NCBI RefSeq assembly: GCF_003008425.1 | Contig: NZ_PXOQ01000007.1 | Location: 248,001-312,000, forward strand | Length of the DNA stretch: 64,000 nucleotides | Reading direction: 5' to 3' | From: Aurantibacter aestuarii | GTDB lineage: Bacteria; Bacteroidota; Bacteroidia; Flavobacteriales; Flavobacteriaceae | Shown: positions 1 to 64,000 of the stretch, one piece after another | How the letters are laid out: every line of letters starts with the position of its first letter | Position numbering within the stretch: the stretch's first letter is position 1 | Position numbers and translations under genes: made by a program | Notes under the pieces: generated by a model | The model's input: only the letters and a program-made list of their open reading frames with translations | Database searches by the model: none | What the model was told of the DNA's origin: nothing

Positions 1-563
1 ACTACAATTAAGTTTCTGGGTTGCAGCATTAAAGCCGACTCATTTCCTGTTGAAAAGTGTACAATCTGAATTGGTTTTTCAACCACTTTATGTTTTGGAA
101 TATGAATGTATGCGCCTTCCTTAGAAAAAGCAGTGTTTAAAGCTGTTAAGCTGGTTTGCTTAGCTACTTTATTAAAATATTGATTGACAGTCGCTTTATA
201 TTTTTCTTTTTCTAATGCTGAAGACATTAAACACACATCGATACCTTCATGAGTAGTTTGAGAAAGATGTGAAGAATATTTACCGTCTATAAATACAATT
301 TTATAGGTGTCTATATCATGAATAAAGTATTTTTTTACATCGCTATACTCTATGGCATTTTCCTGCTTAGGAAATACACTGTAATCTTGCTTTGTAATAC
401 TTTTAAGTGATGTATACTTCCAGTCTTCTTCCTTTTTAGATGGAAAACCTTGAGTTTCAAATATTTTTATTGCCTCACTTCTGATGTCATGAATACTAGA
501 GTGTACGTCGACATGATCTTCAAACGCTAAAAACGAGGTTAATATTTTATCTTTTAAATCCAT
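1..563 (-). CDS. sufD: SufD, Fe-S cluster assembly scaffold subunit (partial, C-terminus outside window)
   Basis: I translated the first 187 or so codons on the minus strand from an ATG at 563 (MDLKDKILTSF...). The product contains the SufD-like N-terminal helical segment with KKEEDWKYTSL (a WKYT motif common in SufD) and then the start of the beta-helix region (EGAYIHIPKHKVVEKPIQIVH). SufD is known to form the SufBC2D scaffold on which Fe-S clusters are built in the cytoplasm. It is the last visible gene of the suf operon, 141 bases after sufC, a wider gap than elsewhere in the operon. The gene runs off the left edge of the window, so the catalytic C-terminal region cannot be judged. Confidence 0.93.
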   Translation of the reverse strand, partial: MDLKDKILTSFLAFEDHVDVHSSIHDIRSEAIKIFETQGFPSKKEEDWKYTSLKSITKQDYSVFPKQENAIEYSDVKKYFIHDIDTYKIVFIDGKYSSHLSQTTHEGIDVCLMSSALEKEKYKATVNQYFNKVAKQTSLTALNTAFSKEGAYIHIPKHKVVEKPIQIVHFSTGNESALMLQPRNLIV

Positions 564-656
564 TGTTTTGAGTCTTCAGTAAACAGTCTGTAGTATATTC
601 TACAAAAAACTGTATTCTTTTACTTATTTTATAATAGCTTTAGTTGATATCTGTAA

Positions 657-680
657 TTGGCAAAATTTCAAATTTGCCAA
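657..680. repeat. Near-perfect palindrome in the sufC-sufD gap
   Basis: TTGGCAAAATTT is followed by C and AAATTTGCCAA, an 11-12 bp inverted repeat with one unpaired A. It has no T-run on the minus strand, so it does not look like an intrinsic terminator. It could be an mRNA hairpin or an operator. A smaller hairpin (TGTAG/CTACA) lies at about 590-605. The role is unknown. Confidence 0.6.
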
Positions 681-704
681 AAGAAATTAAACAACTTAAA
701 CCTA

Positions 705-1457
705 TTATGCTTTCATTTCTTCTTTAATCCAGTCGTAACCTTTTTCTTCTAGCTTTAAGGCTAAAGAGGCATCTCCAGATTTAACAATTTTACCATCCAT
801 TAAAACATGTACAAAATCTGGTACAATATAGTCTAATAGTCTTTGGTAATGGGTGATAACAATAACAGCATTGTCTTTACTCTTTAGTTTATTAACACCA
901 TTTGAAACAATTCGCAAGGCATCGATATCTAAACCAGAATCTGTTTCATCTAAAATAGCCAGTTTTGGTTCCAGCATAGCCATTTGAAAAATTTCATTAC
1001 GCTTTTTCTCTCCTCCAGAAAACCCTTCATTTAAAGAACGAGATAAAAACTTACGGTCAATTTCTAAAAGTTCTGCTTTTTCCTTTATCATTTTAAGCAT
1101 TTCATTAGCAGGCATATCTTCTAAACCTTTAGCTTTACGCGTTTCATTAATTGCTGTTTTCATGAAATTGGTTACAGAAACACCAGGAATTTCTACTGGA
1201 TATTGAAATGACAAGAAAATCCCTTTATGTGCACGCTCTTCAGCCGATAAATCTTCAATATTTTCTTTGTCTAAAAGAATTCTTCCTTCTGTAATTTCGT
1301 ACTCTTCTTTACCTGCCACTACAGAAGCTAAAGTACTTTTACCAGCACCATTAGGTCCCATAATAGCATGAACTTCTCCAGGTTTAACGTCTAAATTAAT
1401 TCCTTTTAAAATGGCTTTATCACCAATATTTGAGTGTAAATTTTCTATTTTAAGCAT
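705..1457 (-). CDS. sufC: SufC, Fe-S cluster assembly ATPase
   Basis: This 250-aa ABC-type ATPase has the usual length of SufC. Visible motifs are Walker [10 protein letters not shown] (34-42), the Q-loop region near 85, the signature FSGGE (146-150), Walker B LAILDE (167-171) followed by the SGLD D-loop, and the H-loop His203. The signature followed by KKRNEIFQ is characteristic of SufC. In the SufBC2D complex it hydrolyses ATP to drive conformational change during cluster assembly. It lies 27 bases after the small lipoprotein gene, in the same direction as sufB and sufD. Nothing is missing. Confidence 0.98.
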
Positions 1458-1484
1458 TATAATTTGTTTCGTTTATTTTAAAAC

Positions 1485-1892
1485 TTATTGTTTTTCTAAT
1501 GTAATAACTTCGTTTTCTTTTGCTGGTAAAGCCTCCACAGAAATAATTTTTTTAATATTTATTCTAAAATCCCAGCCTTCTTCTCCTTCAGGTTTTTTTT
1601 CAATAAGTCCTTTAACTCGTGCTTTTACCATATCGGTATCTTGTTTTTTTAAAGGCTTAGCCATATTTACAAGTTCCTGACTTTTTTCATTCATAACAAC
1701 CCCAAACAAGCTTGTTGGTGTTTGAAAAACTGCAGCATCTGCATAGTAAATAAAATTACCTTCTAAAAGTGTAAAACCATCATTTTCGTCTTCAGAAGTG
1801 TTTACCACTTCATCTTGATTGTTTTCTTTTTGATCTGTCTTACACGCGGTTGCTATAAGGCATAAAACAATTAAAGTAATTACTTTTTTCAT
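1485..1892 (-). CDS. Small predicted lipoprotein of unknown function in the suf operon
   Basis: This 135-aa protein begins MKKVITLIVLCLIATACK, a lipoprotein signal peptide with the lipobox Cys at 17. An acidic low-complexity linker follows (DEVVNTSEDENDGF), then a folded region of about 90 residues with alternating beta and charged segments. I do not recognise the family. It sits 10 bases downstream of the metallo-hydrolase lipoprotein and 27 bases upstream of sufC, so it should be co-transcribed with both. The two lipoproteins may act together in the envelope; that is inferred only from position. Confidence 0.85.
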   Translation of the reverse strand: MKKVITLIVLCLIATACKTDQKENNQDEVVNTSEDENDGFTLLEGNFIYYADAAVFQTPTSLFGVVMNEKSQELVNMAKPLKKQDTDMVKARVKGLIEKKPEGEEGWDFRINIKKIISVEALPAKENEVITLEKQ

Positions 1893-1902
1893 GATTTACT
1901 TA

Positions 1903-2760
1903 TTAATACATACGTCTGTTATACGTGTTGAAATCATTTAAGTCATGCTGAATGATTACACGTGCATTTTTACTTTCTACAAATGTTTCAAAATCTTCAA
2001 TCGATTTTTGACTTTGTGGAATATCAAAATTAAATTGTGGAACAATACCCGATTCTCTATTTTCTCTAAAATGGTAAATGTCTCCAGAAAGTATTATTGG
2101 TCCTTCATTTGGCAAATCTAAAAACAATACTTGATGTCCAGCAGTATGTCCTGGCATAGATTTAATAATTACTGAACCGTCTCCAAACACATCGTAATCT
2201 CCATTAACAACCTCTTTATTTTCTAAAGTCGCAAAAGAACTTACATCATAAAACGCATTGTTTTTAATTTCAGGACTGTTAATAAAATCCATTTCTTTTT
2301 GTTGTACTATCCATTTAGCATTTGAAAACGCATTAGCTGCTCCTGTATGATCAAAATGAATATGAGAAAATGCAATGTGAGTAATATCTTTAGGTGTTAT
2401 TTTCAATTTTGCAAATTGATTCTTTAAAGAGTCTGGTCTTGATATAGTAAAAGCACCATCTGGGGTTGTGTAAGGTTCTTTCCCTACAATACCTTCTGGT
2501 AAACCTGTGTCCCAAAGTAACTTTCCTTTTGGATGATTAATGACATAATAGGCATTTGCTAAAAGTTTAGACTCTCCTTTATACGTCTCGCCTTGAGCAA
2601 ATATGTTTAAGTTGTTGGCTTTTATATTACCACCATCTAAAATGTATAAACTTATTTCGGGTTTGTCTGTAGTTTCTTCGACAGTTTCTGTATTTTTTTT
2701 ATCTTTTTTACAAGCAAAAACACTTACTAGAATGACGAATAGTATACTAAATCTTTTCAT
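1903..2760 (-). CDS. Metallo-beta-lactamase-fold hydrolase lipoprotein (AHL-lactonase-like family)
   Basis: This 285-aa protein has a lipoprotein signal (MKRFSILFVILVSVFAC, Cys17), so it should be exported and lipid-anchored. It has the MBL zinc motif HIHFDH (133-138), a later His in PGHTAGH, the bridging Asp in SGDIYHF and a C-terminal His in IIQHD. Together these give the two-zinc set of the fold. The WDTGLPEG and TPDGAFT stretches resemble members annotated as N-acyl-homoserine-lactonase-like. The actual substrate cannot be read from sequence. It starts 11 bases after the sufB stop and is followed 10 bases later by the small lipoprotein, so it is embedded in the suf operon. Confidence 0.9.
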   Translation of the reverse strand: MKRFSILFVILVSVFACKKDKKNTETVEETTDKPEISLYILDGGNIKANNLNIFAQGETYKGESKLLANAYYVINHPKGKLLWDTGLPEGIVGKEPYTTPDGAFTISRPDSLKNQFAKLKITPKDITHIAFSHIHFDHTGAANAFSNAKWIVQQKEMDFINSPEIKNNAFYDVSSFATLENKEVVNGDYDVFGDGSVIIKSMPGHTAGHQVLFLDLPNEGPIILSGDIYHFRENRESGIVPQFNFDIPQSQKSIEDFETFVESKNARVIIQHDLNDFNTYNRRMY

Positions 2761-2771
2761 ATTCTTTAATT

Positions 2772-4220
2772 TTAACCTACAGAACCTTCTAAACTAATTT
2801 CAAGTAATTTTTGTGCTTCTACTGCAAACTCCATTGGTAGCTTATTTAATACTTCCTTACTAAAACCATTAACAATTAAGGCAATAGCTTTTTCTGTATC
2901 TATACCACGCTGGTTACAGTAAAAAATCTGGTCTTCACCAATTTTACTTGTGGTCGCTTCGTGTTCTATTTGAGCTGTTTTATTTTTTGTTTCTATGTAT
3001 GGAAATGTATGTGCACCACATTCATTACCCATTAATAAACTATCACATTGCGAAAAATTTCTTGCGTTTTCGGCTCGAGAATTTATTTGAACTAATCCTC
3101 TATATGAGTTTTGGGATTTTCCAGCTGAAATACCTTTAGAAATAATGGTAGACTTAGTGTTTTTTCCTAAGTGAATCATTTTTGTTCCAGTATCTGCCTG
3201 CTGATGGTTATTGGTAACCGCTATAGAATAAAATTCTCCAGTAGAGTTATCGCCTTTTAGAATACATGACGGATATTTCCAAGTTACAGCCGATCCGGTT
3301 TCTACCTGAGTCCATGATATTTTAGAATTCGTTTCACATAATCCTCTTTTAGTCACGAAATTGTAAACTCCACCTTTTCCTTCAGAGTTTCCCGGATACC
3401 AGTTTTGAACTGTACTATATTTAATTTCGGCATCATCTAAAGCAATAAGCTCTACAACCGCTGCGTGTAATTGATTTTCGTCACGACTTGGCGCTGTACA
3501 ACCTTCTAAATAAGACACATAACTACCTTCATCTGCAATTACTAAAGTTCTTTCAAACTGCCCGGTTCCTGCCTGATTAATTCTGAAATATGTAGATAAT
3601 TCCATAGGACAACGCACGCCTTTTGGAATATAACAGAAAGACCCGTCACTAAATACTGCGCTATTTAAAGCCGCGTAGTAATTATCGGTTGTTGGTACTA
3701 CAGTACCAATATATTTTTTAACTAATTCTGGATATTCTTGGATTGCCTCAGAAATTGGCATAAATATGATTCCTTTCTCAGCTAATGTCTTTTTAAAGGT
3801 TGTAGCAACAGAGACTGAATCTACTACAATATCCATTGCAATATTATTCATCTTTTTCTGTTCATCCACAGAAATACCCAACTTTTTGTACATAGCCAAC
3901 AAATCTGGATCTACGTCGTCTAAGGTCTTATTAGGGTCTACAGATTTTGGTGCAGAATAATAAGCTATAGATTGAAAGTCTGGTTTTTTATAGGTAACAT
4001 TTGCCCAATCTGGCTCGGTCATGGCTTCCCAAATGCGGTAAGCTTCTAATCGCCAGTTGGTCATCCATTCTGGTTCGTTTTTTTTCTTTGAAATGGCGCG
4101 AACAATATCTTCATTTAAACCAATCGGAAAGGTTTCAGATTCCATTTCTGTATAAAAACCATATTCGTATTCCTTGGTTTTTAATTCTTCTCTTAAATCG
4201 TCCTCGGTATATTTTGACAT
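2772..4220 (-). CDS. sufB: SufB, Fe-S cluster assembly scaffold
   Basis: This 482-aa protein has the typical SufB length. Recognisable stretches include [44 protein letters not shown] and [19 protein letters not shown]. The conserved C-terminal region carries [11 protein letters not shown], where the scaffold Cys is expected, and the [15 protein letters not shown] ending. It is the core scaffold of SufBC2D in the cytoplasm. It lies 24 bases after the sufA-like gene and 11 bases before the MBL lipoprotein gene. The start at 4220 ([14 protein letters not shown]) agrees with other SufB proteins. Confidence 0.98.
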
Positions 4221-4244
4221 AAATTTTGTCTTGAATAAATATTA

Positions 4245-4574
4245 TTAAAGTGAAAAAGATTCACCACATCCACATGTTCTGTTAGCATTTGGATTATTAA
4301 ACACGAAACCTGTACCATTAAGCCCACCCGAATATTCTAAGGTGGTTCCAATTAAGTACAGAAAACTTTTTTTGTCGACAATGATTTTTACACCATTATC
4401 TTCAAAAACCTTATCTTCTTCTTCTTGTTGTTTATCAAATTTTAAATCGTAAGACAAGCCTGAACAACCACCACTTTTAACACCAACACGCACATAGTCT
4501 ACTGCTGGGTTAAAACCATCATCGGTCATAAGCTCAATTACTTTTTTCTTAGCAATGTCTGATACTTTTATCAT
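4245..4574 (-). CDS. sufA: HesB/IscA-type Fe-S carrier (SufA-like)
   Basis: This 109-aa A-type carrier protein has the three family cysteines: Cys37 in GVKSGGCSGL, and Cys101 and Cys103 in the CGCGESF tail. A-type carriers receive clusters from the scaffold and pass them to apo-enzymes. It is the first gene of the suf operon, 24 bases upstream of sufB, with its own promoter box upstream. The sufA symbol rests on operon position; IscA or ErpA naming would also fit the sequence. Confidence 0.92.
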   Translation of the reverse strand: MIKVSDIAKKKVIELMTDDGFNPAVDYVRVGVKSGGCSGLSYDLKFDKQQEEEDKVFEDNGVKIIVDKKSFLYLIGTTLEYSGGLNGTGFVFNNPNANRTCGCGESFSL

Positions 4575-4608
4575 AATTTTTCAATTAGAATTATTCTAAA
4601 TTAAAGTG

Positions 4609-4616
4609 CAAATATA
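4609..4616 (-). promoter_or_regulatory. -7 promoter box of the suf operon
   Basis: TATATTTG on the minus strand matches the Bacteroidota -7 consensus TAnnTTTG and lies about 34 bases before the sufA-like ATG. I see no clear -33 TTTG at the expected distance. Confidence 0.55.
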
Positions 4617-4680
4617 CAATATAAGTCCCTTTTTTCCATAGAACTTACATTATATTACTGTATAGTTTTATAAGAATATC

Positions 4681-5757
4681 CTATTGATTTTGAAACGCAG
4701 GATTATTAACGAATTCTGGGTCTGAAAGCGTAAGAAGAAATGCTTTCAAATCGGCTCTATCTTGAGCTGATAATTGTACACCACCTTGATCGACTTTTTT
4801 CATTAATGGATCGATGGTAGGTGAATTAACTAAACCTTCACTATAATGATCTATAACCTCATCTAATGTTGCGAAACGCCCGTCATGCATGTACGGTGCA
4901 GTGTATTGAAGATTTCTTAAAGATGGTGATTTAAATTTTCCATCATCATTAGAGTCTCCTGTAACACCACCTAAACCTAAATCTGAAAAGGTGGCATCCA
5001 AACCATTGTTGTGAAATTTATTATCGGTCCATAATGGGTTATTAGGGTTTCCATGACAATGAAAACAGTCGCCTCGTGTTTCATCCATAAACACATCTAG
5101 CCCATTTTGTTCTTGAGGAGATAGAGAGACTTGCCCCAAAGTAAATTGGTCAAATTTAGAATTTCCGGAAATTAGTGTTCTCTCAAATTGAGCTATAGCC
5201 TTAACCACAAGCTCTTTAGTAATTGTAGCTGTTCCAAAAGCTCTATTAAACAAATTAGGATACTCTGGATGGTTTTGCAATTTTTCTTCCACATCTTCCC
5301 AGGATATATTTCCTAGCTCGTTAGCTTGTGTAACAGGTTCTAAAGCTTGAAGTTCTAAACTAAATTTATGTCCATCCCAGAAAAATTTTTCATCTAAATT
5401 CCAAGCTAAATTAAAAAGCGGCATCGAGTGCCTACTACCTGGTTGTCCATTTACCCCTAAGCTTAGAACTCTGTCATCTGAAAAAGCCTTTTGAGGAGCA
5501 TGGCAGCTTACACAAGCTAAACTGTTGTTTGCTGATAAAATTCTGTCAAAAAACAATTTTTTACCTAGAGCAACGCCTTCATTTGTTAATGGGTTTGAAA
5601 CCGGAATTAGAGGACTTGGAAGTTTTTGCTGAAACACTTCAGGTATTTGAAGCGCAAAAGGAATTGGTTCATATGCATCTTCAGAAGTCTCATTTTCGTC
5701 CTTTGAACATGATACTACTAAAATACTTAAACTTAATATGATGAACCAATATTTCAT
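4681..5757 (-). CDS. Diheme cytochrome-c peroxidase family lipoprotein, MbnH/MauG-like
   Basis: This 358-aa protein has a lipobox (SILVVSC, Cys17) and two c-type heme sites, CVSCH (82-86) and CFHCH (231-235), as in the bacterial diheme peroxidase / MauG superfamily. The conserved PLFNLAWN and FFWDGH segments and the late PYMHDGRFATLDEV segment also fit. Members either reduce peroxide or, as in MauG and MbnH, carry out oxidative protein modification. It follows the MbnP-like gene by one base and is the last gene of a five-gene operon. That pairing is the known MbnP/MbnH arrangement, in which MbnH converts a Trp of MbnP to kynurenine. A plain peroxidase role cannot be excluded. Confidence 0.9.
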   Translation of the reverse strand: MKYWFIILSLSILVVSCSKDENETSEDAYEPIPFALQIPEVFQQKLPSPLIPVSNPLTNEGVALGKKLFFDRILSANNSLACVSCHAPQKAFSDDRVLSLGVNGQPGSRHSMPLFNLAWNLDEKFFWDGHKFSLELQALEPVTQANELGNISWEDVEEKLQNHPEYPNLFNRAFGTATITKELVVKAIAQFERTLISGNSKFDQFTLGQVSLSPQEQNGLDVFMDETRGDCFHCHGNPNNPLWTDNKFHNNGLDATFSDLGLGGVTGDSNDDGKFKSPSLRNLQYTAPYMHDGRFATLDEVIDHYSEGLVNSPTIDPLMKKVDQGGVQLSAQDRADLKAFLLTLSDPEFVNNPAFQNQ

Positions 5758-5758
5758 T

Positions 5759-6556
5759 TTAATTATTTGAAATTGTTCCTATAGAAAAAACACTTGCAAC
5801 ATTTTGCTGCATCATTTTTTGTGCTGTATAATTAGGCATTAATGGTGTGTCCAGAACATTTAAGTCCCATGTATTAGGGTTTCTAAAAAGCTCAGCAATG
5901 TTCATTTTTAACTCAATTTCTGTATTTCCAGCTATTAAAATATCTGTATCAAAAGCAAATGTCACAAAGTTTTGCTCAAACTCTCCTGCTGCGTTTTTTG
6001 CTGTACCATTATGAAAATTAAATGGCATTGGTGAAGCTGTGTCTACGTTATATTTACCATCAAACTGTAAAAAGTGGTAACCTCCACCTAAACCTTGAGG
6101 CCAACCCCAAGATGCAGCATTTAAATCTACATAAACTCCATCTACATTATCTTCTTCATTAAAACCCCAAACCATACTTAATTTATAATTGCCAAGAGGT
6201 ATTTGAATATCGGAAGTAAAATTATAGGTGGTTTCATCAGAAATATCTAACAAATTGTAGTCCTTTAGCTTATAAACTGTTCCTGTTTCTACGCTGGTTA
6301 ATTCCAATTTAGAAATTAAATATCGGATACGCTCTGCACGTAATACCTCTCCATTTTCATTGGTTAAAGTAAGCGTCGTGAAATTAGTATTATCCACCAA
6401 AGTACCATCAAAATCATTGCTTAATTTAAAATCTACTGAGGTCATTGGAGTTGTTACGTTTGTAGGAACAAACGGAGTCGCATCATCGTTATCTTCTGCA
6501 CAGCTTAATACCCCTAATCCTATAAAGATAAAAGCAAAAAATTTAATTAATTTCAT
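5759..6556 (-). CDS. MbnP-like copper-binding family lipoprotein
   Basis: This 265-aa lipoprotein (lipobox GVLSC, Cys19) has the pattern of the MbnP family. An N-terminal beta segment (VDFKLSNDFDG) is followed by RIRYLISKLELT, then a central aromatic block with Trp130, Trp150 and Trp152 and the GYHFLQFDGKY stretch (159-169), and a PFNFHNGTA stretch with His182. In known MbnP proteins copper binding depends on a Trp-derived kynurenine made by the partner MbnH. The gene ends one base before the diheme peroxidase gene starts. Which Trp might be modified cannot be told from sequence. I know of family members outside methanobactin operons, and no methanobactin genes are visible here. Confidence 0.82.
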   Translation of the reverse strand: MKLIKFFAFIFIGLGVLSCAEDNDDATPFVPTNVTTPMTSVDFKLSNDFDGTLVDNTNFTTLTLTNENGEVLRAERIRYLISKLELTSVETGTVYKLKDYNLLDISDETTYNFTSDIQIPLGNYKLSMVWGFNEEDNVDGVYVDLNAASWGWPQGLGGGYHFLQFDGKYNVDTASPMPFNFHNGTAKNAAGEFEQNFVTFAFDTDILIAGNTEIELKMNIAELFRNPNTWDLNVLDTPLMPNYTAQKMMQQNVASVFSIGTISNN

Positions 6557-6576
6557 AAGTTAAGAGTTATAATTAT

Positions 6577-7923
6577 TTAGTTTATTTTGATTATTAACGC
6601 ATCTGTAAAACCATTATTATTAGATAAATCAAAATTGTTACTGGTTGTTTCTCCAACAGCAATAATACTACCATCATTTAATTGAGTAACATCATAAGCA
6701 AAGTCAAACTCACTACCTCCAATAGTTTTTAGCCATAATACAGCTCCAGTTTCATCTATTTGCACAACTAATGCATCATTTTGTCCGTTGTTAGTCGAAA
6801 TAAAAGCATTTTCACTACGAGAACTACCTGAAATTAAATAACCATTAGCACTTTTAGTTATACTACTTGCAGTATCAAAACTCGCGCCTCCAATGGTTTT
6901 TTCCCATATTAAATTACCGTTTTCATCTATTTTAATAAGCCATAAATCGGAATCGCCGTAATTTACACTAACATCGGTATCATCACTTCTGGTATTTCCT
7001 ACAATAATAAAATTATTATCTGATGTTTTAATAATCCCATGAGCTTCATCAATTTGGGTTCCTCCAAAATTCTTTTCCCATAATAAAGCTCCTGTATCTG
7101 AAATTGAAACAACCCAATAATCGTATGACCCTTTATTATTAGAGATGTCTACATCTGCACTATCAGACGCTCCAACTAAAATAAAATTTCCAGAACTTGT
7201 TTCAGCCACACCAAAAGGATCATCAGATAAATTTCCTCCAAAATATTTTGTCCATTCCTGATTACCTGTGGCATCTAATTTAACCGCCCAATAATCTCCT
7301 CCAGCATGTAATTGATTATTTGCCTGTAACGTGTTGCCTTGTCCTGCTGAAGCAGTAACATCTAGCACCCCTGAAATTAAATAGCCTGAATCTTGAGTTT
7401 GTATGATTGCATAAGCACGATCTGACCCATTAAATCCAAATGATTTTTCCCAAGTAATGTTTCCAGAGCTATCTAATTTTGTAATCCAAAAATCCTGATT
7501 CCCAAAATTTTGAGAGACATCGCCATCACTACTAGAAGCGTAGCCCGTTAGCACAAAACCACCATCTTGAGTAGCTATTAAATCGGCCCCTTTTTCATCT
7601 AAACTACCGCCATAAGTTTTAGACCACAATAATTCATCTGCTGCATTAAATCTTAACAACCAATAATCGTAACTCGTGTCTGATTTGTCGGTAATATCTA
7701 TATCGATAGATTGTGTTTCACCAAAAACAGCATAACCGCCATCCTGTAATTTCACTACAGCACTAGCTAATTCATTTTTACTGCCTCCAAAATTTTTAGC
7801 ATATTGCAAACTAACTGTTTGTGGGTTTTGGGGTTGATTTGCAACTGGTGCTACAAAATCATCATCTGACTTACATGCCAAAACAACCAATAAACACCCT
7901 AAAACAACAGTTATATTTCTCAT
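6577..7923 (-). CDS. Repeat-containing surface lipoprotein, predicted beta-propeller
   Basis: This 448-aa lipoprotein (lipobox LLVVLAC, Cys17) is built from about seven repeats of roughly 55-60 residues. Each has the form WxKxxGGxxxDxAxxIxxTxDxGxxIxG, then an Asp-rich loop such as DVDISNNKGSYDYW, then a strand with IDExGxxxWEK. This pattern is common in Flavobacteriaceae exported proteins and predicts a beta-propeller. No catalytic motif is visible. The Asp-rich loops could bind calcium, which is inference. It lies 3 bases after the upstream lipoprotein gene and 20 bases before the MbnP-like gene, so all should be on one mRNA. Confidence 0.85.
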   Translation of the reverse strand: MRNITVVLGCLLVVLACKSDDDFVAPVANQPQNPQTVSLQYAKNFGGSKNELASAVVKLQDGGYAVFGETQSIDIDITDKSDTSYDYWLLRFNAADELLWSKTYGGSLDEKGADLIATQDGGFVLTGYASSSDGDVSQNFGNQDFWITKLDSSGNITWEKSFGFNGSDRAYAIIQTQDSGYLISGVLDVTASAGQGNTLQANNQLHAGGDYWAVKLDATGNQEWTKYFGGNLSDDPFGVAETSSGNFILVGASDSADVDISNNKGSYDYWVVSISDTGALLWEKNFGGTQIDEAHGIIKTSDNNFIIVGNTRSDDTDVSVNYGDSDLWLIKIDENGNLIWEKTIGGASFDTASSITKSANGYLISGSSRSENAFISTNNGQNDALVVQIDETGAVLWLKTIGGSEFDFAYDVTQLNDGSIIAVGETTSNNFDLSNNNGFTDALIIKIN

Positions 7924-7926
7924 ATT

Positions 7927-9294
7927 TTATTGTTTACGTACAATAAACATACCACGCTCAATATCACCAATTACAATATTACCACTTTGAAAATAAGGGT
8001 AAATGCTCCAAACACCATTAAACGCAGCACTATCACTTGATGGAAACGTGTCTATAAAATGAGTTTCTGTCATTGCGTTAGATGAATTTCCAATGTTATC
8101 TAAATTAAGAATTCGCATTCCAGCTCTATAATTAGCTAAATAATACTCATTTCCTTTTACATAACCATTGTGATCTATAGCAGCTGTAGGACCCGTATAT
8201 GTTGAAGACAACGTTGGATTATCTAAATCTGAAAAATCAAACACCAAGGTCTTTGTATTAAACCCAAAACTAGTTTCATCCAATTCGTCTCCTAAAATAA
8301 AATAACGTTGATCCTCTGTAAACCAGCCTTGATGTGCATATGCAGTTTGCGGATAAGTAAATTCACTAATTGAAATTACATTATTTTTATCTGTAACATC
8401 TAAAATAGCAACAGTATCGGTATTTCCATTACTTCCTATATATATTTCTTTTCCTTGATAATCTGGATCTGGGCCATTATAGGTAACCACTTGAGCATCA
8501 TGAGAATATCCAGCTGCTTCATAATCGTTTATAAATGTAGGGTTTGTTGGGTTAGATATATCTACAAAAATAGGTCCTCCATTATTTGTTGTGTTACAAC
8601 CTACTAAATATGCTACTGCTTCAGATTCGTTTATAACAATATTATGACATTTTCCAACACCAGTAAACAAGGCATCTACTGTAAAATCTTCAGGAGGGTT
8701 TGCTACATTTCGTAAACGGGTTAAATCAAAAACCTGCATACCATGAGAGTTATTTGAATTTCCATCAGCTACAATAAATGCGTGATTATTATAAACCTTA
8801 ACATCTCTCCATGGTGCAGTACCTTGAGCTGTTGCAATTCTTCCTAAATTAATTGGTGCAGTTGGATCTGAAATATCTACAAAAGCTGTAGCATTAGTTA
8901 ATCCAATAATAGCGTATTCCTTACCTGTGGAAGCATCGGTCCAACCCCAAACATCACTACCTTCTGCTGTAGAATTTCCAGCTAAAACATCTGTTGAAAA
9001 AACACTCATGACATCAATCCCATCACAAGGAAAAGGTCCGGCCATTCCATTAACACATGGAAATAATGGGGTGAAATTACTTGATTCACAAGCATCTCCT
9101 ATACCATTATTATTAGTATCTGCCTGATCTGGATTTGGAATGCTTGCACAATTATCGTTAGCATCTGGAACTCCATCTCCATCAGTATCCTCAGCTTGCA
9201 CCACTACTGGAGTAGTTCCATTAACATCATCGTCGCTCTTGCAGTTAGAAAAAAGCAAGCCTATTGCTAAAAATACTAGTGTATATTTTTTCAT
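7927..9294 (-). CDS. Choice-of-anchor B (LVIVD-repeat) lipoprotein with thrombospondin type 3 repeat
   Basis: This 455-aa protein has a lipoprotein signal (LLFSNC, Cys18). Next comes a calcium-type TSP3 repeat (DTDGDGVPDANDNC, followed by DTNNNGIGDAC), then a long LVIVD-repeat region predicted to be a beta-propeller (AFVDISDPTAP, FVDISNPTNP, AILDVTDKNNV). The repeat domain is closely related to the product of the gene just upstream (9305-10801), with shared runs such as DVKVYNNHAFIVADG and HGMQVFDLTRLR, so the pair looks like a tandem duplication. This copy has no T9SS tail and is anchored by lipid. It starts 10 bases after its paralogue ends. The substrate is unknown. Confidence 0.88.
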   Translation of the reverse strand: MKKYTLVFLAIGLLFSNCKSDDDVNGTTPVVVQAEDTDGDGVPDANDNCASIPNPDQADTNNNGIGDACESSNFTPLFPCVNGMAGPFPCDGIDVMSVFSTDVLAGNSTAEGSDVWGWTDASTGKEYAIIGLTNATAFVDISDPTAPINLGRIATAQGTAPWRDVKVYNNHAFIVADGNSNNSHGMQVFDLTRLRNVANPPEDFTVDALFTGVGKCHNIVINESEAVAYLVGCNTTNNGGPIFVDISNPTNPTFINDYEAAGYSHDAQVVTYNGPDPDYQGKEIYIGSNGNTDTVAILDVTDKNNVISISEFTYPQTAYAHQGWFTEDQRYFILGDELDETSFGFNTKTLVFDFSDLDNPTLSSTYTGPTAAIDHNGYVKGNEYYLANYRAGMRILNLDNIGNSSNAMTETHFIDTFPSSDSAAFNGVWSIYPYFQSGNIVIGDIERGMFIVRKQ

Positions 9295-9304
9295 TTTGTA
9301 TGTT

Positions 9305-10801
9305 TTATTTTACAATTAACTTTTTAGTTACTTTATTATTTATAGTAACTAAATAAACTCCAGACTTAAAATTACTTAAATCTAACTTATATTCTGTTTT
9401 ATTTAAACTAAGAACTTCTTTTACTTTTTGACCTAATACATTATGAATCTTAACGTCATTTATAGGAAAATTAGTATTTGATGAAAAAAGAACTTCTGTT
9501 TCTGCCGGGTTTGGCGACATCGAAAATGTGTTTTCTAAGTTAAATTCATCAACACTTAGTGTATTACTTTGTCTAACAACAAACAAACCTCTTTCTATAT
9601 CACTTATTATTATATTTCCACTAGCGAAGTAAGGATAGACACTCCATGCACCATTAAAATTTGCTGAATTACTCGCTGGATAGGTATCAAAATAACCAAC
9701 CTCAGTCATAGGAACTGGAGAAGATATATTTGCTAAGTCTAAAACTCTCAAACCAGCACGATAGTTGGCTAAGTAAAATTTATCTCCTTTAACATAACCA
9801 TTATGATCTATTGCGCGCTCTGGTCCAAAATAAGTTCTTGTTAAACTAGCGTCTGTATCAAAATCTGCATCTAAATCATTAAAATCAAATATCAACGTTT
9901 TTGTATTGAAGCCAAAAGACTGTTCATCAACCTCATCACCCATTATAAAATAACGTTGGTCGTCTGTAAACCAACCTTGGTGTGCGTATCTTGTTTGAGG
10001 ATAAGAAAATTCGTTTATAGGTATTACATTATTTTTATCGGTTACATCTAAAATAACCACTTTATCTGTATTACCATTACTACCGATATAAATTTGACGA
10101 CCTATTATTCCATTTGCTGGATCATAATAGTCTAAATCCGGACCAGTATAAGTCACAACCTGAGCATCGTGAGAATAACCTCCAGCTGTGTAATCATTTA
10201 AAAAAGTAGGGCTTGTAGGATTAGAGATATCAATAAAAATAGGTCCGCCTCCATTAGTAGAGCTACAGCCTACTAAATAAGCAATCGCTTCAGATTCATT
10301 TATAACAATGTTATGACAACTACCTACACCAGTATAAACGGCGTCTGCAGTATAGGTACCATTCACAGAAGCTTCCGATCTTAGTCGTGTTAAATCAAAC
10401 ACTTGCATACCGTGACTACCTACACCATCGGCAACAATAAACGCATGATTATTATATACTTTAACGTCTCTCCAGAAATTTGTACCTGCATTAGTATCTA
10501 CACGTCCTAAAAAAACAGGATTTAAAGGATCTGTTACATTTACGAATGCAGTACTATTTGTAGTCGCTACAATTGCATATTCATTATTGTTTAATGGATC
10601 TGTCCATCCCCAGATATCACTACCTTCAGGATTTCCAAGAGTATTTGCAAGTACCGAAATAGGCACATTAGACATTAAATCGTAATCGTTACAAGGGTAA
10701 ATTCCTGCCATATTAGTGTTAGTATCACATAGGGTTTGAGAGACTAAAACTGAATTATAAAACAACAAAAAACTTACAAAAAGTACGTAATTTTTAATCA
10801 T
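9305..10801 (-). CDS. Choice-of-anchor B (LVIVD-repeat) protein with T9SS C-terminal sorting domain
   Basis: This 498-aa exported protein has a signal peptide of about 21 residues ending SQT, an LVIVD beta-propeller region and a C-terminal type A T9SS sorting domain over the last 75 or so residues (FSMSPNPAETEV, VLGQKVKEV, FKSGVYLVTINN, TKKLIVK). It should be carried across the outer membrane by the type IX system and placed on the surface. It is the first gene of a five-gene operon and is paralogous to the next gene. The conserved MAG..PC...D-(L/V)-MS block precedes the repeat domain in both copies. Confidence 0.9.
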   Translation of the reverse strand: MIKNYVLFVSFLLFYNSVLVSQTLCDTNTNMAGIYPCNDYDLMSNVPISVLANTLGNPEGSDIWGWTDPLNNNEYAIVATTNSTAFVNVTDPLNPVFLGRVDTNAGTNFWRDVKVYNNHAFIVADGVGSHGMQVFDLTRLRSEASVNGTYTADAVYTGVGSCHNIVINESEAIAYLVGCSSTNGGGPIFIDISNPTSPTFLNDYTAGGYSHDAQVVTYTGPDLDYYDPANGIIGRQIYIGSNGNTDKVVILDVTDKNNVIPINEFSYPQTRYAHQGWFTDDQRYFIMGDEVDEQSFGFNTKTLIFDFNDLDADFDTDASLTRTYFGPERAIDHNGYVKGDKFYLANYRAGLRVLDLANISSPVPMTEVGYFDTYPASNSANFNGAWSVYPYFASGNIIISDIERGLFVVRQSNTLSVDEFNLENTFSMSPNPAETEVLFSSNTNFPINDVKIHNVLGQKVKEVLSLNKTEYKLDLSNFKSGVYLVTINNKVTKKLIVK

Positions 10802-10828
10802 AGGTCAAAAAAATGTTTGGGTTATCAA

Positions 10829-10836
10829 CAAAAGTA
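10829..10836 (-). promoter_or_regulatory. -7 promoter box of the MbnP/MbnH-like operon
   Basis: TACTTTTG on the minus strand fits TAnnTTTG and lies 27 bases upstream of the ATG at 10801. The whole five-gene run downstream has gaps of 1-20 bases, so this is the likely operon promoter. No clear -33 box is visible. Confidence 0.5.
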
Positions 10837-10917
10837 AGTTTTTTTTAAAGAAAAAACAGTTATCTAATTAATTTTTAATTATCTAAAGATTTCTAGACAT
10901 ACTATTTTTATGTTTAT

Positions 10918-10925
10918 TAATTTTG
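10918..10925 (+). promoter_or_regulatory. -7 promoter box of thiL, predicted leaderless
   Basis: TAATTTTG fits TAnnTTTG and ends four bases before the thiL ATG at 10930. Transcription would start at or next to the A of the ATG. Confidence 0.5.
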
Positions 10926-10929
10926 CGAT

Positions 10930-11976
10930 ATGATTGAAGATAAAAACACAGAGAAAACAGATTTAAGTGCCTTAGGTGAATTTGGTTTAATTGAACATTT
11001 AACTAGAAACTTAACCATAAAACAAACTTCTACTATTAAAGGTATTGGAGATGATGCAGCTGTTCTAGAACCTGGAGAGAAAAAAATTGTTGTCACTACA
11101 GACTTATTGGTTGAAGGTGTTCACTTTGATTTAAGTTATATGCCTTTAAAACATCTAGGTTACAAATCGGTTATTGTAAATTTATCTGATGTTTATGCCA
11201 TGAATGCCAATGCAACTCAAATTACGGTTTCTATAGCGGTTTCAAATCGATTTCCATTAGAAGCTTTAGAAGAGTTATATGCTGGTATTGAAACTGCAGC
11301 AGCTATATATGGTATTGATGTTATTGGCGGAGACACCACGTCTTCTACAAAAGGCTTATTAATTTCTGTAACCGCTATAGGCGAGGTTAAAACGGAAAAA
11401 ATAACCTACAGAAATGGCGCAAAACCAAATGATTTACTTGTTGTAACTGGTGATATTGGCGCCGCCTATTTAGGTCTACAGGTGTTAGAACGCGAGAAAG
11501 AGGTTTTTAAAGTAAACCCTAATAACCAACCAGACCTAGATGCTTATACTTATATCATTGAACGCCAGCTAAAGCCGGAAGCTCGTAAGGATATTGTAAA
11601 GCTTTTAGAAGATTTAGACGTGATCCCAACTAGTATGATTGACATTAGCGATGGACTTTCTTCTGAAATTTTACATTTATGTAAAGCCAGTAATGTGGGT
11701 TGCGATTTATATGAAAACAAACTACCTCTTGATCCACAAGTAATTTCTACTGCGGAAGAATTTAATATGGATAGTACCACTATTGCCTTGAGTGGCGGTG
11801 AAGATTATGAGTTACTTATGACCATTTCTCAAGACGATTTTCCTAAAATTAAAGCAAATCCTAATTTAACGGTAATTGGCTTTATAACTGAAGAAAGTTT
11901 AGGTGCGCATTTAGTTACCAGAGCAGAAACTAAAATACCATTACAAGCACAAGGCTGGAAAAATTTTGAAAATTAA
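10930..11976 (+). CDS. thiL: Thiamine-monophosphate kinase
   Basis: This 348-aa protein matches ThiL. It has GIGDDAAV (38-45), TTDLLVEGVHFD, NLSDVYAMNA (ThiL usually reads NLSDLAAMGA), VIGGDTTSS (131-139), a central RPxARxD-like stretch (KPEARKDI), MIDISDGLSSE and ALSGGEDYELL. It phosphorylates thiamine monophosphate to the cofactor thiamine diphosphate in the cytoplasm. It stands alone here with no other thi genes. Its last four bases overlap the end of the convergent alpha/beta hydrolase gene. The promoter box directly before the ATG suggests a leaderless transcript. Confidence 0.96.
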   Translation: MIEDKNTEKTDLSALGEFGLIEHLTRNLTIKQTSTIKGIGDDAAVLEPGEKKIVVTTDLLVEGVHFDLSYMPLKHLGYKSVIVNLSDVYAMNANATQITVSIAVSNRFPLEALEELYAGIETAAAIYGIDVIGGDTTSSTKGLLISVTAIGEVKTEKITYRNGAKPNDLLVVTGDIGAAYLGLQVLEREKEVFKVNPNNQPDLDAYTYIIERQLKPEARKDIVKLLEDLDVIPTSMIDISDGLSSEILHLCKASNVGCDLYENKLPLDPQVISTAEEFNMDSTTIALSGGEDYELLMTISQDDFPKIKANPNLTVIGFITEESLGAHLVTRAETKIPLQAQGWKNFEN

Positions 11977-12749
11977 TTAATTACGAAATCACTTAAGACT
12001 TTTTCTAAGTCTTCTAATGCTTCTACATGACTCATGTGTCCACCATTTAAGGCATAAAATTGAGCGTTTGTGTTATTGGCAATCTGTTTTAATTCTTCAA
12101 AATCTATTACAGAATCGTTTATTCCTGCAATAATTGCTTTTTTAAAGGTGCTTTGTTTAAAAAACTCTGTATTATCTGGTCTTTGCATCATCCCTTCTTG
12201 AGCTGCAATATAACCTTGTATAGGAGTTTTTAAAGCTTCGGTTTTAATGGCTTCTATTTCATTTTCAAATTTTTGCCTGTTTTTTTCATAAAACAAGTTG
12301 TTTATTGACATACTTACTAAACTTTCATAAAACTTTTTTGCGTTTTTAACAGCTCTGGTGCGTAATAATTTTCGAGAGACATCGTCGTTTTTTGTAGTAG
12401 AATTTAGTAAACATATACCAGTGACTTTTATATTTTCGCGTTTAGCTATGCTTAAAGCCACATAGCCACCTAAACTATGACCAACCATTTGACAAGCAGG
12501 TATTTGTAGATTATTTAAAACCTCCTCGATTGCTTCTGCAAAGTCTGCCATACTATGAATATAACCTATACAGTGCGAATTTCCATGACCTAATAAGTCG
12601 ACTACAATTATTTGATTCGATTTAGATAATTTTGGAATTAAATTGTCCCACATACTACTGTTTTCTAAAAATCCATGGATTAATACCACAGGTTCTCCGC
12701 TTCCAAAAACCGAATAAAATACTTCTGCCCCTTTATAATTTAAAATCAT
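11973..12749 (-). CDS. Alpha/beta-fold hydrolase
   Basis: This 258-aa protein is a single-domain alpha/beta hydrolase. It has the oxyanion-hole HG at 25-26 (VVLIHGFLENSSMW), the nucleophile elbow GHSLGG (90-95, Ser92), an Asp in GINDSVID and the catalytic His in GGHMSHVE near the end. There is no signal peptide, so it is cytoplasmic. The substrate cannot be read from sequence; relatives include esterases and MenH- or BioH-like enzymes. It is convergent with thiL (4-base overlap) and divergent from brnQ, with only 35 bases between the two starts. Confidence 0.9.
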   Translation of the reverse strand: MILNYKGAEVFYSVFGSGEPVVLIHGFLENSSMWDNLIPKLSKSNQIIVVDLLGHGNSHCIGYIHSMADFAEAIEEVLNNLQIPACQMVGHSLGGYVALSIAKRENIKVTGICLLNSTTKNDDVSRKLLRTRAVKNAKKFYESLVSMSINNLFYEKNRQKFENEIEAIKTEALKTPIQGYIAAQEGMMQRPDNTEFFKQSTFKKAIIAGINDSVIDFEELKQIANNTNAQFYALNGGHMSHVEALEDLEKVLSDFVIN

Positions 12750-12784
12750 TTTTATACTATATTCGGCTAATATAATTTCATAAA

Positions 12785-14068
12785 ATGAATAAATCTAAAG
12801 AAATTTTAATTACCGGTTTTGCTTTATTTTCTATGTTTTTTGGAGCAGGAAATTTAATTCTACCGCCATTTTTAGGTGTACAATCTGGCGATAATTGGTG
12901 GTTGGTAACTTTAGGTTTTGCTATTACCGCAGTTATTATTCCTATTTTAGCGATAATTGCTCATGCTAAATTACAAGGTACTTTATATGATTTTGCTAAG
13001 CCTATTTCTCCTGTATTTGCCTCTGTATATTGCTTTATCATTTATGTTATATGTATTCTGCTACCGGCGCCAAGAACCGCAAGTGTAACGCATGAAATGG
13101 CTATAGAGCCTTTTTTTAATAGCAACTCATTACTTACAAGTGGAATATATTTTGGACTAGTATTGCTGTTTGTTTTAAATCGAAGTAAGGTCACACAACT
13201 TCTAGGAAAATTCTTAACACCACTTATTGTTTTGATTTTATTGGCAATAATTTTTATTGGCTGTTTTACCAGTCCTGACATTATACAAGCAACAGACTAT
13301 TTGAGTCCTTTTTCTTCAGGTGTTTTGGAAGGCTATCAAACTTTTGATGCTATTGGCGGGGCGGTTATTGGAGGCGTTATAGTTATTTCACTAAAAATCA
13401 AAGGGTTTCATACTTTTGAAAATATAAAACAGTTAATAATAAAATCTGGACTTTTAGCGGGTTTTGGTCTCCTAATTATATATACTGGTTTACTTTTTAA
13501 TGGCGCTGCATTTGGCGCAGAATTTAGCGGAGACATTACTCGTACTGCCTTATTAAATCAATTAAGTATATTAACCTTAGGGCAAACAGGTGCTGTTTTT
13601 TTAAGTGTATTAGTCGCATTAGCTTGTTTTACTACAGCGGTAGGTATTATTACCGGAACAGCAGATTATTTTAAAGGTGTCTTTAATCAATCTCAAAAAG
13701 CATATCAAATTACAGCAATTATTGGATGTTTTTTTGGTGTATTAGTTGGACAGTTTAATGTGGCTTTTATTATTGACATTGCAATTCCTATCCTATTAAT
13801 TATCTATCCAGTTACTATTGTTTTGATTATTTTAAATGCCATACCTTCTAAATTCACCAACCCTAAGTTATTTAAAGTGGTCGTCTATACTACAATCCTT
13901 TTTAGTTTACCAGATGTATTACATGTCGTTTTTCCCGAGAATAAGGTTGTATTAGGTTTATTAAATTTTATACCCTTTTCTAAACAAAGTTTCGGTTGGG
14001 TTATGCCAAGTTTAGCAAGCTATATTGTTGCTTATGTTTATTTTAAATTTCTTTCAAACGCGAAATAA
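12785..14068 (+). CDS. brnQ: Branched-chain amino acid transporter, LIVCS family
   Basis: This 427-aa integral membrane protein has about 12 predicted helices and the BrnQ N-terminal signature FALFSMFFGAGNLILPP. Further hallmarks are PRTASVTHEMA near 95 and the GYQTFDAIGG stretch (roughly 180-190). It imports Leu, Ile and Val with Na+ or H+ in known relatives. Its last 26 bases overlap, on the opposite strand, the end of the ACT-like gene at 14043-14702. The start follows the hydrolase start by 35 bases, so a shared divergent promoter region must be very short. Confidence 0.95.
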   Translation: MNKSKEILITGFALFSMFFGAGNLILPPFLGVQSGDNWWLVTLGFAITAVIIPILAIIAHAKLQGTLYDFAKPISPVFASVYCFIIYVICILLPAPRTASVTHEMAIEPFFNSNSLLTSGIYFGLVLLFVLNRSKVTQLLGKFLTPLIVLILLAIIFIGCFTSPDIIQATDYLSPFSSGVLEGYQTFDAIGGAVIGGVIVISLKIKGFHTFENIKQLIIKSGLLAGFGLLIIYTGLLFNGAAFGAEFSGDITRTALLNQLSILTLGQTGAVFLSVLVALACFTTAVGIITGTADYFKGVFNQSQKAYQITAIIGCFFGVLVGQFNVAFIIDIAIPILLIIYPVTIVLIILNAIPSKFTNPKLFKVVVYTTILFSLPDVLHVVFPENKVVLGLLNFIPFSKQSFGWVMPSLASYIVAYVYFKFLSNAK

Positions 14069-14702
14069 TCTTAAAAGCTTTATCAATATACATATCCTCA
14101 AAAAGTAAAGTAAACTCGTTTGTAGTTGATACCATTTCATAAATGGAAATACCTTCCCAAGCTAAAAGTTTAAATATATGATAATACAAACCTGTCATTC
14201 GGGTATTATTTTCAGGGAGTTGAATGCTAATAGCCGAAAGTTTATCTAAACTCTCTAATAAAATTTCCCCTTTAAAACTGCTAATTACATTTTCCTTTTC
14301 CTGAGTAGTAATAATTAAATTACTCTCATGAATACCACGTGTAAAAGCATAAAATATATTTGTTTTTTTATTGATGAGATTTAAAATTTTAGCATGACTA
14401 TCTATTAAAGTTGAAGAATTTTTATAGGTAAAATCTGTTAAATTTGAGCGCACAGTAATATCACCTAACTGCATAATTATCTGCTTCAATTTGTTTGTAT
14501 TAGTAATAGCTTGAGGAATACTATAACGTCTAAGAGCCATCATAATAGCACCACTTTTTACTGGCTTACCTACACGCTTACCAATTTCAGGAATCAATTC
14601 TTCAGCTAATGCAGAGTAATTTATAATTCCTCTCGAAAGTGCTTCTTCAAGAAAAGGTTGTTGTTTTAATAATTCTTCTACACAAAAAGTAATCGTTTTC
14701 AT
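14043..14702 (-). CDS. Uncharacterised protein with ACT-like C-terminal half, divergent from lysC
   Basis: This 219-aa soluble protein has an N-terminal helical part (1-75) with an RRYSIPQAI segment that might be a small DNA-binding or regulatory fold. The C-terminal half (about 150-219) has the beta-alpha-beta pattern of an ACT domain, resembling the regulatory end of aspartate kinases (AISIQLPENNTRMTGLYYHI, then AWEGISIYEMVSTTNEFTLLFED). It is divergent from lysC and its end overlaps the end of brnQ by 26 bases. A role in sensing amino acids is plausible, but a DNA-binding function is only a guess. Confidence 0.8.
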   Translation of the reverse strand: MKTITFCVEELLKQQPFLEEALSRGIINYSALAEELIPEIGKRVGKPVKSGAIMMALRRYSIPQAITNTNKLKQIIMQLGDITVRSNLTDFTYKNSSTLIDSHAKILNLINKKTNIFYAFTRGIHESNLIITTQEKENVISSFKGEILLESLDKLSAISIQLPENNTRMTGLYYHIFKLLAWEGISIYEMVSTTNEFTLLFEDMYIDKAFKIISRLKEI

Positions 14703-14727
14703 TTTGTTATATAGTTAACATTTTGTG

Positions 14728-14735
14728 CAAATATA
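14728..14735 (-). promoter_or_regulatory. -7 promoter box of the ACT-like gene
   Basis: TATATTTG on the minus strand fits TAnnTTTG and lies 25 bases before the ATG at 14702, within the 102-base divergent region shared with lysC. I see only a weak candidate (TAATTTTA) for lysC in the same region. Confidence 0.5.
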
Positions 14736-14804
14736 GTATAAATTTAGAATTTATTATTACGACTCTAATTATGCCGTTAATTTTACAATCAAAAAAATAC
14801 TTCA

Positions 14805-16130
14805 ATGAAAATTTTAAAATTTGGTGGAACATCGGTTGGGTCTGTAAAGAATATGTCTTTAGTAAAAGATATTATAAACACTAGCGAAAAAAAAATAGTT
14901 GTGCTATCTGCTATGTCTGGCACTACAAATACTCTAGTAGCTGTTAATACCGCAATTAAAAACAATGAAATAGCAGTTGCGGAATCTATTATTTCAAGCC
15001 TAAGCGATAATTATCTTAAGGTTACAGAACAGTTATACCAAAAAGCCGAATATAAAGAACTAGCTATTAATTACATTACGAAGGTGATAATGCAGCTGCA
15101 AAGCCTTGCTACTAAACCTACTTCTAATCATACCGAATATCAAGTTTTAGCACAAGGAGAACTTTTGTCTACACATTTATTTTATTACTTTTTAAAAGAA
15201 CATCAAATTAACGCCGCGCTATTACCAGCATTAGATTTTATGCGATTAGATCACTTTGGTGAGCCTGATAATTTTTATATTAAGAAAAATCTTTCACAAA
15301 TTTTAGACTCTAAAAATGAAGTGGAAATTTATATAACTCAAGGTTTTATTACACGAGATTATATGGGAGAAATTTCAAACTTACAGCGTGGTGGCAGCGA
15401 TTATACCGCTACTATTATTGGAGCTGCTTTAGATGTTGAAGAAGTTCAAATTTGGACTGATATTGATGGCTTTCATAATAACGACCCAAGGTTTGTAGCC
15501 AATACACATACCATTTCCCATTTATCTTTTGAAGAGGCTGCGGAACTCGCTTACTTTGGTGCAAAAATATTACATCCACAAACCGTAATTCCTGTTCGCA
15601 ATAAAAATATCCCTGTACGACTAAAAAACACGATGCAACCCGAAGCACCTGGTACACTTATAGACAGCTCCATACATGGCGAAGGTATTAAAGCAATTGC
15701 TGCAAAAGATGGTATTACGGCTATAAAAATTAAGTCGGCAAGAATGTTACTGGCTCATGGTTTTTTAAAAAAAGTGTTTGATATTTTTGATTATTACCAA
15801 ACACCTATTGACATGATTACAACATCGGAAATAGCTGTGTCGCTTACCATAGACAACCCTACTCATTTAGAAAGTATTTGCCATGAATTAGAAAAAATTG
15901 CAGCTATAGAAATTGAAACCAATCGCAGTATAGTATGTTTAGTAGGCCATAATATTGTAAACCATCATGAAACGCCTAATCTATTTCAAATCTTACAAGA
16001 TGTTAACGTAAGAATGATATCTTATGGCGGTAGCAATAATAATATTTCATTATTAATAAATACTAATGACAAGCTAGAAACGCTCAGAAAATTAAATCGT
16101 TATGTGTTTGAACCCGCAGAAGTATTTTGA
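14805..16130 (+). CDS. lysC: Aspartate kinase, monofunctional
   Basis: This 441-aa protein opens with the aspartokinase signature MKILKFGGTSVGS. It continues with VLSAMSGTTN, the LQRGGSDYTAT ATP/aspartate site and WTDIDGF..NDPR. The C-terminal part holds two ACT domains for feedback control (MLLAHGFLKKVFDIF, IDMITTSEIAVSLT, VRMISYGGSNNNISLL). It catalyses the first step to Lys, Thr and Met. There is no homoserine dehydrogenase fusion. A terminator follows directly. Confidence 0.96.
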   Translation: MKILKFGGTSVGSVKNMSLVKDIINTSEKKIVVLSAMSGTTNTLVAVNTAIKNNEIAVAESIISSLSDNYLKVTEQLYQKAEYKELAINYITKVIMQLQSLATKPTSNHTEYQVLAQGELLSTHLFYYFLKEHQINAALLPALDFMRLDHFGEPDNFYIKKNLSQILDSKNEVEIYITQGFITRDYMGEISNLQRGGSDYTATIIGAALDVEEVQIWTDIDGFHNNDPRFVANTHTISHLSFEEAAELAYFGAKILHPQTVIPVRNKNIPVRLKNTMQPEAPGTLIDSSIHGEGIKAIAAKDGITAIKIKSARMLLAHGFLKKVFDIFDYYQTPIDMITTSEIAVSLTIDNPTHLESICHELEKIAAIEIETNRSIVCLVGHNIVNHHETPNLFQILQDVNVRMISYGGSNNNISLLINTNDKLETLRKLNRYVFEPAEVF

Positions 16131-16142
16131 ATGGTAAAATTC

Positions 16143-16177
16143 AAAAAAAAGACGAACTAATAGTTCGTCTTTTTTTT
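16143..16177. terminator. Bidirectional intrinsic terminator, lysC / PhnB-like gene
   Basis: GACGAAC and GTTCGTC pair around a 5-base loop, with an A-run before and a T-run after. It lies between two convergent genes. Confidence 0.85.
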
Positions 16178-16199
16178 AAGAAATTTATTAAATGATGAA

Positions 16200-16598
16200 T
16201 TACTTATTGTAGTTAATCATCCAATTTGTTCCATATTTATCGGTACATCTTCCATAATATCCCCATTCTCGTTCTTGATAATCATGATGGACTTTACCGT
16301 TGTTAGATAATTTATGAAACAACTCTTTACCTTCACTTTCACTTGCTGCATCAATACTCATATGCATTTGGTTCCCTACATTAAGCGGTGTATCTGGAGA
16401 GGCATCATAAGCCATAAAATGAATATTGTTTCCTTTTAATTCCGCATGTTGTAATTTAGTTTTAAATGATGCTGGAATGTCTATTTTGGCGTCTTCATAA
16501 GTCTGTTTATTCACAATTTTTGCATCAAATAAATCGCTATAGAAATTTAATGCATCGTGACAGTTTCCGTTAAAAGATAAATAAGCTTGAATTTTCAT
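16200..16598 (-). CDS. VOC-superfamily PhnB-like protein
   Basis: This 132-aa cytoplasmic protein has the PhnB-like form of the glyoxalase/VOC fold: MKIQAYLSFNGNCHDALNFY at the N-terminus, HAELKGNNIHFMAYD in the middle, HMSIDAASESEGKELFHKLS, and a WGYYGRCTDKYGTNWMINY ending. Members are annotated as PhnB or 3-demethylubiquinone methyltransferase-like, but most lack a proven reaction. It stands alone between two terminators. Confidence 0.9.
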   Translation of the reverse strand: MKIQAYLSFNGNCHDALNFYSDLFDAKIVNKQTYEDAKIDIPASFKTKLQHAELKGNNIHFMAYDASPDTPLNVGNQMHMSIDAASESEGKELFHKLSNNGKVHHDYQEREWGYYGRCTDKYGTNWMINYNK

Positions 16599-16762
16599 AG
16601 GTTTAGATTTTTAATATTAATATTTAGTTCGTTTAAATAATATAAGTCTAATTATCCAGGCACTTAGGACGTTTAAAACAAGTTTAACGTGATATTAATA
16701 CTATTTAACATTATTCGAAATATGTAGTTATATCTAAATATACCCAATTCATGTTAGGTCAA

Positions 16763-16798
16763 AAAAAAAATCCGCTAACTCATTAGCGGATTTTGTAA
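16763..16798 (-). terminator. Intrinsic terminator of the aminopeptidase P gene
   Basis: TCCGCTAA and TTAGCGGA pair around a 4-base loop. The adjacent A-run on the plus strand gives a long T-run on the minus transcript. It lies just past the stop at 16816. Confidence 0.85.
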
Positions 16799-16815
16799 AA
16801 TGTATATTTAAAATA

Positions 16816-18108
16816 TTAACTATTCATAATATCTTCAATTTCTTCAATTTCAATTGGAATATTACGCATTAGGTTAAAAGGTTCTCCAGTTTTTTGAATG
16901 ACCAAATCATCTTCTAATCGAATACCAAATCCTTCATCTGGAATATAAATTCCTGGTTCCACCGTAAACACGTTGTTTTCCTGCATAGGCTCTGTTAAAA
17001 TACCATAATCATGCGTGTCTAAACCAATATGGTGAGACGTTCCATGCATAAAGTATTTTTTGTAAGCTGGCCAGTCTGGATTTTCATTCTGTACATCAGC
17101 TTTATCTAACAAACCTAAGCCTAAAAGCTCACTAGTCATTAATTTACCAACCTCAACATGGTAATCTGCCCAAATGGTTCCAGGAACTAACATTTTGGTC
17201 GCATCCTTTTTTACACGATTTACAGCGTTATACACCGCTTTTTGTCTATCATTAAAACGTCCAGAAACCGGAATGGTTCTGGTCATATCACTTGCATAAT
17301 TACTATAAGTGGCTCCAGCATCAATTAATATTAAATCGCCCGCTTTACATTCTTGGTTATTCTCTATATAATGTAATACGTTAGCATTATTTCCTGATGC
17401 TATAATTGGTGTGTATGCAAATCCGTCTGAACGGTTATTTAAAAACTCGTGCATAAACTCGGCTTCCAGATTATATTCAAAAACGCCAGGTTTTGTAAAC
17501 TTCAATATACGTTTAAAAGCTTTTTCAGTAATAGAACACGCAGTTTGCATTAAATCTATTTCTATTTGATCTTTTACCGAACGTAATCGTTGTAAAATTG
17601 GATTAGATTTTGCCACACTATGTGCAGGATATTTATCTTTAATCCATTTGGTAAAACGATCTTCACGAGTTTCAGTTTCAACATTTGCTCTATAATGCTC
17701 GTTGGTGTTTATATAAATAGTTTCGGCTTGCGTCATCATTTCAAACAACACTTTCTCCAAATCTTTTAACCAGTAAACGGTTTTAATACCACTGGTTTCA
17801 AATGCGGCTTCCTTAGTTAATTTTTCGCCTTCCCAAACCGCAATATGTTCATTGGTTTCTTTTAAAAATAAAACCTCACGATTTTTAGGATTTGGGCAAT
17901 CTGGAAAAAGCACTAAAATACTTTCTTCTTGGTCGACACCACTTAAATAAAAGATATCTCTATGCTGGTTAAAAGGCATCGTACTATCTGCACCAACCGG
18001 ATAAATATCGTTAGAATTAAAAAAAGCAATTCCTTTTGGTTTCATTTTAGCCGCAAAGTTTTTACGGTTTTTTATAAATAATTTCGAGTCTATTTTGTCG
18101 TATTTCAT
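16816..18108 (-). CDS. pepP: Xaa-Pro aminopeptidase (aminopeptidase P, M24B)
   Basis: This 430-aa protein has an N-terminal creatinase-like domain (1-170) and a C-terminal pita-bread metallopeptidase domain. Metal ligands are visible in ILIDAGATYSNYASDMTRT (two Asp), MHGTSHHIGLDTHD (His), FTVEPGIYIP (Glu) and GFGIRLEDD (Glu). It removes N-terminal residues before proline and uses a dinuclear metal site. The HRDIFYLSGVDQEESIL segment is also typical. There is no signal peptide, so it is cytoplasmic. It is transcribed alone from a nearby -7 box and ends in a strong terminator. Confidence 0.95.
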   Translation of the reverse strand: MKYDKIDSKLFIKNRKNFAAKMKPKGIAFFNSNDIYPVGADSTMPFNQHRDIFYLSGVDQEESILVLFPDCPNPKNREVLFLKETNEHIAVWEGEKLTKEAAFETSGIKTVYWLKDLEKVLFEMMTQAETIYINTNEHYRANVETETREDRFTKWIKDKYPAHSVAKSNPILQRLRSVKDQIEIDLMQTACSITEKAFKRILKFTKPGVFEYNLEAEFMHEFLNNRSDGFAYTPIIASGNNANVLHYIENNQECKAGDLILIDAGATYSNYASDMTRTIPVSGRFNDRQKAVYNAVNRVKKDATKMLVPGTIWADYHVEVGKLMTSELLGLGLLDKADVQNENPDWPAYKKYFMHGTSHHIGLDTHDYGILTEPMQENNVFTVEPGIYIPDEGFGIRLEDDLVIQKTGEPFNLMRNIPIEIEEIEDIMNS

Positions 18109-18129
18109 CTTAATATTTTTCTATAAAAC

Positions 18130-18137
18130 CAAAGGTA
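18130..18137 (-). promoter_or_regulatory. -7 promoter box of the aminopeptidase P gene
   Basis: TACCTTTG on the minus strand fits TAnnTTTG and lies 21 bases before the ATG at 18108. Confidence 0.45.
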
Positions 18138-18168
18138 ATAATTATGTTATTAAATAACGAATTATAAG

Positions 18169-19452
18169 CTAGTCTCTACGTTTTCTAGGATTATCTCTTC
18201 TCTGACTGTTGTTACTTGGTCTTTGTCGTTTTGGTTTGCCGTTACTATTTTGACTTCTAGAATTTCCTCCGGAACCCTTTTTCTTTTTTTGTGTGGAAGC
18301 GGCTTTTGGTGGAGCGGCATCTGTAGGTTCATAACCTTCAATAATTTCCATTTCTATGCGCTCGTTTAAAACCTTTTCAATTGCTTTTAAATAATCTAAT
18401 TCCTCACTACAAACTAGAGAAATAGCTTCTCCTACCGCTCCTGCTCTACCGGTACGACCAATTCTATGTACATAATCTTCTGGTACGTTAGGTAATTCAA
18501 AATTAATAACATGTGGTAATAAAGGAATATCAAGTCCTCGAGCAGCAATATCTGTTGCCACTAAAACTCTAATCTTATTTTCTTTAAAATAAGCTAAGGC
18601 TTTAGTTCTTGCACCCTGACTTTTATTTCCGTGTATTGCAGCAGCCGTAATTTTAGATTTCTCTAATTTCTGTGTTAATTTATTGGCGCCATGTTTGGTG
18701 CGTGTAAAAATTAAAACCTGACTCCAGTTGCCTTCTTTAATTAAATTAGTCACAACTTCAGTCTTTTTACCTTTATCTACGTTATATGCTTTTTGAGTAA
18801 TGGTTTCTGTTGCTGTGTTTTCTGGCGTTGCTTCAACCGAAACTGGGTTTTTTAAAATGGTATGCGCCAATGCTTTAATATCCTTAGAAAATGTTGCCGA
18901 AAACATTAAATTTTGGCGTTCTTCAGGAATTAAAGAAATTACTTTTTTAATATCACGCAAAAACCCCATATCTAGCATACGGTCGGCTTCATCTAAAACA
19001 AAAATTTTAACGCGTTTTAATGATAAAGCGCCTTGGTTTTCTAAATCTAATAAACGTCCTGGTGTTGCCACTAAAACATCTACACCACGTCTAAGCGTAG
19101 TTATTTGTGCTTTTGCTTTTACCCCACCAAAAATTACAGCACTTTTTATATCTAAGTGAACACTGTATTCTCTAACGTTTTCATAAACTTGCGCCGCTAG
19201 TTCTCGTGTTGGCGTTAAAATTAAAGCACGTATTGGTCGCTTTCCTTCTTTTTTTGTTGCTGCTAAATCGTGTAGCATTGGCAACGTAAAACCTGCTGTT
19301 TTACCGGTACCTGTTTGTGCCGAAGCTAATATATCTTTACCGTTAAGAATATGTGGAATTGCTTTTTCTTGTATGGGCGAAGGTGTTGTGTAACCTTTCT
19401 CTCTTACAGCTTTCAGAATATCTTCTGAAAGACCTAAATCTTCAAATGTCAT
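18169..19452 (-). CDS. DEAD-box ATP-dependent RNA helicase (RhlE-like)
   Basis: This 427-aa protein carries the full set of DEAD-box motifs: Q motif ([12 protein letters not shown]), AQTGTGKT (45-52), PTRELA (81-86), TPGR, DEAD (154-157), SAT (185-187), [12 protein letters not shown] and HRIGRTGR. The last 50 or so residues are a basic, Gly/Asn/Arg-rich tail ([20 protein letters not shown]), typical of RhlE-type proteins and likely to aid RNA binding. It should unwind short RNA duplexes in ribosome assembly or mRNA turnover. The exact orthologue (RhlE, DeaD or CshA) cannot be fixed from motifs alone. Confidence 0.95.
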
Positions 19453-19497
19453 AAATCGTGTTTCAGAAACTTATTGTAAAGCTTCTATAATAATCTG

Positions 19498-19505
19498 CAA
19501 AAGTA
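19498..19505 (-). promoter_or_regulatory. -7 promoter box of the DEAD-box helicase gene
   Basis: TACTTTTG on the minus strand fits TAnnTTTG and gives a leader of about 41 bases. A short 5' leader is plausible for a cold-regulated helicase, but nothing else supports that. Confidence 0.45.
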
Positions 19506-19615
19506 CGTTTAATTAAATTAAGTATGGTTTTTTAAGTTTTTAAGCTTTAACTAGTATTTCTTTTTTATTTTTAAGCTGAAATTTTTCGCAATTCCTTTCA
19601 AAATTCAACCTCTTT

Positions 19616-22423
19616 ATGAAAAATCTATACGGACTTATGCTGTTTTTTAGCATTCTAACTATCGCTGAAGCACAAGAAGATGCTATGCAACTTAATGTCT
19701 TAAAAAACCAGTCCTTAGTTAAAAATATAAGTTTTGAGTCTATTGGACCAACGGTAATGAGTGGTCGTGTGGTAGATGTAGACGTTAACCCAGAAAATCC
19801 AACCGAATTTTATGTGGCTTATGCTTCAGGAGGTGTTTGGCACACCACAAATAATGGCAGCAGTTTTAAGCCAATTTTAGATCATTTTCCTACACAAAAT
19901 ATTGGTGATATTGCAGTTCATTGGGCAAGCAGAACAATTTATGTAGGCACAGGAGAAAATAACAGTTCACGCTCCAGTTATGCTGGTATAGGGATTTTAA
20001 AATCAACAGATAACGGAGAAAACTGGGAGCATTTAGGATTACCAGATTCACACCATATTGGTCGCGTATTAATAAACCCAGACAATGTAAACGAAGTGGT
20101 GGTAGGCGTTTTAGGACATTTATATACACCTAATAATGAAAGGGGAATTTACAAAACCACAGATGGAGGAAAAACATGGCAAAACACTCTATTTATAAAC
20201 GATTTGTCTGGAATTATCGATGTGCAACACGCACCAAAAAATTTCAACATTATGTACGCTTCATCTTGGACTAAAGATCGTAAAGCGTGGAATTTTAATG
20301 GAAACGGAACAGGTTCAGGTATATATAAAAGTACAGATGCCGGACAGAACTGGGAATTAATTTCAACCCAAAAAAGTAATTTTCCAAAAGGAGATGGTGT
20401 TGGACGTATTGGATTAGCCGTTTTTAACGAATCTACCGTTTACGCTTTACATGACAATCAAGACAGAAGAACAGAAGAAACTAAAAAAGAAATTACATCT
20501 GGTTTACAGAAAGACGATTTTAAAACCATGACAGAATCTGCCTTTTTAAAACTAAGCGATAAAGATTTGAATGGATTTTTAAAAACAAATGGTTTTCAAG
20601 AGAAATATCGTGCAGAAAACGTAAAACAAATGGTAAGAAGTGGTAATGTTAAACCTATAGATTTAGCGCGCTATCTTGAAGATGCTAATTCTATGTTGTT
20701 TGACACTCCAGTAATTGGTGCAGAGGTTTTTAAAACCACTAATGGCGGGAATACTTGGCAAAAAACTCATGACGACTATTTAGACGATTTATTTTATAGC
20801 TATGGATACTATTTTGGTGAAGTAAGAGTCGATCTTCAAAATGAAAATAACATTTACGTTATGGGAGTTCCTATTTTAAAATCTAAAAATGGAGGACAAA
20901 CGTTTGAGTCTATAAGTCGTGAAAATGTTCATGCAGATCATCAGGCTTTATGGGTAAATCCAAATAAATCAGGTCATTTAATAAATGGGAATGATGGCGG
21001 ATTAAACATGAGTTATGACGATGGAGAAACTTGGGAGAAATTAAATGTTAATGCGGTTGGGCAATTCTACACCGTAAATGTAGATAATGAAACGCCTTAT
21101 AATGTTTACGGTGGCTTACAGGATAATGGGGTTTGGGTTGGAGCCCATAACGCAAAAATGGATAAAGGCTGGCAACAGTCTGGACAAAATCCTTTTGAAA
21201 GTATTATGGGTGGTGACGGGATGCAAATCCAGATAGACAATAGAAATTCTAATATTGTTTACACCGGTTATCAATTTGGAAATTATTACCGTATAAATCG
21301 TGAAACAGAGGAACAAAAATACATTCAACCTAAACACGAATTAGGCGAAAATCCTTACCGATTTAATTGGCAAACACCTATTTTATTATCACCTCACAAT
21401 CAGGATATTTTATATTTAGGTGGCAATAAATTGATGCGTTCTTTAAACCAAGGTAACGACTGGCATGCTATTTCGGGAGATTTAACGCATGGAGGCAAAA
21501 AAGGAAATGTTGCTTTTGGAACCCTTACAACTATTAGCGAGTCGCCTTTTGAGTTTGGTTTAATTTATACAGGATCGGATGATGGTTTAATTCAGTTAAC
21601 TAAAAATTCTGGAGCAAATTGGTCTGTTATTTCTAATAATTTACCTCAAAATTTGTGGGTATCTCGCGTTATTGCTTCGCAACATAAAAAAGAACGTGTT
21701 TACGCCACTTTAAATGGTTACAGAAATGATGATTTTAAAGCCTATGTTTATAAGTCTGAAGATTATGGCACTACCTGGAAACCTATAAATACTGGTGTTT
21801 TCAATGCGCCTGTAAATGTTATTAAAGAAGATTTAGAGAATGAAAATGTGCTGTATCTAGGTACTGATAATGCCGCTTATGTAAGTTTTAATCAAGGAAA
21901 AAATTGGGAGGTTTTCAACAAAATACCTGCAGTTGCTGTACATGATTTAGTCCTTCAAAAAGCTTCTGGAGATCTTATTTTAGGTACACACGGTAGAAGT
22001 CTTTACAAAACTAATGTGAGTGCTTTTAAACATAGTGATGCCGATTTTTTTAATAAAGACGTTTCGATATTTAATATTGAATCTATTAATTATTCGGGGA
22101 ATTGGGGAAGCTCTTGGAGTAAATGGTTAACACCTTATGAACCAGAACTTCATATCTCATTTTACACCAATACAGCAGAGCAATTACAAATTGAAGTTTT
22201 ATCAAATTCAGGTAAAGTCATTCGCCAAATATCTTTTAAAGCCGAAAAAGGATTTAATAGGTTAGACTATGATGTGACTTTAAACGAAAAAGGAGTAAAT
22301 CAACTTAAAAAAGAAAACGAAAATCTTAAAATTTCTAAAGCTAAAAACGGAAAATACTATTTACCAAAAGGAAATTATAAAGTAAAAATTAAGTCCCAAA
22401 CAGAGTCTTTCGATATCAAATAA
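19616..22423 (+). CDS. Large exported BNR/sortilin-type repeat protein
   Basis: This 935-aa protein has a signal peptide ending near AEAQE. It carries many Asp-box/BNR repeats with the form (S/T)xDxGxxW: TDNGENW, TDGGKTW, TDAGQNW, TNGGNTW, DDGETW, NQGNDW, NSGANW, EDYGTTW and NQGKNW. These predict two beta-propellers, as in the VPS10/sortilin-like and YCF48-like exported proteins of Bacteroidota. A charged helical insert (about 285-350, with EETKKEITSGLQKDDF) interrupts the first propeller. There is no T9SS tail, and the C-terminal 150 residues form a separate beta-rich domain. No sialidase catalytic set is evident. It is a single-gene unit. Confidence 0.87.
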   Translation: MKNLYGLMLFFSILTIAEAQEDAMQLNVLKNQSLVKNISFESIGPTVMSGRVVDVDVNPENPTEFYVAYASGGVWHTTNNGSSFKPILDHFPTQNIGDIAVHWASRTIYVGTGENNSSRSSYAGIGILKSTDNGENWEHLGLPDSHHIGRVLINPDNVNEVVVGVLGHLYTPNNERGIYKTTDGGKTWQNTLFINDLSGIIDVQHAPKNFNIMYASSWTKDRKAWNFNGNGTGSGIYKSTDAGQNWELISTQKSNFPKGDGVGRIGLAVFNESTVYALHDNQDRRTEETKKEITSGLQKDDFKTMTESAFLKLSDKDLNGFLKTNGFQEKYRAENVKQMVRSGNVKPIDLARYLEDANSMLFDTPVIGAEVFKTTNGGNTWQKTHDDYLDDLFYSYGYYFGEVRVDLQNENNIYVMGVPILKSKNGGQTFESISRENVHADHQALWVNPNKSGHLINGNDGGLNMSYDDGETWEKLNVNAVGQFYTVNVDNETPYNVYGGLQDNGVWVGAHNAKMDKGWQQSGQNPFESIMGGDGMQIQIDNRNSNIVYTGYQFGNYYRINRETEEQKYIQPKHELGENPYRFNWQTPILLSPHNQDILYLGGNKLMRSLNQGNDWHAISGDLTHGGKKGNVAFGTLTTISESPFEFGLIYTGSDDGLIQLTKNSGANWSVISNNLPQNLWVSRVIASQHKKERVYATLNGYRNDDFKAYVYKSEDYGTTWKPINTGVFNAPVNVIKEDLENENVLYLGTDNAAYVSFNQGKNWEVFNKIPAVAVHDLVLQKASGDLILGTHGRSLYKTNVSAFKHSDADFFNKDVSIFNIESINYSGNWGSSWSKWLTPYEPELHISFYTNTAEQLQIEVLSNSGKVIRQISFKAEKGFNRLDYDVTLNEKGVNQLKKENENLKISKAKNGKYYLPKGNYKVKIKSQTESFDIK

Positions 22424-22643
22424 CATCCTATTTGTTTAAGCTTAACTTGTTTATAGTTAGGTCTCTATAAATTAAAATTAGGGCTTAAAACCTACATTAA
22501 TACTTGTTTTTAAAGCTTTGTTTGACTTTTATTATCGAAAACGTTTGAATTTATTCATAATTAGAGGTTAAACAGCTAATTATACACATTCTAAATAAGA
22601 CTGAAATTAGAGTTTAATATTTGCTATAGTTGGGGTTACACCT

Positions 22644-22651
22644 TATCTTTG
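22644..22651 (+). promoter_or_regulatory. Promoter of the succinate dehydrogenase operon
   Basis: TATCTTTG fits the -7 consensus, and TTTG at 22620-22623 lies 20 bases upstream as a candidate -33 box. The predicted leader to the sdhC ATG at 22678 is about 23 bases. The rest of the 254-base gap (22424-22677) shows nothing further that I can name. Confidence 0.6.
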
Positions 22652-22677
22652 TTGTACAAACAATTAACTATAAAATA

Positions 22678-23364
22678 ATGAGCGGAATTTTAAATTCTTC
22701 AATTGGAAGAAAGTTTGCTATGGCACTTTCAGCATTCTTTCTAATGGTTTTCTTACTTCAACATTTTTCTATTAACATTTTATCGGTATTTAGCCCAGAT
22801 ACTTTTAACGAAGTGTCTCATTTTATGGGTACGTTTTGGGTTATTCAATATCTATTACAACCGGTGTTAATTTTCGGTGTAATTTTCCACTTTGTGATGG
22901 GTTTCATCTTAGAAATAAGAAATAATAAAGCACGTCAAATTAGCTACGCTAAAAATAATGGAGGTGCAAATTCATCTTGGATGAGCCGTAATATGATTTG
23001 GAGTGGATTAGCTATTTTAGCTTTTATCATATTACACTTTATTGATTTTTGGATTCCAGAAATCAATACTAAATTTATAGCTGGAGATATGTCTGGTTTG
23101 GTAAATCCTGAAAATGCAGACAGTGGTTTTAGATATTATGAAGAGTTAGTTCATAAATTTGAAAACCCAATTAGAGTTGTTGCTTATGTTATAGCGTTCG
23201 TATTTTTAGCATTACACTTATTACACGGTTTTAACTCGGCATTCCAGTCGGTTGGAGCAAACAACAAATACACCAAAGGTTTAATGACATTTAGTAAAAT
23301 ATATGCAATTGGTATTCCAGCTGGATTTATTTTTATTGCTATTTATCATTTCTTAAACCACTAA
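22678..23364 (+). CDS. sdhC: Succinate dehydrogenase cytochrome b subunit
   Basis: This 228-aa membrane protein has five predicted helices and is the b-type anchor seen in Bacteroidota and Epsilonproteobacteria. The start was set at MSGILNSSIGRKF because the promoter box at 22644-22651 lies inside the longer reading frame that begins at 22630. Conserved His residues for heme lie in QHFSINIL, IFHFVMGF, ILHFIDFW and LHLLHGFNSAFQS. It anchors SdhA and SdhB and passes electrons to menaquinone. sdhA follows after 13 bases. Confidence 0.95.
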   Translation: MSGILNSSIGRKFAMALSAFFLMVFLLQHFSINILSVFSPDTFNEVSHFMGTFWVIQYLLQPVLIFGVIFHFVMGFILEIRNNKARQISYAKNNGGANSSWMSRNMIWSGLAILAFIILHFIDFWIPEINTKFIAGDMSGLVNPENADSGFRYYEELVHKFENPIRVVAYVIAFVFLALHLLHGFNSAFQSVGANNKYTKGLMTFSKIYAIGIPAGFIFIAIYHFLNH

Positions 23365-23377
23365 AATATAGTTTACT

Positions 23378-25375
23378 ATGGCTTTAGATTCTAAAATACC
23401 AAAAGGTCCATTAGCAGATAAATGGACAAATTATAAAAATGAAATTAACTTAGTTAATCCAGCCAACAAACGTCTAATAGATGTTATTGTTGTTGGAACT
23501 GGTTTAGCTGGTGGGTCTGCTGCTGCAACTTTAGCCGAATTAGGTTATAACGTAAAAGCATTTTGTTTTCAAGATTCTCCAAGACGTGCGCACTCCATTG
23601 CAGCACAAGGAGGAATTAATGCAGCAAAAAACTATCAAGGTGATGGGGATTCTACCTACAGATTATTTTACGATACTGTAAAAGGAGGAGATTACCGTTC
23701 TCGTGAAGCTAACGTATATCGTTTAGCAGAAGTTTCTGCAAATATTATTGACCAATGTGTGGCTCAAGGTGTTCCTTTTGCTCGTGACTATGGTGGATTA
23801 TTAGACAACCGTTCATTTGGTGGTGTTTTAGTATCTCGTACATTCTATGCTAAGGGTCAAACAGGACAGCAACTTTTATTAGGTGCTTATTCTGCCATGA
23901 ACCGCCAGATTGGACGTGGTAAAATAAAAATGTACAATCGTCATGAAATGTTAGACGTTGTAAAAGTTGGTGGTAAAGCACGTGGTATTATTGCCCGTAA
24001 TTTAGTAACCGGCGAAATTGAAAGACATTCAGCTCACGCTGTAGTTTTAGGTACTGGTGGATATGGTAACGTATTCTTCTTATCTACAAATGCAATGGGT
24101 TCTAACGTAACGGCAGCATGGAAAGCTCACAAACGTGGTGCTTACTTTGCAAACCCTTGTTATACACAAATTCATCCAACTTGTATTCCTGTTTCCGGAG
24201 ATCATCAATCAAAACTGACGTTAATGTCAGAATCTTTACGTAACGATGGTCGTATCTGGGTGCCTAAAAAAATGGAAGATGTTGAGGCTATTAGAAATAA
24301 AACCTTAAAACCTACACAGATTGCAGAGGAAGATCGTGATTATTACTTAGAGCGTCGTTATCCTGCATTTGGTAACTTAGTACCTCGTGATGTAGCTTCT
24401 CGTGCTGCAAAAGAGCGATGTGATGCTGGTTATGGCGTTAATGCTACCGGAGAAGCGGTTTATTTAGATTTCGCATCGGCTATACAGCGATACGGTAAAG
24501 AAGCGGCTCATGTTAAAGGTTTAAATGAAAACGATAAAGAGGTTGTAACTCAATTAGGTAAGGAAGTCGTTAAAAATAAATACGGGAATTTATTCCAGAT
24601 GTATGAAAAAATTGTAGACGAAAACCCTTACGAAACTCCAATGATGATTTATCCTGCAGTACACTATACTATGGGTGGTATTTGGGTAGATTACAACTTA
24701 CAAACAACAGTTCCTGGTTTATACGCAATTGGTGAAGCCAATTTCTCAGACCACGGAGCAAACAGACTTGGTGCTTCTGCATTAATGCAAGGTTTAGCCG
24801 ATGGGTATTTTGTATTACCTTATACTATTGGAGACTATTTAGCAGACGATATTAGAACTGGGCCAATCCCAACAGATTCTCCAGAGTTTGATGAAGCTGA
24901 AAATAAAGTTAAAGCAGACATTGACCATTTAATTAATAATAACGGTACAAAACCAGTAGATTATTTCCACAAACGTTTAGGTAAAATAATGTGGAATAAA
25001 TGTGGAATGGCTCGTAATGAAAAAGAATTAAAAGAAGCTATTACTGAAATCTCTGAATTAAGAGCAGAATTCTGGAAAGATGTTCGTGTGCCTGGTTCTA
25101 AAGATGAATTTAACGAAGAATTAGCGAAAGCTGGTCGTGTTGCCGATTTCTTAGAGTTAGGAGAGTTATTTGCTAAAGATGCACTTTACAGAGAAGAATC
25201 TGCAGGTGGACACTTTAGAGAAGAATATCAAACTGAAGAAGGAGAAGCTCAACGTCGTAAAGAATTCCAATTTGTTTCGGCATGGGAATATAAAGGAGAA
25301 CCAAAAGATGCGGTTCTACATAAAGAAGACCTTGTTTACGAAAATATTGAAGTTAAAGAACGTTCTTATAAATAA
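23378..25375 (+). CDS. sdhA: Succinate dehydrogenase / fumarate reductase flavoprotein subunit
   Basis: This 665-aa protein has the dinucleotide motif GTGLAG (40-45) and the covalent-FAD His72 in [15 protein letters not shown]. It also has the substrate-site HPTC region, the [10 protein letters not shown] segment and [17 protein letters not shown]. It oxidises succinate to fumarate in the citric acid cycle (or the reverse) on the cytoplasmic side of the membrane. It lies between sdhC and a small membrane protein gene. Length and motifs are complete. Confidence 0.97.
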
Positions 25376-25393
25376 CATTTAAACCCAACCACT

Positions 25394-25735
25394 ATGAGTA
25401 CTTTAAGATTAAAATTAAAACGAATTGATCCTGTAAAATATGCAACTATTGCAGCCTTTTTAACGGCTTTAGTGATGCTTATTGTTTTTGTACCATTTAT
25501 GTTGATATTCTCTGCTCTTGGTGCAGGTGCAGCAACAGAATCTATGGGTGCGGGCGCAGCCATATTTGGAGGCGGTATATTTATTGTTATTCTTGCTCCA
25601 ATTATTTATGGTGTATTTACCTTCATATTTACTCTAATTGCGGTATCTCTATTTAACTTCATCCTTAAAAAAACAGGTGGTTTAGATATCGATTTTGAAA
25701 AAGCTGGTTTAGATATTAATCGAATTGGCGAATAA
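25394..25735 (+). CDS. Small membrane protein inside the sdh operon (DUF3566-like)
   Basis: This 113-aa protein has an N-terminal charged segment (LKLKRIDPVKYATIAAF), then a helix, a Gly/Ala-rich loop (SALGAGAATESMGAGAA) and a second long hydrophobic stretch. The tail is acidic and contains DFEKAGLDINRIG. The layout resembles DUF3566-like two-helix membrane proteins, but I am not certain of the family. It sits 18 bases after sdhA and 18 bases before sdhB, so it is co-transcribed with the complex. It might aid assembly or sit beside the complex in the membrane; that is inference. Confidence 0.85.
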   Translation: MSTLRLKLKRIDPVKYATIAAFLTALVMLIVFVPFMLIFSALGAGAATESMGAGAAIFGGGIFIVILAPIIYGVFTFIFTLIAVSLFNFILKKTGGLDIDFEKAGLDINRIGE

Positions 25736-25753
25736 ATTTAAAAAAACATTGTT

Positions 25754-26500
25754 ATGAATTTAACATTAAAAATATGGCGTCAAAAAGGCGCTAACGATAA
25801 AGGGAAAATGGTAGATTACCAAATTGCCGATGTTTCTCCAGATATGTCTTTCTTAGAAATGTTAGACGTCTTAAACAGTGAATTAATTACTAAAGGAGAA
25901 GAGCCTGTTGCTTTTGATCATGATTGTCGTGAAGGCATCTGCGGGTCTTGTTCTTTATATATTAATGGTGAAGCTCATGGACCAGATCGTTTAGTAACTA
26001 CCTGCCAATTACACATGCGTAAGTTTAAAGATGGAGAAACCATTTATATCGAACCTTTTAGAGCTAAAGCATTTCCTGTAATTAAAGATTTAGTGGTAGA
26101 TCGTTCAGCATTCGATCGTGTACAACATGCTGGTGGATTTATTTCGGTAAACACTTCTGGAAATACTCAGGACGCCAACTCTATTCCTATTGAAAAAGCG
26201 AATGCAGATAAAGCGTTTGATGCGGCAACTTGTATTGGTTGTGGTGCTTGTGTAGCGAGTTGTAAAAACTCTAGTGCAATGCTATTTGTTTCGGCTAAAG
26301 TTTCGCAATTTGCTTTATTACCTCAAGGTCAGGTTGAAGCTACAGATCGTGTATTAAACATGGTAAACCAAATGGATGCTGAAGGTTTTGGTAACTGTAC
26401 CAATACTGGTGCTTGCGAAGTAGAGTGTCCTAAAGGTATTTCATTAGAAAATATTGCACGTATGAATCGTGAGTATTTAGCAGCAAGCTTAAAAGGTTAA
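25754..26500 (+). CDS. sdhB: Succinate dehydrogenase iron-sulfur subunit
   Basis: This 248-aa protein has an N-terminal 2Fe-2S ferredoxin domain with Cys58, Cys63, Cys66 and Cys84 (CREGICGSC). The C-terminal domain has [11 protein letters not shown] (160-170) and a final group with Cys215, Cys221 and Cys225 ([12 protein letters not shown]) for the 4Fe-4S and 3Fe-4S clusters. It carries electrons from SdhA to SdhC. It is the last gene of the operon and is followed by a terminator. Confidence 0.97.
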
Positions 26501-26526
26501 TTTTAAAACCATTTTAATTATATACA

Positions 26527-26556
26527 AAAACCCAGGTGGAGACACTTGGGTTTTTT
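26527..26556 (+). terminator. Intrinsic terminator of the sdh operon
   Basis: AACCCAGGTG pairs with CACTTGGGTT (one G-T pair) around a short loop, then a run of six Ts. It lies just after sdhB and before the M28 peptidase ATG. Confidence 0.85.
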
Positions 26557-26583
26557 AGTACCTTAACTTCAAAATTAACTATT

Positions 26584-27510
26584 ATGAAAATACTCTATAC
26601 AAGTCTTATTATTTTACTATTAATAAGTTGTAAAAGTCAAAATGCAAAAACTACTGAATCCAGCAGTACAAATAACTATACTTATAATAATGAGCAGCTT
26701 TTAATAGATATAAAAACCTTGTCTTCCGACGCTTTTGAAGGTAGACGAACCGGAACAAAAGGTGCTGAAAAAGCGAAGAATTATATTGTAAATCGTTTTA
26801 AAGATTTAAATGTAGCACCACTTACAGAAAATTATGAACAAGCCTTTATGTTCAATCTTCAGGATAGAACCTATAATGGTATTAATGTTCTTGGTCTTAT
26901 AAAAGGGCAAACGCATCCTAATAAATACATTGTAATTTCTGCGCATTATGACCATGAAGGTGTAAAAAATGGAGTCATTTATAATGGCGCAGACGATGAT
27001 GCTTCAGGCGTTTCGGCATTGTTCGCATTGGCAGATGATTTACAAAAGAATCCACCAAATTATTCAGTTATTTTAGCCGCTTTTGATGCTGAAGAATTAG
27101 GATTAAAAGGCAGCTATCATTTTATAGAGCACAGCATTGTCGAAAAAAATCAAATTGTTCTAAATTTAAATATGGACATGGTAAGCCGAAGCAAGGCTAA
27201 CCAATTATTTGCAGTGGGAACACGATACCATTCCTTATTAAAACCAGCTATTGAAGCTAACAAAAGCTTTGGAAAGGTAAATTTGCTAACTGGTCACGAA
27301 GGTTTAGACCAAAGTGATAATTGGACTTTTTCTAGCGATCATGCAGCATTTTATAAGGCTGAAATTCCTTTTGTGTATTTTGGGGTTGCAGACCATGAAG
27401 ATTACCATAAACCTACAGACGATTTTGAGCGTATAGACCCAATTTTTTACAAAGACGCCGTACAAACCATCATAAATGTCTTTAAAATGTATGATGTTTT
27501 AAATTTTTAA
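26584..27510 (+). CDS. M28-family metallopeptidase lipoprotein
   Basis: This is a 308-aa protein from MKILYTSLIILLLISCKS (lipobox Cys16). The longer frame from 26536 overlaps the sdh terminator and was rejected. Zinc ligands fit family M28: His121 (ISAHYDHEG), Asp137/138 (NGADDDASGV), Glu170/171 (AFDAEELG), Asp198 (NMDMVS) and a late His in SSDHAAF. It is probably an aminopeptidase in the periplasm or on the surface. It is followed 10 bases later by the MutS-like gene in the same direction. Confidence 0.92.
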   Translation: MKILYTSLIILLLISCKSQNAKTTESSSTNNYTYNNEQLLIDIKTLSSDAFEGRRTGTKGAEKAKNYIVNRFKDLNVAPLTENYEQAFMFNLQDRTYNGINVLGLIKGQTHPNKYIVISAHYDHEGVKNGVIYNGADDDASGVSALFALADDLQKNPPNYSVILAAFDAEELGLKGSYHFIEHSIVEKNQIVLNLNMDMVSRSKANQLFAVGTRYHSLLKPAIEANKSFGKVNLLTGHEGLDQSDNWTFSSDHAAFYKAEIPFVYFGVADHEDYHKPTDDFERIDPIFYKDAVQTIINVFKMYDVLNF

Positions 27511-27520
27511 AAATCTTGTA

Positions 27521-29290
27521 ATGACAGATTTAAAAAACTATTATCAAAAACATATAGAAACTTACACAACAGAAGTTTCAAAATTAAAAAAACAACTGGT
27601 TTCTTTTAGTGTATTGAGATTAGGTGTATTTATACTTACTCTATTATTAATCTACTATACATTTTCAAACCTTATTCTTACCACAAGTATTGCAATAATT
27701 GGCAGTGCTCTGTTTCTATATTTATTATTAAGATACACGAGATTAAAAGAAAAACAGGCTCTTACTAAAGCACTCTTAAAAGTTAATACGGATGAACTTC
27801 GCATAATAAATGGAGACTATTTATTTAAGCCTGAAGGTAAAGCTTATCATGAGGCGACGCATGAATATAGTTTAGATATAGACTTGTTTGGCAAAGGTTC
27901 CTTTTTTCAAAATATAGATAGAACAGCTACAAAATCTGGACAACATTTATTAGCTCAAGCTTTAAAAGCCAATTCTATTCAACATATAACTGAAAGACAA
28001 GAAGCTATTAAAGAGTTAAGTACTAAAACCGATTGGAGACAACACTTTCAAGCTACCGCTAGCCTTATTGAAATTGAAACTAAAACCGAAGACATTACAA
28101 ATTGGCTTCAAAATTACACCAACAAATTACCGAAATTTAGTAAAGCTTTGGCTATAATCTTTTCAATAATAACCCTTGCTATTCTTGTTCTAAGTGTAAT
28201 TGGTATAGTACCTAAAGCCATTATAGGGTATTGGTTATTTGCTGGCTTACTAGTTTCTGGTATTTATGTAAAAAACATCAATCATTTAGCCCAAAAAACA
28301 GGAAAAACAAAAGATACATTCAGGCAATATGCTTCATTACTAAAAACTATTGAAAATGAAAATTTTACGAGTGAATTACTCGTTCAAAAACAAAAAGACA
28401 TTAACACCGCTACTAAAAAAGCCTCAGAAATATTTAAACAGTTTTCGAAACATCTGGATGCTTTAGACAATCGAAACAACTTAATAGGAGCCATATTTGG
28501 TAATGGTTACTTTTTGTTAGATATAAAAAATGCTTATGCTGTAGAACAATGGATTAGCACACATAAAGAAACCGTTTCAAAATGGTTTGAAGTGGTCGAT
28601 TTTTTTGATGCCTATAACAGTTTTGGAACTTATACGTTTAACCACGAAAGTTTTGTTTTTCCCGAAATTACAAGCTCCAAAAGTGGTATAGTAGCAAAAG
28701 ATTTAGGTCATCCTTTACTTGCAGCACATAAACGTGTGACGAGCGATTTAACCATAAATGCAGATGAATTTTTTATTGTTACAGGAGCTAATATGGCTGG
28801 TAAAAGCACCTTTTTAAGAACCGTATCTTTACATATTGTTATGGCAAATGTGGGTTTACCCGTTTGTGCTTCTAAAAGCAGCTACACACCTATAAAACTT
28901 ATTACTAGTATGAGAACTACAGATAATTTAACCGAAGATAGCTCGTACTTTTTTAGTGAATTAACCCGATTAAAATATATTGTTGATGCTGTTAAAACTG
29001 ACGACTATTTTATTATACTGGATGAAATATTAAAGGGCACCAATAGTAAGGATAAAGCTGAAGGTTCTAAACAATTTGTAGAAAAACTGGTAGCAAGTAA
29101 ATCTACAGGTATTATTGCCACTCACGATTTAAGTTTATGCCAAGTTGAAAACGAATTACCGCAGGTAAAAAATTACTATTTTGATGCCTTTATAAAAAAT
29201 GATGAATTGTCTTTTGACTATAAATTTAAAAAAGGGATTTGCCAGAATATGAATGCCAGTTTTTTATTACGAAAAATGGAGATTATTTAA
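27521..29290 (+). CDS. Membrane-anchored MutS-family ATPase
   Basis: This 589-aa protein has two hydrophobic hairpins (about 30-70 and 208-250) and a C-terminal MutS ATPase domain. Walker A is GANMAGKST (422-430), then Walker B YFIILDEILKGTNS and the GIIATHDLSLC region. It lacks the mismatch-recognition domain I of MutS (no FYE motif) and the Smr domain of MutS2. It has core-lever helical segments (130-380). It belongs to the poorly studied MutS-like membrane proteins found in Bacteroidota. A mismatch-repair role is doubtful. It lies 10 bases after the M28 gene. Confidence 0.85.
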   Translation: MTDLKNYYQKHIETYTTEVSKLKKQLVSFSVLRLGVFILTLLLIYYTFSNLILTTSIAIIGSALFLYLLLRYTRLKEKQALTKALLKVNTDELRIINGDYLFKPEGKAYHEATHEYSLDIDLFGKGSFFQNIDRTATKSGQHLLAQALKANSIQHITERQEAIKELSTKTDWRQHFQATASLIEIETKTEDITNWLQNYTNKLPKFSKALAIIFSIITLAILVLSVIGIVPKAIIGYWLFAGLLVSGIYVKNINHLAQKTGKTKDTFRQYASLLKTIENENFTSELLVQKQKDINTATKKASEIFKQFSKHLDALDNRNNLIGAIFGNGYFLLDIKNAYAVEQWISTHKETVSKWFEVVDFFDAYNSFGTYTFNHESFVFPEITSSKSGIVAKDLGHPLLAAHKRVTSDLTINADEFFIVTGANMAGKSTFLRTVSLHIVMANVGLPVCASKSSYTPIKLITSMRTTDNLTEDSSYFFSELTRLKYIVDAVKTDDYFIILDEILKGTNSKDKAEGSKQFVEKLVASKSTGIIATHDLSLCQVENELPQVKNYYFDAFIKNDELSFDYKFKKGICQNMNASFLLRKMEII

Positions 29291-29297
29291 ATAGCTT

Positions 29298-29879
29298 ATG
29301 AAATTACCAATCACACTATTATCGCTTTTTCTTTTAATAATTTTATCTACTTCATTTACTCCAACAAAGTCAAAAGCACTTGATGTAAATAAAGTATAAA
29401 TTCAAAAAAAATGTATTGATTCTAGTCTTGTAAAAAACTATATGAAGTCTTATGAAATACAGGTCCCAAAAGGATGGTGCTCCTACATATATCACGATTA
29501 TCTTTTAATTAGTACGCCTTATAAAACAGATTTTGAGACCTTTAAGAGCGATAATGTGCAATTATATATACTTTCTAGTGATGGAGAAGATTATAAAAGT
29601 AAAAATATTGAAGAAGCATTAGAGAGTCAAATCTCAATTCTGGAAGACTTATCTTTATTTAAACCTGTTTATTTTTCAGAATACCATAAAGAATATGGTA
29701 AATATTATTTAATTAAAAACTTAGGTATTGAATCGGGAAAAAAATATATTAAACTGGATATTTTATTTAATCATAAAGGCAGAAATTACATTATTCATTA
29801 CAAGGCGTTAGAAAGCGAATTTGAAACCTATTTACCTTATGCCATAAATACTATTTCAACTTTTAAGATTAAAGATTAG
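29298..29879 (+). pseudogene. Exported protein gene interrupted by an in-frame TAA
   Basis: An ATG at 29298 starts a clear signal peptide (MKLPITLLSLFLLIILSTSF...), which reads to a TAA at 29397-29399. The same frame then stays open to 29879 (IQKKCIDSSLVKNYMKSYEI..., about 160 residues). The natural reading is one exported protein of about 193 aa broken by a single stop codon. A shorter product could begin at the ATG at 29442 (145 aa: MKSYEIQVPKGWCSYIYHD...), but it would lack the signal peptide. I do not recognise the domain, which is a mixed alpha/beta fold rich in Tyr and Lys. Confidence 0.75.
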
Positions 29880-29882
29880 CAT

Positions 29883-29922
29883 AAAAAGCATCACATTCCA
29901 AAAAAATACGATGCTTTTTGTG
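29883..29922. terminator. Bidirectional intrinsic terminator
   Basis: AAAAAGCATC pairs with GATGCTTTTT across a 17-base loop, between the interrupted gene and the convergent S74-chaperone gene. Confidence 0.75.
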
Positions 29923-29949
29923 TTCTACGCAATAGGTAGAATATAAACC

Positions 29950-31257
29950 CTACTGTTCTAAATTTGAAATTCTTTGCTCTAAACTAATAAGCAATTGATT
30001 TTGAGATTCTATTTTTTCTTCAAGTTTAGAGATTAATTCCTGTTGCTCTTTAGTTGCTTGAATTAAAACAGGCACTAAGCTATTATAAGACACTCTCATT
30101 TTATCTAATTTCACTTCTTCAAAAATACCAGCTTCATTTTTTTTCATTGTGTGCGTTTGCGTAGCTTCTTTTATAAGCTCATTTACTTCTTGCGCAACCA
30201 AACCAATTCTATCCACACCAAATGGATCATTTATCAACTGATAAGAAATAGTACTAAGTTTAAGAATTTCATTTAATCCATAAGGCATTTTAGTTACATT
30301 TTTCTTCGCAGTAATATCAGAAACGGTATAAAAATCTCCTGCATAAATATTTCTCCATGACATACTAGCACCTAAGTCATAGGTTAAATCTAAGTTTGGA
30401 GAAAAACTATCACTAACAAATAATTCTGCTTCACCATCTACTAAAAACTCTATAGATCCTAAACCCATAGTAGTTCCTCTAGACGAACCATTATCAAAAT
30501 CTGCTACATAATCTATAGTTGTATTATAGTTTGGTGAAGCATCTACTGTGCTAAAGACTGTTCCGTTGGAAAATAGAGTTCCAGTTGATCCAAAAATAAC
30601 AGCATCATTTGTTCCATCTGAAAACATAGTGTGTGTATTGTTATTAGACTCTATTCTTACATTCAAAATATTTCCAGGCTCATTAATAACAAGATCATTT
30701 GAAGCTGTGGCTTCAGATAAACGCATAAACTCTAATCCACCCGCTGAAAACCCAAGTCTATCACTAGAAATCTGATACATTCCTGTATTATTATCTCCAG
30801 ACCATGTGAACAAAGGTTCTAAAGCAGTTCCTGGATTTTTTGCTTGAATTTGACCATTTTTCTTGAAATTTAAAACCTCGCTATTGTTGGTTTTAATAAT
30901 CAAATCCTTATTATCTGTGGTACCTAAAAAATCTGTCCCTGGTGTTGTTAGACTATTACCATTAAGCTTCCAGTCTTTACTTGATAAATTAATCCATTTT
31001 GAGCTATCCCAATAATAAAAACCTTCACCAGTAGTTGTATTGTTATTATAAACTAATAATCCAGTTGTTGCGCCACCTGTTACAGGAGCAATAGCATTTA
31101 AGTCTGAAATATTAACTCTGGGAATCAACAAGCCTTTTTCAGAAGAATCAATATCTAAAATTGACCCAGGACTTGGAGAAACTGTACCTATACCAACTTG
31201 AGAAAATAAATTAAAACTAAAAACTGTAAAAAATACTATTAATAAACTTTTTTTCAT
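29950..31257 (-). CDS. Exported tail-fibre-like protein with S74 intramolecular chaperone
   Basis: This is a 435-aa protein from MKKSLLIVFFTVFSFNLFSQ, a signal peptide. The longer frame from 31302 crosses the promoter box and was rejected. The N-terminal part (VGIGTVSPSPGSILDIDSS, GFYYWDSSKWINLS, then DFLGTTDNKDLIIKTNN) is shared with the gene at 48267-49664. The last 120 or so residues are a peptidase S74 chaperone (SDITAKKN, then YGLNEILKLSTISY and VDRIGLVAQEV), ending in a heptad coiled coil. In known S74 proteins this domain trims itself off after trimer assembly. Role on the flavobacterial surface is unknown, perhaps adhesion. Confidence 0.88.
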   Translation of the reverse strand: MKKSLLIVFFTVFSFNLFSQVGIGTVSPSPGSILDIDSSEKGLLIPRVNISDLNAIAPVTGGATTGLLVYNNNTTTGEGFYYWDSSKWINLSSKDWKLNGNSLTTPGTDFLGTTDNKDLIIKTNNSEVLNFKKNGQIQAKNPGTALEPLFTWSGDNNTGMYQISSDRLGFSAGGLEFMRLSEATASNDLVINEPGNILNVRIESNNNTHTMFSDGTNDAVIFGSTGTLFSNGTVFSTVDASPNYNTTIDYVADFDNGSSRGTTMGLGSIEFLVDGEAELFVSDSFSPNLDLTYDLGASMSWRNIYAGDFYTVSDITAKKNVTKMPYGLNEILKLSTISYQLINDPFGVDRIGLVAQEVNELIKEATQTHTMKKNEAGIFEEVKLDKMRVSYNSLVPVLIQATKEQQELISKLEEKIESQNQLLISLEQRISNLEQ

Positions 31258-31287
31258 AACTATAACGTTTTCGTGGTTAAACGGGTG

Positions 31288-31295
31288 CAAAAATA
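31288..31295 (-). promoter_or_regulatory. -7 promoter box of the S74-chaperone gene
   Basis: TATTTTTG on the minus strand fits TAnnTTTG and lies 30 bases before the ATG at 31257. It supports the shorter start. Confidence 0.5.
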
Positions 31296-31386
31296 CAACC
31301 ATTTTATAATTAAAAAAACGCTGTTGTTATTTTTATGTTCATTTGAATAAAACTTAAAATAAATGAATTATTTACATGTATTAATG

Positions 31387-31427
31387 CAAAAAAGCATCAA
31401 ATTCCAATCGAATTTGATGCTTTTTTA
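31387..31427. terminator. Strong intrinsic terminator of the S46 peptidase gene
   Basis: A perfect 17-base stem, AAAAAAGCATCAAATTC against GAATTTGATGCTTTTTT, with a 5-base loop. It can act in both directions. Its outer AAAAAGCATC matches the terminator at 29883. Confidence 0.88.
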
Positions 31428-31480
31428 ATATTACTTCATTTAAAGAAACTTTAAATAAGGTTAAAGATTTCTATAGATAA

Positions 31481-33589
31481 TTATTTTTTCTTTTTACTTG
31501 ACTTTTTTGGATGAACTAATTTCATTTCATCTATTAAATGTTTAGCTCCAGCGTATTTATCGACAATAAATAAGACGTAACGTAAGTCTACCATAATATT
31601 TCTACAAATTTCTGGGTCGTAATTCATATCGCTCATAGTACCTTCCCAAACACGGTCGAAATTTAAACCTACCAAATTACCATGTGCATCAATTGCTGGA
31701 GAACCAGAATTTCCACCTGTGGTGTGATTGGTTCCTAAAAAGCATACAGGAACTTTTCCGTTTTTATCGGCATAATTACCATAGTCTTTAGCCTCGTATA
31801 AATCACGTAATTTTTTTGGAACATCAAACTCATAATCACCCGGCACATATTTTTCTATAACACCTTCTAAGTAACTCACTGGTTCGTAATAGACAGCATC
31901 TCTTGGTGAATATCCTCTAACCTGTCCGTAAGTAACTCTTAAAGTACTATTAGCGTCTGGGAAATAACGGGCATTTGGTAAAGCTTCCATTAAAGCTTTC
32001 ATATATTGTTTTTGCAAAGCTCCAATAGGTTCTTGTTTAGCAACATACTCTGCATTTAGTTTAGAATAAAATTCTTCCACCATTGGTTTAGCATACGCAT
32101 AAGCGGCATCGTTATTTAATGCATTTAACACATCTTCTTTAGAACCTTCTATTAACTTTAAAGCGCTATCTAACTCAACCAATGCACTTTTATTATAAAT
32201 AGTAGGGTCTACATTACCTGGATTGTATAATGGCATCACGTTTTCAAAAACACCTTTATCTACTGTTTTATCAAAATCTTTATGAATGCCCTTTAAGGTA
32301 TTTGCAAAACTTTGTTTAGCCTGCTCAAAAGCTTCAGGTTTATTTAAAACCGTTTGTTCAAACTGATATGCTCTAAAAGTCATTTGCATTAACTCATTAG
32401 TCACTAAAAAGACTTCAATAAAATTACGACGTTTAATATTTATTGGAGCAAAATCCTTATAAAGTCTATCAAATTCCGGCAGGATAGTTCCGTATTTACT
32501 AGTAAGACCTTTTTCTTTTAACGCTTTGGTAAAAGTGGCTTCAAAAGCTTTACGTTCTGCTATGGCGTTACTTTTATCTATTCCTAAATTTTCGCCAATC
32601 CATTTTTTCCATGCATTTGCAATTCTCGCTTGTTTAGACGCATATTTAATTCTAACCTCATCACTAGCTTTCATTTGTGCATCAATCACTTTTAGAGCCG
32701 CTTCACGAATAGCAATATTAGTTGGGTTATATTCTTTTGTAATATGCTCTATGGCTACTGCTGGTAAATATTCGTCTGTTGTTCCTGGAAAACCAAAAAC
32801 CATAGTAAAATCGCCTTCTTCTATACCATCTAGAGAAACTGGTAAGAAATGTTTTGGTTTAAATGGCACATTGTCTTTACTGTATTTTGCTGGTTTGTTG
32901 TTTTTATCGGCATAAATACGAAACATACTAAAATCTCCCGTATGTCTTGGAAACACCCAATTATCGGTATCACTACCAAACTTACCAATACTGGTTGGCG
33001 GAGCGCCAACTAATCTGATGTCTTCATAACGCTCGGTCACAAAAAGGAAAAACTGGTTTCCATTGTAAAACGATTTTACTTTAGTATCCTGCCAATCTTC
33101 ACGCTTGGTTACTTTTTGTAATGCATTACTGTTTTTATCTATTAATGATTGCTTTTCAGCTTCGGTTAGGTTAGCATTAACACCATTTAAAACCTGATTA
33201 GTTACATCTTCAATTCTAACAATAAATTCGACATATAAATCTTCGTTTGGCAACTCTTCACTTAAAGACATTGCCCAGAAACCATCCTTTAAATAATCAT
33301 TCTCCATTGAAGAATGTGATTGAATTTGTCCAAAACCGCAATGGTGATTGGTTAACAACAAGCCTTTATCGGAAATTATTTCACCCGTACAACCACCATT
33401 AAAATGTACTATAGCGTCTTTTAAGCTCGAGTTATTGACGTCATAAATATCTTTAGCAGTCATTTTACTACCTAAAGCAGTCATTTCCTTTTCGTTCATC
33501 CCTTCTAAAAGAGAAGGAATCCACATACCACCTTGCTGTGCAGATGCTTGAAATACCAAAAGGCATATCAGAATTTTTATAAATTTCAT
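31481..33589 (-). CDS. S46-family dipeptidyl-peptidase, DPP11-like by specificity residue
   Basis: This is a 702-aa protein from MKFIKILICLLVFQASAQQG, a signal peptide. The frame extends to 33661 but that adds a non-signal stretch. The S46 hallmarks are visible: catalytic His in TNHHCGFGQIQSHSS (about 80-94), catalytic Asp in SDTDNWVFPRHTGDF, and nucleophile Ser628 in GGNSGSPA. Eighteen residues after the Ser is Arg646 (GLNFDRVWEG). In the Porphyromonas enzymes this site is Arg in DPP11 (Asp/Glu specific) and Gly in DPP7. It should release acidic dipeptides from peptides in the periplasm. A lysine-rich tail (KKSSKKKK) ends the protein. Confidence 0.94.
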   Translation of the reverse strand: MKFIKILICLLVFQASAQQGGMWIPSLLEGMNEKEMTALGSKMTAKDIYDVNNSSLKDAIVHFNGGCTGEIISDKGLLLTNHHCGFGQIQSHSSMENDYLKDGFWAMSLSEELPNEDLYVEFIVRIEDVTNQVLNGVNANLTEAEKQSLIDKNSNALQKVTKREDWQDTKVKSFYNGNQFFLFVTERYEDIRLVGAPPTSIGKFGSDTDNWVFPRHTGDFSMFRIYADKNNKPAKYSKDNVPFKPKHFLPVSLDGIEEGDFTMVFGFPGTTDEYLPAVAIEHITKEYNPTNIAIREAALKVIDAQMKASDEVRIKYASKQARIANAWKKWIGENLGIDKSNAIAERKAFEATFTKALKEKGLTSKYGTILPEFDRLYKDFAPINIKRRNFIEVFLVTNELMQMTFRAYQFEQTVLNKPEAFEQAKQSFANTLKGIHKDFDKTVDKGVFENVMPLYNPGNVDPTIYNKSALVELDSALKLIEGSKEDVLNALNNDAAYAYAKPMVEEFYSKLNAEYVAKQEPIGALQKQYMKALMEALPNARYFPDANSTLRVTYGQVRGYSPRDAVYYEPVSYLEGVIEKYVPGDYEFDVPKKLRDLYEAKDYGNYADKNGKVPVCFLGTNHTTGGNSGSPAIDAHGNLVGLNFDRVWEGTMSDMNYDPEICRNIMVDLRYVLFIVDKYAGAKHLIDEMKLVHPKKSSKKKK

Positions 33590-33701
33590 AAGTTTAAATT
33601 TTAACTCCCACAAGATATTAAATCTGTAAATAATAGGTTTAAAATATTTCTTGTATTTCACAAACTTTTACTAATAAGCCTTTTATTTATGGTCTATTAT
33701 G

Positions 33702-33709
33702 TAGCTTTG
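33702..33709 (+). promoter_or_regulatory. -7 promoter box of the coiled-coil lipoprotein gene
   Basis: TAGCTTTG fits TAnnTTTG and lies 19 bases before the ATG at 33729. Confidence 0.5.
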
Positions 33710-33728
33710 TGTATACAAAAATCTAACT

Positions 33729-34232
33729 ATGAAATTAAAAATTACACTAGCTTTACTTACACTTATAATCATATCTTCTTGCGGATCTTCTGAAAAAGTC
33801 ATTACTAGTGACGGAAAATTATACACTGTAAAAGGAAAAAAGATTTATCAAAACGATAACGAAGTTACAGAGTCTTTAAGTTCCGGAGAAAAATCTAATA
33901 TTTTTAACACTTTAGATAAGCGATTAGAGGCAGAAAAGGAAATTGAAGAGCAACAAAAAAAGCTTGAAAAAGAACAAGAACGCCTTGAAAAAGCTCAAAG
34001 AGAAGCAAAAAAGAAACAAGAAAAATTAGAGAAAGAGCTTAAGGAAAAAAACAGAGCTCGAGAAAAATATCTTGATGCCAAAAAAGAGCTTTCAGATGCT
34101 AGAAAAACTTACGAAAGACGCTTGAAAAAAGGAAAGCTTTCTCCTAATGATATTGAAGATTGGGAAATAAAATTTGAAAAACTTAAAAAAGAAGTTTCCA
34201 ATACGGAACGTGCTTATAAAAAGCTAAAATAA
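33729..34232 (+). CDS. Coiled-coil lipoprotein of unknown function
   Basis: This 167-aa protein has a lipobox (LIIISSC, Cys18) and a short N-terminal domain with VITSDGKLYTVKGKKIYQND. A long, highly charged Lys/Glu coiled coil (about 64-165) makes up the rest. I do not recognise a named family. It lies 4 bases before the nitrilase-family gene, so the two share an mRNA, but no functional link is obvious. Confidence 0.88.
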   Translation: MKLKITLALLTLIIISSCGSSEKVITSDGKLYTVKGKKIYQNDNEVTESLSSGEKSNIFNTLDKRLEAEKEIEEQQKKLEKEQERLEKAQREAKKKQEKLEKELKEKNRAREKYLDAKKELSDARKTYERRLKKGKLSPNDIEDWEIKFEKLKKEVSNTERAYKKLK

Positions 34233-34236
34233 TAAC

Positions 34237-35019
34237 ATGAAGCCTCAATTACAGGTTGCTTTAATACAAACGAATTTGGTTTGGGAAAACCCCCTACAAA
34301 ATCGTTTAAACCTAAATGATAAATTAGAACATTTAAATTCTGGAATAGATTTAGTAGTATTACCAGAGCTGTTTACTTCAGGATTTACTATGTCGCCTGA
34401 ATTAGTTGCAGAATCTATGGAAGGTGAAACCATACAATGGTTAAAACATTGGGCTTCTAAAAAACAATGTGCCATTACCGGAAGTCTTGTAATTAAAGAA
34501 CATAAGGTTTTTAGAAATCGTATGGTTTTTATAAAACCTAATGGTGATTTAACTTATTATGATAAGCGCCATAGTTTTACCTTAGCTGGTGAGCATAAAG
34601 TTTACACTTCTGGAAAAGAAAAAGTGATTGTAGACTATAAAGACTTCAAATTATGTTTACAAATTTGCTATGACTTAAGGTTTCCTGTCTTTTCACGTAA
34701 CCAGAATGACTACGATGTTTTAATTTATGTGGCTAATTGGCCAAAAGTTAGAGTTGAAGCCTGGAGCGCACTTTTAAAAGCCAGAGCCATAGAAAATATG
34801 AGTTACTGCATCGGTGTAAATAGAGTTGGTTTAGACGCTAACAATCACGAATACTCAGGACATTCTGTAGCTTTTGATGGTTTAGGACAATCCATAAGCA
34901 CAATTTCACCTTATAAAGAACAGGTTGAAGTGGTTACTTTACAAAAAGAAGCATTAGAAACCCTTAGAACAAAATTGAATTTTTTAAATGATGCGGATGA
35001 GTTTAAGTTACTTAATTAA
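34237..35019 (+). CDS. Nitrilase-superfamily amidohydrolase (omega-amidase-like)
   Basis: This 260-aa protein has the Glu-Lys-Cys triad of the carbon-nitrogen hydrolases: Glu44 (VVLPELFTSGF), Lys110 (YYDKRHSF) and Cys144 (LQICYDLRFP). The stretch VYVANWPKVR-like (VLIYVANWPKVRVEAWSALL) and the IGVNRVG segment point to the YafV/Nit2 omega-amidase branch, which acts on 2-oxoglutaramate-type amides. It is cytoplasmic. Its last eight bases overlap the convergent Ig-like lipoprotein gene. Confidence 0.9.
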   Translation: MKPQLQVALIQTNLVWENPLQNRLNLNDKLEHLNSGIDLVVLPELFTSGFTMSPELVAESMEGETIQWLKHWASKKQCAITGSLVIKEHKVFRNRMVFIKPNGDLTYYDKRHSFTLAGEHKVYTSGKEKVIVDYKDFKLCLQICYDLRFPVFSRNQNDYDVLIYVANWPKVRVEAWSALLKARAIENMSYCIGVNRVGLDANNHEYSGHSVAFDGLGQSISTISPYKEQVEVVTLQKEALETLRTKLNFLNDADEFKLLN

Positions 35020-36619
35020 GTATAAACTTTGTGACCTCTTCAAAACCAGCTCTCACCTCAATTGGTTTTTCGGCATAACTAACCCGTTCTGGTTGTTTGC
35101 CTTTTAAATAATTTCCAGAGTCGTAAACCCCATTATTATTTTCATCAAAAAGTACCCGTAAATAATAAACTCCAGGTTGAAGGTTTGTGAAATCTACATT
35201 TCCTTTTTCTGTAATATATTTACTAAAAACCACTTCGCTTTTTTCGTTTACAAACTGAATAAATAAAGGATACGTCTCATTTTTTAATACCACACGAATA
35301 TTTCCAAAACTTAAATATTTATCTGTAGAAGCCTTAAAATTTAAAGAATCATTTGTTCTCCCAAAGAAGTCCGTAAAAGCTTCTGGTAATACGTCCATAT
35401 TATAGCGATTCCCCTCTTTTTTTGGAAACTTAAATTTATACGTGTTGTTTAGACTATCTAATTCTGTAGTATACGTTACAGCTACAGAATCTTTGTCTAT
35501 AATTTTTATCTTACTTTCATCTATAGCAGTAAAAGGAATATTAGAGGTTAGCTTAAAATCTTCATCAAATCCTAATTTACTTTTATTTAAGGAAGTAATG
35601 GTTAAGGTATCTCTTCGGTTGTCTTTTATTCTAACTTTAAACGTATCTATTTTTTTAGCGTGTGAAATTCTTAGCATTAAAGAATCAATTTCTATTTTTG
35701 GCTTATAAAAATATAATAAAGAGTCCTTTTCCTGCTCTTTAATCAATCTGGTTTCAAAACCTTCGGGAATAGTAGATACCGGCATAACAGTAATATCTTT
35801 GAAATCGCCTTCAAAACCTATAGAAATCTTCTCCCCAGACACTAATTTGGGTTTCATCACTTTAGTGTCTAAAGCTTCTTTAAATAATTTTAATTCGTAA
35901 TAAGCCGAATCTTTTCCAACCGTAATAACCTCATCGTAAAAAGCAATTTTATCGGATTTTTGTTGAAATTTATTATCCTCATTATTGTCTTTAAGCGCTA
36001 CCAGTTTATAGTTACCTGCCTTAATGTTTTCAATAGTAAATGTCGTAACACTATCTTGAGTATTCGTCATGTATCTTGGTTTTTGTTTATAAACAATTGA
36101 ATCGTTAAATGTACTATCAACTTCATAAAGATTAACCAAAACATTTTTTTCGGTAACGCGATCTAACGCATCAAATACTTTACCGTAAATTTTTAAGGAA
36201 TCTATATAGTTACCTGTAGAAAAGACATATTTAAAAAATGGAAACGGATTTTCCTCGTTATTATCTACTATACTATTTCCAAAATTAAAACTATAAGTGG
36301 TATTTGGTTGTAAGTTATCTTTAATTTTTATTTTAATAACCTTACTTGCGGTGCTGTATGGTGTAATTTCTGGCTCATTCTCCATTGGCGGAGATATGAT
36401 AAGTTGTTTTGATAAGTTTTTAAACTTTACATATTCGTTAAAGTAGATAGTTATTTCATTGTCTTTAAAATTTATACTATAATTTTCTGGAATAGACTTA
36501 ACAATTTTAGGAGGCATAACATCTTTATCGCCTCCAGTTGGATTTCCTCTATTGGCACAAGTAAACACCAAAATACTTAAAACAACTAACAAGCTTATGT
36601 TATAAACAACTGATTTCAT
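35012..36619 (-). CDS. Ig-like (SbsA-type) domain lipoprotein
   Basis: This 535-aa protein has a lipobox at LVFTCANRG (Cys21). Next comes GGDKDVMPPKIVKSIPENYSINF, the start of a bacterial Ig-like (Big_5/SbsA) domain with ITIYFNEYVKFKNL. The middle contains beta-sandwich segments. The C-terminus has a prealbumin-like segment (GNVDFTNLQPGVYYLRVLFD, NNNGVYDSGNYLKGKQPE). Such proteins are common in Bacteroidota envelopes with unknown roles. It overlaps the nitrilase gene by eight bases at its end. comF, in the same direction, lies 58 bases upstream. Confidence 0.86.
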   Translation of the reverse strand: MKSVVYNISLLVVLSILVFTCANRGNPTGGDKDVMPPKIVKSIPENYSINFKDNEITIYFNEYVKFKNLSKQLIISPPMENEPEITPYSTASKVIKIKIKDNLQPNTTYSFNFGNSIVDNNEENPFPFFKYVFSTGNYIDSLKIYGKVFDALDRVTEKNVLVNLYEVDSTFNDSIVYKQKPRYMTNTQDSVTTFTIENIKAGNYKLVALKDNNEDNKFQQKSDKIAFYDEVITVGKDSAYYELKLFKEALDTKVMKPKLVSGEKISIGFEGDFKDITVMPVSTIPEGFETRLIKEQEKDSLLYFYKPKIEIDSLMLRISHAKKIDTFKVRIKDNRRDTLTITSLNKSKLGFDEDFKLTSNIPFTAIDESKIKIIDKDSVAVTYTTELDSLNNTYKFKFPKKEGNRYNMDVLPEAFTDFFGRTNDSLNFKASTDKYLSFGNIRVVLKNETYPLFIQFVNEKSEVVFSKYITEKGNVDFTNLQPGVYYLRVLFDENNNGVYDSGNYLKGKQPERVSYAEKPIEVRAGFEEVTKFILN

Positions 36620-36677
36620 AGCACAAAAAATTCTGTAAACAAAGAAACAATTTATTTCGGTTTAAATAAAACTTGGT

Positions 36678-37361
36678 TTAAGCAATTGCAATTGTAGCCA
36701 CACTTATTTTAATATGTTGAGCTTTAAGTAATTCATTAGCACAAGCTTCTAGAGTTGCACCTGTAGTTATAATATCGTCTACCAATAAAATATGTTTTCC
36801 TTCAAGGCTATCTAAATGTTGCGTTACAAACATTTCATTATTAAGCTGCCAACGTTCTAAACGATTTTTAAAAACCTGAGAGTTGGTAGATTTTTGTTTT
36901 AATAAAACGACATCGTTATAACTGGCATCTAAACAATCTGCTAAAGCCTTACCAAAACCTGCCACCTGATTATAACCACGTTGTTTTAATTTTGATGGAT
37001 GAAGTGGCACTGGAATTACAACATCTATATCTTTAAAAAACTCAGAATGTTTTAAGTGTTCTCCAAGCCATTCACCAAAAAAACTACTTAAACGCTCTTC
37101 TTTTTTATATTTTAATTCGTGAAGCAACTGTTGAATATGACCTTTTTTTTCAAATTTAAAAAGTGCTGCGCCGTCTACTAAGTTAACCCGTCCGTATAAC
37201 GCTTTTTTTACCAAATTATCTGAATGGTTATAGCTATTGTTTAAAATTGGTAAATGGTGTCTGCAATCTGTACAAATAACCATTTCATGATCGGACAAAG
37301 CTAAATGGCAGGACAAACAAACCTCAGGAAAAAACAGGTTAAATAAAGATTTAAAAATCAT
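36678..37361 (-). CDS. ComF-family phosphoribosyltransferase-like protein
   Basis: This 227-aa protein begins with a zinc-finger-like part (Cys15, Cys18, Cys30 and Cys33), then a phosphoribosyltransferase fold with VIPVPLHPSKLKQRGYNQ and the PRPP motif ILLVDDIITTGATL. In competent bacteria ComF helps DNA uptake. In most Bacteroidota the exact role is unproven. It may be co-transcribed with the downstream Ig-like lipoprotein gene. It is divergent from glyS. Confidence 0.92.
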   Translation of the reverse strand: MIFKSLFNLFFPEVCLSCHLALSDHEMVICTDCRHHLPILNNSYNHSDNLVKKALYGRVNLVDGAALFKFEKKGHIQQLLHELKYKKEERLSSFFGEWLGEHLKHSEFFKDIDVVIPVPLHPSKLKQRGYNQVAGFGKALADCLDASYNDVVLLKQKSTNSQVFKNRLERWQLNNEMFVTQHLDSLEGKHILLVDDIITTGATLEACANELLKAQHIKISVATIAIA

Positions 37362-37451
37362 AAGCCACCAAAAAAATTACAGATGATTAAATATACTATA
37401 AAACGGTCACTTTTTTTTATCAAACGATAAGTGTTTGTCCAATCGGTTTTC

Positions 37452-37459
37452 TATTTTTG
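37452..37459 (+). promoter_or_regulatory. -7 promoter box of glyS, predicted leaderless
   Basis: TATTTTTG fits TAnnTTTG and ends four bases before the glyS ATG at 37464. It lies inside the longer reading frame from 37431 and so decides for the shorter start. Confidence 0.55.
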
Positions 37460-37463
37460 TATT

Positions 37464-39005
37464 ATGGCAAATAACGACGATCAATTTAAAAAAGTAATCT
37501 CTCACGCTAAGGAGTATGGTTACATTTTCCAGAGTAGTGAAATTTACGATGGACTAAGTGCAGTTTACGATTATGCACAAAATGGAGTAGAATTAAAGAA
37601 GAATATTCGCGACTACTGGTGGCAAGCAATGGTGCAGCTAAACGACAATATTATTGGTTTAGACTCTGCTATTTTTATGCATCCAACCACATGGAAAGCT
37701 TCTGGACATGTCGATGCTTTTAGCGACCCGTTAATAGATAATAAAGATTCTAAAAAAAGATATAGAGCCGATGTTCTAGTTGAAGACTATTGTGCAAAAC
37801 TAGAAGCTAAAATAGATAAAGAAGTTGCTAAAGCTGAAAAACGTTTTGGTGAAGCCTTTAATAAAGCTGAATTTGTTTCTACTAACGGAAGAGTTTTAGG
37901 ATATCAAGAAAAAATTGATAGTATTTTAAAGCGATTAGGCGAATCTTTAACTAAAGAAGATTTAGCTGATGTTAAAGCTTTAATTGAAGAACTTGAAATT
38001 GCTTGTCCACTTTCTGGAAGCCGCAACTGGACTGAAGTTAAACAATTTAACTTAATGTTTGGAACTAAATTAGGTGCCAGTGCAGATAGCGCTATGGACT
38101 TATATTTAAGACCAGAAACCGCGCAAGGTATTTTTGTAAACTTTTCTAATGTTCAAAAAACCGGACGTATGAAAATTCCATTTGGAATTGCACAAACCGG
38201 TAAAGCTTTTAGAAATGAAATTGTTGCCAGACAATTTATTTTTAGAATGCGTGAGTTTGAACAAATGGAAATGCAGTTTTTTATAAAACCAGGTACACAA
38301 GCCGAATGGTATGACTACTGGAAAGAAACCCGATTAAAATGGCATAAAAGTTTAGGTTTAGGAGAAGAAAATTACCGTTTCCATGACCACGAAAAATTAG
38401 CGCATTATGCAGATGCTGCAGCCGATATTGAATTTAAATTTCCTTTTGGATTTAAAGAATTAGAAGGTATACATTCTAGAACCGATTTTGACCTTAAAGC
38501 ACATGAAGAGCATTCTGGTAAAAAACTACAGTATTTTGACCCGGAAGAAAACAAGAGTTATACCCCATATGTTTTAGAAACCTCTATCGGGTTAGACCGA
38601 ATGTTTTTAGCAGTATTTTCTGCTGCCTTAATGGATGAAGAACTAGATAACAACACTACACGTACGGTTTTAAAAATTCCAGCTGTGTTAGCACCAACAA
38701 AAGCAGCTATTTTCCCATTAGTTAAAAAAGATGGGTTACCAGAAATTGCTAAAGAAATTTTTGATGACCTAAAATGGGATTTTAATGTGATGTATGATGA
38801 GAAAGATGCGGTAGGAAAACGTTACAGACGTCAAGATGCTGCAGGAACACCATTTTGTATAACTGTAGATCATGATACTATTGAAGACCGCACGGTAACC
38901 ATTAGACATCGTGACACTATGGAACAAAAACGTGTAGCTATAAGTGAATTAAGAGCCATAATTGCTAAGGAAGTAGATGTGAAACATTGGCTTCAAAAGA
39001 TGTAA
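37464..39005 (+). CDS. glyS: Glycine--tRNA ligase (alpha2 type)
   Basis: This 513-aa class II synthetase starts at MANNDDQFKKVISHAKEYGYIF. The family hallmark SSEIYDGLSAVYDYAQNGVELK, motif 2 (RPETAQGIFVNF, FRNEIVARQFIFRMREFEQME) and motif 3 (ETSIGLDRMFLAVF) are all present. An anticodon-binding domain lies at the C-terminus (KAAIFPLVKKDGLPEIA). It charges tRNA-Gly as a homodimer. The upstream frame (MFVQSVFYFCI) was rejected because the promoter box lies in it. A strong terminator follows. Confidence 0.97.
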   Translation: MANNDDQFKKVISHAKEYGYIFQSSEIYDGLSAVYDYAQNGVELKKNIRDYWWQAMVQLNDNIIGLDSAIFMHPTTWKASGHVDAFSDPLIDNKDSKKRYRADVLVEDYCAKLEAKIDKEVAKAEKRFGEAFNKAEFVSTNGRVLGYQEKIDSILKRLGESLTKEDLADVKALIEELEIACPLSGSRNWTEVKQFNLMFGTKLGASADSAMDLYLRPETAQGIFVNFSNVQKTGRMKIPFGIAQTGKAFRNEIVARQFIFRMREFEQMEMQFFIKPGTQAEWYDYWKETRLKWHKSLGLGEENYRFHDHEKLAHYADAAADIEFKFPFGFKELEGIHSRTDFDLKAHEEHSGKKLQYFDPEENKSYTPYVLETSIGLDRMFLAVFSAALMDEELDNNTTRTVLKIPAVLAPTKAAIFPLVKKDGLPEIAKEIFDDLKWDFNVMYDEKDAVGKRYRRQDAAGTPFCITVDHDTIEDRTVTIRHRDTMEQKRVAISELRAIIAKEVDVKHWLQKM

Positions 39006-39048
39006 GTTTTTTAACTTACTAGCTTGATTATTTGAATATTCATTAACT

Positions 39049-39087
39049 AAAAACTCCCAATTCTGAAGTTCAGAATTGGGAGTTTTT
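39049..39087. terminator. Strong intrinsic terminator of glyS
   Basis: A perfect 18-base stem, AAAAACTCCCAATTCTGA against TCAGAATTGGGAGTTTTT, with a 3-base loop. It can serve both glyS and the convergent gene at 39140. Confidence 0.9.
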
Positions 39088-39139
39088 AATAACTTAGGAT
39101 TTTAAATATTTTAAAGTTCTGTTAAAGTGTTTAAAATAA

Positions 39140-39931
39140 TTAACTAAACGTAAACTCTGTACAAGTTTTTGAATACGCATTTTGTATAACCAATTGCACA
39201 GCGTCTTTAGCTTCGGCTGCTTTACCTATAAAGGTTTTACCGCTATAAACATCACCATTTAATTTCCAGATAAATGTTTTATCGTTATCGCCTCTATTTA
39301 TTATAGCACGTTCGCCACCAGAAGTTCCTATTCTAAATGATTGAAACTCTCTCTTATACTTAATTCCTGCTGGATAATAGGTTTCTGAATTGAAATAAGC
39401 ATTTCCGTTAGAAAATAAATAGCTCACACAGTTTCCAACTTCACTTTGTTCTGAAATTTTAACAGTGTTTAACTGGATAATTTTCCAATCGCCCATAAAT
39501 TTAGTGGCAATCATATTAATTAAAACAGTTCCTTTTTCGGTAATTTTATCGTCAATCATAGATTGAAAGTTTACTACTGCAGAAATAGTACCTGCTTTAT
39601 CTTTTTGAGACTCGTAAACCACTTTGTCAATAATCATTTTAAAATTGTAATTATTGTCTTTAGATTTTTCTGTAAACTCTTCTGTTATTGTCGATAAGTT
39701 TTTAGTTTCTCTAGACACAAAGCCTGCCAAACCAATAAAGGTTGAATTATCCTCAAATTTTTCATGTAGTAATGATGTAATATTTACAACTGAACTTTCA
39801 TCGGTTAAATTATTTGAATAATTTACATAAGAAGTTAACAATTGATTTACAGGTGTTTTTTGGGCAAAAGAAAAGCCTATATTTAAGCAAACAAGGCAGA
39901 TGGTTAGTTTTAATACAGTAGATTTTTTCAT
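39140..39931 (-). CDS. Exported protein of unknown function, possible NTF2-like N-terminal half
   Basis: This 263-aa protein has a signal peptide (MKKSTVLKLTICLVCLNIGFSFAQ). The region 30-160 has the helix-then-strand order of an NTF2/SnoaL-like fold (ISAVVNFQSMID, GTVLINMIATKFMGDWKIIQLNT). The C-terminal 100 residues hold short beta segments (GNAYFNSETYYPAG, RAIINRGDNDKTFIWKLN). I do not recognise the family with certainty. It is a single-gene unit, 77 bases from the large outer-membrane protein gene. Confidence 0.8.
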   Translation of the reverse strand: MKKSTVLKLTICLVCLNIGFSFAQKTPVNQLLTSYVNYSNNLTDESSVVNITSLLHEKFEDNSTFIGLAGFVSRETKNLSTITEEFTEKSKDNNYNFKMIIDKVVYESQKDKAGTISAVVNFQSMIDDKITEKGTVLINMIATKFMGDWKIIQLNTVKISEQSEVGNCVSYLFSNGNAYFNSETYYPAGIKYKREFQSFRIGTSGGERAIINRGDNDKTFIWKLNGDVYSGKTFIGKAAEAKDAVQLVIQNAYSKTCTEFTFS

Positions 39932-40008
39932 GTTCTAAAAGTTGGGATTTAAAATTTTCCACAATATATAAAAAACTAAAAGAGTAGTTAAGTAAAAAAT
40001 CGTATAAG

Positions 40009-43000
40009 TTAAAAATAAGCTTTTAGCTGTATATTTCCTGTGTGTATTGTATTACTAGTTTCGGTTTTTCGTCCAAAGTAACTTAAATTAAGGTCTAAGT
40101 ACTTGGTTAGCTTTTTTTGGGCTATTAAATTCCATGTCAGGTTTTTACCGGGTTGTAAACCTTCTAGCAATTGGTAACCTACTGGAGAATTACTATCACC
40201 TTCGAAGGTGTTGTTTATAAAGTTTAACTCGCCGTTTATAGAACCTTTAGTAACATCTTTTCCTGTTAAGCCAAAAGAAACGCCATACTTGTGTTGCTTT
40301 AAGGTTTCTAAATTTCCAATACTGTTTTCTTTACTTAAAAACTGATAAAACAAATCAAAATGTGTATTAGCTCCAACCAAATATGATATTTTTGGAAATA
40401 CCGCCTGACTGTCTATATTAAAATCTTTACTGCTAAAATTTTCACTACTACTAGTCGTATTAGCTAAGGTGTTCTCTAAAGTAAACAACCAACTTTCTTG
40501 AAATTTATGAGAAAAATTTACCTGATGACTTTCTAATTCACTTTCTATTTTACCAAAGCTTAAAGTATTTGTCGCTTTGTTAGATTGGTACGTATAACTT
40601 GTTGTATATTTTTGTTTTCCACGGTTATAAAAAATAGTGTTTCTAAAACTTAATTGAAGACCAAGAGGATCTTCTCCACCAGTATCAAAAGGATTTAAGC
40701 TAAAGTTATTTCCTACTTTTCGTGTTTTTCTATCGACCAGATAACTGGATTGATTATAAAAGTGTGATAAAAATTTCTTTGTAGCACTTTCAGAATTTAT
40801 CCAATCTAAAGGGTTTAAGGTTAGTGTTTGACTTAGCCTATTTTGATGCGTTTTTATAAAAACCTGATTTGGTAAAAGTACTCTAATATATGTACCCTGA
40901 TCTTGAAACTGAGCAACTTCAAACTCTTCTAATTCCTGAATCCCATTATTATTATAATCTATCCATATATAGACTCCTTGTCCTGGATCTACTTCAACAT
41001 AAGTAAAATCTTGCTGTGGTAAAGAACCCGAATTGGTTTCAAAAATTGTATTGCTCTGCACAAAATTTTTAAATAATTTCTGGTTATACTGTAACCTAGA
41101 GTTTAAAGAGGTCTCTGTTTTAATTTCTGGATTTGTAAAGCTTAGAGTTCTATAATTTACAAATAAGCCCAAATTGGTTCTATCGTTTTGAATTAATTTA
41201 GAGTTTAAATAATACGTGTTAGAGGAATTTACACGATCTAACTTAAAATTGGTAATACTATCATTTACGCGATATTTGTAACCAAGTTGTGCAAACACCT
41301 TGGTACTATCTCCAACACCAGTATAAGCTTCATAGGCTACAAAACGTTGAGTTAAAGCGGTAAATTGACCATCATTTTTACGTCTTTTTTTGTTTTCTTC
41401 TGAAGAAAAACGTGCACCTAACCATAATTTATTTAAGTCATATATTGCATTGTTGTAGGTTCTAAAAAAAGAAGATTCGGCATTAATTTCATTAGTATTT
41501 AATAAGCTGTTGTTGGTACTTATAGCTAATTTATCTAATTTATAACTAGCATTAATATTATGTTTTGTTCCGGTAAACGCTTCCTTGTAATTTAAATAAT
41601 CAAAACTATAATTTACAAAACCTTTTTTAAAATTTAATGCTTCTAAGCCTAGAGTAAATAAGGTTTGGTTTCCAAGGTTTATAGTTGGATTTAAGGTTTC
41701 TACATCAAGATTCCAATCTCTATTAAATTCTGCACGATATAACCGTTGTATTGTTTTGAAATTTTGCTCTATAATATCCAGATCTGCAATAGCATTTATG
41801 GTCCACAAACTATCATTTTTAACAATAGCGCGCTTAATTCTTAACTTTCCTGCTGCACCGTTATTATTCTCATCATCAAGATCAGAAAATAAATTTAAAT
41901 CGTTTTTGCTAACTGCAAGTTCAAATTGTGCTTCGGTTTTATTATTTGGCCTATACAATCCGTTAACAATACCTATTTGTAGTTTTGTCGGTGCTACTAA
42001 TTGTACAATAGGCTCAAATTCACCTTGAGGGACACCTCCAACAGGTGGAACATATTCATAAATATTTGTGATAGCATTAGTATTGGCAAGAACATAATTT
42101 CCATTGCCGTCTCCAACATTAGTAAATCGTACACTAAATAATTCATCATCAGGATTATTTGAAAAAATATAGATAATTTCTGTACCTACTACTTCTTTTC
42201 TGTATAAAATTCGATTTTCATTAAACGTTTCTGCTACTTCAGAATTTGCTACCATTAATGACCTGTCGTCTCCTGCGTTAGATAATACCTCGACCTGCTC
42301 TTCATTTAAATTTTGCTGTAAAGGATTATTTTTTGAGTCATTTTCTGAATATACAGAAGCATTTATGGTTAGTTTTTCTGTTTTATATGCGCCACCACCA
42401 TAAGCAACAATCCTAGAATAATTTCGTTCGCTAAACTGAAAATCTACTGTTATTCTCATTTCAGAAGTAATAGGATAAGTTGAATTGAAAATAATTTCTC
42501 CAGCATTGTAATCTATAATATAGTCTTCACTTTCTCCTCGTTTTAAAGCTATACCATTAACATAAACCGTTTCACTACCAGAAACTATAAGCACAAATAG
42601 TTCTCCATTATTACCCTGAAGTTTATATGGACCTTGATTTCCTTCTTCTCCAGTTATCTGAAATGACGAAAACTGTCCTCTAACTAAAGCACCAGCACCA
42701 AACACATTAGTACTAGTTTCTTCATTTCCCAAATCGGCAGAAACCAGTAAACCTTGAACACGTTTAGTAAATTTTGAAAAATACGAGGTATCATTTATTA
42801 AATCAATATCTCCAGCTCTAACAGCCCATTTATCGCTGTATAATTCTATAAAAACCTGATCAAATTCATCTAAACGCTGAGAATAACCACTTTCCTGTAA
42901 TGGAGCATTAGCATCTTGTATACTTGCTCTTAATGATACCTTTTCGCTAAGTTTCCCTGTAATTTGAAGGTCCAATTCACTATTTAAAACCGAGTTTTGA

Positions 43001-43443
43001 TTATTTCCAACAGTAACTCCACGAGCTATACTCCCAGAAGTTGTTAATCCGTCAAAAGGTCTAAATTCGGTTTGTTGGTTAGGTTGCCTTAATTGATATA
43101 ATTTTTGCTGATTAGTATTAGCTTCTACAATTAAATTTTTATCTAAGCCTTTATAGATTCGTGTTAAGAACTCTGGATACTTTTTATATGTAATAACTAA
43201 GGAATCTTCTTCAATTGGAGCTATAAATTTTAAGCGGCCTGTTTCGGGGTTTAAAACATAAAAGGTTGAGTCTAGAACTTGACCTGTTTTAGTTTCTACT
43301 TTAAACCCGTTTGCTCTTATACTAAAGGGCTCAATTTGAACACTATCTGCAACTTTTATTATTTTTTTACCCACTAAAGTTCCATTTTGCGAAAACACAA
43401 AACCAGAAAAAAATAAAAGGCTAATTAATAAAAGTTGTTTCAT
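40009..43443 (-). CDS. Large predicted outer-membrane protein, SprA-like segments
   Basis: This 1144-aa protein has a signal peptide (MKQLLLISLLFFSGFVFSQ) and ends in LKAYF, with a terminal Phe typical of outer-membrane beta-barrels. The region 120-360 contains GITTSGSIARGVTVGNNQN-like and LSLRASIQD-like beta segments and the hairpin VYVNGIALKRGESEDYIIDY. The latter resembles repeats in the T9SS translocon protein SprA. The C-terminal 600 residues are rich in alternating amphipathic strands (YNQKLFKNFVQSNTIFETN, YGVSFGLTGKD), as expected for a barrel. The exact family is unknown. It is a single-gene unit. Confidence 0.78.
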   Translation of the reverse strand: MKQLLLISLLFFSGFVFSQNGTLVGKKIIKVADSVQIEPFSIRANGFKVETKTGQVLDSTFYVLNPETGRLKFIAPIEEDSLVITYKKYPEFLTRIYKGLDKNLIVEANTNQQKLYQLRQPNQQTEFRPFDGLTTSGSIARGVTVGNNQNSVLNSELDLQITGKLSEKVSLRASIQDANAPLQESGYSQRLDEFDQVFIELYSDKWAVRAGDIDLINDTSYFSKFTKRVQGLLVSADLGNEETSTNVFGAGALVRGQFSSFQITGEEGNQGPYKLQGNNGELFVLIVSGSETVYVNGIALKRGESEDYIIDYNAGEIIFNSTYPITSEMRITVDFQFSERNYSRIVAYGGGAYKTEKLTINASVYSENDSKNNPLQQNLNEEQVEVLSNAGDDRSLMVANSEVAETFNENRILYRKEVVGTEIIYIFSNNPDDELFSVRFTNVGDGNGNYVLANTNAITNIYEYVPPVGGVPQGEFEPIVQLVAPTKLQIGIVNGLYRPNNKTEAQFELAVSKNDLNLFSDLDDENNNGAAGKLRIKRAIVKNDSLWTINAIADLDIIEQNFKTIQRLYRAEFNRDWNLDVETLNPTINLGNQTLFTLGLEALNFKKGFVNYSFDYLNYKEAFTGTKHNINASYKLDKLAISTNNSLLNTNEINAESSFFRTYNNAIYDLNKLWLGARFSSEENKKRRKNDGQFTALTQRFVAYEAYTGVGDSTKVFAQLGYKYRVNDSITNFKLDRVNSSNTYYLNSKLIQNDRTNLGLFVNYRTLSFTNPEIKTETSLNSRLQYNQKLFKNFVQSNTIFETNSGSLPQQDFTYVEVDPGQGVYIWIDYNNNGIQELEEFEVAQFQDQGTYIRVLLPNQVFIKTHQNRLSQTLTLNPLDWINSESATKKFLSHFYNQSSYLVDRKTRKVGNNFSLNPFDTGGEDPLGLQLSFRNTIFYNRGKQKYTTSYTYQSNKATNTLSFGKIESELESHQVNFSHKFQESWLFTLENTLANTTSSSENFSSKDFNIDSQAVFPKISYLVGANTHFDLFYQFLSKENSIGNLETLKQHKYGVSFGLTGKDVTKGSINGELNFINNTFEGDSNSPVGYQLLEGLQPGKNLTWNLIAQKKLTKYLDLNLSYFGRKTETSNTIHTGNIQLKAYF

Positions 43444-43597
43444 TGATAAGTAAACTGATTTACTGCAGTTTTATTTCAAAAAAATGATGCTTTAATAGTG
43501 TAAAAGTAAAGCATTATTTACTTTAGCTAAAAATAGTATATAATTACTTAATCTATTTACGTCCAATTTTAAGATTAGGTTTTTAATAATTAATTAG

Positions 43598-44356
43598 ATG
43601 AAGATAATTTCTTATAATGTTAATGGTATAAGAGCTGCTTTAAATAAAGGATTTATAGATTGGCTGAAGGCTGCTAATCCAGATGTGATTTGTTTACAAG
43701 AAATTAAAGCTAACAAAGAACAGTTAGATCTGAGTGTGTTTGAAGATGCTGGTTATAATTACCATTACTGGTTTAGTGCTCAAAAAAAGGGCTATAGCGG
43801 CGTTGCCATTTTAAGTAAAATCGAGCCAAACCATGTAGAATATGGTACAGGAATAGAAAGTATGGATTATGAAGGCAGAACCATTCGTGCCGATTTTGAT
43901 ACCTGTTCTGTTATGAGTCTTTATCTTCCTAGTGGTACAAATATTGAGCGTTTAGGGCATAAATATGAATTTATGGCACTGTTTCAAAACTATATTTCCA
44001 ATCTGGTGTTAGAATATCCAAATCTGGTAATTTGTGGCGATTACAATATTTGTCATAATGAAATAGATATACATAATCCAAAAATAAAAGTCTCTGGTTT
44101 TTTACCCGAAGAGCGCCAGTGGTTAGGTGAATTTATAGACAGTGGTTTTATAGACACGTTTCGTTATTTAAATCCAGACAAAACCGAATACAGCTGGTGG
44201 AGTTACCGCGCAAATGCCAGAGCTAACAATAAAGGTTGGCGATTAGATTACGCTATGGCTTCCAAAAGCTTAGAACCTAAATTACAACGCGCTTTAATTT
44301 TAACCGAAGCCAAACATAGTGACCATTGTCCAATTGTTTTAGAACTAAATGATTAA
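43598..44356 (+). CDS. xth: Exodeoxyribonuclease III
   Basis: This 252-aa protein fits the Xth/ExoA family: MKIISYNVNGIRAA, CLQEIKA (metal Glu), CGDYNICHNEIDIHNPK, WRLDYAMAS and the SDHCPIVLEL ending with the catalytic His. It is an AP endonuclease and 3'-5' exonuclease in base excision repair. An OmpA-family gene follows 18 bases later in the same direction. Confidence 0.96.
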   Translation: MKIISYNVNGIRAALNKGFIDWLKAANPDVICLQEIKANKEQLDLSVFEDAGYNYHYWFSAQKKGYSGVAILSKIEPNHVEYGTGIESMDYEGRTIRADFDTCSVMSLYLPSGTNIERLGHKYEFMALFQNYISNLVLEYPNLVICGDYNICHNEIDIHNPKIKVSGFLPEERQWLGEFIDSGFIDTFRYLNPDKTEYSWWSYRANARANNKGWRLDYAMASKSLEPKLQRALILTEAKHSDHCPIVLELND

Positions 44357-44374
44357 CTAACAAAATGATATGAA

Positions 44375-45334
44375 ATGAAAACAAATTTTATAACCCTACT
44401 TTTAACTACTATTTTAATAAGTTCTTGTGTATCTCCTAAAGTCTACAAAGATTTGGAAAACAAATATGCAGATCTTAAAAAACAAAACACCGAATTAAGT
44501 GATGAGCTTGAAGCTCTTAGAAATCAATCTAACACGACTAATTCAGAATACGAAGCGTTAAAAAGCGAATATGAAGATGTTGTGGACACTAGAGATAAAT
44601 TAGCTTCAGAATTGGCGGCTGCTCGCATTAATTATAACAACCTTAAAAGTTCTTATGACGCGTTAGAGTCAAACAGTTCTTCTGCCATAGAAGCAAATAC
44701 CAAAAAGAATAAAGAATTATTAGCAAAACTTGAAGCTAAGGAAAATGCTTTAGCTAGTGAAAGTAATCGTTTAGAAACACTAAAAAAAGAATTAGAGGAA
44801 CGCTCTAAACGTGTAGAAGAATTAGAAGCCGTTATTGCTGCAAAAGATAAAGCGATGACCGATTTAAAAAATTCTATCTCTAGTGCTTTAACCGATTTTG
44901 AAGGAAAAGGCTTAACAGTAGAACAACGAAACGGTAAAGTTTATGTGTCCATGGAAAATAAACTTTTGTTTAGTTCTGGAAGCTGGGCTGTTGGAACTGA
45001 AGGTAAAAAAGCGGTGAAGCAGTTAGGAGAAGTATTAGCTAAAAATCCAGAAATTTCTATTTTAATTGAAGGTCATACGGATAACGATCCGTTTACTGGA
45101 ACAGGTCAAGTTAGTGGAAACTGGGACTTATCGACTAAAAGAGCAACAGCAATTGTAAACATTTTAGAAGAAAACAAAGCCATTAATAAAGGGAATTTAA
45201 CCGCTGCCGGTCGTGGTGAATATGCGCCAATTGCATCTAACGACACCAATGAAGGCAAAGCTAAAAACAGACGTATAGAAGTTATTTTAACCCCTAAATT
45301 AGATGAACTTTCTAAGCTTTTAGGAGGAAAATAG
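44375..45334 (+). CDS. OmpA-family lipoprotein with coiled coil
   Basis: This 319-aa protein has a lipobox (TILISSCVSPK), a long coiled coil from about 25 to 170, and a C-terminal OmpA domain (LLFSSGSWAVGTEGKKAVKQL, ILIEGHTDNDPF, LSTKRATAIVNIL, NRRIEVILTP). OmpA domains bind peptidoglycan, so it likely links the outer membrane to the cell wall. It follows the xth gene by 18 bases and is followed by a strong terminator. Confidence 0.93.
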   Translation: MKTNFITLLLTTILISSCVSPKVYKDLENKYADLKKQNTELSDELEALRNQSNTTNSEYEALKSEYEDVVDTRDKLASELAAARINYNNLKSSYDALESNSSSAIEANTKKNKELLAKLEAKENALASESNRLETLKKELEERSKRVEELEAVIAAKDKAMTDLKNSISSALTDFEGKGLTVEQRNGKVYVSMENKLLFSSGSWAVGTEGKKAVKQLGEVLAKNPEISILIEGHTDNDPFTGTGQVSGNWDLSTKRATAIVNILEENKAINKGNLTAAGRGEYAPIASNDTNEGKAKNRRIEVILTPKLDELSKLLGGK

Positions 45335-45356
45335 AATTCTCATTAACAAACATTTA

Positions 45357-45391
45357 AGCCTTTCAGATGCATTTATCTGAAAGGCTTTTTT
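45357..45391 (+). terminator. Intrinsic terminator of the OmpA-family lipoprotein gene
   Basis: AGCCTTTCAGAT pairs with ATCTGAAAGGCT around a 6-base loop, then a T-run. It lies before the aldo/keto reductase start at 45421 and rules out the longer frame from 45367. Confidence 0.9.
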
Positions 45392-45420
45392 ATATTTACT
45401 TCAAACAACAGACCATACAT

Positions 45421-46455
45421 ATGAAATATACAACACTAGGCAAAACAGATATAAAAGTAAGTAAGATATGCTTAGGAACTATGACCTTTGGTAATCAGAA
45501 TACCGAAAAAGAAGGTCATGACCAATTAAATTATGCTGTAAGTAAAGGCGTTAATTTTATAGACACTGCAGAGTTATATCCTGTTCCTGCCGAAGCTAAA
45601 ACGCAGGGACGAACCAGTGAAATAGTGGGTACTTGGTTAAAACATCAAAAAAGAGAAGATTTAGTCATCGCGTCTAAAATTGCGGGAACTGGAGACTATA
45701 CCGCTCACATTAGAACCACTGGTTTTAGTAAAGACGCATTGCATGAAGCCGTAAATAGTGAGTTAGAGCGATTGCAGACTGATTATATTGATTTATATCA
45801 ATTACATTGGCCAGAACGTGAAACAAACACTTTTGGGACAAGAGATTATGTTCATAACCCAAATGACCAATGGGAAGAAAATTTTCAAGATGTTTTAGAA
45901 ACCCTAACCGAAATTAAAAAGTCTGGAAAAATCCGAACTTTTGGATTAAGTAATGAAAAAGCTTGGGGTGCCATGCGTTTTATTGAAGCATCCAATAAAA
46001 ATGACTTAATTAGACCTGTTAGCGTTCAAAATGCCTACAACTTATTAAACCGTGTTTATGAAGGTGATATGGCAGAAGTATCTCATAGGGAACACATGGG
46101 CTTATTAGCTTATTCGCCTATGGCATTTGGTGTATTATCAGGAAAATACATTAAAAATGAAGCAGCAGACAATGCCAGACTGAAACTGTTTCCAAGATTT
46201 GCGCGCTACAGTAGCGAACAGTCTACAGAAGCTACCAAACTTTATTTAGCTTTAGCCGAAAAGCACAATTTAACTTTAGCTGAAATGTCTTTAGCTTTTG
46301 TAAATCAACGATCATTCGTAACTTCTAATATTATTGGAGCCACAAATTTGGAGCAGCTTAAAGAGAATGTTTCGAGTATAAATATCACTTTATCAAATGA
46401 TCTTTTGGAAAGTATTAACGCTATCCATGCTGCCATACCAAATCCTGCGCCATAA
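45421..46455 (+). CDS. Aldo/keto reductase (Tas-like)
   Basis: This is a 344-aa protein from MKYTTLGKTDIKVSKICLGTMTFG. The catalytic tetrad is visible as Asp and Tyr in FIDTAELYP, Lys in VIASKIAG and His in LYQLHWPE. The NADP-binding end (IIGATNLEQLKENV) is present. The insertion PVPAEAKTQGRTSEIVGTWL is typical of Tas and related proteins. The substrate is unknown. A terminator lies on each side. Confidence 0.94.
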   Translation: MKYTTLGKTDIKVSKICLGTMTFGNQNTEKEGHDQLNYAVSKGVNFIDTAELYPVPAEAKTQGRTSEIVGTWLKHQKREDLVIASKIAGTGDYTAHIRTTGFSKDALHEAVNSELERLQTDYIDLYQLHWPERETNTFGTRDYVHNPNDQWEENFQDVLETLTEIKKSGKIRTFGLSNEKAWGAMRFIEASNKNDLIRPVSVQNAYNLLNRVYEGDMAEVSHREHMGLLAYSPMAFGVLSGKYIKNEAADNARLKLFPRFARYSSEQSTEATKLYLALAEKHNLTLAEMSLAFVNQRSFVTSNIIGATNLEQLKENVSSINITLSNDLLESINAIHAAIPNPAP

Positions 46456-46477
46456 TCCGTACTAAAATATATTATTA

Positions 46478-46515
46478 TTAAAGCTCAAAAGACTATTTTT
46501 GAGCTTTAATTTTTT
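46478..46515 (+). terminator. Intrinsic terminator of the aldo/keto reductase gene
   Basis: TTAAAGCTCAAAA pairs with TTTTTGAGCTTTAA around a short loop, then a T-run. It ends only about five bases before the next ATG (46521). Confidence 0.8.
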
Positions 46516-46520
46516 ATAAA

Positions 46521-46898
46521 ATGACCTTATTCAATAACATCTATTTATCTGTTTTTTTTCAACTAAAAAACCGATTTAAACAAAAGGCAAATACTATTGC
46601 TCTATATTATATCTCTATTTTACAAATTAGCTGTGTTTTCCTATTAGGTTGTTTTTTTTCTGCTTTTTTATCTCAAATGAACACGGCACTTATGGGAAAA
46701 TCTAAAGCTATCACCTTGTTTTGCATTATTGCGGCTGGAATACATTTTAGCAATTGGATGGGCTACTCTGGTAAACAACGTAAAGAAATGAATGCCAAAT
46801 ATTTAAAACAAAAAAAGATAACCTATAATTTACTTGTACTAGCTGTAATTCCAGTAATCTGTATCTTATTTGGTTTACTGTTATTGCAAAGTATGTAG
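46521..46898 (+). CDS. Small membrane protein of unknown function
   Basis: This 125-aa protein has three predicted membrane helices (about 27-52, 64-80 and 100-122) and a basic linker (GKQRKEMNAKYLKQKKI). I do not recognise the family. Its ATG is directly after the terminator hairpin, and no promoter box is evident between. It could be read by partial read-through, or the start may lie further in. It is convergent with the HDAC-like gene, 13 bases apart. Confidence 0.65.
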   Translation: MTLFNNIYLSVFFQLKNRFKQKANTIALYYISILQISCVFLLGCFFSAFLSQMNTALMGKSKAITLFCIIAAGIHFSNWMGYSGKQRKEMNAKYLKQKKITYNLLVLAVIPVICILFGLLLLQSM

Positions 46899-46911
46899 AG
46901 TATTTTAGCTT

Positions 46912-47817
46912 TTAAAAAAACAGATCCTGTGCTAAACGAAATGTATTCGCATGGGCTTCAATTATTATTTTAATATCCGCGGAATAGCCACCACCCATAC
47001 TACAAACCACAGGTATAATATTTGTTTTACATGTTTTTAAGACAAATCGGTCACGTTCCTTACAACCATTTATAGTTAATCCAAGTTTACCTAACTTATC
47101 AGTTGCTAATACATCTACTCCAGATAAATAAAATATAAAATCTGGTTGATGTGTTTTAATCAATTTTGGCAGAGTTTCTTTTAAAATAGAAAGATAAGCC
47201 TCATCTGAAATACCATCATCCAATTCGATATCTAAATCTGAAGTTTCTTTTTTAAAAGGGTAATTGTTTTTTCCATGCATGGAGAAAGTAAAGACATTTG
47301 GATTGTTTTTAAATATTTCTGCCGTACCATTGCCTTGATGCACATCTAAGTCGATTATTAAAATACGTTTTGCCAATTTTTTTTCCAGAAGATAATTGGC
47401 ACCTATAGCCTGATCATTAAACATGCAAAAGGCTTCACCTTTATTGGTAAACGCATGGTGTGTCCCTCCAGCAATATTCATGGCAATACCGTTCTTCAAT
47501 GCATAGTCGCAACATTTTATAGTACCGTCTGCAATAATAATTTCACGTTCTATTAAAACTTCACTTAATGGGAATCCAATTTTACGAGCTGCTTTTTGAC
47601 TTAGAGTAATATTTAATAAGTCGTAAACGTACTCTGGATCATGCGTTTTTAAAATTGGAGTCAAGTCCAACATTTTTTCTGGCTCAAAAAAATTCTGCTT
47701 TTCACAGATGCCTTCACGAATTAATTGTTCCGGAAGCAATTCATATTTAAGCATAGGAAAGCGATGTCCTTCTGGTAACTCATGAGCGTAAATAGAATGA
47801 AAAGCAATATTAAGCAT
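46912..47817 (-). CDS. Histone-deacetylase-like amidohydrolase
   Basis: This is a 301-aa protein from MLNIAFHSIYAHELPEGHRF. The start at 47815-47817 was chosen because the longer frame from 47847 runs through a terminator hairpin, and a -7 box sits four bases upstream of this ATG. HDAC motifs are clear: GGTHHAF (His120, His121), DLDVHQGNG (Asp158, His160 as zinc ligands), SMHGKNNYP, GVDVLATDKLG and MGGGYS. Bacterial members deacetylate small amides or lysines; the substrate here is unknown. It is cytoplasmic. Confidence 0.93.
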   Translation of the reverse strand: MLNIAFHSIYAHELPEGHRFPMLKYELLPEQLIREGICEKQNFFEPEKMLDLTPILKTHDPEYVYDLLNITLSQKAARKIGFPLSEVLIEREIIIADGTIKCCDYALKNGIAMNIAGGTHHAFTNKGEAFCMFNDQAIGANYLLEKKLAKRILIIDLDVHQGNGTAEIFKNNPNVFTFSMHGKNNYPFKKETSDLDIELDDGISDEAYLSILKETLPKLIKTHQPDFIFYLSGVDVLATDKLGKLGLTINGCKERDRFVLKTCKTNIIPVVCSMGGGYSADIKIIIEAHANTFRLAQDLFF

Positions 47818-47821
47818 CCAA

Positions 47822-47829
47822 CAAAAATA
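47822..47829 (-). promoter_or_regulatory. -7 promoter box of the HDAC-like gene, predicted leaderless
   Basis: TATTTTTG on the minus strand fits TAnnTTTG and ends exactly four bases before the ATG at 47817. It lies next to the terminator of the upstream operon. Confidence 0.55.
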
Positions 47830-47833
47830 AGCA

Positions 47834-47866
47834 TAAAAAAACCTCATTTAAAATGAGGTTTTTTTA
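47834..47866 (-). terminator. Intrinsic terminator of the tail-fibre-like gene operon
   Basis: AAAAAACCTCATTT pairs with AAATGAGGTTTTTT. The A-run on the plus strand becomes the T-run on the minus strand. It follows the stop of the gene at 47867. Confidence 0.85.
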
Positions 47867-48256
47867 TTATTTAGGAATACTTAACATAGCTTTTAAAGAT
47901 TTGACATTTTCCTTGCTAATAGGCTTAGGTTCTTTAGGAGTATATTGAATTAATTTCCTTTTACCACCATTAGTTTCTAAAACTTTAATCTTAGAAATAG
48001 TTTGATCATTTTTAATATGTCCAATCTTATCAATGTCTATTAAACCAGATAAATTCTTAGTAGTGTTAAAAGAATTTGAATTCACTTTTACAGACTGTTT
48101 TTTTCTAGAATTATTTGTATTAGAATTACTGACACTAGACTCTACTGTTTTTTTTATCAGAGCAAGTGACGCGTTTAGATTTTTTTTGTAGTTATCCTCT
48201 TCTTGTGCAAAAGAAAATAAACTTACAAAAAATAATATATAAGGTAAACTTTTCAT
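47867..48256 (-). CDS. Small exported protein of unknown function
   Basis: This 129-aa protein has a signal peptide (MKSLPYILFFVSLFSFAQEE). The rest is basic and low in complexity (SNSNTNNSRKKQSVKVNSNS), with a short conserved-looking end (SKIKVLETNGGKRKLIQYTP). I do not recognise it. It follows the tail-fibre-like gene by 10 bases in the same direction, so they share an operon. Confidence 0.75.
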   Translation of the reverse strand: MKSLPYILFFVSLFSFAQEEDNYKKNLNASLALIKKTVESSVSNSNTNNSRKKQSVKVNSNSFNTTKNLSGLIDIDKIGHIKNDQTISKIKVLETNGGKRKLIQYTPKEPKPISKENVKSLKAMLSIPK

Positions 48257-48266
48257 AATTATAATT

Positions 48267-49664
48267 TTAATAATGAGTTATTATCTGGAATCTATCTAAT
48301 CCTGGATTACCACCAAAAGTCCCTCTTGTACTACTACCTGTGTTAAAAAAAGCATCTCCTCCACCAAAAGTAAAGCCAATTACATCTACGGTATATGATG
48401 TTCCTCCAGGTGCTCCTGTTAACTGGGCATAACCATTTCCGTTAAGGAAGAAGACTCCAGATGCGTAGGAAACACCACTACTATCACCTCTTGCTGTGTA
48501 AGCTTCCGCGGTGTAACCAACTATAGTACCATTTATTAAAACTGCCGTACCATATTGTCGAGGGTAGCCATCATCAATTACTAAAGAAGGTGGCCCACCA
48601 CCAGATGAAAGATTGTTTCTTGTCATGCTTACTCCAATCTGATAAACAATTTCAACCAAAGCGTCCCTAGTAATGGTAAAAGTAGAGGTAAATAATGTTT
48701 GTTGTGTGAAATTTCCATTATTATCGCCTATTTCTACTTCAACAGGCACAAAAGTTAAGGCATTATCTTCTGGCATTTGACTTTCTGTCAATGAAGGCTT
48801 TAACAACAAGTCACCATTTGCATCAACATAAACCACAGAATCATCGACTCCATTATTCGCTACATTATTTGCGTTACTAAAGGCATCAATTCGTATACCA
48901 GTATTGTTTCCTGCTATATGAACATCGTTTTGAGGGTTATCTGTAAAAATCCCTACTTCATCATCACCACCGTCAACAAAAACCGCTGCAGTTTGATTAA
49001 TTGTCTCTACTCTGAAATTAGTATCATTACCATCATCATTAAAAACTGCTTCATCTGTACCTCCTTCAACAAAATCTAAAAATTTAATACCACCAGAAGA
49101 AAAAGCTAAATTATCACCTCCATTTCTAAACATTCCAGTATCAGAATCATTATTCCAACTATAAGTTGGAGCTCCCGTATTTCCGTTATTATAAGATCTT
49201 AGTCTCCCGTTGCTAGTAAAATTAAAACGTTGCGTGTCATTTGTCCTTACTCTAAAATCTGTATTATCTGTAGTTCCAATAAAATTGGTATTAGCATTAG
49301 TTCCTCCATTCCCTAGTATAGTCCAATCAGTTCCTGTTGCTACAGGTGCAGTTAAAGATACCCATACAGAACCATCCCAATAATACATTCCTGGAGTTAC
49401 TGCTGTAGCACCTGCACCAGAAGTTGCATCATTATAAACTACAGTTCCTGCAGGTATTACACCTCCTTGAGGGTTTACTGCTGTTTCTATATTAGTTGCA
49501 GCTAAAGAAACTGTTGGCAATACAAAACCTTGAGTAGTCGAGGCAATATCAAGTGCTCCTCTTGGTGCTGTTGTGCCAACACCAACTTGCGCTACTGCAC
49601 TAATTATTCCTGCAAAAACGCAGGAAAAAGTTAACAAACTGTTAATTAAGTAGTTATTTTTCAT
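48267..49664 (-). CDS. Exported tail-fibre-like surface protein without S74 domain
   Basis: This 465-aa protein has a signal peptide ending near VAQ. Its N-terminal half matches the S74-chaperone protein at 29950-31257: VGVGTTAPRGALDIASTTQGFVLP, then MYYWDGSVWVSL, then NFIGTTDNTDFRVRTN and SDTGMFRNGGDNLAFSSGGIKFL. The C-terminal half (about 300-465) is a different Gly- and Thr-rich beta domain, perhaps a C1q/TNF-like jelly roll. It has no S74 chaperone and no T9SS tail. Secreted or surface adhesin is a reasonable guess. The small exported protein gene follows 10 bases later. Confidence 0.85.
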   Translation of the reverse strand: MKNNYLINSLLTFSCVFAGIISAVAQVGVGTTAPRGALDIASTTQGFVLPTVSLAATNIETAVNPQGGVIPAGTVVYNDATSGAGATAVTPGMYYWDGSVWVSLTAPVATGTDWTILGNGGTNANTNFIGTTDNTDFRVRTNDTQRFNFTSNGRLRSYNNGNTGAPTYSWNNDSDTGMFRNGGDNLAFSSGGIKFLDFVEGGTDEAVFNDDGNDTNFRVETINQTAAVFVDGGDDEVGIFTDNPQNDVHIAGNNTGIRIDAFSNANNVANNGVDDSVVYVDANGDLLLKPSLTESQMPEDNALTFVPVEVEIGDNNGNFTQQTLFTSTFTITRDALVEIVYQIGVSMTRNNLSSGGGPPSLVIDDGYPRQYGTAVLINGTIVGYTAEAYTARGDSSGVSYASGVFFLNGNGYAQLTGAPGGTSYTVDVIGFTFGGGDAFFNTGSSTRGTFGGNPGLDRFQIITHY

Positions 49665-49811
49665 AATAGTAAATTTGAGATTATAAAATTAAAAATAACT
49701 ATTCACTTATAACTTATAATTTTAACACACTTTATCTAAAAAATATGCGTTTTGTCTAAAAATTAGGTATTTTTAATATAAAATGAGCATTATGTCGGTT
49801 TGGTTTTTGAT

Positions 49812-50171
49812 TTAAAAATGAAAAAATGCGTTTTTTATGAGTTTTAATGTGTAATTACCATTCTCTTTTAGAATAGATATAATATCAAAGCGTATTTCAA
49901 CGTCTAAATTGGAAGTTTCTACATAATAATTAACAGCTTTGACTAGATTTTGAATTTGTCTAGGCTTAAGAAAACTTTCTGGATTACCGAAGTCTAACGA
50001 TGATCTGGTTTTAACTTCAACAATAGCTAAAATATCATTTTGAAGTGCAATAATATCAACCTCTGCTTTATTGAAACGGTAGTTTCGCTCCAAAATAGTA
50101 TAGCCATTTTCAATTAAAAACTGAACAGCAAGCTCTTGGCCTTTTTTACCAAGCTCGTTATGTTGTGCCAT
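49812..50171 (-). CDS. YraN/UPF0102 nuclease-fold family protein
   Basis: This 119-aa protein fits the UPF0102 family: GKKGQELAVQFLIENGYTILERNYR, AEVDIIALQNDILAIVEVKTRSS (nuclease-like D...EVK) and the RQIQNLVKAVNYYV ending. These have a restriction-endonuclease-like fold, with a proposed but unproven role near DNA. It lies 30 bases after the LD-carboxypeptidase gene. Confidence 0.95.
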   Translation of the reverse strand: MAQHNELGKKGQELAVQFLIENGYTILERNYRFNKAEVDIIALQNDILAIVEVKTRSSLDFGNPESFLKPRQIQNLVKAVNYYVETSNLDVEIRFDIISILKENGNYTLKLIKNAFFHF

Positions 50172-50201
50172 AATCCATAACTTAACTATAGTTTATAAGA
50201 T

Positions 50202-51215
50202 TTAAAAGACTATTGAGGTACCAGAACTGGATACCTTTAGCCTAATTTCAGTCCCAAAAACCATAGCTCGATTATCGGGTTCATGTCCTGCGTTCATATT
50301 AAACGCAACTGGGAAGTTATAATCTGAAACCACGTCTAAAATAATTTGTTCTACAGTTTTTCCGAATTTCGTTGTGTTTCTTTTCACCTTGCTGATGTCT
50401 CCAACAATTAAACCAGCACAATTTTTGAAATATCCAGCTCGCTTTAAACTCTGTAACATACGGTCTATACTGTAAGCATACTCACCTATTTCTTCAATAA
50501 AAAGAATTTTTCCATTAGTATCTAAACTGGTGTCCGATCCTAACATACTGGCAAGAATGGCTAGATTACCACCAACTAACTGTCCGCTAGCCTTACCTTC
50601 TCTATTATATGGAGATGCTTTTAGTGTATATTCTAACGTTTCACCAAAAAGTGCTTTTTTAAAAGTTGCTGCTGTTTCAGGGTTACCTTGTAATTCATCA
50701 GTCACACTCGTACACATCATAGCGTGTAAACTTTGAAAGCCTAACACATTCATTTGGTTATGAAACGCAGTAATATCACTATATCCAATAATCCATTTGG
50801 GTTGTTTCTTAAATTTGGTATAATCTAATAAATCCAAAATACGGACACTTCCATAGCCGCCTCGAGCTGCCCAAATGGCTTTTATATTTGGATTATCTAA
50901 TGCTTGTTGAAAATCTTCACAACGCTCTGCATCTGTCCCAGCAAAATGGCCTCCATTGGTATAAACATGTTTTCCTACGGTTGTTTTTAAACCCCAGCTT
51001 TCTAACAAGGCTATAGCTTTATTTACTTCCTGAGTTCTATTTTTTAGAATACCGGCAGGAGCTACAATAGCTACCGTATCGCCTGCTTTAAGAAAAGGTG
51101 GCTGAATCAAGGTGTTGGATTTTAAAGGTGAAACTGAATTTTGTGCCGAACCAGGCTTACTTCCGAAGAAAAAAACAAGACACAAAATAAAGATATTAAA
51201 GACATTTTTACTCAT
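50202..51215 (-). CDS. LD-carboxypeptidase (peptidase S66)
   Basis: This is a 337-aa protein from MSKNVFNIFILCLVFFFGSK, a signal peptide; an ATG 15 bases upstream at 51230 is also possible. S66 features are GDTVAIVAPAGIL, AARGGYGSVRILDLLDY and the nucleophile region IIGYSDITAFHNQ. The later Glu region (KILFIEEIGEYAYSIDRML) and His in NAGHEPDNRAMVFG complete the triad. It cuts L-D bonds in muropeptide tetrapeptides for cell-wall recycling. It is divergent from metG. Confidence 0.93.
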   Translation of the reverse strand: MSKNVFNIFILCLVFFFGSKPGSAQNSVSPLKSNTLIQPPFLKAGDTVAIVAPAGILKNRTQEVNKAIALLESWGLKTTVGKHVYTNGGHFAGTDAERCEDFQQALDNPNIKAIWAARGGYGSVRILDLLDYTKFKKQPKWIIGYSDITAFHNQMNVLGFQSLHAMMCTSVTDELQGNPETAATFKKALFGETLEYTLKASPYNREGKASGQLVGGNLAILASMLGSDTSLDTNGKILFIEEIGEYAYSIDRMLQSLKRAGYFKNCAGLIVGDISKVKRNTTKFGKTVEQIILDVVSDYNFPVAFNMNAGHEPDNRAMVFGTEIRLKVSSSGTSIVF

Positions 51216-51258
51216 AATGTAAATGTACATTTTTTTTCACAATCGCTTGTAAATTGCT

Positions 51259-51266
51259 TACTTTTG
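51259..51266 (+). promoter_or_regulatory. -7 promoter box upstream of metG
   Basis: TACTTTTG fits TAnnTTTG. It would give an unusually long leader of about 103 bases to the ATG at 51374. Confidence 0.45.
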
Positions 51267-51304
51267 TGGGCTAATTTTAGATCTAAATTAGATTAATAAT
51301 AGCT

Positions 51305-51355
51305 CCTCGAGCGCAGTCTAGAAGTAATATTTAAGTTCTTGACTGCGATTGACCG
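51305..51355. repeat. Imperfect inverted repeat in the metG leader
   Basis: CTCGAGCGCAGTCTAGAAG and GTTCTTGACTGCGATTGACC form an imperfect inverted repeat around about 12 bases, with the core CGCAGTC/GACTGCG. It looks like a REP-type palindrome or an RNA hairpin. Copies elsewhere in the genome cannot be seen from this window. Confidence 0.55.
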
Positions 51356-51373
51356 GACAAGCAAATACAAACT

Positions 51374-53437
51374 ATGAGTACACCAAAAAGATATACTATT
51401 ACTGCAGCATTGCCCTATACTAACGGACCTATACATATTGGACATTTAGCGGGTGTTTATGTACCTGCCGATATTTATGCACGGTTTAAACGTTTAACTG
51501 GTAATGATGTTGCCTTTATTTGTGGTAGTGACGAGCATGGTGTACCCATTACCATTAAAGCTAAAAACGAAGGTGTAACACCTCAGGATATTGTAGATAA
51601 ATATCATAAAATTATTAAGGAGTCTTTTGAAGAATTTGGGATTTCTCTGGATAATTACTCTCGAACGTCTTCTAAAATTCATCATGAAACAGCGTCGGAA
51701 TTTTTTACGACTTTAAATGATAAAGGTGAATTTATTGAGGAAACTACAGAACAGTTATACGATGCAGAAGCCAACCAATTTTTAGCCGACAGATTTGTAG
51801 TTGGAACTTGTCCTAAATGTGGGAATGAAGAAAGTTATGGCGACCAATGCGAAAAATGTGGTACCAGCCATAATGCAACCGACTTAATTAACCCTAAGTC
51901 TGCAATTACTGGAAATGTACCTACATTAAAACAAACTAAACACTGGTTTTTACCTTTAGACAAGCATGAAGCATTTTTAAAAGAATGGATTTTAAAAGGT
52001 CATAAAAAAGACTGGAAGCCTAATGTTTACGGACAAGTAAAATCTTGGATAGACGATGGTTTGCGTCCGCGAGCAGTGACCAGAGATTTAGATTGGGGTA
52101 TTCCTGTTCCTGCCGAAGGTGGCGAAGGAAAAGTGCTTTACGTATGGTTTGATGCGCCAATTGGCTACATATCGGCAACTAAGGAGTGGGCAGAACGCGA
52201 AGGAAAAAACTGGGAAGACTACTGGAAAAAAGACGATACAAAACTGGTGCATTTTATAGGTAAAGATAATATTGTATTCCACTGTATTATTTTTCCTGCC
52301 ATGTTAAAATCGGAAGGTTCATATATTCTCCCAGATAATGTGCCTGCTAATGAGTTTTTAAATTTAGAAGGGCAAAAACTATCGACTTCTAAAAACTGGG
52401 CCGTTTGGTTACCCGAATATTTAAAAGATTTTCCAAATCAGCAAGATGTTCTACGCTATGCATTAACAGCTAATGCTCCAGAAACTAAGGATAACGATTT
52501 TACTTGGAAAGATTTTCAAGCAAGAAACAATAGTGAATTGGTGGCAATTTTCGGTAATTTTATAAATCGTGTCGTAGTATTAACCAATAAATATTATAAT
52601 GGTCTAGTTCCAGAACCTGGCGATTTTTCTGCTTTAGATGAAGAAACTCTTGCGGCTTTAAAAGCGTATCCAGCAGTTATAGAAAGCTCTATAGAACGCT
52701 ACCGCTTTAGAGAAGCCAGCCAAGAATTAATGAATCTTGCCCGACTTGGTAATAAATATTTGGCAGACGAAGAACCTTGGAAATTAGTTAAAACCGATGA
52801 AGTGCGCACTAAAACCATCATGTTTGTTGCGCTTCAAATTGCGGCAGGGTTAGCTACCTTATGTGAACCTTTTTTACCGTTTACTTCAGGAAAATTAAAA
52901 GGTATGTTGAATTTAACTTCTGAAGATGCTAAAAATTCTTGGGAAGATATTTCAACCAAAAGCACGTTAATTTCTGCACAACATAAAATTGAAAAAGCTG
53001 AATTGTTATTCTCTTTAATTGATGATGAAGCCATCCAACTTCAACTGGATAAATTAGAAGCCAGTAAAAAAGCTAATGAAGCAGCAAATAAGAAAGCAGA
53101 ACCACAAAAAGACACGATAGCTTTTGAAGATTTTACCAAATTAGACCTTCGTGTTGGGACGATTTTGGAAGCAGAGAAAATGCCTAAAGCTAAAAAACTG
53201 CTAGTTTTAAAAGTAGATACCGGTATAGATACTAGAACCATTGTTTCTGGTATTGCAGAGCATTTTACACCTGAAGAAGTTGTTGGGAAACAAGTAACTG
53301 TTCTGGTTAATTTGGCTCCAAGAGCGTTACGCGGTGTGGAAAGTGAAGGAATGATTTTAATGACCGAGGACGACCAAGGGAAATTGGTATTTGTAAATCC
53401 AGATACTACGGTTAAAAACGGGATGCAAATAAGTTAA
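51374..53437 (+). CDS. metG: Methionine--tRNA ligase with C-terminal tRNA-binding domain
   Basis: This 687-aa class I synthetase has HIGH at 21-24 ([11 protein letters not shown]), a zinc knuckle ([18 protein letters not shown]), a WYVSGP-like active region ([16 protein letters not shown]) and KLSTS in place of KMSKS. A C-terminal EMAP/Trbp domain (about 590-687: [35 protein letters not shown]) aids tRNA binding and dimerisation. It charges tRNA-Met. The start at 51374 follows a long leader. The gene is complete. Confidence 0.97.
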
Positions 53438-53440
53438 TTA

Positions 53441-54834
53441 ATGAAGTATCTTATTGCTTTCCTTTTTCCTATATATTTAGCTTCACAAACTGAAGATATT
53501 AATTTAAATACGGTTTTTTTAAAGACAAATATTTAAAAGAAGTCATTCCTGTCATAAATTCTAAAGATGAAATGACCTTATTCTTTCAGTTTAGAGATAA
53601 TGCTTCGGTATATAGTTATAATAAGGACTTCAGTATTTCTAATGCATCGTACGATTTTGAGCTACCCAAAAAAGCGACAAATCATGTAGCAAGTTTGTAT
53701 AACGACACCTCTATTACTTTAATTTACTCAAACTCATCAGGTAAATATTTTGGAGCAATAACTTATGATAGAAAGACTAATAAAATAGAAACTAAAAAAG
53801 CTAAAAAATGGAATTTTAAAGGTGCTTCGGTAGTTGGTTACGGGAATGACAATAATAAATTTTACCTTATTACTGCTATTAAAAACTCGTCTATTATTAA
53901 AATTCATACTTTAGATTCAAATTTAAAACAAGAAAGCCATACCATAGATTTATCGGCTTTCGAAATTACAGGAGACCAAAGATGGACCTATAGCTTTCAC
54001 AATACATTATTTAATTTAGACATAAAAGAAGCGCCGCAAGTTATAGAATATAATATTCCAAACTCCTTAGAGACAACTGCTGCAGATAGAAAAATATTTT
54101 TCAGTAAAGATTTTAAAACTATTTATATTACTAATGATTTTTTTAAGTCTAAAACGATTGTTTGTAAAATAAGTACAGAAACATTTAAAGGCGAATTACG
54201 TACTATAGAACATGATGATTTTTCTAAAGACAAATCAATTATTCGTACAAGTTCATTTATAATAGATAATTATATGTGCTCGCTATATTGGGTTAGGGAT
54301 TATGTAAATTTAAAAATTCGAGATTTAAATTCGTTTAAAGTTATAAACGAATTTGAAATTAAAAAAGATGAACCTATCACGTTTAGAAACAGTCCTATAA
54401 TAGAAAAAAATAGTGCTTCAAAAAATGTAAGAGAATTAAAAACTACAAATCAATTTTTAAGAAAAACCATTTATAATCAACCAACATTAACTATTTTTAA
54501 AACTGATGACATTTATAATTTAACATTAGGTTACACTATAACAGAAGATTTAAATCCCATTTTAATTGTACACTTTGGTATTGTTGGTGGATTTCTATTA
54601 CAGAGCTTAATCAATTATGTAGATACAAATTCTGTTCAGTTCACGGGACTTTTTGATGCAAATTTTAATCATGTTAAAGGAGAAGTTATTGAAAATAGCT
54701 ATGATAAAATTGAAATATTTAAAAAAACACTTAAGCGAACAAAAAATGAGTTTTTAGTTAAAAATAGTGACACTTATTATTTTGGCAACTATAATAAAGA
54801 CCTACAAACCTACAGTGTTTATAGTTTTAAATAA
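53441..54834 (+). pseudogene. Exported protein gene with a one-base frameshift in a T-run
   Basis: An ATG at 53441, three bases after the metG stop, starts a signal-like peptide (MKYLIAFLFPIYLASQTED). It then runs into a seven-T tract at 53514-53520 and stops. Adding one T joins it in frame to FKDKYLKEVIPVINSKDEMTLFFQF, continuous with the reading frame that is open to 54834 (420 aa from its first ATG at 53572). The full product would be about 464 aa. The mature part looks like a beta-rich protein with propeller-type Tyr/Asn-rich strands. I do not recognise the family. A sequencing slip or true phase variation is also possible. Confidence 0.8.
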
Positions 54835-54913
54835 ACGACTACTTCCTCACTGAACTCTCTGTTAAATAAATCCTAATTGAGTTTTTATTAATAAAATCTA
54901 AATTACTATAAAT

Positions 54914-54921
54914 TAGATTTG
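54914..54921 (+). promoter_or_regulatory. -7 promoter box of the lipocalin-like / OmpA gene pair
   Basis: TAGATTTG fits TAnnTTTG and lies 27 bases before the ATG at 54949. Confidence 0.5.
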
Positions 54922-54948
54922 ACTTAATTAACCAAAACTCAAATACAA

Positions 54949-55425
54949 ATGAAAAAACTCGTTTTACTTTTAGCTGTATCGCTAATGATGTTATCGTGCG
55001 GCGGAACAAAAACTGTTAGAGCCTCTAAAAAAGTAATTAAAGGTGATTGGACATTACAAAATATTACTTACAGCCAAGCAGGAACTTACAATGTGACCTT
55101 ATTTAATGATGTGAGTAAAGAATGTTTTATGCAAAGTTCTTGGAGGTTTATCCCAAATAATAATACAGGAGTTTATACCATAAACAACTCTGCTTGTTCT
55201 ACCGGAGAAAGAAATTTTATTTTTACTATTCAAGAAATAGACGAAGTTTCAGGTCTTTATGATTTTCTTTTAAAACCAACAGATGCAAAGGGAAATTCGG
55301 ACACTAACGCTGGATTTAGAGTTAATCTTGCTCAATTAGATGAAACTACAATGACCTGGACTCAAACTTTAAGTGTAGATGGGAAACCTTTTACAATAAC
55401 TATGAACTTTTCTAAATTAAACTAA
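54949..55425 (+). CDS. Lipocalin-like lipoprotein
   Basis: This 158-aa protein has a lipobox (SLMMLSCGGTK, Cys17) and a small beta-barrel-like domain. It includes IKGDWTLQNITYSQAGTYNVTLF, CFMQSSWRFIPNNNTGVYTI and the TMTWTQTLSVDGKPFTITMNFSKL end. This is the Bacteroidota lipocalin-like (lipocalin_4/5) pattern. The ligand is unknown. It ends two bases before the OmpA gene starts, so they are expressed together. Confidence 0.88.
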   Translation: MKKLVLLLAVSLMMLSCGGTKTVRASKKVIKGDWTLQNITYSQAGTYNVTLFNDVSKECFMQSSWRFIPNNNTGVYTINNSACSTGERNFIFTIQEIDEVSGLYDFLLKPTDAKGNSDTNAGFRVNLAQLDETTMTWTQTLSVDGKPFTITMNFSKLN

Positions 55426-55427
55426 CT

Positions 55428-56132
55428 ATGAAAACTTTAAAAAACAAATTAATAACTTCAGCTTTAGCGGTATGCGTATTAATCGCTTTTTCAAGCTGTG
55501 ATGCTACAAGAAATGCAAACAATAAACAAAAAGGTGCTGTTATCGGCGCTGCCAGTGGAGCTATTTTAGGTGCCATAATTGGTAACAATGTAGGTAAAGG
55601 TGGTAATGGCGAAATTGGTGCTGTTATTGGTGGTGTCGTTGGAGGTACTGCAGGAGTACTAATTGGAAATAAAATGGACAAGCAGGCACAAAAAATTGAA
55701 AATGAAATTCCTGGTGCTGTTGTAGAACGTGTAGACGATGGTATTGTAGTAACGTTTGATGAAAATTCTGGTGTGTATTTTGATACTGCAAAATATAATA
55801 TCAACAGTGCTTCTCAAGCAACATTAAATAAATTAGCAGGTGTTTTTGCAGAGTATCCAGATACTAATATTTTAGTTGTTGGTCATACCGACAGTGTAGG
55901 ATCAGACGAAAGCAATATGACTTTATCTAAAAACAGAGCTTATGCTGTAACTAATTATCTACAAAATAAAGGTTTAGCTAGCTCTCGTTTTACAACCAAT
56001 TGGTTTGGAGAATCTCAACCTAAATATGATAATGATACTGCAGCTGGAAGAGCCAAAAACAGACGTGTAAATGTAGCTATTTTACCAAATGAAAAAATGA
56101 TAGAAGAAGCTAAAAATGAAGCTGGAGAATAA
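55428..56132 (+). CDS. OmpA-family lipoprotein with glycine-zipper domain
   Basis: This 234-aa protein has a lipobox (LIAFSSCDAT, Cys25), then a glycine-zipper segment (GAVIGAASGAILGAIIGNNVG, GAVIGGVVGGTAGVLIGNKM) that likely inserts in a membrane. A C-terminal OmpA peptidoglycan-binding domain follows (GVYFDTAKYNINSASQATL, LVVGHTDSVGSDESN, LSKNRAYAVTNYL, NRRVNVAILPNEK). It probably ties the outer membrane to the cell wall. It pairs with the lipocalin-like gene, two bases upstream. A terminator follows. Confidence 0.94.
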   Translation: MKTLKNKLITSALAVCVLIAFSSCDATRNANNKQKGAVIGAASGAILGAIIGNNVGKGGNGEIGAVIGGVVGGTAGVLIGNKMDKQAQKIENEIPGAVVERVDDGIVVTFDENSGVYFDTAKYNINSASQATLNKLAGVFAEYPDTNILVVGHTDSVGSDESNMTLSKNRAYAVTNYLQNKGLASSRFTTNWFGESQPKYDNDTAAGRAKNRRVNVAILPNEKMIEEAKNEAGE

Positions 56133-56149
56133 CTTTATCCGAAATAAAA

Positions 56150-56190
56150 TAAAAAAAAACCACAGCATTCGCTGTGGTTTTTTTTTATTA
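56150..56190. terminator. Bidirectional intrinsic terminator
   Basis: AAACCACAGC pairs with GCTGTGGTTT around ATTC, flanked by an A-run and a T-run. It serves the OmpA gene and the convergent gene at 56188. Confidence 0.88.
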
Positions 56191-57144
56191 CAAGCCTTTT
56201 GTTTTATGCTGAAATAGATAATTAAAATCTGTACTTCCAGAAACCTCTCCATTTGCATAGGTTATTTTTCTAAAAATATAACGCTTAATTTCATTACCAT
56301 AATTAGAAGTCATTTGGTAGCGGCTTAACCAATCGCCTTTCATATTGGCAGAACTGGCTAAATTCTGTTTTACAATTTCTGCCTGACCAACACTTTCATC
56401 CATAAATTTACGAATGGCTTCACGAGAACCTGTCTTTCTGATATTAAGATATCTTTCTATTAATGGCAATGGTTTATCAACGGTATTAGTCGTGTAATTT
56501 GCCATGTTTACATCATAAAACACAATGCTATTAAAAACTGGATTGTATTTAGCAACAACCTTATTATCCAAGTAATAGTAAAAGGTAGAATCTTTGTGAC
56601 CTTTTATATCTGTAGAAATTTCTTCCACTAAACTTAATTCTCCATTAGTGTATGTATAATTACTTTCAGAACTGTTCCCTTTAGGAAAAACTCTTTTAAT
56701 TTGCTTTAAGCGGTTATTAGAGTCATAAGTATACGTATCCTCATAATTTGTATATACTCCATATCCAGTTCTTCCTACAATCTTATCGCCTTTATATTTA
56801 AATTGACTTTTAGAGTTGAAGGATGCAGCACTAGCGTAGGTATTTAAAGAATCTAATTTTTGGTCTTTGTAACGATACTGATGGCTGGTTTCGCTTGCGT
56901 AATCTCCAAATATTCTCATGTATTTTGTAACAATTCGATTGTTATCGTCAAAAAAATATACTTCCACCATAGTCGTTTCATAGCCAGAGTCATCTCCTTT
57001 ATAATACGAAACCTCAACTTGCTTTACAGGTTCTGAAAAGCCCAATGCTTCTGAAGTTATGGCTTCTTGATCTAAATGGTAATACTCTTGTGCAAAAAAC
57101 ACCTGCACAGTAAAAAGAAAAAGTCCTAAAATAATTGTTTTCAT
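56188..57144 (-). CDS. Exported protein with YD/RHS-like repeat strands
   Basis: This 318-aa protein has a signal peptide (MKTIILGLFLFTVQVFFAQ). The middle (about 60-190) contains YD-type repeats such as YFFDDNNRIVTKYMR, YRYKDQKLDSLNTY, YTYDSNNRLKQIKRV and YTYTNGELSLVEEI. These make a beta-rich structure related to RHS proteins but short. The C-terminus has a helical region and GEVSGSTDFNYLF. No toxin domain is visible. The function is unknown. Confidence 0.82.
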   Translation of the reverse strand: MKTIILGLFLFTVQVFFAQEYYHLDQEAITSEALGFSEPVKQVEVSYYKGDDSGYETTMVEVYFFDDNNRIVTKYMRIFGDYASETSHQYRYKDQKLDSLNTYASAASFNSKSQFKYKGDKIVGRTGYGVYTNYEDTYTYDSNNRLKQIKRVFPKGNSSESNYTYTNGELSLVEEISTDIKGHKDSTFYYYLDNKVVAKYNPVFNSIVFYDVNMANYTTNTVDKPLPLIERYLNIRKTGSREAIRKFMDESVGQAEIVKQNLASSANMKGDWLSRYQMTSNYGNEIKRYIFRKITYANGEVSGSTDFNYLFQHKTKGL

Positions 57145-57263
57145 AAGTTCTAAATGTTTGGTGTAAACCTATAGATTTTATAAACCTAAAACCATTAGGC
57201 AAATGCCCTATAATTTGAGCATGTTCATTTTATAAATTATATTAGCCCACCAATCTATTTTCC

Positions 57264-59378
57264 ATGATTTCATATATTATTTCTCAAACACAATTAGCTC
57301 CAAAATCGGTAGAGCAAACGGTTAAACTTTTAAATGAAGACTGCACCATTCCTTTTATTGCGCGTTACCGTAAAGAGGCTACTGGAAATTTAGATGAAGT
57401 ACAAATTGGAGATATTGTAAAGTATAAATCACTTTTTGAAGCTTTAGAAAAACGAAAAGCTACCATTTTAAAAGCATTAGAAGATCAAAATGATTTAACT
57501 CCAGAGTTATCTCAAAAAATTAATGCTACCACAGATTTAATTACATTAGAAGACCTATATCTTCCATTCAAAAAAAGCAGAAAAACAAAAGCTGAAACTG
57601 CCAGAAAAAACGGATTAGAACCCTTGGCTAAAATAATTATGAGCCAAAATGCGAATGATATAGAGAGCATTGCTTACAAATACGTTAGAGAAGAAATTAA
57701 GTCTGTAGAAGAGGCTTTAGAAGGCGCCAGACATATTATTGCGGAATGGGTTAATGAACGTACCGATATTAGAAATGGATTAAGACAACAATTAGAGCGA
57801 CACGGGCAAATTACCACCAAGGTTGTAAAAGCCAAAAAGGACGATGAAAAAGCACAAAAATTTCGTGATTATTTCGATTGGAGCGAAACACTGCAGCGTA
57901 TCCCATCGCACCGTTTACTAGCCATTTTAAGGGCAGAAAGTGAAGGATTCATCAAATTTAAAATAGAAGTCGATGCCGATTTTGCTATTTCAAAAATAGA
58001 ACAACGCGTTATCAAATCTAACAATGCTTGTGCAGAACATATTTCATTAGCCATAAAAGATGCCTTCAAGCGATTATTATTTCCATCTCTAAGTAATGAA
58101 GCACTTCAAATAGCGAAAGAAAAAGCAGACGAAGCCGCTATAAACATCTTTGCCAAAAATTTAAAACAACTATTATTAGGAGCTCCTTTAGGTGAAAAAC
58201 GTATTCTCGCATTAGACCCAGGATTTAGAACAGGTTGCAAATTGGTCTGTTTAGACGAAAAGGGCGACTTAGTGTATAATGAAACCATTTATCCGCATGC
58301 TCCTAAAAATGATAGCATCGGTGCCATAAAAAAAATAAGTTCGCTTTGCGAGGCTTATAAAATTGAAGCTATAGCTATTGGAAACGGAACTGCTTCACGA
58401 GAAACTGAAGCATTGGTTCGTAAAATTCATTTTAAAAATGACATTCAGGTTTTTGTAGTTAGTGAGGCTGGTGCCAGTATTTATTCTGCCAGTAAAATTG
58501 CCAGAGAAGAATTTCCCGATTATGATGTTACCGTTCGTGGCGCAGTCTCTATTGGACGACGTTTACAAGACCCACTAGCCGAACTGGTAAAAATAGATGC
58601 TAAATCTATTGGTGTAGGACAATACCAGCATGACGTTGACCAACATAAATTACAGAACGCTTTAGATGGTGTTGTTGAAAATTGTGTGAATGCAGTTGGT
58701 GTTAATATAAATACAGCAAGTAAAAGTTTATTAAGTTATGTGTCTGGTATTGGGCCTAAACTAGCCGAAAACATTTGCAATTACCGTAGTGAACATGGAA
58801 GCTTTAATTCTAGAACCGACATAAAAAACGTTCCAAGACTGGGCGGAAAAGCTTTTGAGCAAAGTGCAGGATTTTTACGCATTAAAAACGGAAAAAATCC
58901 GCTGGACGATTCTTCAGTGCATCCAGAACGTTACGCTTTAGTGAAAAAAATGGCTAAAGAAGTGTCCACTTCGGTTGAAGATGTAATAGGTAACACAGCG
59001 GTCTTAGATCAAATAAATTTAAAAAACTATGTTTCTGAAGATATTGGTTTATTAACGCTGGAAGATATTATTACAGAACTTAAAAAACCTGGTCAAGATA
59101 TTAGAGAGCAGGCTAAGGTGTTTACGTTTAATCAAAACATTAAAACCATTGACGATTTAAGTGCGGGACAACTACTACCAGGTATTGTGAATAATATTAC
59201 TGCTTTTGGTTGTTTTGTAGATGTTGGCATTAAAGAAAGTGGCTTAATTCATGTCTCTAATCTTTCAGACAGTTTTGTAAAAGATGTAAATGAGCACGTG
59301 AGTTTACACCAGCAAATTATCGTTAAAGTTTTAGAAGTAGATGTGGCTCGTAAGCGAATTCAGTTAAAGTTAATTTAA
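57264..59378 (+). CDS. tex: Tex-family RNA-binding transcription accessory protein
   Basis: This 704-aa protein has the Tex layout. The N-terminal helical domain has CTIPFIARYRKEATGNLDE, then ITLEDLYLPFK. A YqgF-like nuclease-fold domain follows (RILALDPGFRTGCKLVCLD). Next is the helix-hairpin-helix region (NTASKSLLSYVSGIGPKLAE, VPRLGGKAFEQSAGFLRI). A C-terminal S1 domain ends the protein (PGIVNNITAFGCFVDVGI, SGLIHVSNLSD, VDVARKRIQLKLI). It binds RNA and assists transcription. It is a single-gene unit. Confidence 0.96.
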   Translation: MISYIISQTQLAPKSVEQTVKLLNEDCTIPFIARYRKEATGNLDEVQIGDIVKYKSLFEALEKRKATILKALEDQNDLTPELSQKINATTDLITLEDLYLPFKKSRKTKAETARKNGLEPLAKIIMSQNANDIESIAYKYVREEIKSVEEALEGARHIIAEWVNERTDIRNGLRQQLERHGQITTKVVKAKKDDEKAQKFRDYFDWSETLQRIPSHRLLAILRAESEGFIKFKIEVDADFAISKIEQRVIKSNNACAEHISLAIKDAFKRLLFPSLSNEALQIAKEKADEAAINIFAKNLKQLLLGAPLGEKRILALDPGFRTGCKLVCLDEKGDLVYNETIYPHAPKNDSIGAIKKISSLCEAYKIEAIAIGNGTASRETEALVRKIHFKNDIQVFVVSEAGASIYSASKIAREEFPDYDVTVRGAVSIGRRLQDPLAELVKIDAKSIGVGQYQHDVDQHKLQNALDGVVENCVNAVGVNINTASKSLLSYVSGIGPKLAENICNYRSEHGSFNSRTDIKNVPRLGGKAFEQSAGFLRIKNGKNPLDDSSVHPERYALVKKMAKEVSTSVEDVIGNTAVLDQINLKNYVSEDIGLLTLEDIITELKKPGQDIREQAKVFTFNQNIKTIDDLSAGQLLPGIVNNITAFGCFVDVGIKESGLIHVSNLSDSFVKDVNEHVSLHQQIIVKVLEVDVARKRIQLKLI

Positions 59379-59423
59379 AACAAAAGTCTTATTTTATCAA
59401 TTTTTGATTAACACTTATTTGAA

Positions 59424-59591
59424 ATGAAAAAGGATATAAAATTACTATTTTTTGGCGCAATACTTATAATACTTGGTTCTATCCTTAAATTACTTGATGT
59501 AAATAGATTTTTAGTAAATTTTATTTATGCTATTGGTTTTTTTATTGAAGTATTAGGTATAATATACTTGATTAAGAGACTCAAAAAATAA
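59424..59591 (+). CDS. Small two-helix membrane protein
   Basis: This 55-aa open frame (MKKDIKLLFFGAILIILGSI..., ending LIKRLKK) encodes two hydrophobic helices joined by a short loop (LKLLDVNRFLVN) with a basic tail. The pattern resembles the N-terminal hairpin of GldL-like proteins, a weak likeness only. It lies 45 bases after tex. The 355 bases between tex and the next gene otherwise hold nothing I can name. Confidence 0.55.
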   Translation: MKKDIKLLFFGAILIILGSILKLLDVNRFLVNFIYAIGFFIEVLGIIYLIKRLKK

Positions 59592-59733
59592 TTTTTTCTA
59601 AATAAACTACTTTAAAATTTATAGAAATAACAACTCAACTCAAAATCAAAATCAAAAGTTAATTTCATTTTAAAACATTGGCTGCTTAATCGGAAAGTTT
59701 TACATTAAATAAAACCTATTTAACTATTCTGGT

Positions 59734-59922
59734 TTGGGAAAGAAACCACTTACAAAAAAGAAACTTAAAGCTTTATCCGTTTTACATGAAGCAGGTATTA
59801 TTGATGCCGAAAATGTAAAAACAAAATGCTGTAAAAATTATAAAAAAGCAGAACGAAAACGTTGCAAAAAATGTCCGTGTTACGATATTTATAAAGCGAA
59901 GTTTAAAAATACAGCACAGTAA
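59734..59922 (+). CDS. Small Cys-rich conserved protein, TTG start
   Basis: This 62-aa protein starts with TTG (MGKKPLTKKKLKALSVLHEA) and ends with a Cys cluster, KTKCCKNYKKAERKRCKKCPCYDIYK. I recall similar small Cys-rich proteins from other Flavobacteriaceae, which supports the reading frame. The Cys residues could hold zinc. The function is unknown. The 3' ends of this gene and the DUF2200 gene nearly meet (59922 and 59924). Confidence 0.7.
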   Translation: MGKKPLTKKKLKALSVLHEAGIIDAENVKTKCCKNYKKAERKRCKKCPCYDIYKAKFKNTAQ

Positions 59923-59923
59923 C

Positions 59924-60289
59924 TTATGCAGTTCGTAATATTTTTTCCATTTTTCGACCTTTAGCCAGTTCATCTACCAGTTTATCCAGATAACGAGTTT
60001 GACGTGTGGTGTCATTATCAATGTCTTCAATACGATAACCGCAAATAACACCTTTTATTAAATGAGCATTCGGGTTTAATTTCGCTTCTTTAAAGAATGC
60101 CTCAAAAGTGACTTCGTCTTTTATTAACTGTTCAAGTTTAGCCGCATTAAAGCCAGTTAACCATTCTATAACTTCGTGTAACTCCTCCACAGTTCTATCT
60201 TTCTTTTCTACTTTGGTTACGTAATGCGGATACACAGAAGAAAATTTCATTTTAGCAACGCGCTCGTTATGCTCTGGTGTGGTTTTCAT
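59924..60289 (-). CDS. DUF2200 family protein
   Basis: This 121-aa cytoplasmic protein fits DUF2200: the N-terminal HNERVAKMKFSSVYPHYVTKVEKK, the middle VIEWLTGFNAAKLEQLI and the end NPNAHLIKGVICGYRIEDI, followed by RYLDKLVDELAKGRKMEKILR. The biochemical role is unknown. It is convergent with the small Cys-rich gene. Confidence 0.93.
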   Translation of the reverse strand: MKTTPEHNERVAKMKFSSVYPHYVTKVEKKDRTVEELHEVIEWLTGFNAAKLEQLIKDEVTFEAFFKEAKLNPNAHLIKGVICGYRIEDIDNDTTRQTRYLDKLVDELAKGRKMEKILRTA

Positions 60290-60347
60290 GGTTTTTTGTT
60301 TTTATAAGAATGGGTTTACTATAAGGTTAAGTATTTTAACTAAGCTA

Positions 60348-60914
60348 CTAATAACTTTTTTTAATTTTATTTATTCCAAAATGGATTACACTAACAATTA
60401 GAATAAAAACTATTGTTTTAATTGTCAATCCAAATAAAATTTCTCCAAATGATAAAAACAAACTATTACTACTCGGAAGATAATCGCTATGAATTGATGT
60501 TATAATTATTATAATCCGTTCAAATGACATAAGGAAAAGAGTACTTAAAATAATTCTAAAAATTAGAGATTTTTTTAATATTTTAATCCAAAGTAATTGA
60601 ATCAATAAAAACCAAAATATTGGCTGAAGCCAATAACCAAACCAATAGGGCCCTGTAAGTCTTTGACAAAAAGCTATTTTGTCCATTTCATTGTCAATTT
60701 GATAATAACTTAAAATCATTCTAGTCAACCATAAAACTCCATAAACAATTCCAGAAAAAATTGTAAACCTTACAGCTGTATTATCAAAACTATTTAAAAG
60801 TTCTTTTTTGTCCGAGAATATCCAAAATATGAAAAATACTATTGAGTAAAATCCAAATCCGATGATGATATCAACTCTTATTAATTCGTTTAAACTTCTT
60901 ATGATCTCAATCAA
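60348..60914 (-). CDS. Membrane protein of unknown function
   Basis: This 188-aa protein has about five predicted helices (15-33, 44-65, 90-112, 118-140 and 150-180) and short polar loops. I do not recognise the family. It lies 58 bases upstream of the DUF2200 gene in the same direction. No promoter box is evident. Confidence 0.75.
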   Translation of the reverse strand: MIEIIRSLNELIRVDIIIGFGFYSIVFFIFWIFSDKKELLNSFDNTAVRFTIFSGIVYGVLWLTRMILSYYQIDNEMDKIAFCQRLTGPYWFGYWLQPIFWFLLIQLLWIKILKKSLIFRIILSTLFLMSFERIIIIITSIHSDYLPSSNSLFLSFGEILFGLTIKTIVFILIVSVIHFGINKIKKSY

Positions 60915-61021
60915 TTTTCAAGTTTCTTTTAAAAGTAGTAATATAAACCACATCTCCTTAAAAACAAAAATATCCTTTAGCTTAATAAAACTAAAGGATA
61001 TTTTAAATAATAAGCTTAAAA

Positions 61022-63610
61022 TTAAGCAGAATTTCTACTGGCATTAATATTTCCAAAGAGAGAACGCATAACCATTTTCTCGTAAGTCGCAATTTTTTGT
61101 TCATCTGCTTGTGCTTCAGCACGTAAAGACTGAATGTTTTTTAAAGCGTACTGCTGTATGGTTAACAAAGGTAACACTATAGATTCCCGAACTTTAATGG
61201 ATGCTTTTCCAGTCGGTTCTTCTTCCATTAATTCAGTATAACCCGTTAATTTTAAAATTAAACGTTTAGACAGTTCGTATTCGTTATAAATGAGTGTCCA
61301 GAATTCACCATAAACCTCATCTTCAGCCATATACTTGGTTAAATCGAAAAACGACTTAGAAAGCGACATCATACTATTAGCTATAAGTGTTTTAAAGAAA
61401 CTTGAGTTTTGATACAGATGTGTTACTTTGTCAAACTCGTTAGCATCTTCAAATGCCTTAAGCGCGGTACCTACACCAAAAAAACCTGGTACGTTTTGTT
61501 TTAACTGACTCCAAGATCCCACAAAAGGAATGGCTCTTAAGTCTGAAAACACTAATTCTGAAGAACTGCCTCGCTTAGATGGACGACTACCAATATTGGT
61601 TTTTGCATAATATTTTAAGGTACTCATATGTTCCAAATAGGGCAAGAATTTATCATGACTCTTAAATGCCGAATATGCTTTATAGCTTGAGTTTGCCAAC
61701 TGGTCCATAACCGCAACATCTTCTGGTTGCATAGCTGTATTAGTATCGTTTAATCGGTTTTGAATACCGGAACTTATTAATTGTTCCAAGTTATATTGCG
61801 AAGAATTTAAAGTCCCAAAATTGGAGCTTATGGTTTGACCCTGAATTGTTAATTGAACTTCCTTATCTTCAATTGTTGGTCCTAAAGACGCATAAAACTG
61901 ATGTGTTTTACCGCCGCCACGCGCTGGTGGTCCACCACGACCATCAAAAAATACCACCACAACACCATATTTTCTAGACATTTCTGTAAGACGTTCCTTG
62001 GCTTTAAATATGGCCCAATTGGCCATTAAATATCCTCCATCTTTTGTACCGTCACTAAAGCCTAACATAATGGTTTGTTTATTTCCGCGTTGCTTTAAAT
62101 GTTTGGCGTATGCTGGATTGGTGTACAAGTCTTCCATAACTTCATGAGCACCTTCGAGGTCGTCTATAGTTTCAAATAATGGTGCTATATCAACCGGCAT
62201 TTTATCTGGAAAGGCAACTAGTTTAAGCATAGCATAGACTTGCATGACATTTAATGTCGTCTGGTTATTACTTATAATATAACGGTTACACGCCTGTTCT
62301 CCATTAGTTTCCTGAATGTGTTTTAATGACGTTATAGATCCTAAAGTTTTTAAAACATCTTCATCTGTAAACCAATCTAAGTCGATTTGACCTTTAATTT
62401 GAGACAGTATGTTTACCTGTTCCGCTTCATCTAAAGCATTGTAATTATCTGGAAAGATCCCTGTATTTTTTTCATTTAAAACATTTACCATTGTTGTAAA
62501 CACATGGTGATGTGCACGGCTATCCTGACGGATATCTAAGGTCGCAAAATGAAATCCAAATAAAGTGATTTTGTTTATTAAACTCTGTACCTCATCGGCA
62601 TACAATGACTGGTGTTGTTCTTCAATGATAGTCTTTAGTTCAAGTAATTCATTTTTAAAAAAAGCTAAGGTAAAGTCTGTTTTCATATGTGGCGACACAC
62701 TTAACTTATAAAGTTTCTTTTCCAGTTTTTTTATACGCTTATCAACTCCTTTAAAGGTAAGCTTACGTCTTAAAACCCGGATATCTTTGTAATAATTTTT
62801 TAAAATGGTTTGCTTTAATTTTTTTGCAACTTTTAAAGTAATTTCTGGAGTCACAAACGGATTACCATCCCGATCTCCACCAGGCCAGAACCCTATATTA
62901 ATAATATCGTTTTCCAGATTTTTATTATTAAAAATAGATGCATTTATAGTATCATAAATTGTCCCAAACGATGTATAAAACACATTTTCTAAAAACCAGA
63001 TTAAGCTCACCGCTTCGTCATAAGGTGTTGGTTTTTTCTTTTTAAAGAAAGGTGTTTTACCTAATTGCGCTAGTAAATTATTAATGCTAGTTAAATCATT
63101 ATTTTCAATAGCCTTAGCTAGGTCGGTTATAATACCTAAAACGCTGCCCGGATAAAATTGAGTTGGATGCGCCGTTAAAACTATACGCACTTTAAACTCT
63201 TCTAAATAGGTTTTAAGCGCTTCAACTTTATTTTCGGAATTAGCATATTCCTGAAGACTTGTTAGAGTACCCATACCATCCATATTATTTACAGTTGAAA
63301 ATGAAGCATCTTCAATTGCATCAAACAACACCACCTGACGTTCTATATATTGGATAAAACGAAATAGTAAGTCCAGATGCTCGTCTTTAGACAAATCGGC
63401 TCCATAAGTCTCAAAAAAACGCTCTACTATAGTAGTAGGATTATCTCCATTTTTAAATCCTTTCTCGCAGGTCTCATGAAATAGAGGTAACAAGGCGCCC
63501 GTATTTGAAATAGTGTCAAACGGAAGCGTCATAAAGATACTATTGTATATTTGGTATTTTGACCAGACATTTTGGTTGAACTTAGTTAGTTTGGAACTTG
63601 CTGAGTGCAT
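61022..63610 (-). CDS. ppc: Phosphoenolpyruvate carboxylase
   Basis: This 862-aa enzyme has the catalytic His148 in VLTAHPTQ, then FWPGGDRDGNPFVT, the GFSDGTKDGGYLMANW stretch and FFDGRGGPPARGGGKTHQF. It adds bicarbonate to PEP to form oxaloacetate, refilling the citric acid cycle. The sequence is of the Bacteroidota branch, with variant motifs (SDGTKDGG rather than the SDSGKDAG common in Proteobacteria). The start at 63610 (MHSASSKLTKFNQNVWSKYQ) seems acceptable. The gene is complete. Confidence 0.95.
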   Translation of the reverse strand: MHSASSKLTKFNQNVWSKYQIYNSIFMTLPFDTISNTGALLPLFHETCEKGFKNGDNPTTIVERFFETYGADLSKDEHLDLLFRFIQYIERQVVLFDAIEDASFSTVNNMDGMGTLTSLQEYANSENKVEALKTYLEEFKVRIVLTAHPTQFYPGSVLGIITDLAKAIENNDLTSINNLLAQLGKTPFFKKKKPTPYDEAVSLIWFLENVFYTSFGTIYDTINASIFNNKNLENDIINIGFWPGGDRDGNPFVTPEITLKVAKKLKQTILKNYYKDIRVLRRKLTFKGVDKRIKKLEKKLYKLSVSPHMKTDFTLAFFKNELLELKTIIEEQHQSLYADEVQSLINKITLFGFHFATLDIRQDSRAHHHVFTTMVNVLNEKNTGIFPDNYNALDEAEQVNILSQIKGQIDLDWFTDEDVLKTLGSITSLKHIQETNGEQACNRYIISNNQTTLNVMQVYAMLKLVAFPDKMPVDIAPLFETIDDLEGAHEVMEDLYTNPAYAKHLKQRGNKQTIMLGFSDGTKDGGYLMANWAIFKAKERLTEMSRKYGVVVVFFDGRGGPPARGGGKTHQFYASLGPTIEDKEVQLTIQGQTISSNFGTLNSSQYNLEQLISSGIQNRLNDTNTAMQPEDVAVMDQLANSSYKAYSAFKSHDKFLPYLEHMSTLKYYAKTNIGSRPSKRGSSSELVFSDLRAIPFVGSWSQLKQNVPGFFGVGTALKAFEDANEFDKVTHLYQNSSFFKTLIANSMMSLSKSFFDLTKYMAEDEVYGEFWTLIYNEYELSKRLILKLTGYTELMEEEPTGKASIKVRESIVLPLLTIQQYALKNIQSLRAEAQADEQKIATYEKMVMRSLFGNINASRNSA

Positions 63611-63735
63611 ATTTTATATTTTGGATTTAATTAAAAATAATAAAGCAAAATTTGTTAGAAGCATGTTTAAGATTTATTTAAAAACTTTTACATTTTATGC
63701 AAAAATGCAGTGGTTTTCTTATCATTTTAAACAAT

Positions 63736-63761
63736 AAACGCCCGGGAAAATCCGGACGTTT
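63736..63761 (-). terminator. Intrinsic terminator of the ssb gene
   Basis: AAACGCCCGG and CCGGACGTTT pair with one mismatch around a short loop. It lies about 23 bases past the ssb stop. The T-run on the minus strand is short and broken. Confidence 0.6.
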
Positions 63762-63783
63762 TAAAATTTCAGGTAACTATTAA

Positions 63784-64000
63784 TTATTTAGCACCAAGAA
63801 GTAATAATTCGTTACAAACTACCTCTGTAATATAACGCTTCTCACCTGTTTTAGTTTCGTAGGATCTTGAAGTTAATTTACCTTCTATAGCTACTTCTTT
63901 ACCTTTAGTAACATATTTTTCAATAATGTCTGCGGTTTTTCCCCAAGCGACTACATTATGCCACTGTGTGTCTGTTATTTTCTCGCCTTGTGCGTTTTTG
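63784..64000 (-). CDS. ssb: Single-stranded DNA-binding protein (partial)
   Basis: The visible 72 C-terminal codons read ...NAQGEKITDTQWHNVVAWGK, then TADIIEKYVTKGKEVAIEGK, LTSRSYETKTGEKRYITEVV and CNELLLLGAK. This is the OB-fold core of SSB, including the typical WHN(V)V and VAIEGKL strands. The N-terminus is outside the window. It ends right after the OB fold without the acidic tail of E. coli SSB, so it may be a short paralogue. Confidence 0.9.
   Translation of the reverse strand, partial: KNAQGEKITDTQWHNVVAWGKTADIIEKYVTKGKEVAIEGKLTSRSYETKTGEKRYITEVVCNELLLLGAK

Follow-up and report, generated by a model that had tools for sequence, protein, structure and literature searches.

The locus examined here, in a 64,000-nucleotide stretch of Aurantibacter aestuarii (the window; contig NZ_PXOQ01000007.1, positions 248,001 to 312,000), holds an MbnP/MbnH-type gene pair together with beta-propeller genes, and raises the question of whether such a pair still builds the copper site of MbnP, which a PNAS study of 2021 is said to have described as consisting of His, Met and kynurenine. 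An earlier reading of the same DNA (the sequence-only reading) had proposed a surface copper capture system of this kind.

Five minus-strand ORFs were called between positions 4681 and 10801 (Table 1), with intergenic gaps of 1, 20, 3 and 10 bases in order of increasing coordinate; the products are a di-haem enzyme of MauG/MbnH type, a lipoprotein with the MbnP fold, a lipoprotein beta-propeller and a pair of choice-of-anchor-B (LVIVD) propellers. The sequence-only reading had set the MbnP-like and MauG/MbnH-like genes one base apart, behind two LVIVD propellers and a repeat lipoprotein in one operon with gaps of 1–20 bases, and this was borne out by the ORFs and the family matches, including LVIVD repeats in both upstream propellers (cut-off of TIGR04312, choice_anch_B, 100 bits). 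Export signals, in keeping with the exported operon of that reading, were likewise present: a T9SS tail on the product of the first gene, and in the four downstream proteins a lipobox, followed by SKDEN, AEDND, KSDDD and KSDDD. The export signal of MbnH was weak in many species, with at least two acidic residues in 31 of the 74 lipobox-bearing MbnH proteins. The proposed single promoter box fared less well: TAnnTTTG was matched at 10836–10829, and since the window holds 74 such matches where chance predicts 112, the match by itself is no evidence of a promoter. A sigma-70-type scan also gave fewer matches than chance (21 against 30.9 expected), promoter and terminator patterns being at or below chance level, and a plasmid search returned no match.

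Table 1. Features of the operon and its borders (window coordinates; residue counts as x of 42 refer to the operon clade).
Feature	Position	Strand	Evidence
AIR-synthase-related flanking gene	10930..11976	+	PF00586; slot border, outside module
Choice-of-anchor-B (LVIVD) propeller, T9SS type A sorting tail, first gene	9305..10801	-	TIGR04312 473 bits; Por_Secre_tail
Choice-of-anchor-B (LVIVD) propeller lipoprotein with TSP3 repeat	7927..9294	-	TIGR04312 509 bits
SBBP-repeat-type propeller lipoprotein	6577..7923	-	LipL53-family SBBP model 47 bits, below cut-off 400
MbnP-fold lipoprotein, operon-specific subfamily	5759..6556	-	PF20243; structure model; 7l6g fold match
MbnP W150 codon, canonical copper-ligand Met place	6107..6109	-	W 37, F 5, M 0 of 42
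MbnP W152 codon, canonical kynurenine-forming Trp place	6101..6103	-	V 33, W 9 of 42
MbnP H161 codon, GGGYH motif	6074..6076	-	81/81 near relatives; 42/42 operon clade
MbnP H182 codon, conserved His	6011..6013	-	aligns with a His of 7l6g (pair-type alignment)
MbnP W230 codon, Trp confined to operon clade	5867..5869	-	clade-wide alignment
Di-haem MauG/MbnH-type lipoprotein	4681..5757	-	CCP_MauG; closest solved relative 6e1c
MbnH first CxxCH haem motif, residues 82-86	5500..5514	-	42/42
MbnH second CxxCH haem motif, residues 231-235	5053..5067	-	42/42
MbnH W243 codon, operon-specific Trp near second haem motif	5029..5031	-	clade alignment
MbnH Tyr305 codon	4843..4845	-	aligned with Met258 of Nitrosomonas peroxidase 1iqc
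Iron-sulphur assembly gene, sufA-like	4245..4574	-	PF01521; other slot border, outside module

The flanking gene on the plus strand is presumably thiL, and the thiL-side and suf-side flanks recurred in most loci compared. A copper or iron-sulphur role read from these neighbours was rejected, because most loci without MbnP/MbnH sit in the same slot. Neither the five genes nor the flanks scanned with them showed a copper gene (profile matches), a methanobactin gene (mbnA precursor, mbnB/mbnC) or a SCO1 match, and no pointer to copper use was seen in the operon.

The GTDB loci kept for comparison were the best 80 of 468, and hence near relatives. In this selected set, the propeller-MbnP-MbnH order was found in 80/80 loci, mbnP adjoined mbnH in 80/80, an SBBP-type orthologue preceded MbnP in 80/80, and the anchor-B gene was in view in 77/80. 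Both propeller types lay upstream at 48 of the 79 MbnP places in 149 Flavobacteriaceae genomes. On the basis of the invariant order and of these 48 places, the arrangement is beyond chance. The five genes were kept together in most sampled relatives with this MbnP type, so that the separation named as refuting the sequence-only reading was not fully seen, and the propellers, foreign to the described MbnP setting, were co-conserved with the pair.

Family trees were built without same-gene duplicates, the split gene of G124, and the rows of G079, G102 and G105, which were missed by the ORF caller or ran off a contig end; L093, with its long branch, was omitted from the tree with GGGYH-type proteins. 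The 42 operon proteins formed one clade in the MbnP tree and one in the MbnH tree (100/100 each), and MbnP and MbnH co-diverged. In the SBBP tree, one branch (100/97) divided 22 loci lacking MbnP/MbnH from 48 with the pair, and no pair-less locus fell inside the 48. The trees also placed a second, canonical-type MbnP/MbnH lineage in the same slot in three genomes, and with this second lineage the partnership of pair and propellers looks selected; a fourth such anchor-B operon, in G102, has an MbnP that scores like those of the pairs (156.6 bits). Outside the family (f1), no anchor-B gene beside MbnP was found among the matches listed for 198 genomes of the phylum, compared by eye, and GGGYH-type pairs of other families were without the propeller pair. 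Five other-family loci gave weak matches of 26–45 bits to the anchor-B profile, some of which probably reflect a shared T9SS tail, the homologue in L252 being an M43 peptidase that carries one. As 7l6g was not recovered with a profile made from seven GGGYH-type proteins, the link of this type to MbnP is made by the MbnP profile built for this analysis and by the tree.

The MbnP assignment itself was upheld: the window protein scored 84.4 bits against PF20243 (cut-off 27), and its structure model (pLDDT 91.2) matched solved MbnP 7l6g_D with Z 16.3 over 210 aligned residues (rmsd 3.3; next-best Z 5.8). The protein thus groups with MbnP, and the placement outside MbnP that would have told against the sequence-only reading was not seen. 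No match was obtained to TIGR04052 (MbnP_like_WxW, cut-off 140), which at E up to 0.1 matched 17 of 64 operon-type proteins (best 3.1e-9); the cut-off was likewise missed, at 27–54 bits, by three MbnPs that belong to pairs outside the operon. The W-G-W of the window protein was set aside as a canonical WxW once GGGYH-type proteins of other Flavobacteriales families were added to the alignment, as their M-x-W-P-x3-GGGYH matched W150-x-[V/W]152-P-x3-GGGYH ungapped. The Pro and the GGGYH motif fix this register, in which W150 falls where the copper Met stands and residue 152 where the kynurenine-forming Trp does. We take the Met ahead of the WxW Trp to be a copper ligand and the first Trp of WxW to be the kynurenine precursor.

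These places were compared across 42 operon proteins, 3 canonical-type operon proteins, 29 pairs, and 20 (MbnP) or 19 (MbnH) intermediates. The intermediates came from 20 regions, one of them canonical-like (L269); MbnP was called in 19 regions (20 proteins; that of L260 was missed by the ORF caller) and MbnH in 19, with none in L268. In the alignment, Met occupied the copper-ligand place in 29/29 pairs and 17/20 intermediates and in 0/42 of the operon clade; His182 was kept in all four groups (42/42, 3/3, 20/20 and 29/29). Nine operon-clade MbnPs have Trp at 152, the window protein among them; its near relatives carry this Trp in 69 cases (alignment of 81 proteins), and this fits a kynurenine site retained among its near kin. 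At the 230 place, all 42 operon-clade proteins have Trp, which the 20 intermediates, the 29 pairs and the 3 canonical-type operon proteins lack there without exception. By strand parity in the structure model (E163-169, E177-183), H161 may lie on the face opposite H182.

The partner enzyme was likewise confirmed as MbnH-like, matching CCP_MauG at E 1.2e-53, with MbnH 6e1c as its closest solved relative (E 2.6e-51) and with both haem motifs and Tyr305 kept. Its TIGR04039 score of 248.7 is below the cut-off of 362.85, as are those of two other operon MbnHs (240.6 and 269.1) and of four pair MbnHs and one canonical-type MbnH from an anchor-B operon (198–226). Tyr was found at the 305 place in 42/42 of the operon clade, 19/19 intermediates and 22/29 pairs; Met258 of 1iqc is presumably an axial ligand, and MauG-type enzymes likewise have Tyr at the axial-Met place of peroxidases. 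W243 was Trp in 42/42 of the operon clade and in 0/19 intermediates, 0/29 pairs and 0/3 canonical-type operon proteins. In the five operon loci with Phe150 in MbnP, MbnH was intact in each.

Like MbnP/MbnH of Methylosinus trichosporium OB3b (7l6g, 6e1c), the pair has the MbnP fold, adjacent genes and the aligned His, and MbnH of OB3b is the closest solved relative of its enzyme. It differs in that Met is missing from the ligand place, the kynurenine-place Trp is lost in most of the clade, propeller partners and predicted surface lipoproteins are present, and the operon showed no methanobactin gene. Judging from the alignments, parts of the known copper/kynurenine site are lost, Met in the whole sampled clade and Trp in most of it. 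The sequence-only reading stood as to the identity of the pair, the operon, the export signals and the co-conserved propellers, and found no support as to the copper-site mechanism in the form described; the conserved Trp on which it relied held for the window and most near relatives, but is Val in 33/42 of the clade.

The locus is best read as a surface module whose oxidase probably still modifies MbnP without building the described copper site. The fuller reading that we prefer, at a probability of roughly 0.42, is an exported module, vertically inherited in Flavobacteriaceae and composed of anchor-B propeller(s), an SBBP-type propeller lipoprotein, an MbnP lipoprotein and an MbnH oxidase. 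MbnH, with two haems like MauG, would still oxidise a Trp of MbnP, W152 being a possible target in the window and W230 the best candidate clade-wide. The product would be a protein-derived site other than His/Met/Kyn, serving the propellers at the cell surface, and, more speculatively, delivering metal to the His-rich anchor-B propeller or maturing it. Besides the kept gene order and the trees, a changed pair is suggested by His182 being kept in 42/42 while Met stands at 0/42 and the kynurenine-place Trp at 9/42, and by W230 and W243 being confined to the operon clade; as Met was replaced by Phe in 3/20 intermediates that retain this Trp, loss of Met does not in itself imply a new function. 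W230 may be only structural, and more than 30 further MbnH residues also divide the operon clade from the pairs, which makes a single shared Trp gain weak evidence of a new path.

Surface copper capture, in which MbnH would convert W152 to kynurenine and Cu(I) would be bound there together with His182 and perhaps a substitute for the lost Met, is possible but somewhat unlikely. It is consistent with W152 and His182 in the window protein, with the spread of W152 among near relatives and with the fold match to 7l6g. According to the available part of the CorA paper, the copper sites of CorA and MopE consist of two His and kynurenine, no Met being named there, so loss of Met need not by itself end copper binding. 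MopE/SACCP and CorA/CorB resemble the present pair, by description, in that an exported protein is paired with a di-haem c-type enzyme, but they are copper-repressed methanotroph proteins. Against copper capture, Met is gone throughout the clade, operon and MbnH persist across genera with Val at 152, and the five genes and scanned flanks show no copper gene; by contrast, one scanned pair outside the operon adjoins a receptor whose top NCBIfam match was the TonB copper receptor, at a score far under the cut-off and in a near-tie with a haemoglobin/transferrin receptor model. Since the window protein and most near relatives retain W152, kynurenine is possible in the window lineage, though with no Met ligand and not across the clade as a whole.

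That the target itself has changed is doubtful: where Met was lost, MbnP would have gained W230 and MbnH W243, each an invariant Trp, when the operon clade arose, the kynurenine Trp being lost later in most members, and a new protein-derived surface site would serve a metallo-beta-propeller.

Rather improbable is a direct maturation of the anchor-B or SBBP propeller by MbnH and MbnP, with MbnP as adaptor or metal carrier. The 7927–9294 propeller has conserved His184, 217, 265, 321 and 375, each within two residues of a strand start in its model (pLDDT 88.5), and its top Foldseek match was the beta-propeller phosphotriesterase (haloalkylphosphorus hydrolase) of Sphingobium TCM1, 5hrm (E 1.2e-12). 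The TM-score was only 0.57/0.53 and the sequence signal weak (E 0.44), however, and so widespread a fold as the beta-propeller says nothing about function; among the matches listed in a second fold comparison were generic WD40-type propellers alone (Z 29.9–31.0). An analogue is the published mtoX-SCO1-mauG operon (PMC5739008), where a maturation role has been proposed for a mauG-like gene next to that of a copper beta-propeller methanethiol oxidase (SBP56); a conserved-His propeller is there encoded with a MauG-like enzyme. Here, the propeller is of another family, SCO1 was not found and MbnP is present instead; SBP56 was absent among the matches listed in both fold comparisons, and 28 anchor-B proteins had no such Pfam match. 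The maturation reading is opposed by the 22–23 sampled genomes that keep both propellers without the pair, and by the equal conservation of the anchor-B His and Trp in 22 anchor-B proteins of pair-less loci (the His also in 23 proteins from outside the family), which leaves no propeller residue clearly tied to MbnH. In a search for residues specific to MbnH-bearing loci, six positions differed, none convincingly. A literature search on choice-of-anchor B found no paper.

It is highly improbable that MbnP is a degenerate scaffold beside an MbnH kept as a surface peroxidase, which membership of the di-haem peroxidase superfamily and the eroded MbnP site would favour, given Tyr305 at the Met258 place in 42/42, 25 invariant MbnP columns in 64 sequences, and the unbroken adjacency to MbnH in the kept loci.

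MbnP/MbnH pairs in genomes are read as kynurenine-copper systems, and the operon clade, in which the pair was kept and co-diverged though parts of the copper site are gone, calls for caution in naming every MbnP a copper protein. With members that keep both Met and Trp, members without Met and members without Trp, the proteins offer a natural series on which recognition and oxidation by MbnH can be examined. A MauG-type enzyme and five-His propellers are moreover placed together in one exported module, for which no published function was found among the literature matches listed. Many marine Flavobacteriaceae carry this conserved surface-protein operon with MbnP/MbnH relatives, and since MbnP has lost copper-site parts with its enzyme partner intact, the role of the pair has probably changed.

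The five-gene operon of the window was confirmed on the minus strand, with intergenic gaps of 1, 20, 3 and 10 bases and a transcription order of anchor-B (choice-of-anchor-B, LVIVD) propeller with a T9SS tail, anchor-B propeller lipoprotein, SBBP-type propeller lipoprotein, MbnP, and MbnH-like di-haem enzyme, bordered by a thiL-like gene on one side and suf genes on the other. The promoter box of the sequence-only reading was not retained, as its pattern was no more frequent in the window than expected by chance. The window's own genome contained one MbnP. In some related loci, sufB was also followed by genes resembling in size and start the two listed beside the window sufB.

Coordinates of the operon and of features observed in the window and at sampled loci (L)
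Sequence	Position	Strand	Feature
Window	4681-10801	minus	Five-gene operon
Window	1485-2760		Metallo-beta-lactamase-fold lipoprotein gene and small lipoprotein gene between sufB and sufC-like ABC gene
L106	10155-10523		Small CNGKC or CNGTC protein beside pair outside the operon
L110	5109-5495		Small CNGKC or CNGTC protein beside pair outside the operon
L109	7176-8588		T9SS-tailed YHYH-domain protein after MbnP/MbnH pair
L126	7004-8458		MbnP frame extending into MbnH region (fusion or frameshift)
L264	3047-13330		GGGYH-type pair with Met and Trp, adjoining TonB receptor, YtkA-like lipoprotein, ABC transporter genes and M43 peptidase

Identity of the MbnP-like protein was borne out by the Pfam MbnP model (84.4 bits, cut-off 27) and by the predicted structure (pLDDT 91.2), which matched solved MbnP 7l6g with Z 16.3 over 210 residues (runner-up Z 5.8). 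Among solved structures, the enzyme likewise aligned best with MbnH 6e1c (E 2.6e-51; top peroxidase 1e-34, top MauG 1.2e-21), and its Tyr305 aligned with Met258 of Nitrosomonas peroxidase. The window proteins stayed below the cut-offs of the stricter NCBIfam MbnP and MbnH models, as did the scanned proteins of two operon MbnH, four MbnH and three MbnP from pairs outside the operon, and the one canonical-type MbnH scanned from an anchor-B operon.

In a family survey of 149 genomes, one per genus, MbnP was found in 71 genomes at 79 places, with G124 counted twice due to a gene split across two contigs. Both propeller types were upstream at 48 places; 30 had a MauG-type neighbour only and one had neither. 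In the GTDB scan, limited to the best 80 of 468 relatives and so skewed towards the window's close kin, the order propeller-MbnP-MbnH was present at 80/80 loci (median gaps 6 and 7 bases), and an anchor-B gene was in view at 77, the remaining three contigs starting inside the SBBP gene. In the family survey, MbnP was missing downstream at 23 of the 71 typed full-length propeller places, mostly in the same thiL-suf slot. In the SBBP tree, the 48 loci with MbnP/MbnH and the 22 lacking them fall on opposite sides of a single branch (100/97), so that among the sampled loci the pair need have been gained or lost only once. Twenty-three genomes (L032-L054) had anchor-B and SBBP propellers, mostly between thiL and sufA, with no adjoining MbnP/MbnH; one of them, G075, had a canonical pair elsewhere.

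Lipoboxes were called in MbnP at 77/80, SBBP at 74/77, and MbnH at 74/80 of these scan loci, and at least two acidic residues within five after Cys were present in 72/77, 52/74 and 31/74 of the lipobox proteins, respectively, as well as in all four window lipoproteins. These residues resemble the Bacteroidetes lipoprotein export signal, and S-K-D-E directly after Cys in window MbnH has the C-X-K-(D/E)2 form given as optimal in Capnocytophaga (PMC5080379). On these counts, MbnP is likely to be surface-exposed, and for MbnH as a whole this is uncertain.

Both MauG, for which this is established, and MbnH oxidize a partner Trp, and the sequence-only reading had raised a possible surface capture system for copper or another metal with a peroxidase-made cofactor, MbnH being known to create a copper site by making kynurenine in MbnP. 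The CorA paper describes kynurenine-copper sites in CorA and MopE. Met, first Trp and His were each present in 29/29 MbnP of pairs outside the operon, corresponding in the alignment to GMAWNW and VHVGS of 7l6g. Searching the order (196 genomes) led to GGGYH-type pairs in other families, with the two propellers not alongside, and their 20 MbnP were mostly M-x-W-P-x3-GGGYH (Met 17, Phe 3, Trp 20, Pro 19, His182 20/20); one of these, L269, was canonical-like and grouped with the pairs in the tree. Since the operon motif W-x-[V/W]-P-x3-GGGYH matches ungapped to GGGYH-type proteins with three residues past Pro, residue 150 is the Met place and 152 the kynurenine-Trp place. The known copper/kynurenine site survived only partly in the operon clade: His182 was kept in 42/42, but residue 150 was Trp in 37, Phe in 5 and Met in 0, and residue 152 was Val in 33 and Trp in 9. 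The MbnP of L126 was excluded from the alignment for folding.

In the joint MbnP tree (midpoint root for drawing only), the operon clade (100/100; 41 rows, L093 left out) grouped with GGGYH-type proteins (60 rows, 100/95). With a root on the canonical side, the most parsimonious series of changes would be Met to Trp at the operon-clade base and then Trp152 to Val, once because the nine Trp152 proteins fall outside the Val-protein clade (100/99); Trp150 to Phe would be placed in a weakly supported five-member clade (83/80).

Operon MbnH kept both CxxCH motifs, Trp127, Glu147 and Tyr305, each in 42/42, the five with a Phe150 partner included; Tyr305 was present in only 22/29 pairs. As a conserved enzyme thus has a partner without parts of the site, a changed target or product of MbnP/MbnH is tentatively the best explanation (probability about 0.42), in which MauG-type oxidation of MbnP would continue with altered target or product. 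The main rival, under which the lineage of the window itself retains kynurenine-copper chemistry at W152, is somewhat unlikely. Among near relatives of the window (n=81), residue 152 was Trp in 69 and Val in 12, and residue 150 was Trp in 74 and Phe in 7. MbnP W230 was found in 42/42 of the operon clade and in 0/20 GGGYH-type, 0/29 pair and 0/3 canonical-type operon proteins, and MbnH residue 243 was Trp in 42/42 operon proteins, Phe in 18 and Thr in one of 19 GGGYH-type, and Phe in 28 and Gln in one of 29 pair proteins. Both gains map to the operon-clade base, where many further MbnH residues also change, so that the two Trp hint at a new oxidation path but do not prove one.

Action of MbnH and MbnP in propeller maturation is improbable. 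It has support from a published analogue, methanethiol oxidase, a propeller encoded with mauG (PMC5739008), much as the window propellers accompany a MauG-type MbnH. The propellers are not the obvious MbnH targets, because no anchor-B residue clearly depends on MbnH presence. The predicted anchor-B model (pLDDT 88.5) was strand-rich with propellers as fold matches, the best in Foldseek being phosphotriesterase propeller 5hrm (E 1.2e-12, TM 0.57/0.53), an enzyme that holds a metal pair. Conserved His217, 265, 321, 375 and 184, each at most two residues from a strand start in the model, were present in 66, 66, 66, 66 and 63 of 66 proteins from pair-bearing loci, in 22, 22, 22, 22 and 21 of 22 from pair-less loci, and in 23, 23, 23, 23 and 22 of 23 outside the family (30 phylum proteins minus 7 belonging to the family). 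This set, nearly invariant in the sampled proteins, suggests a putative, undescribed metal site in the anchor-B (TIGR04312) propeller family. A published account of the operon was absent among the matches listed, most subscription journals being outside the search scope.

Outside the operon, the L106 pair adjoined a weak YtkA-like protein and a receptor with TonB copper receptor as top NCBIfam match (89 bits, cut-off 472), nearly tied with the haemoglobin/transferrin receptor model (88 bits). No copper-receptor-type, YtkA-like or YHYH neighbour was seen in the five window genes and scanned flanks, a neighbourhood consistent with, not proof of, a move away from copper. The small CNGKC or CNGTC proteins recurred beside pairs, and neither of the two scanned matched a Pfam or NCBIfam model. 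One or two large genes followed GGGYH-type pairs in several genomes of family f48 (L251-L259, L267, L270), encoding in L252, the sole one scanned, two T9SS-tailed M43 peptidases and a radical SAM protein.

The MbnP and MbnH trees were concordant, with the 42 operon proteins as one clade in each (100/100). Operons of G096, G087 and G118 carried canonical-type MbnP/MbnH in place of the operon type, separate in both trees; a fourth, in G102, scored alike and was left out of these trees. The occupation of one slot by two pair lineages argues that the pair-propeller link is selected. Five genomes (G017, G063, G068, G076 and G091) carry operon-type and pair-type MbnP together, so that redundancy between the two types is improbable.
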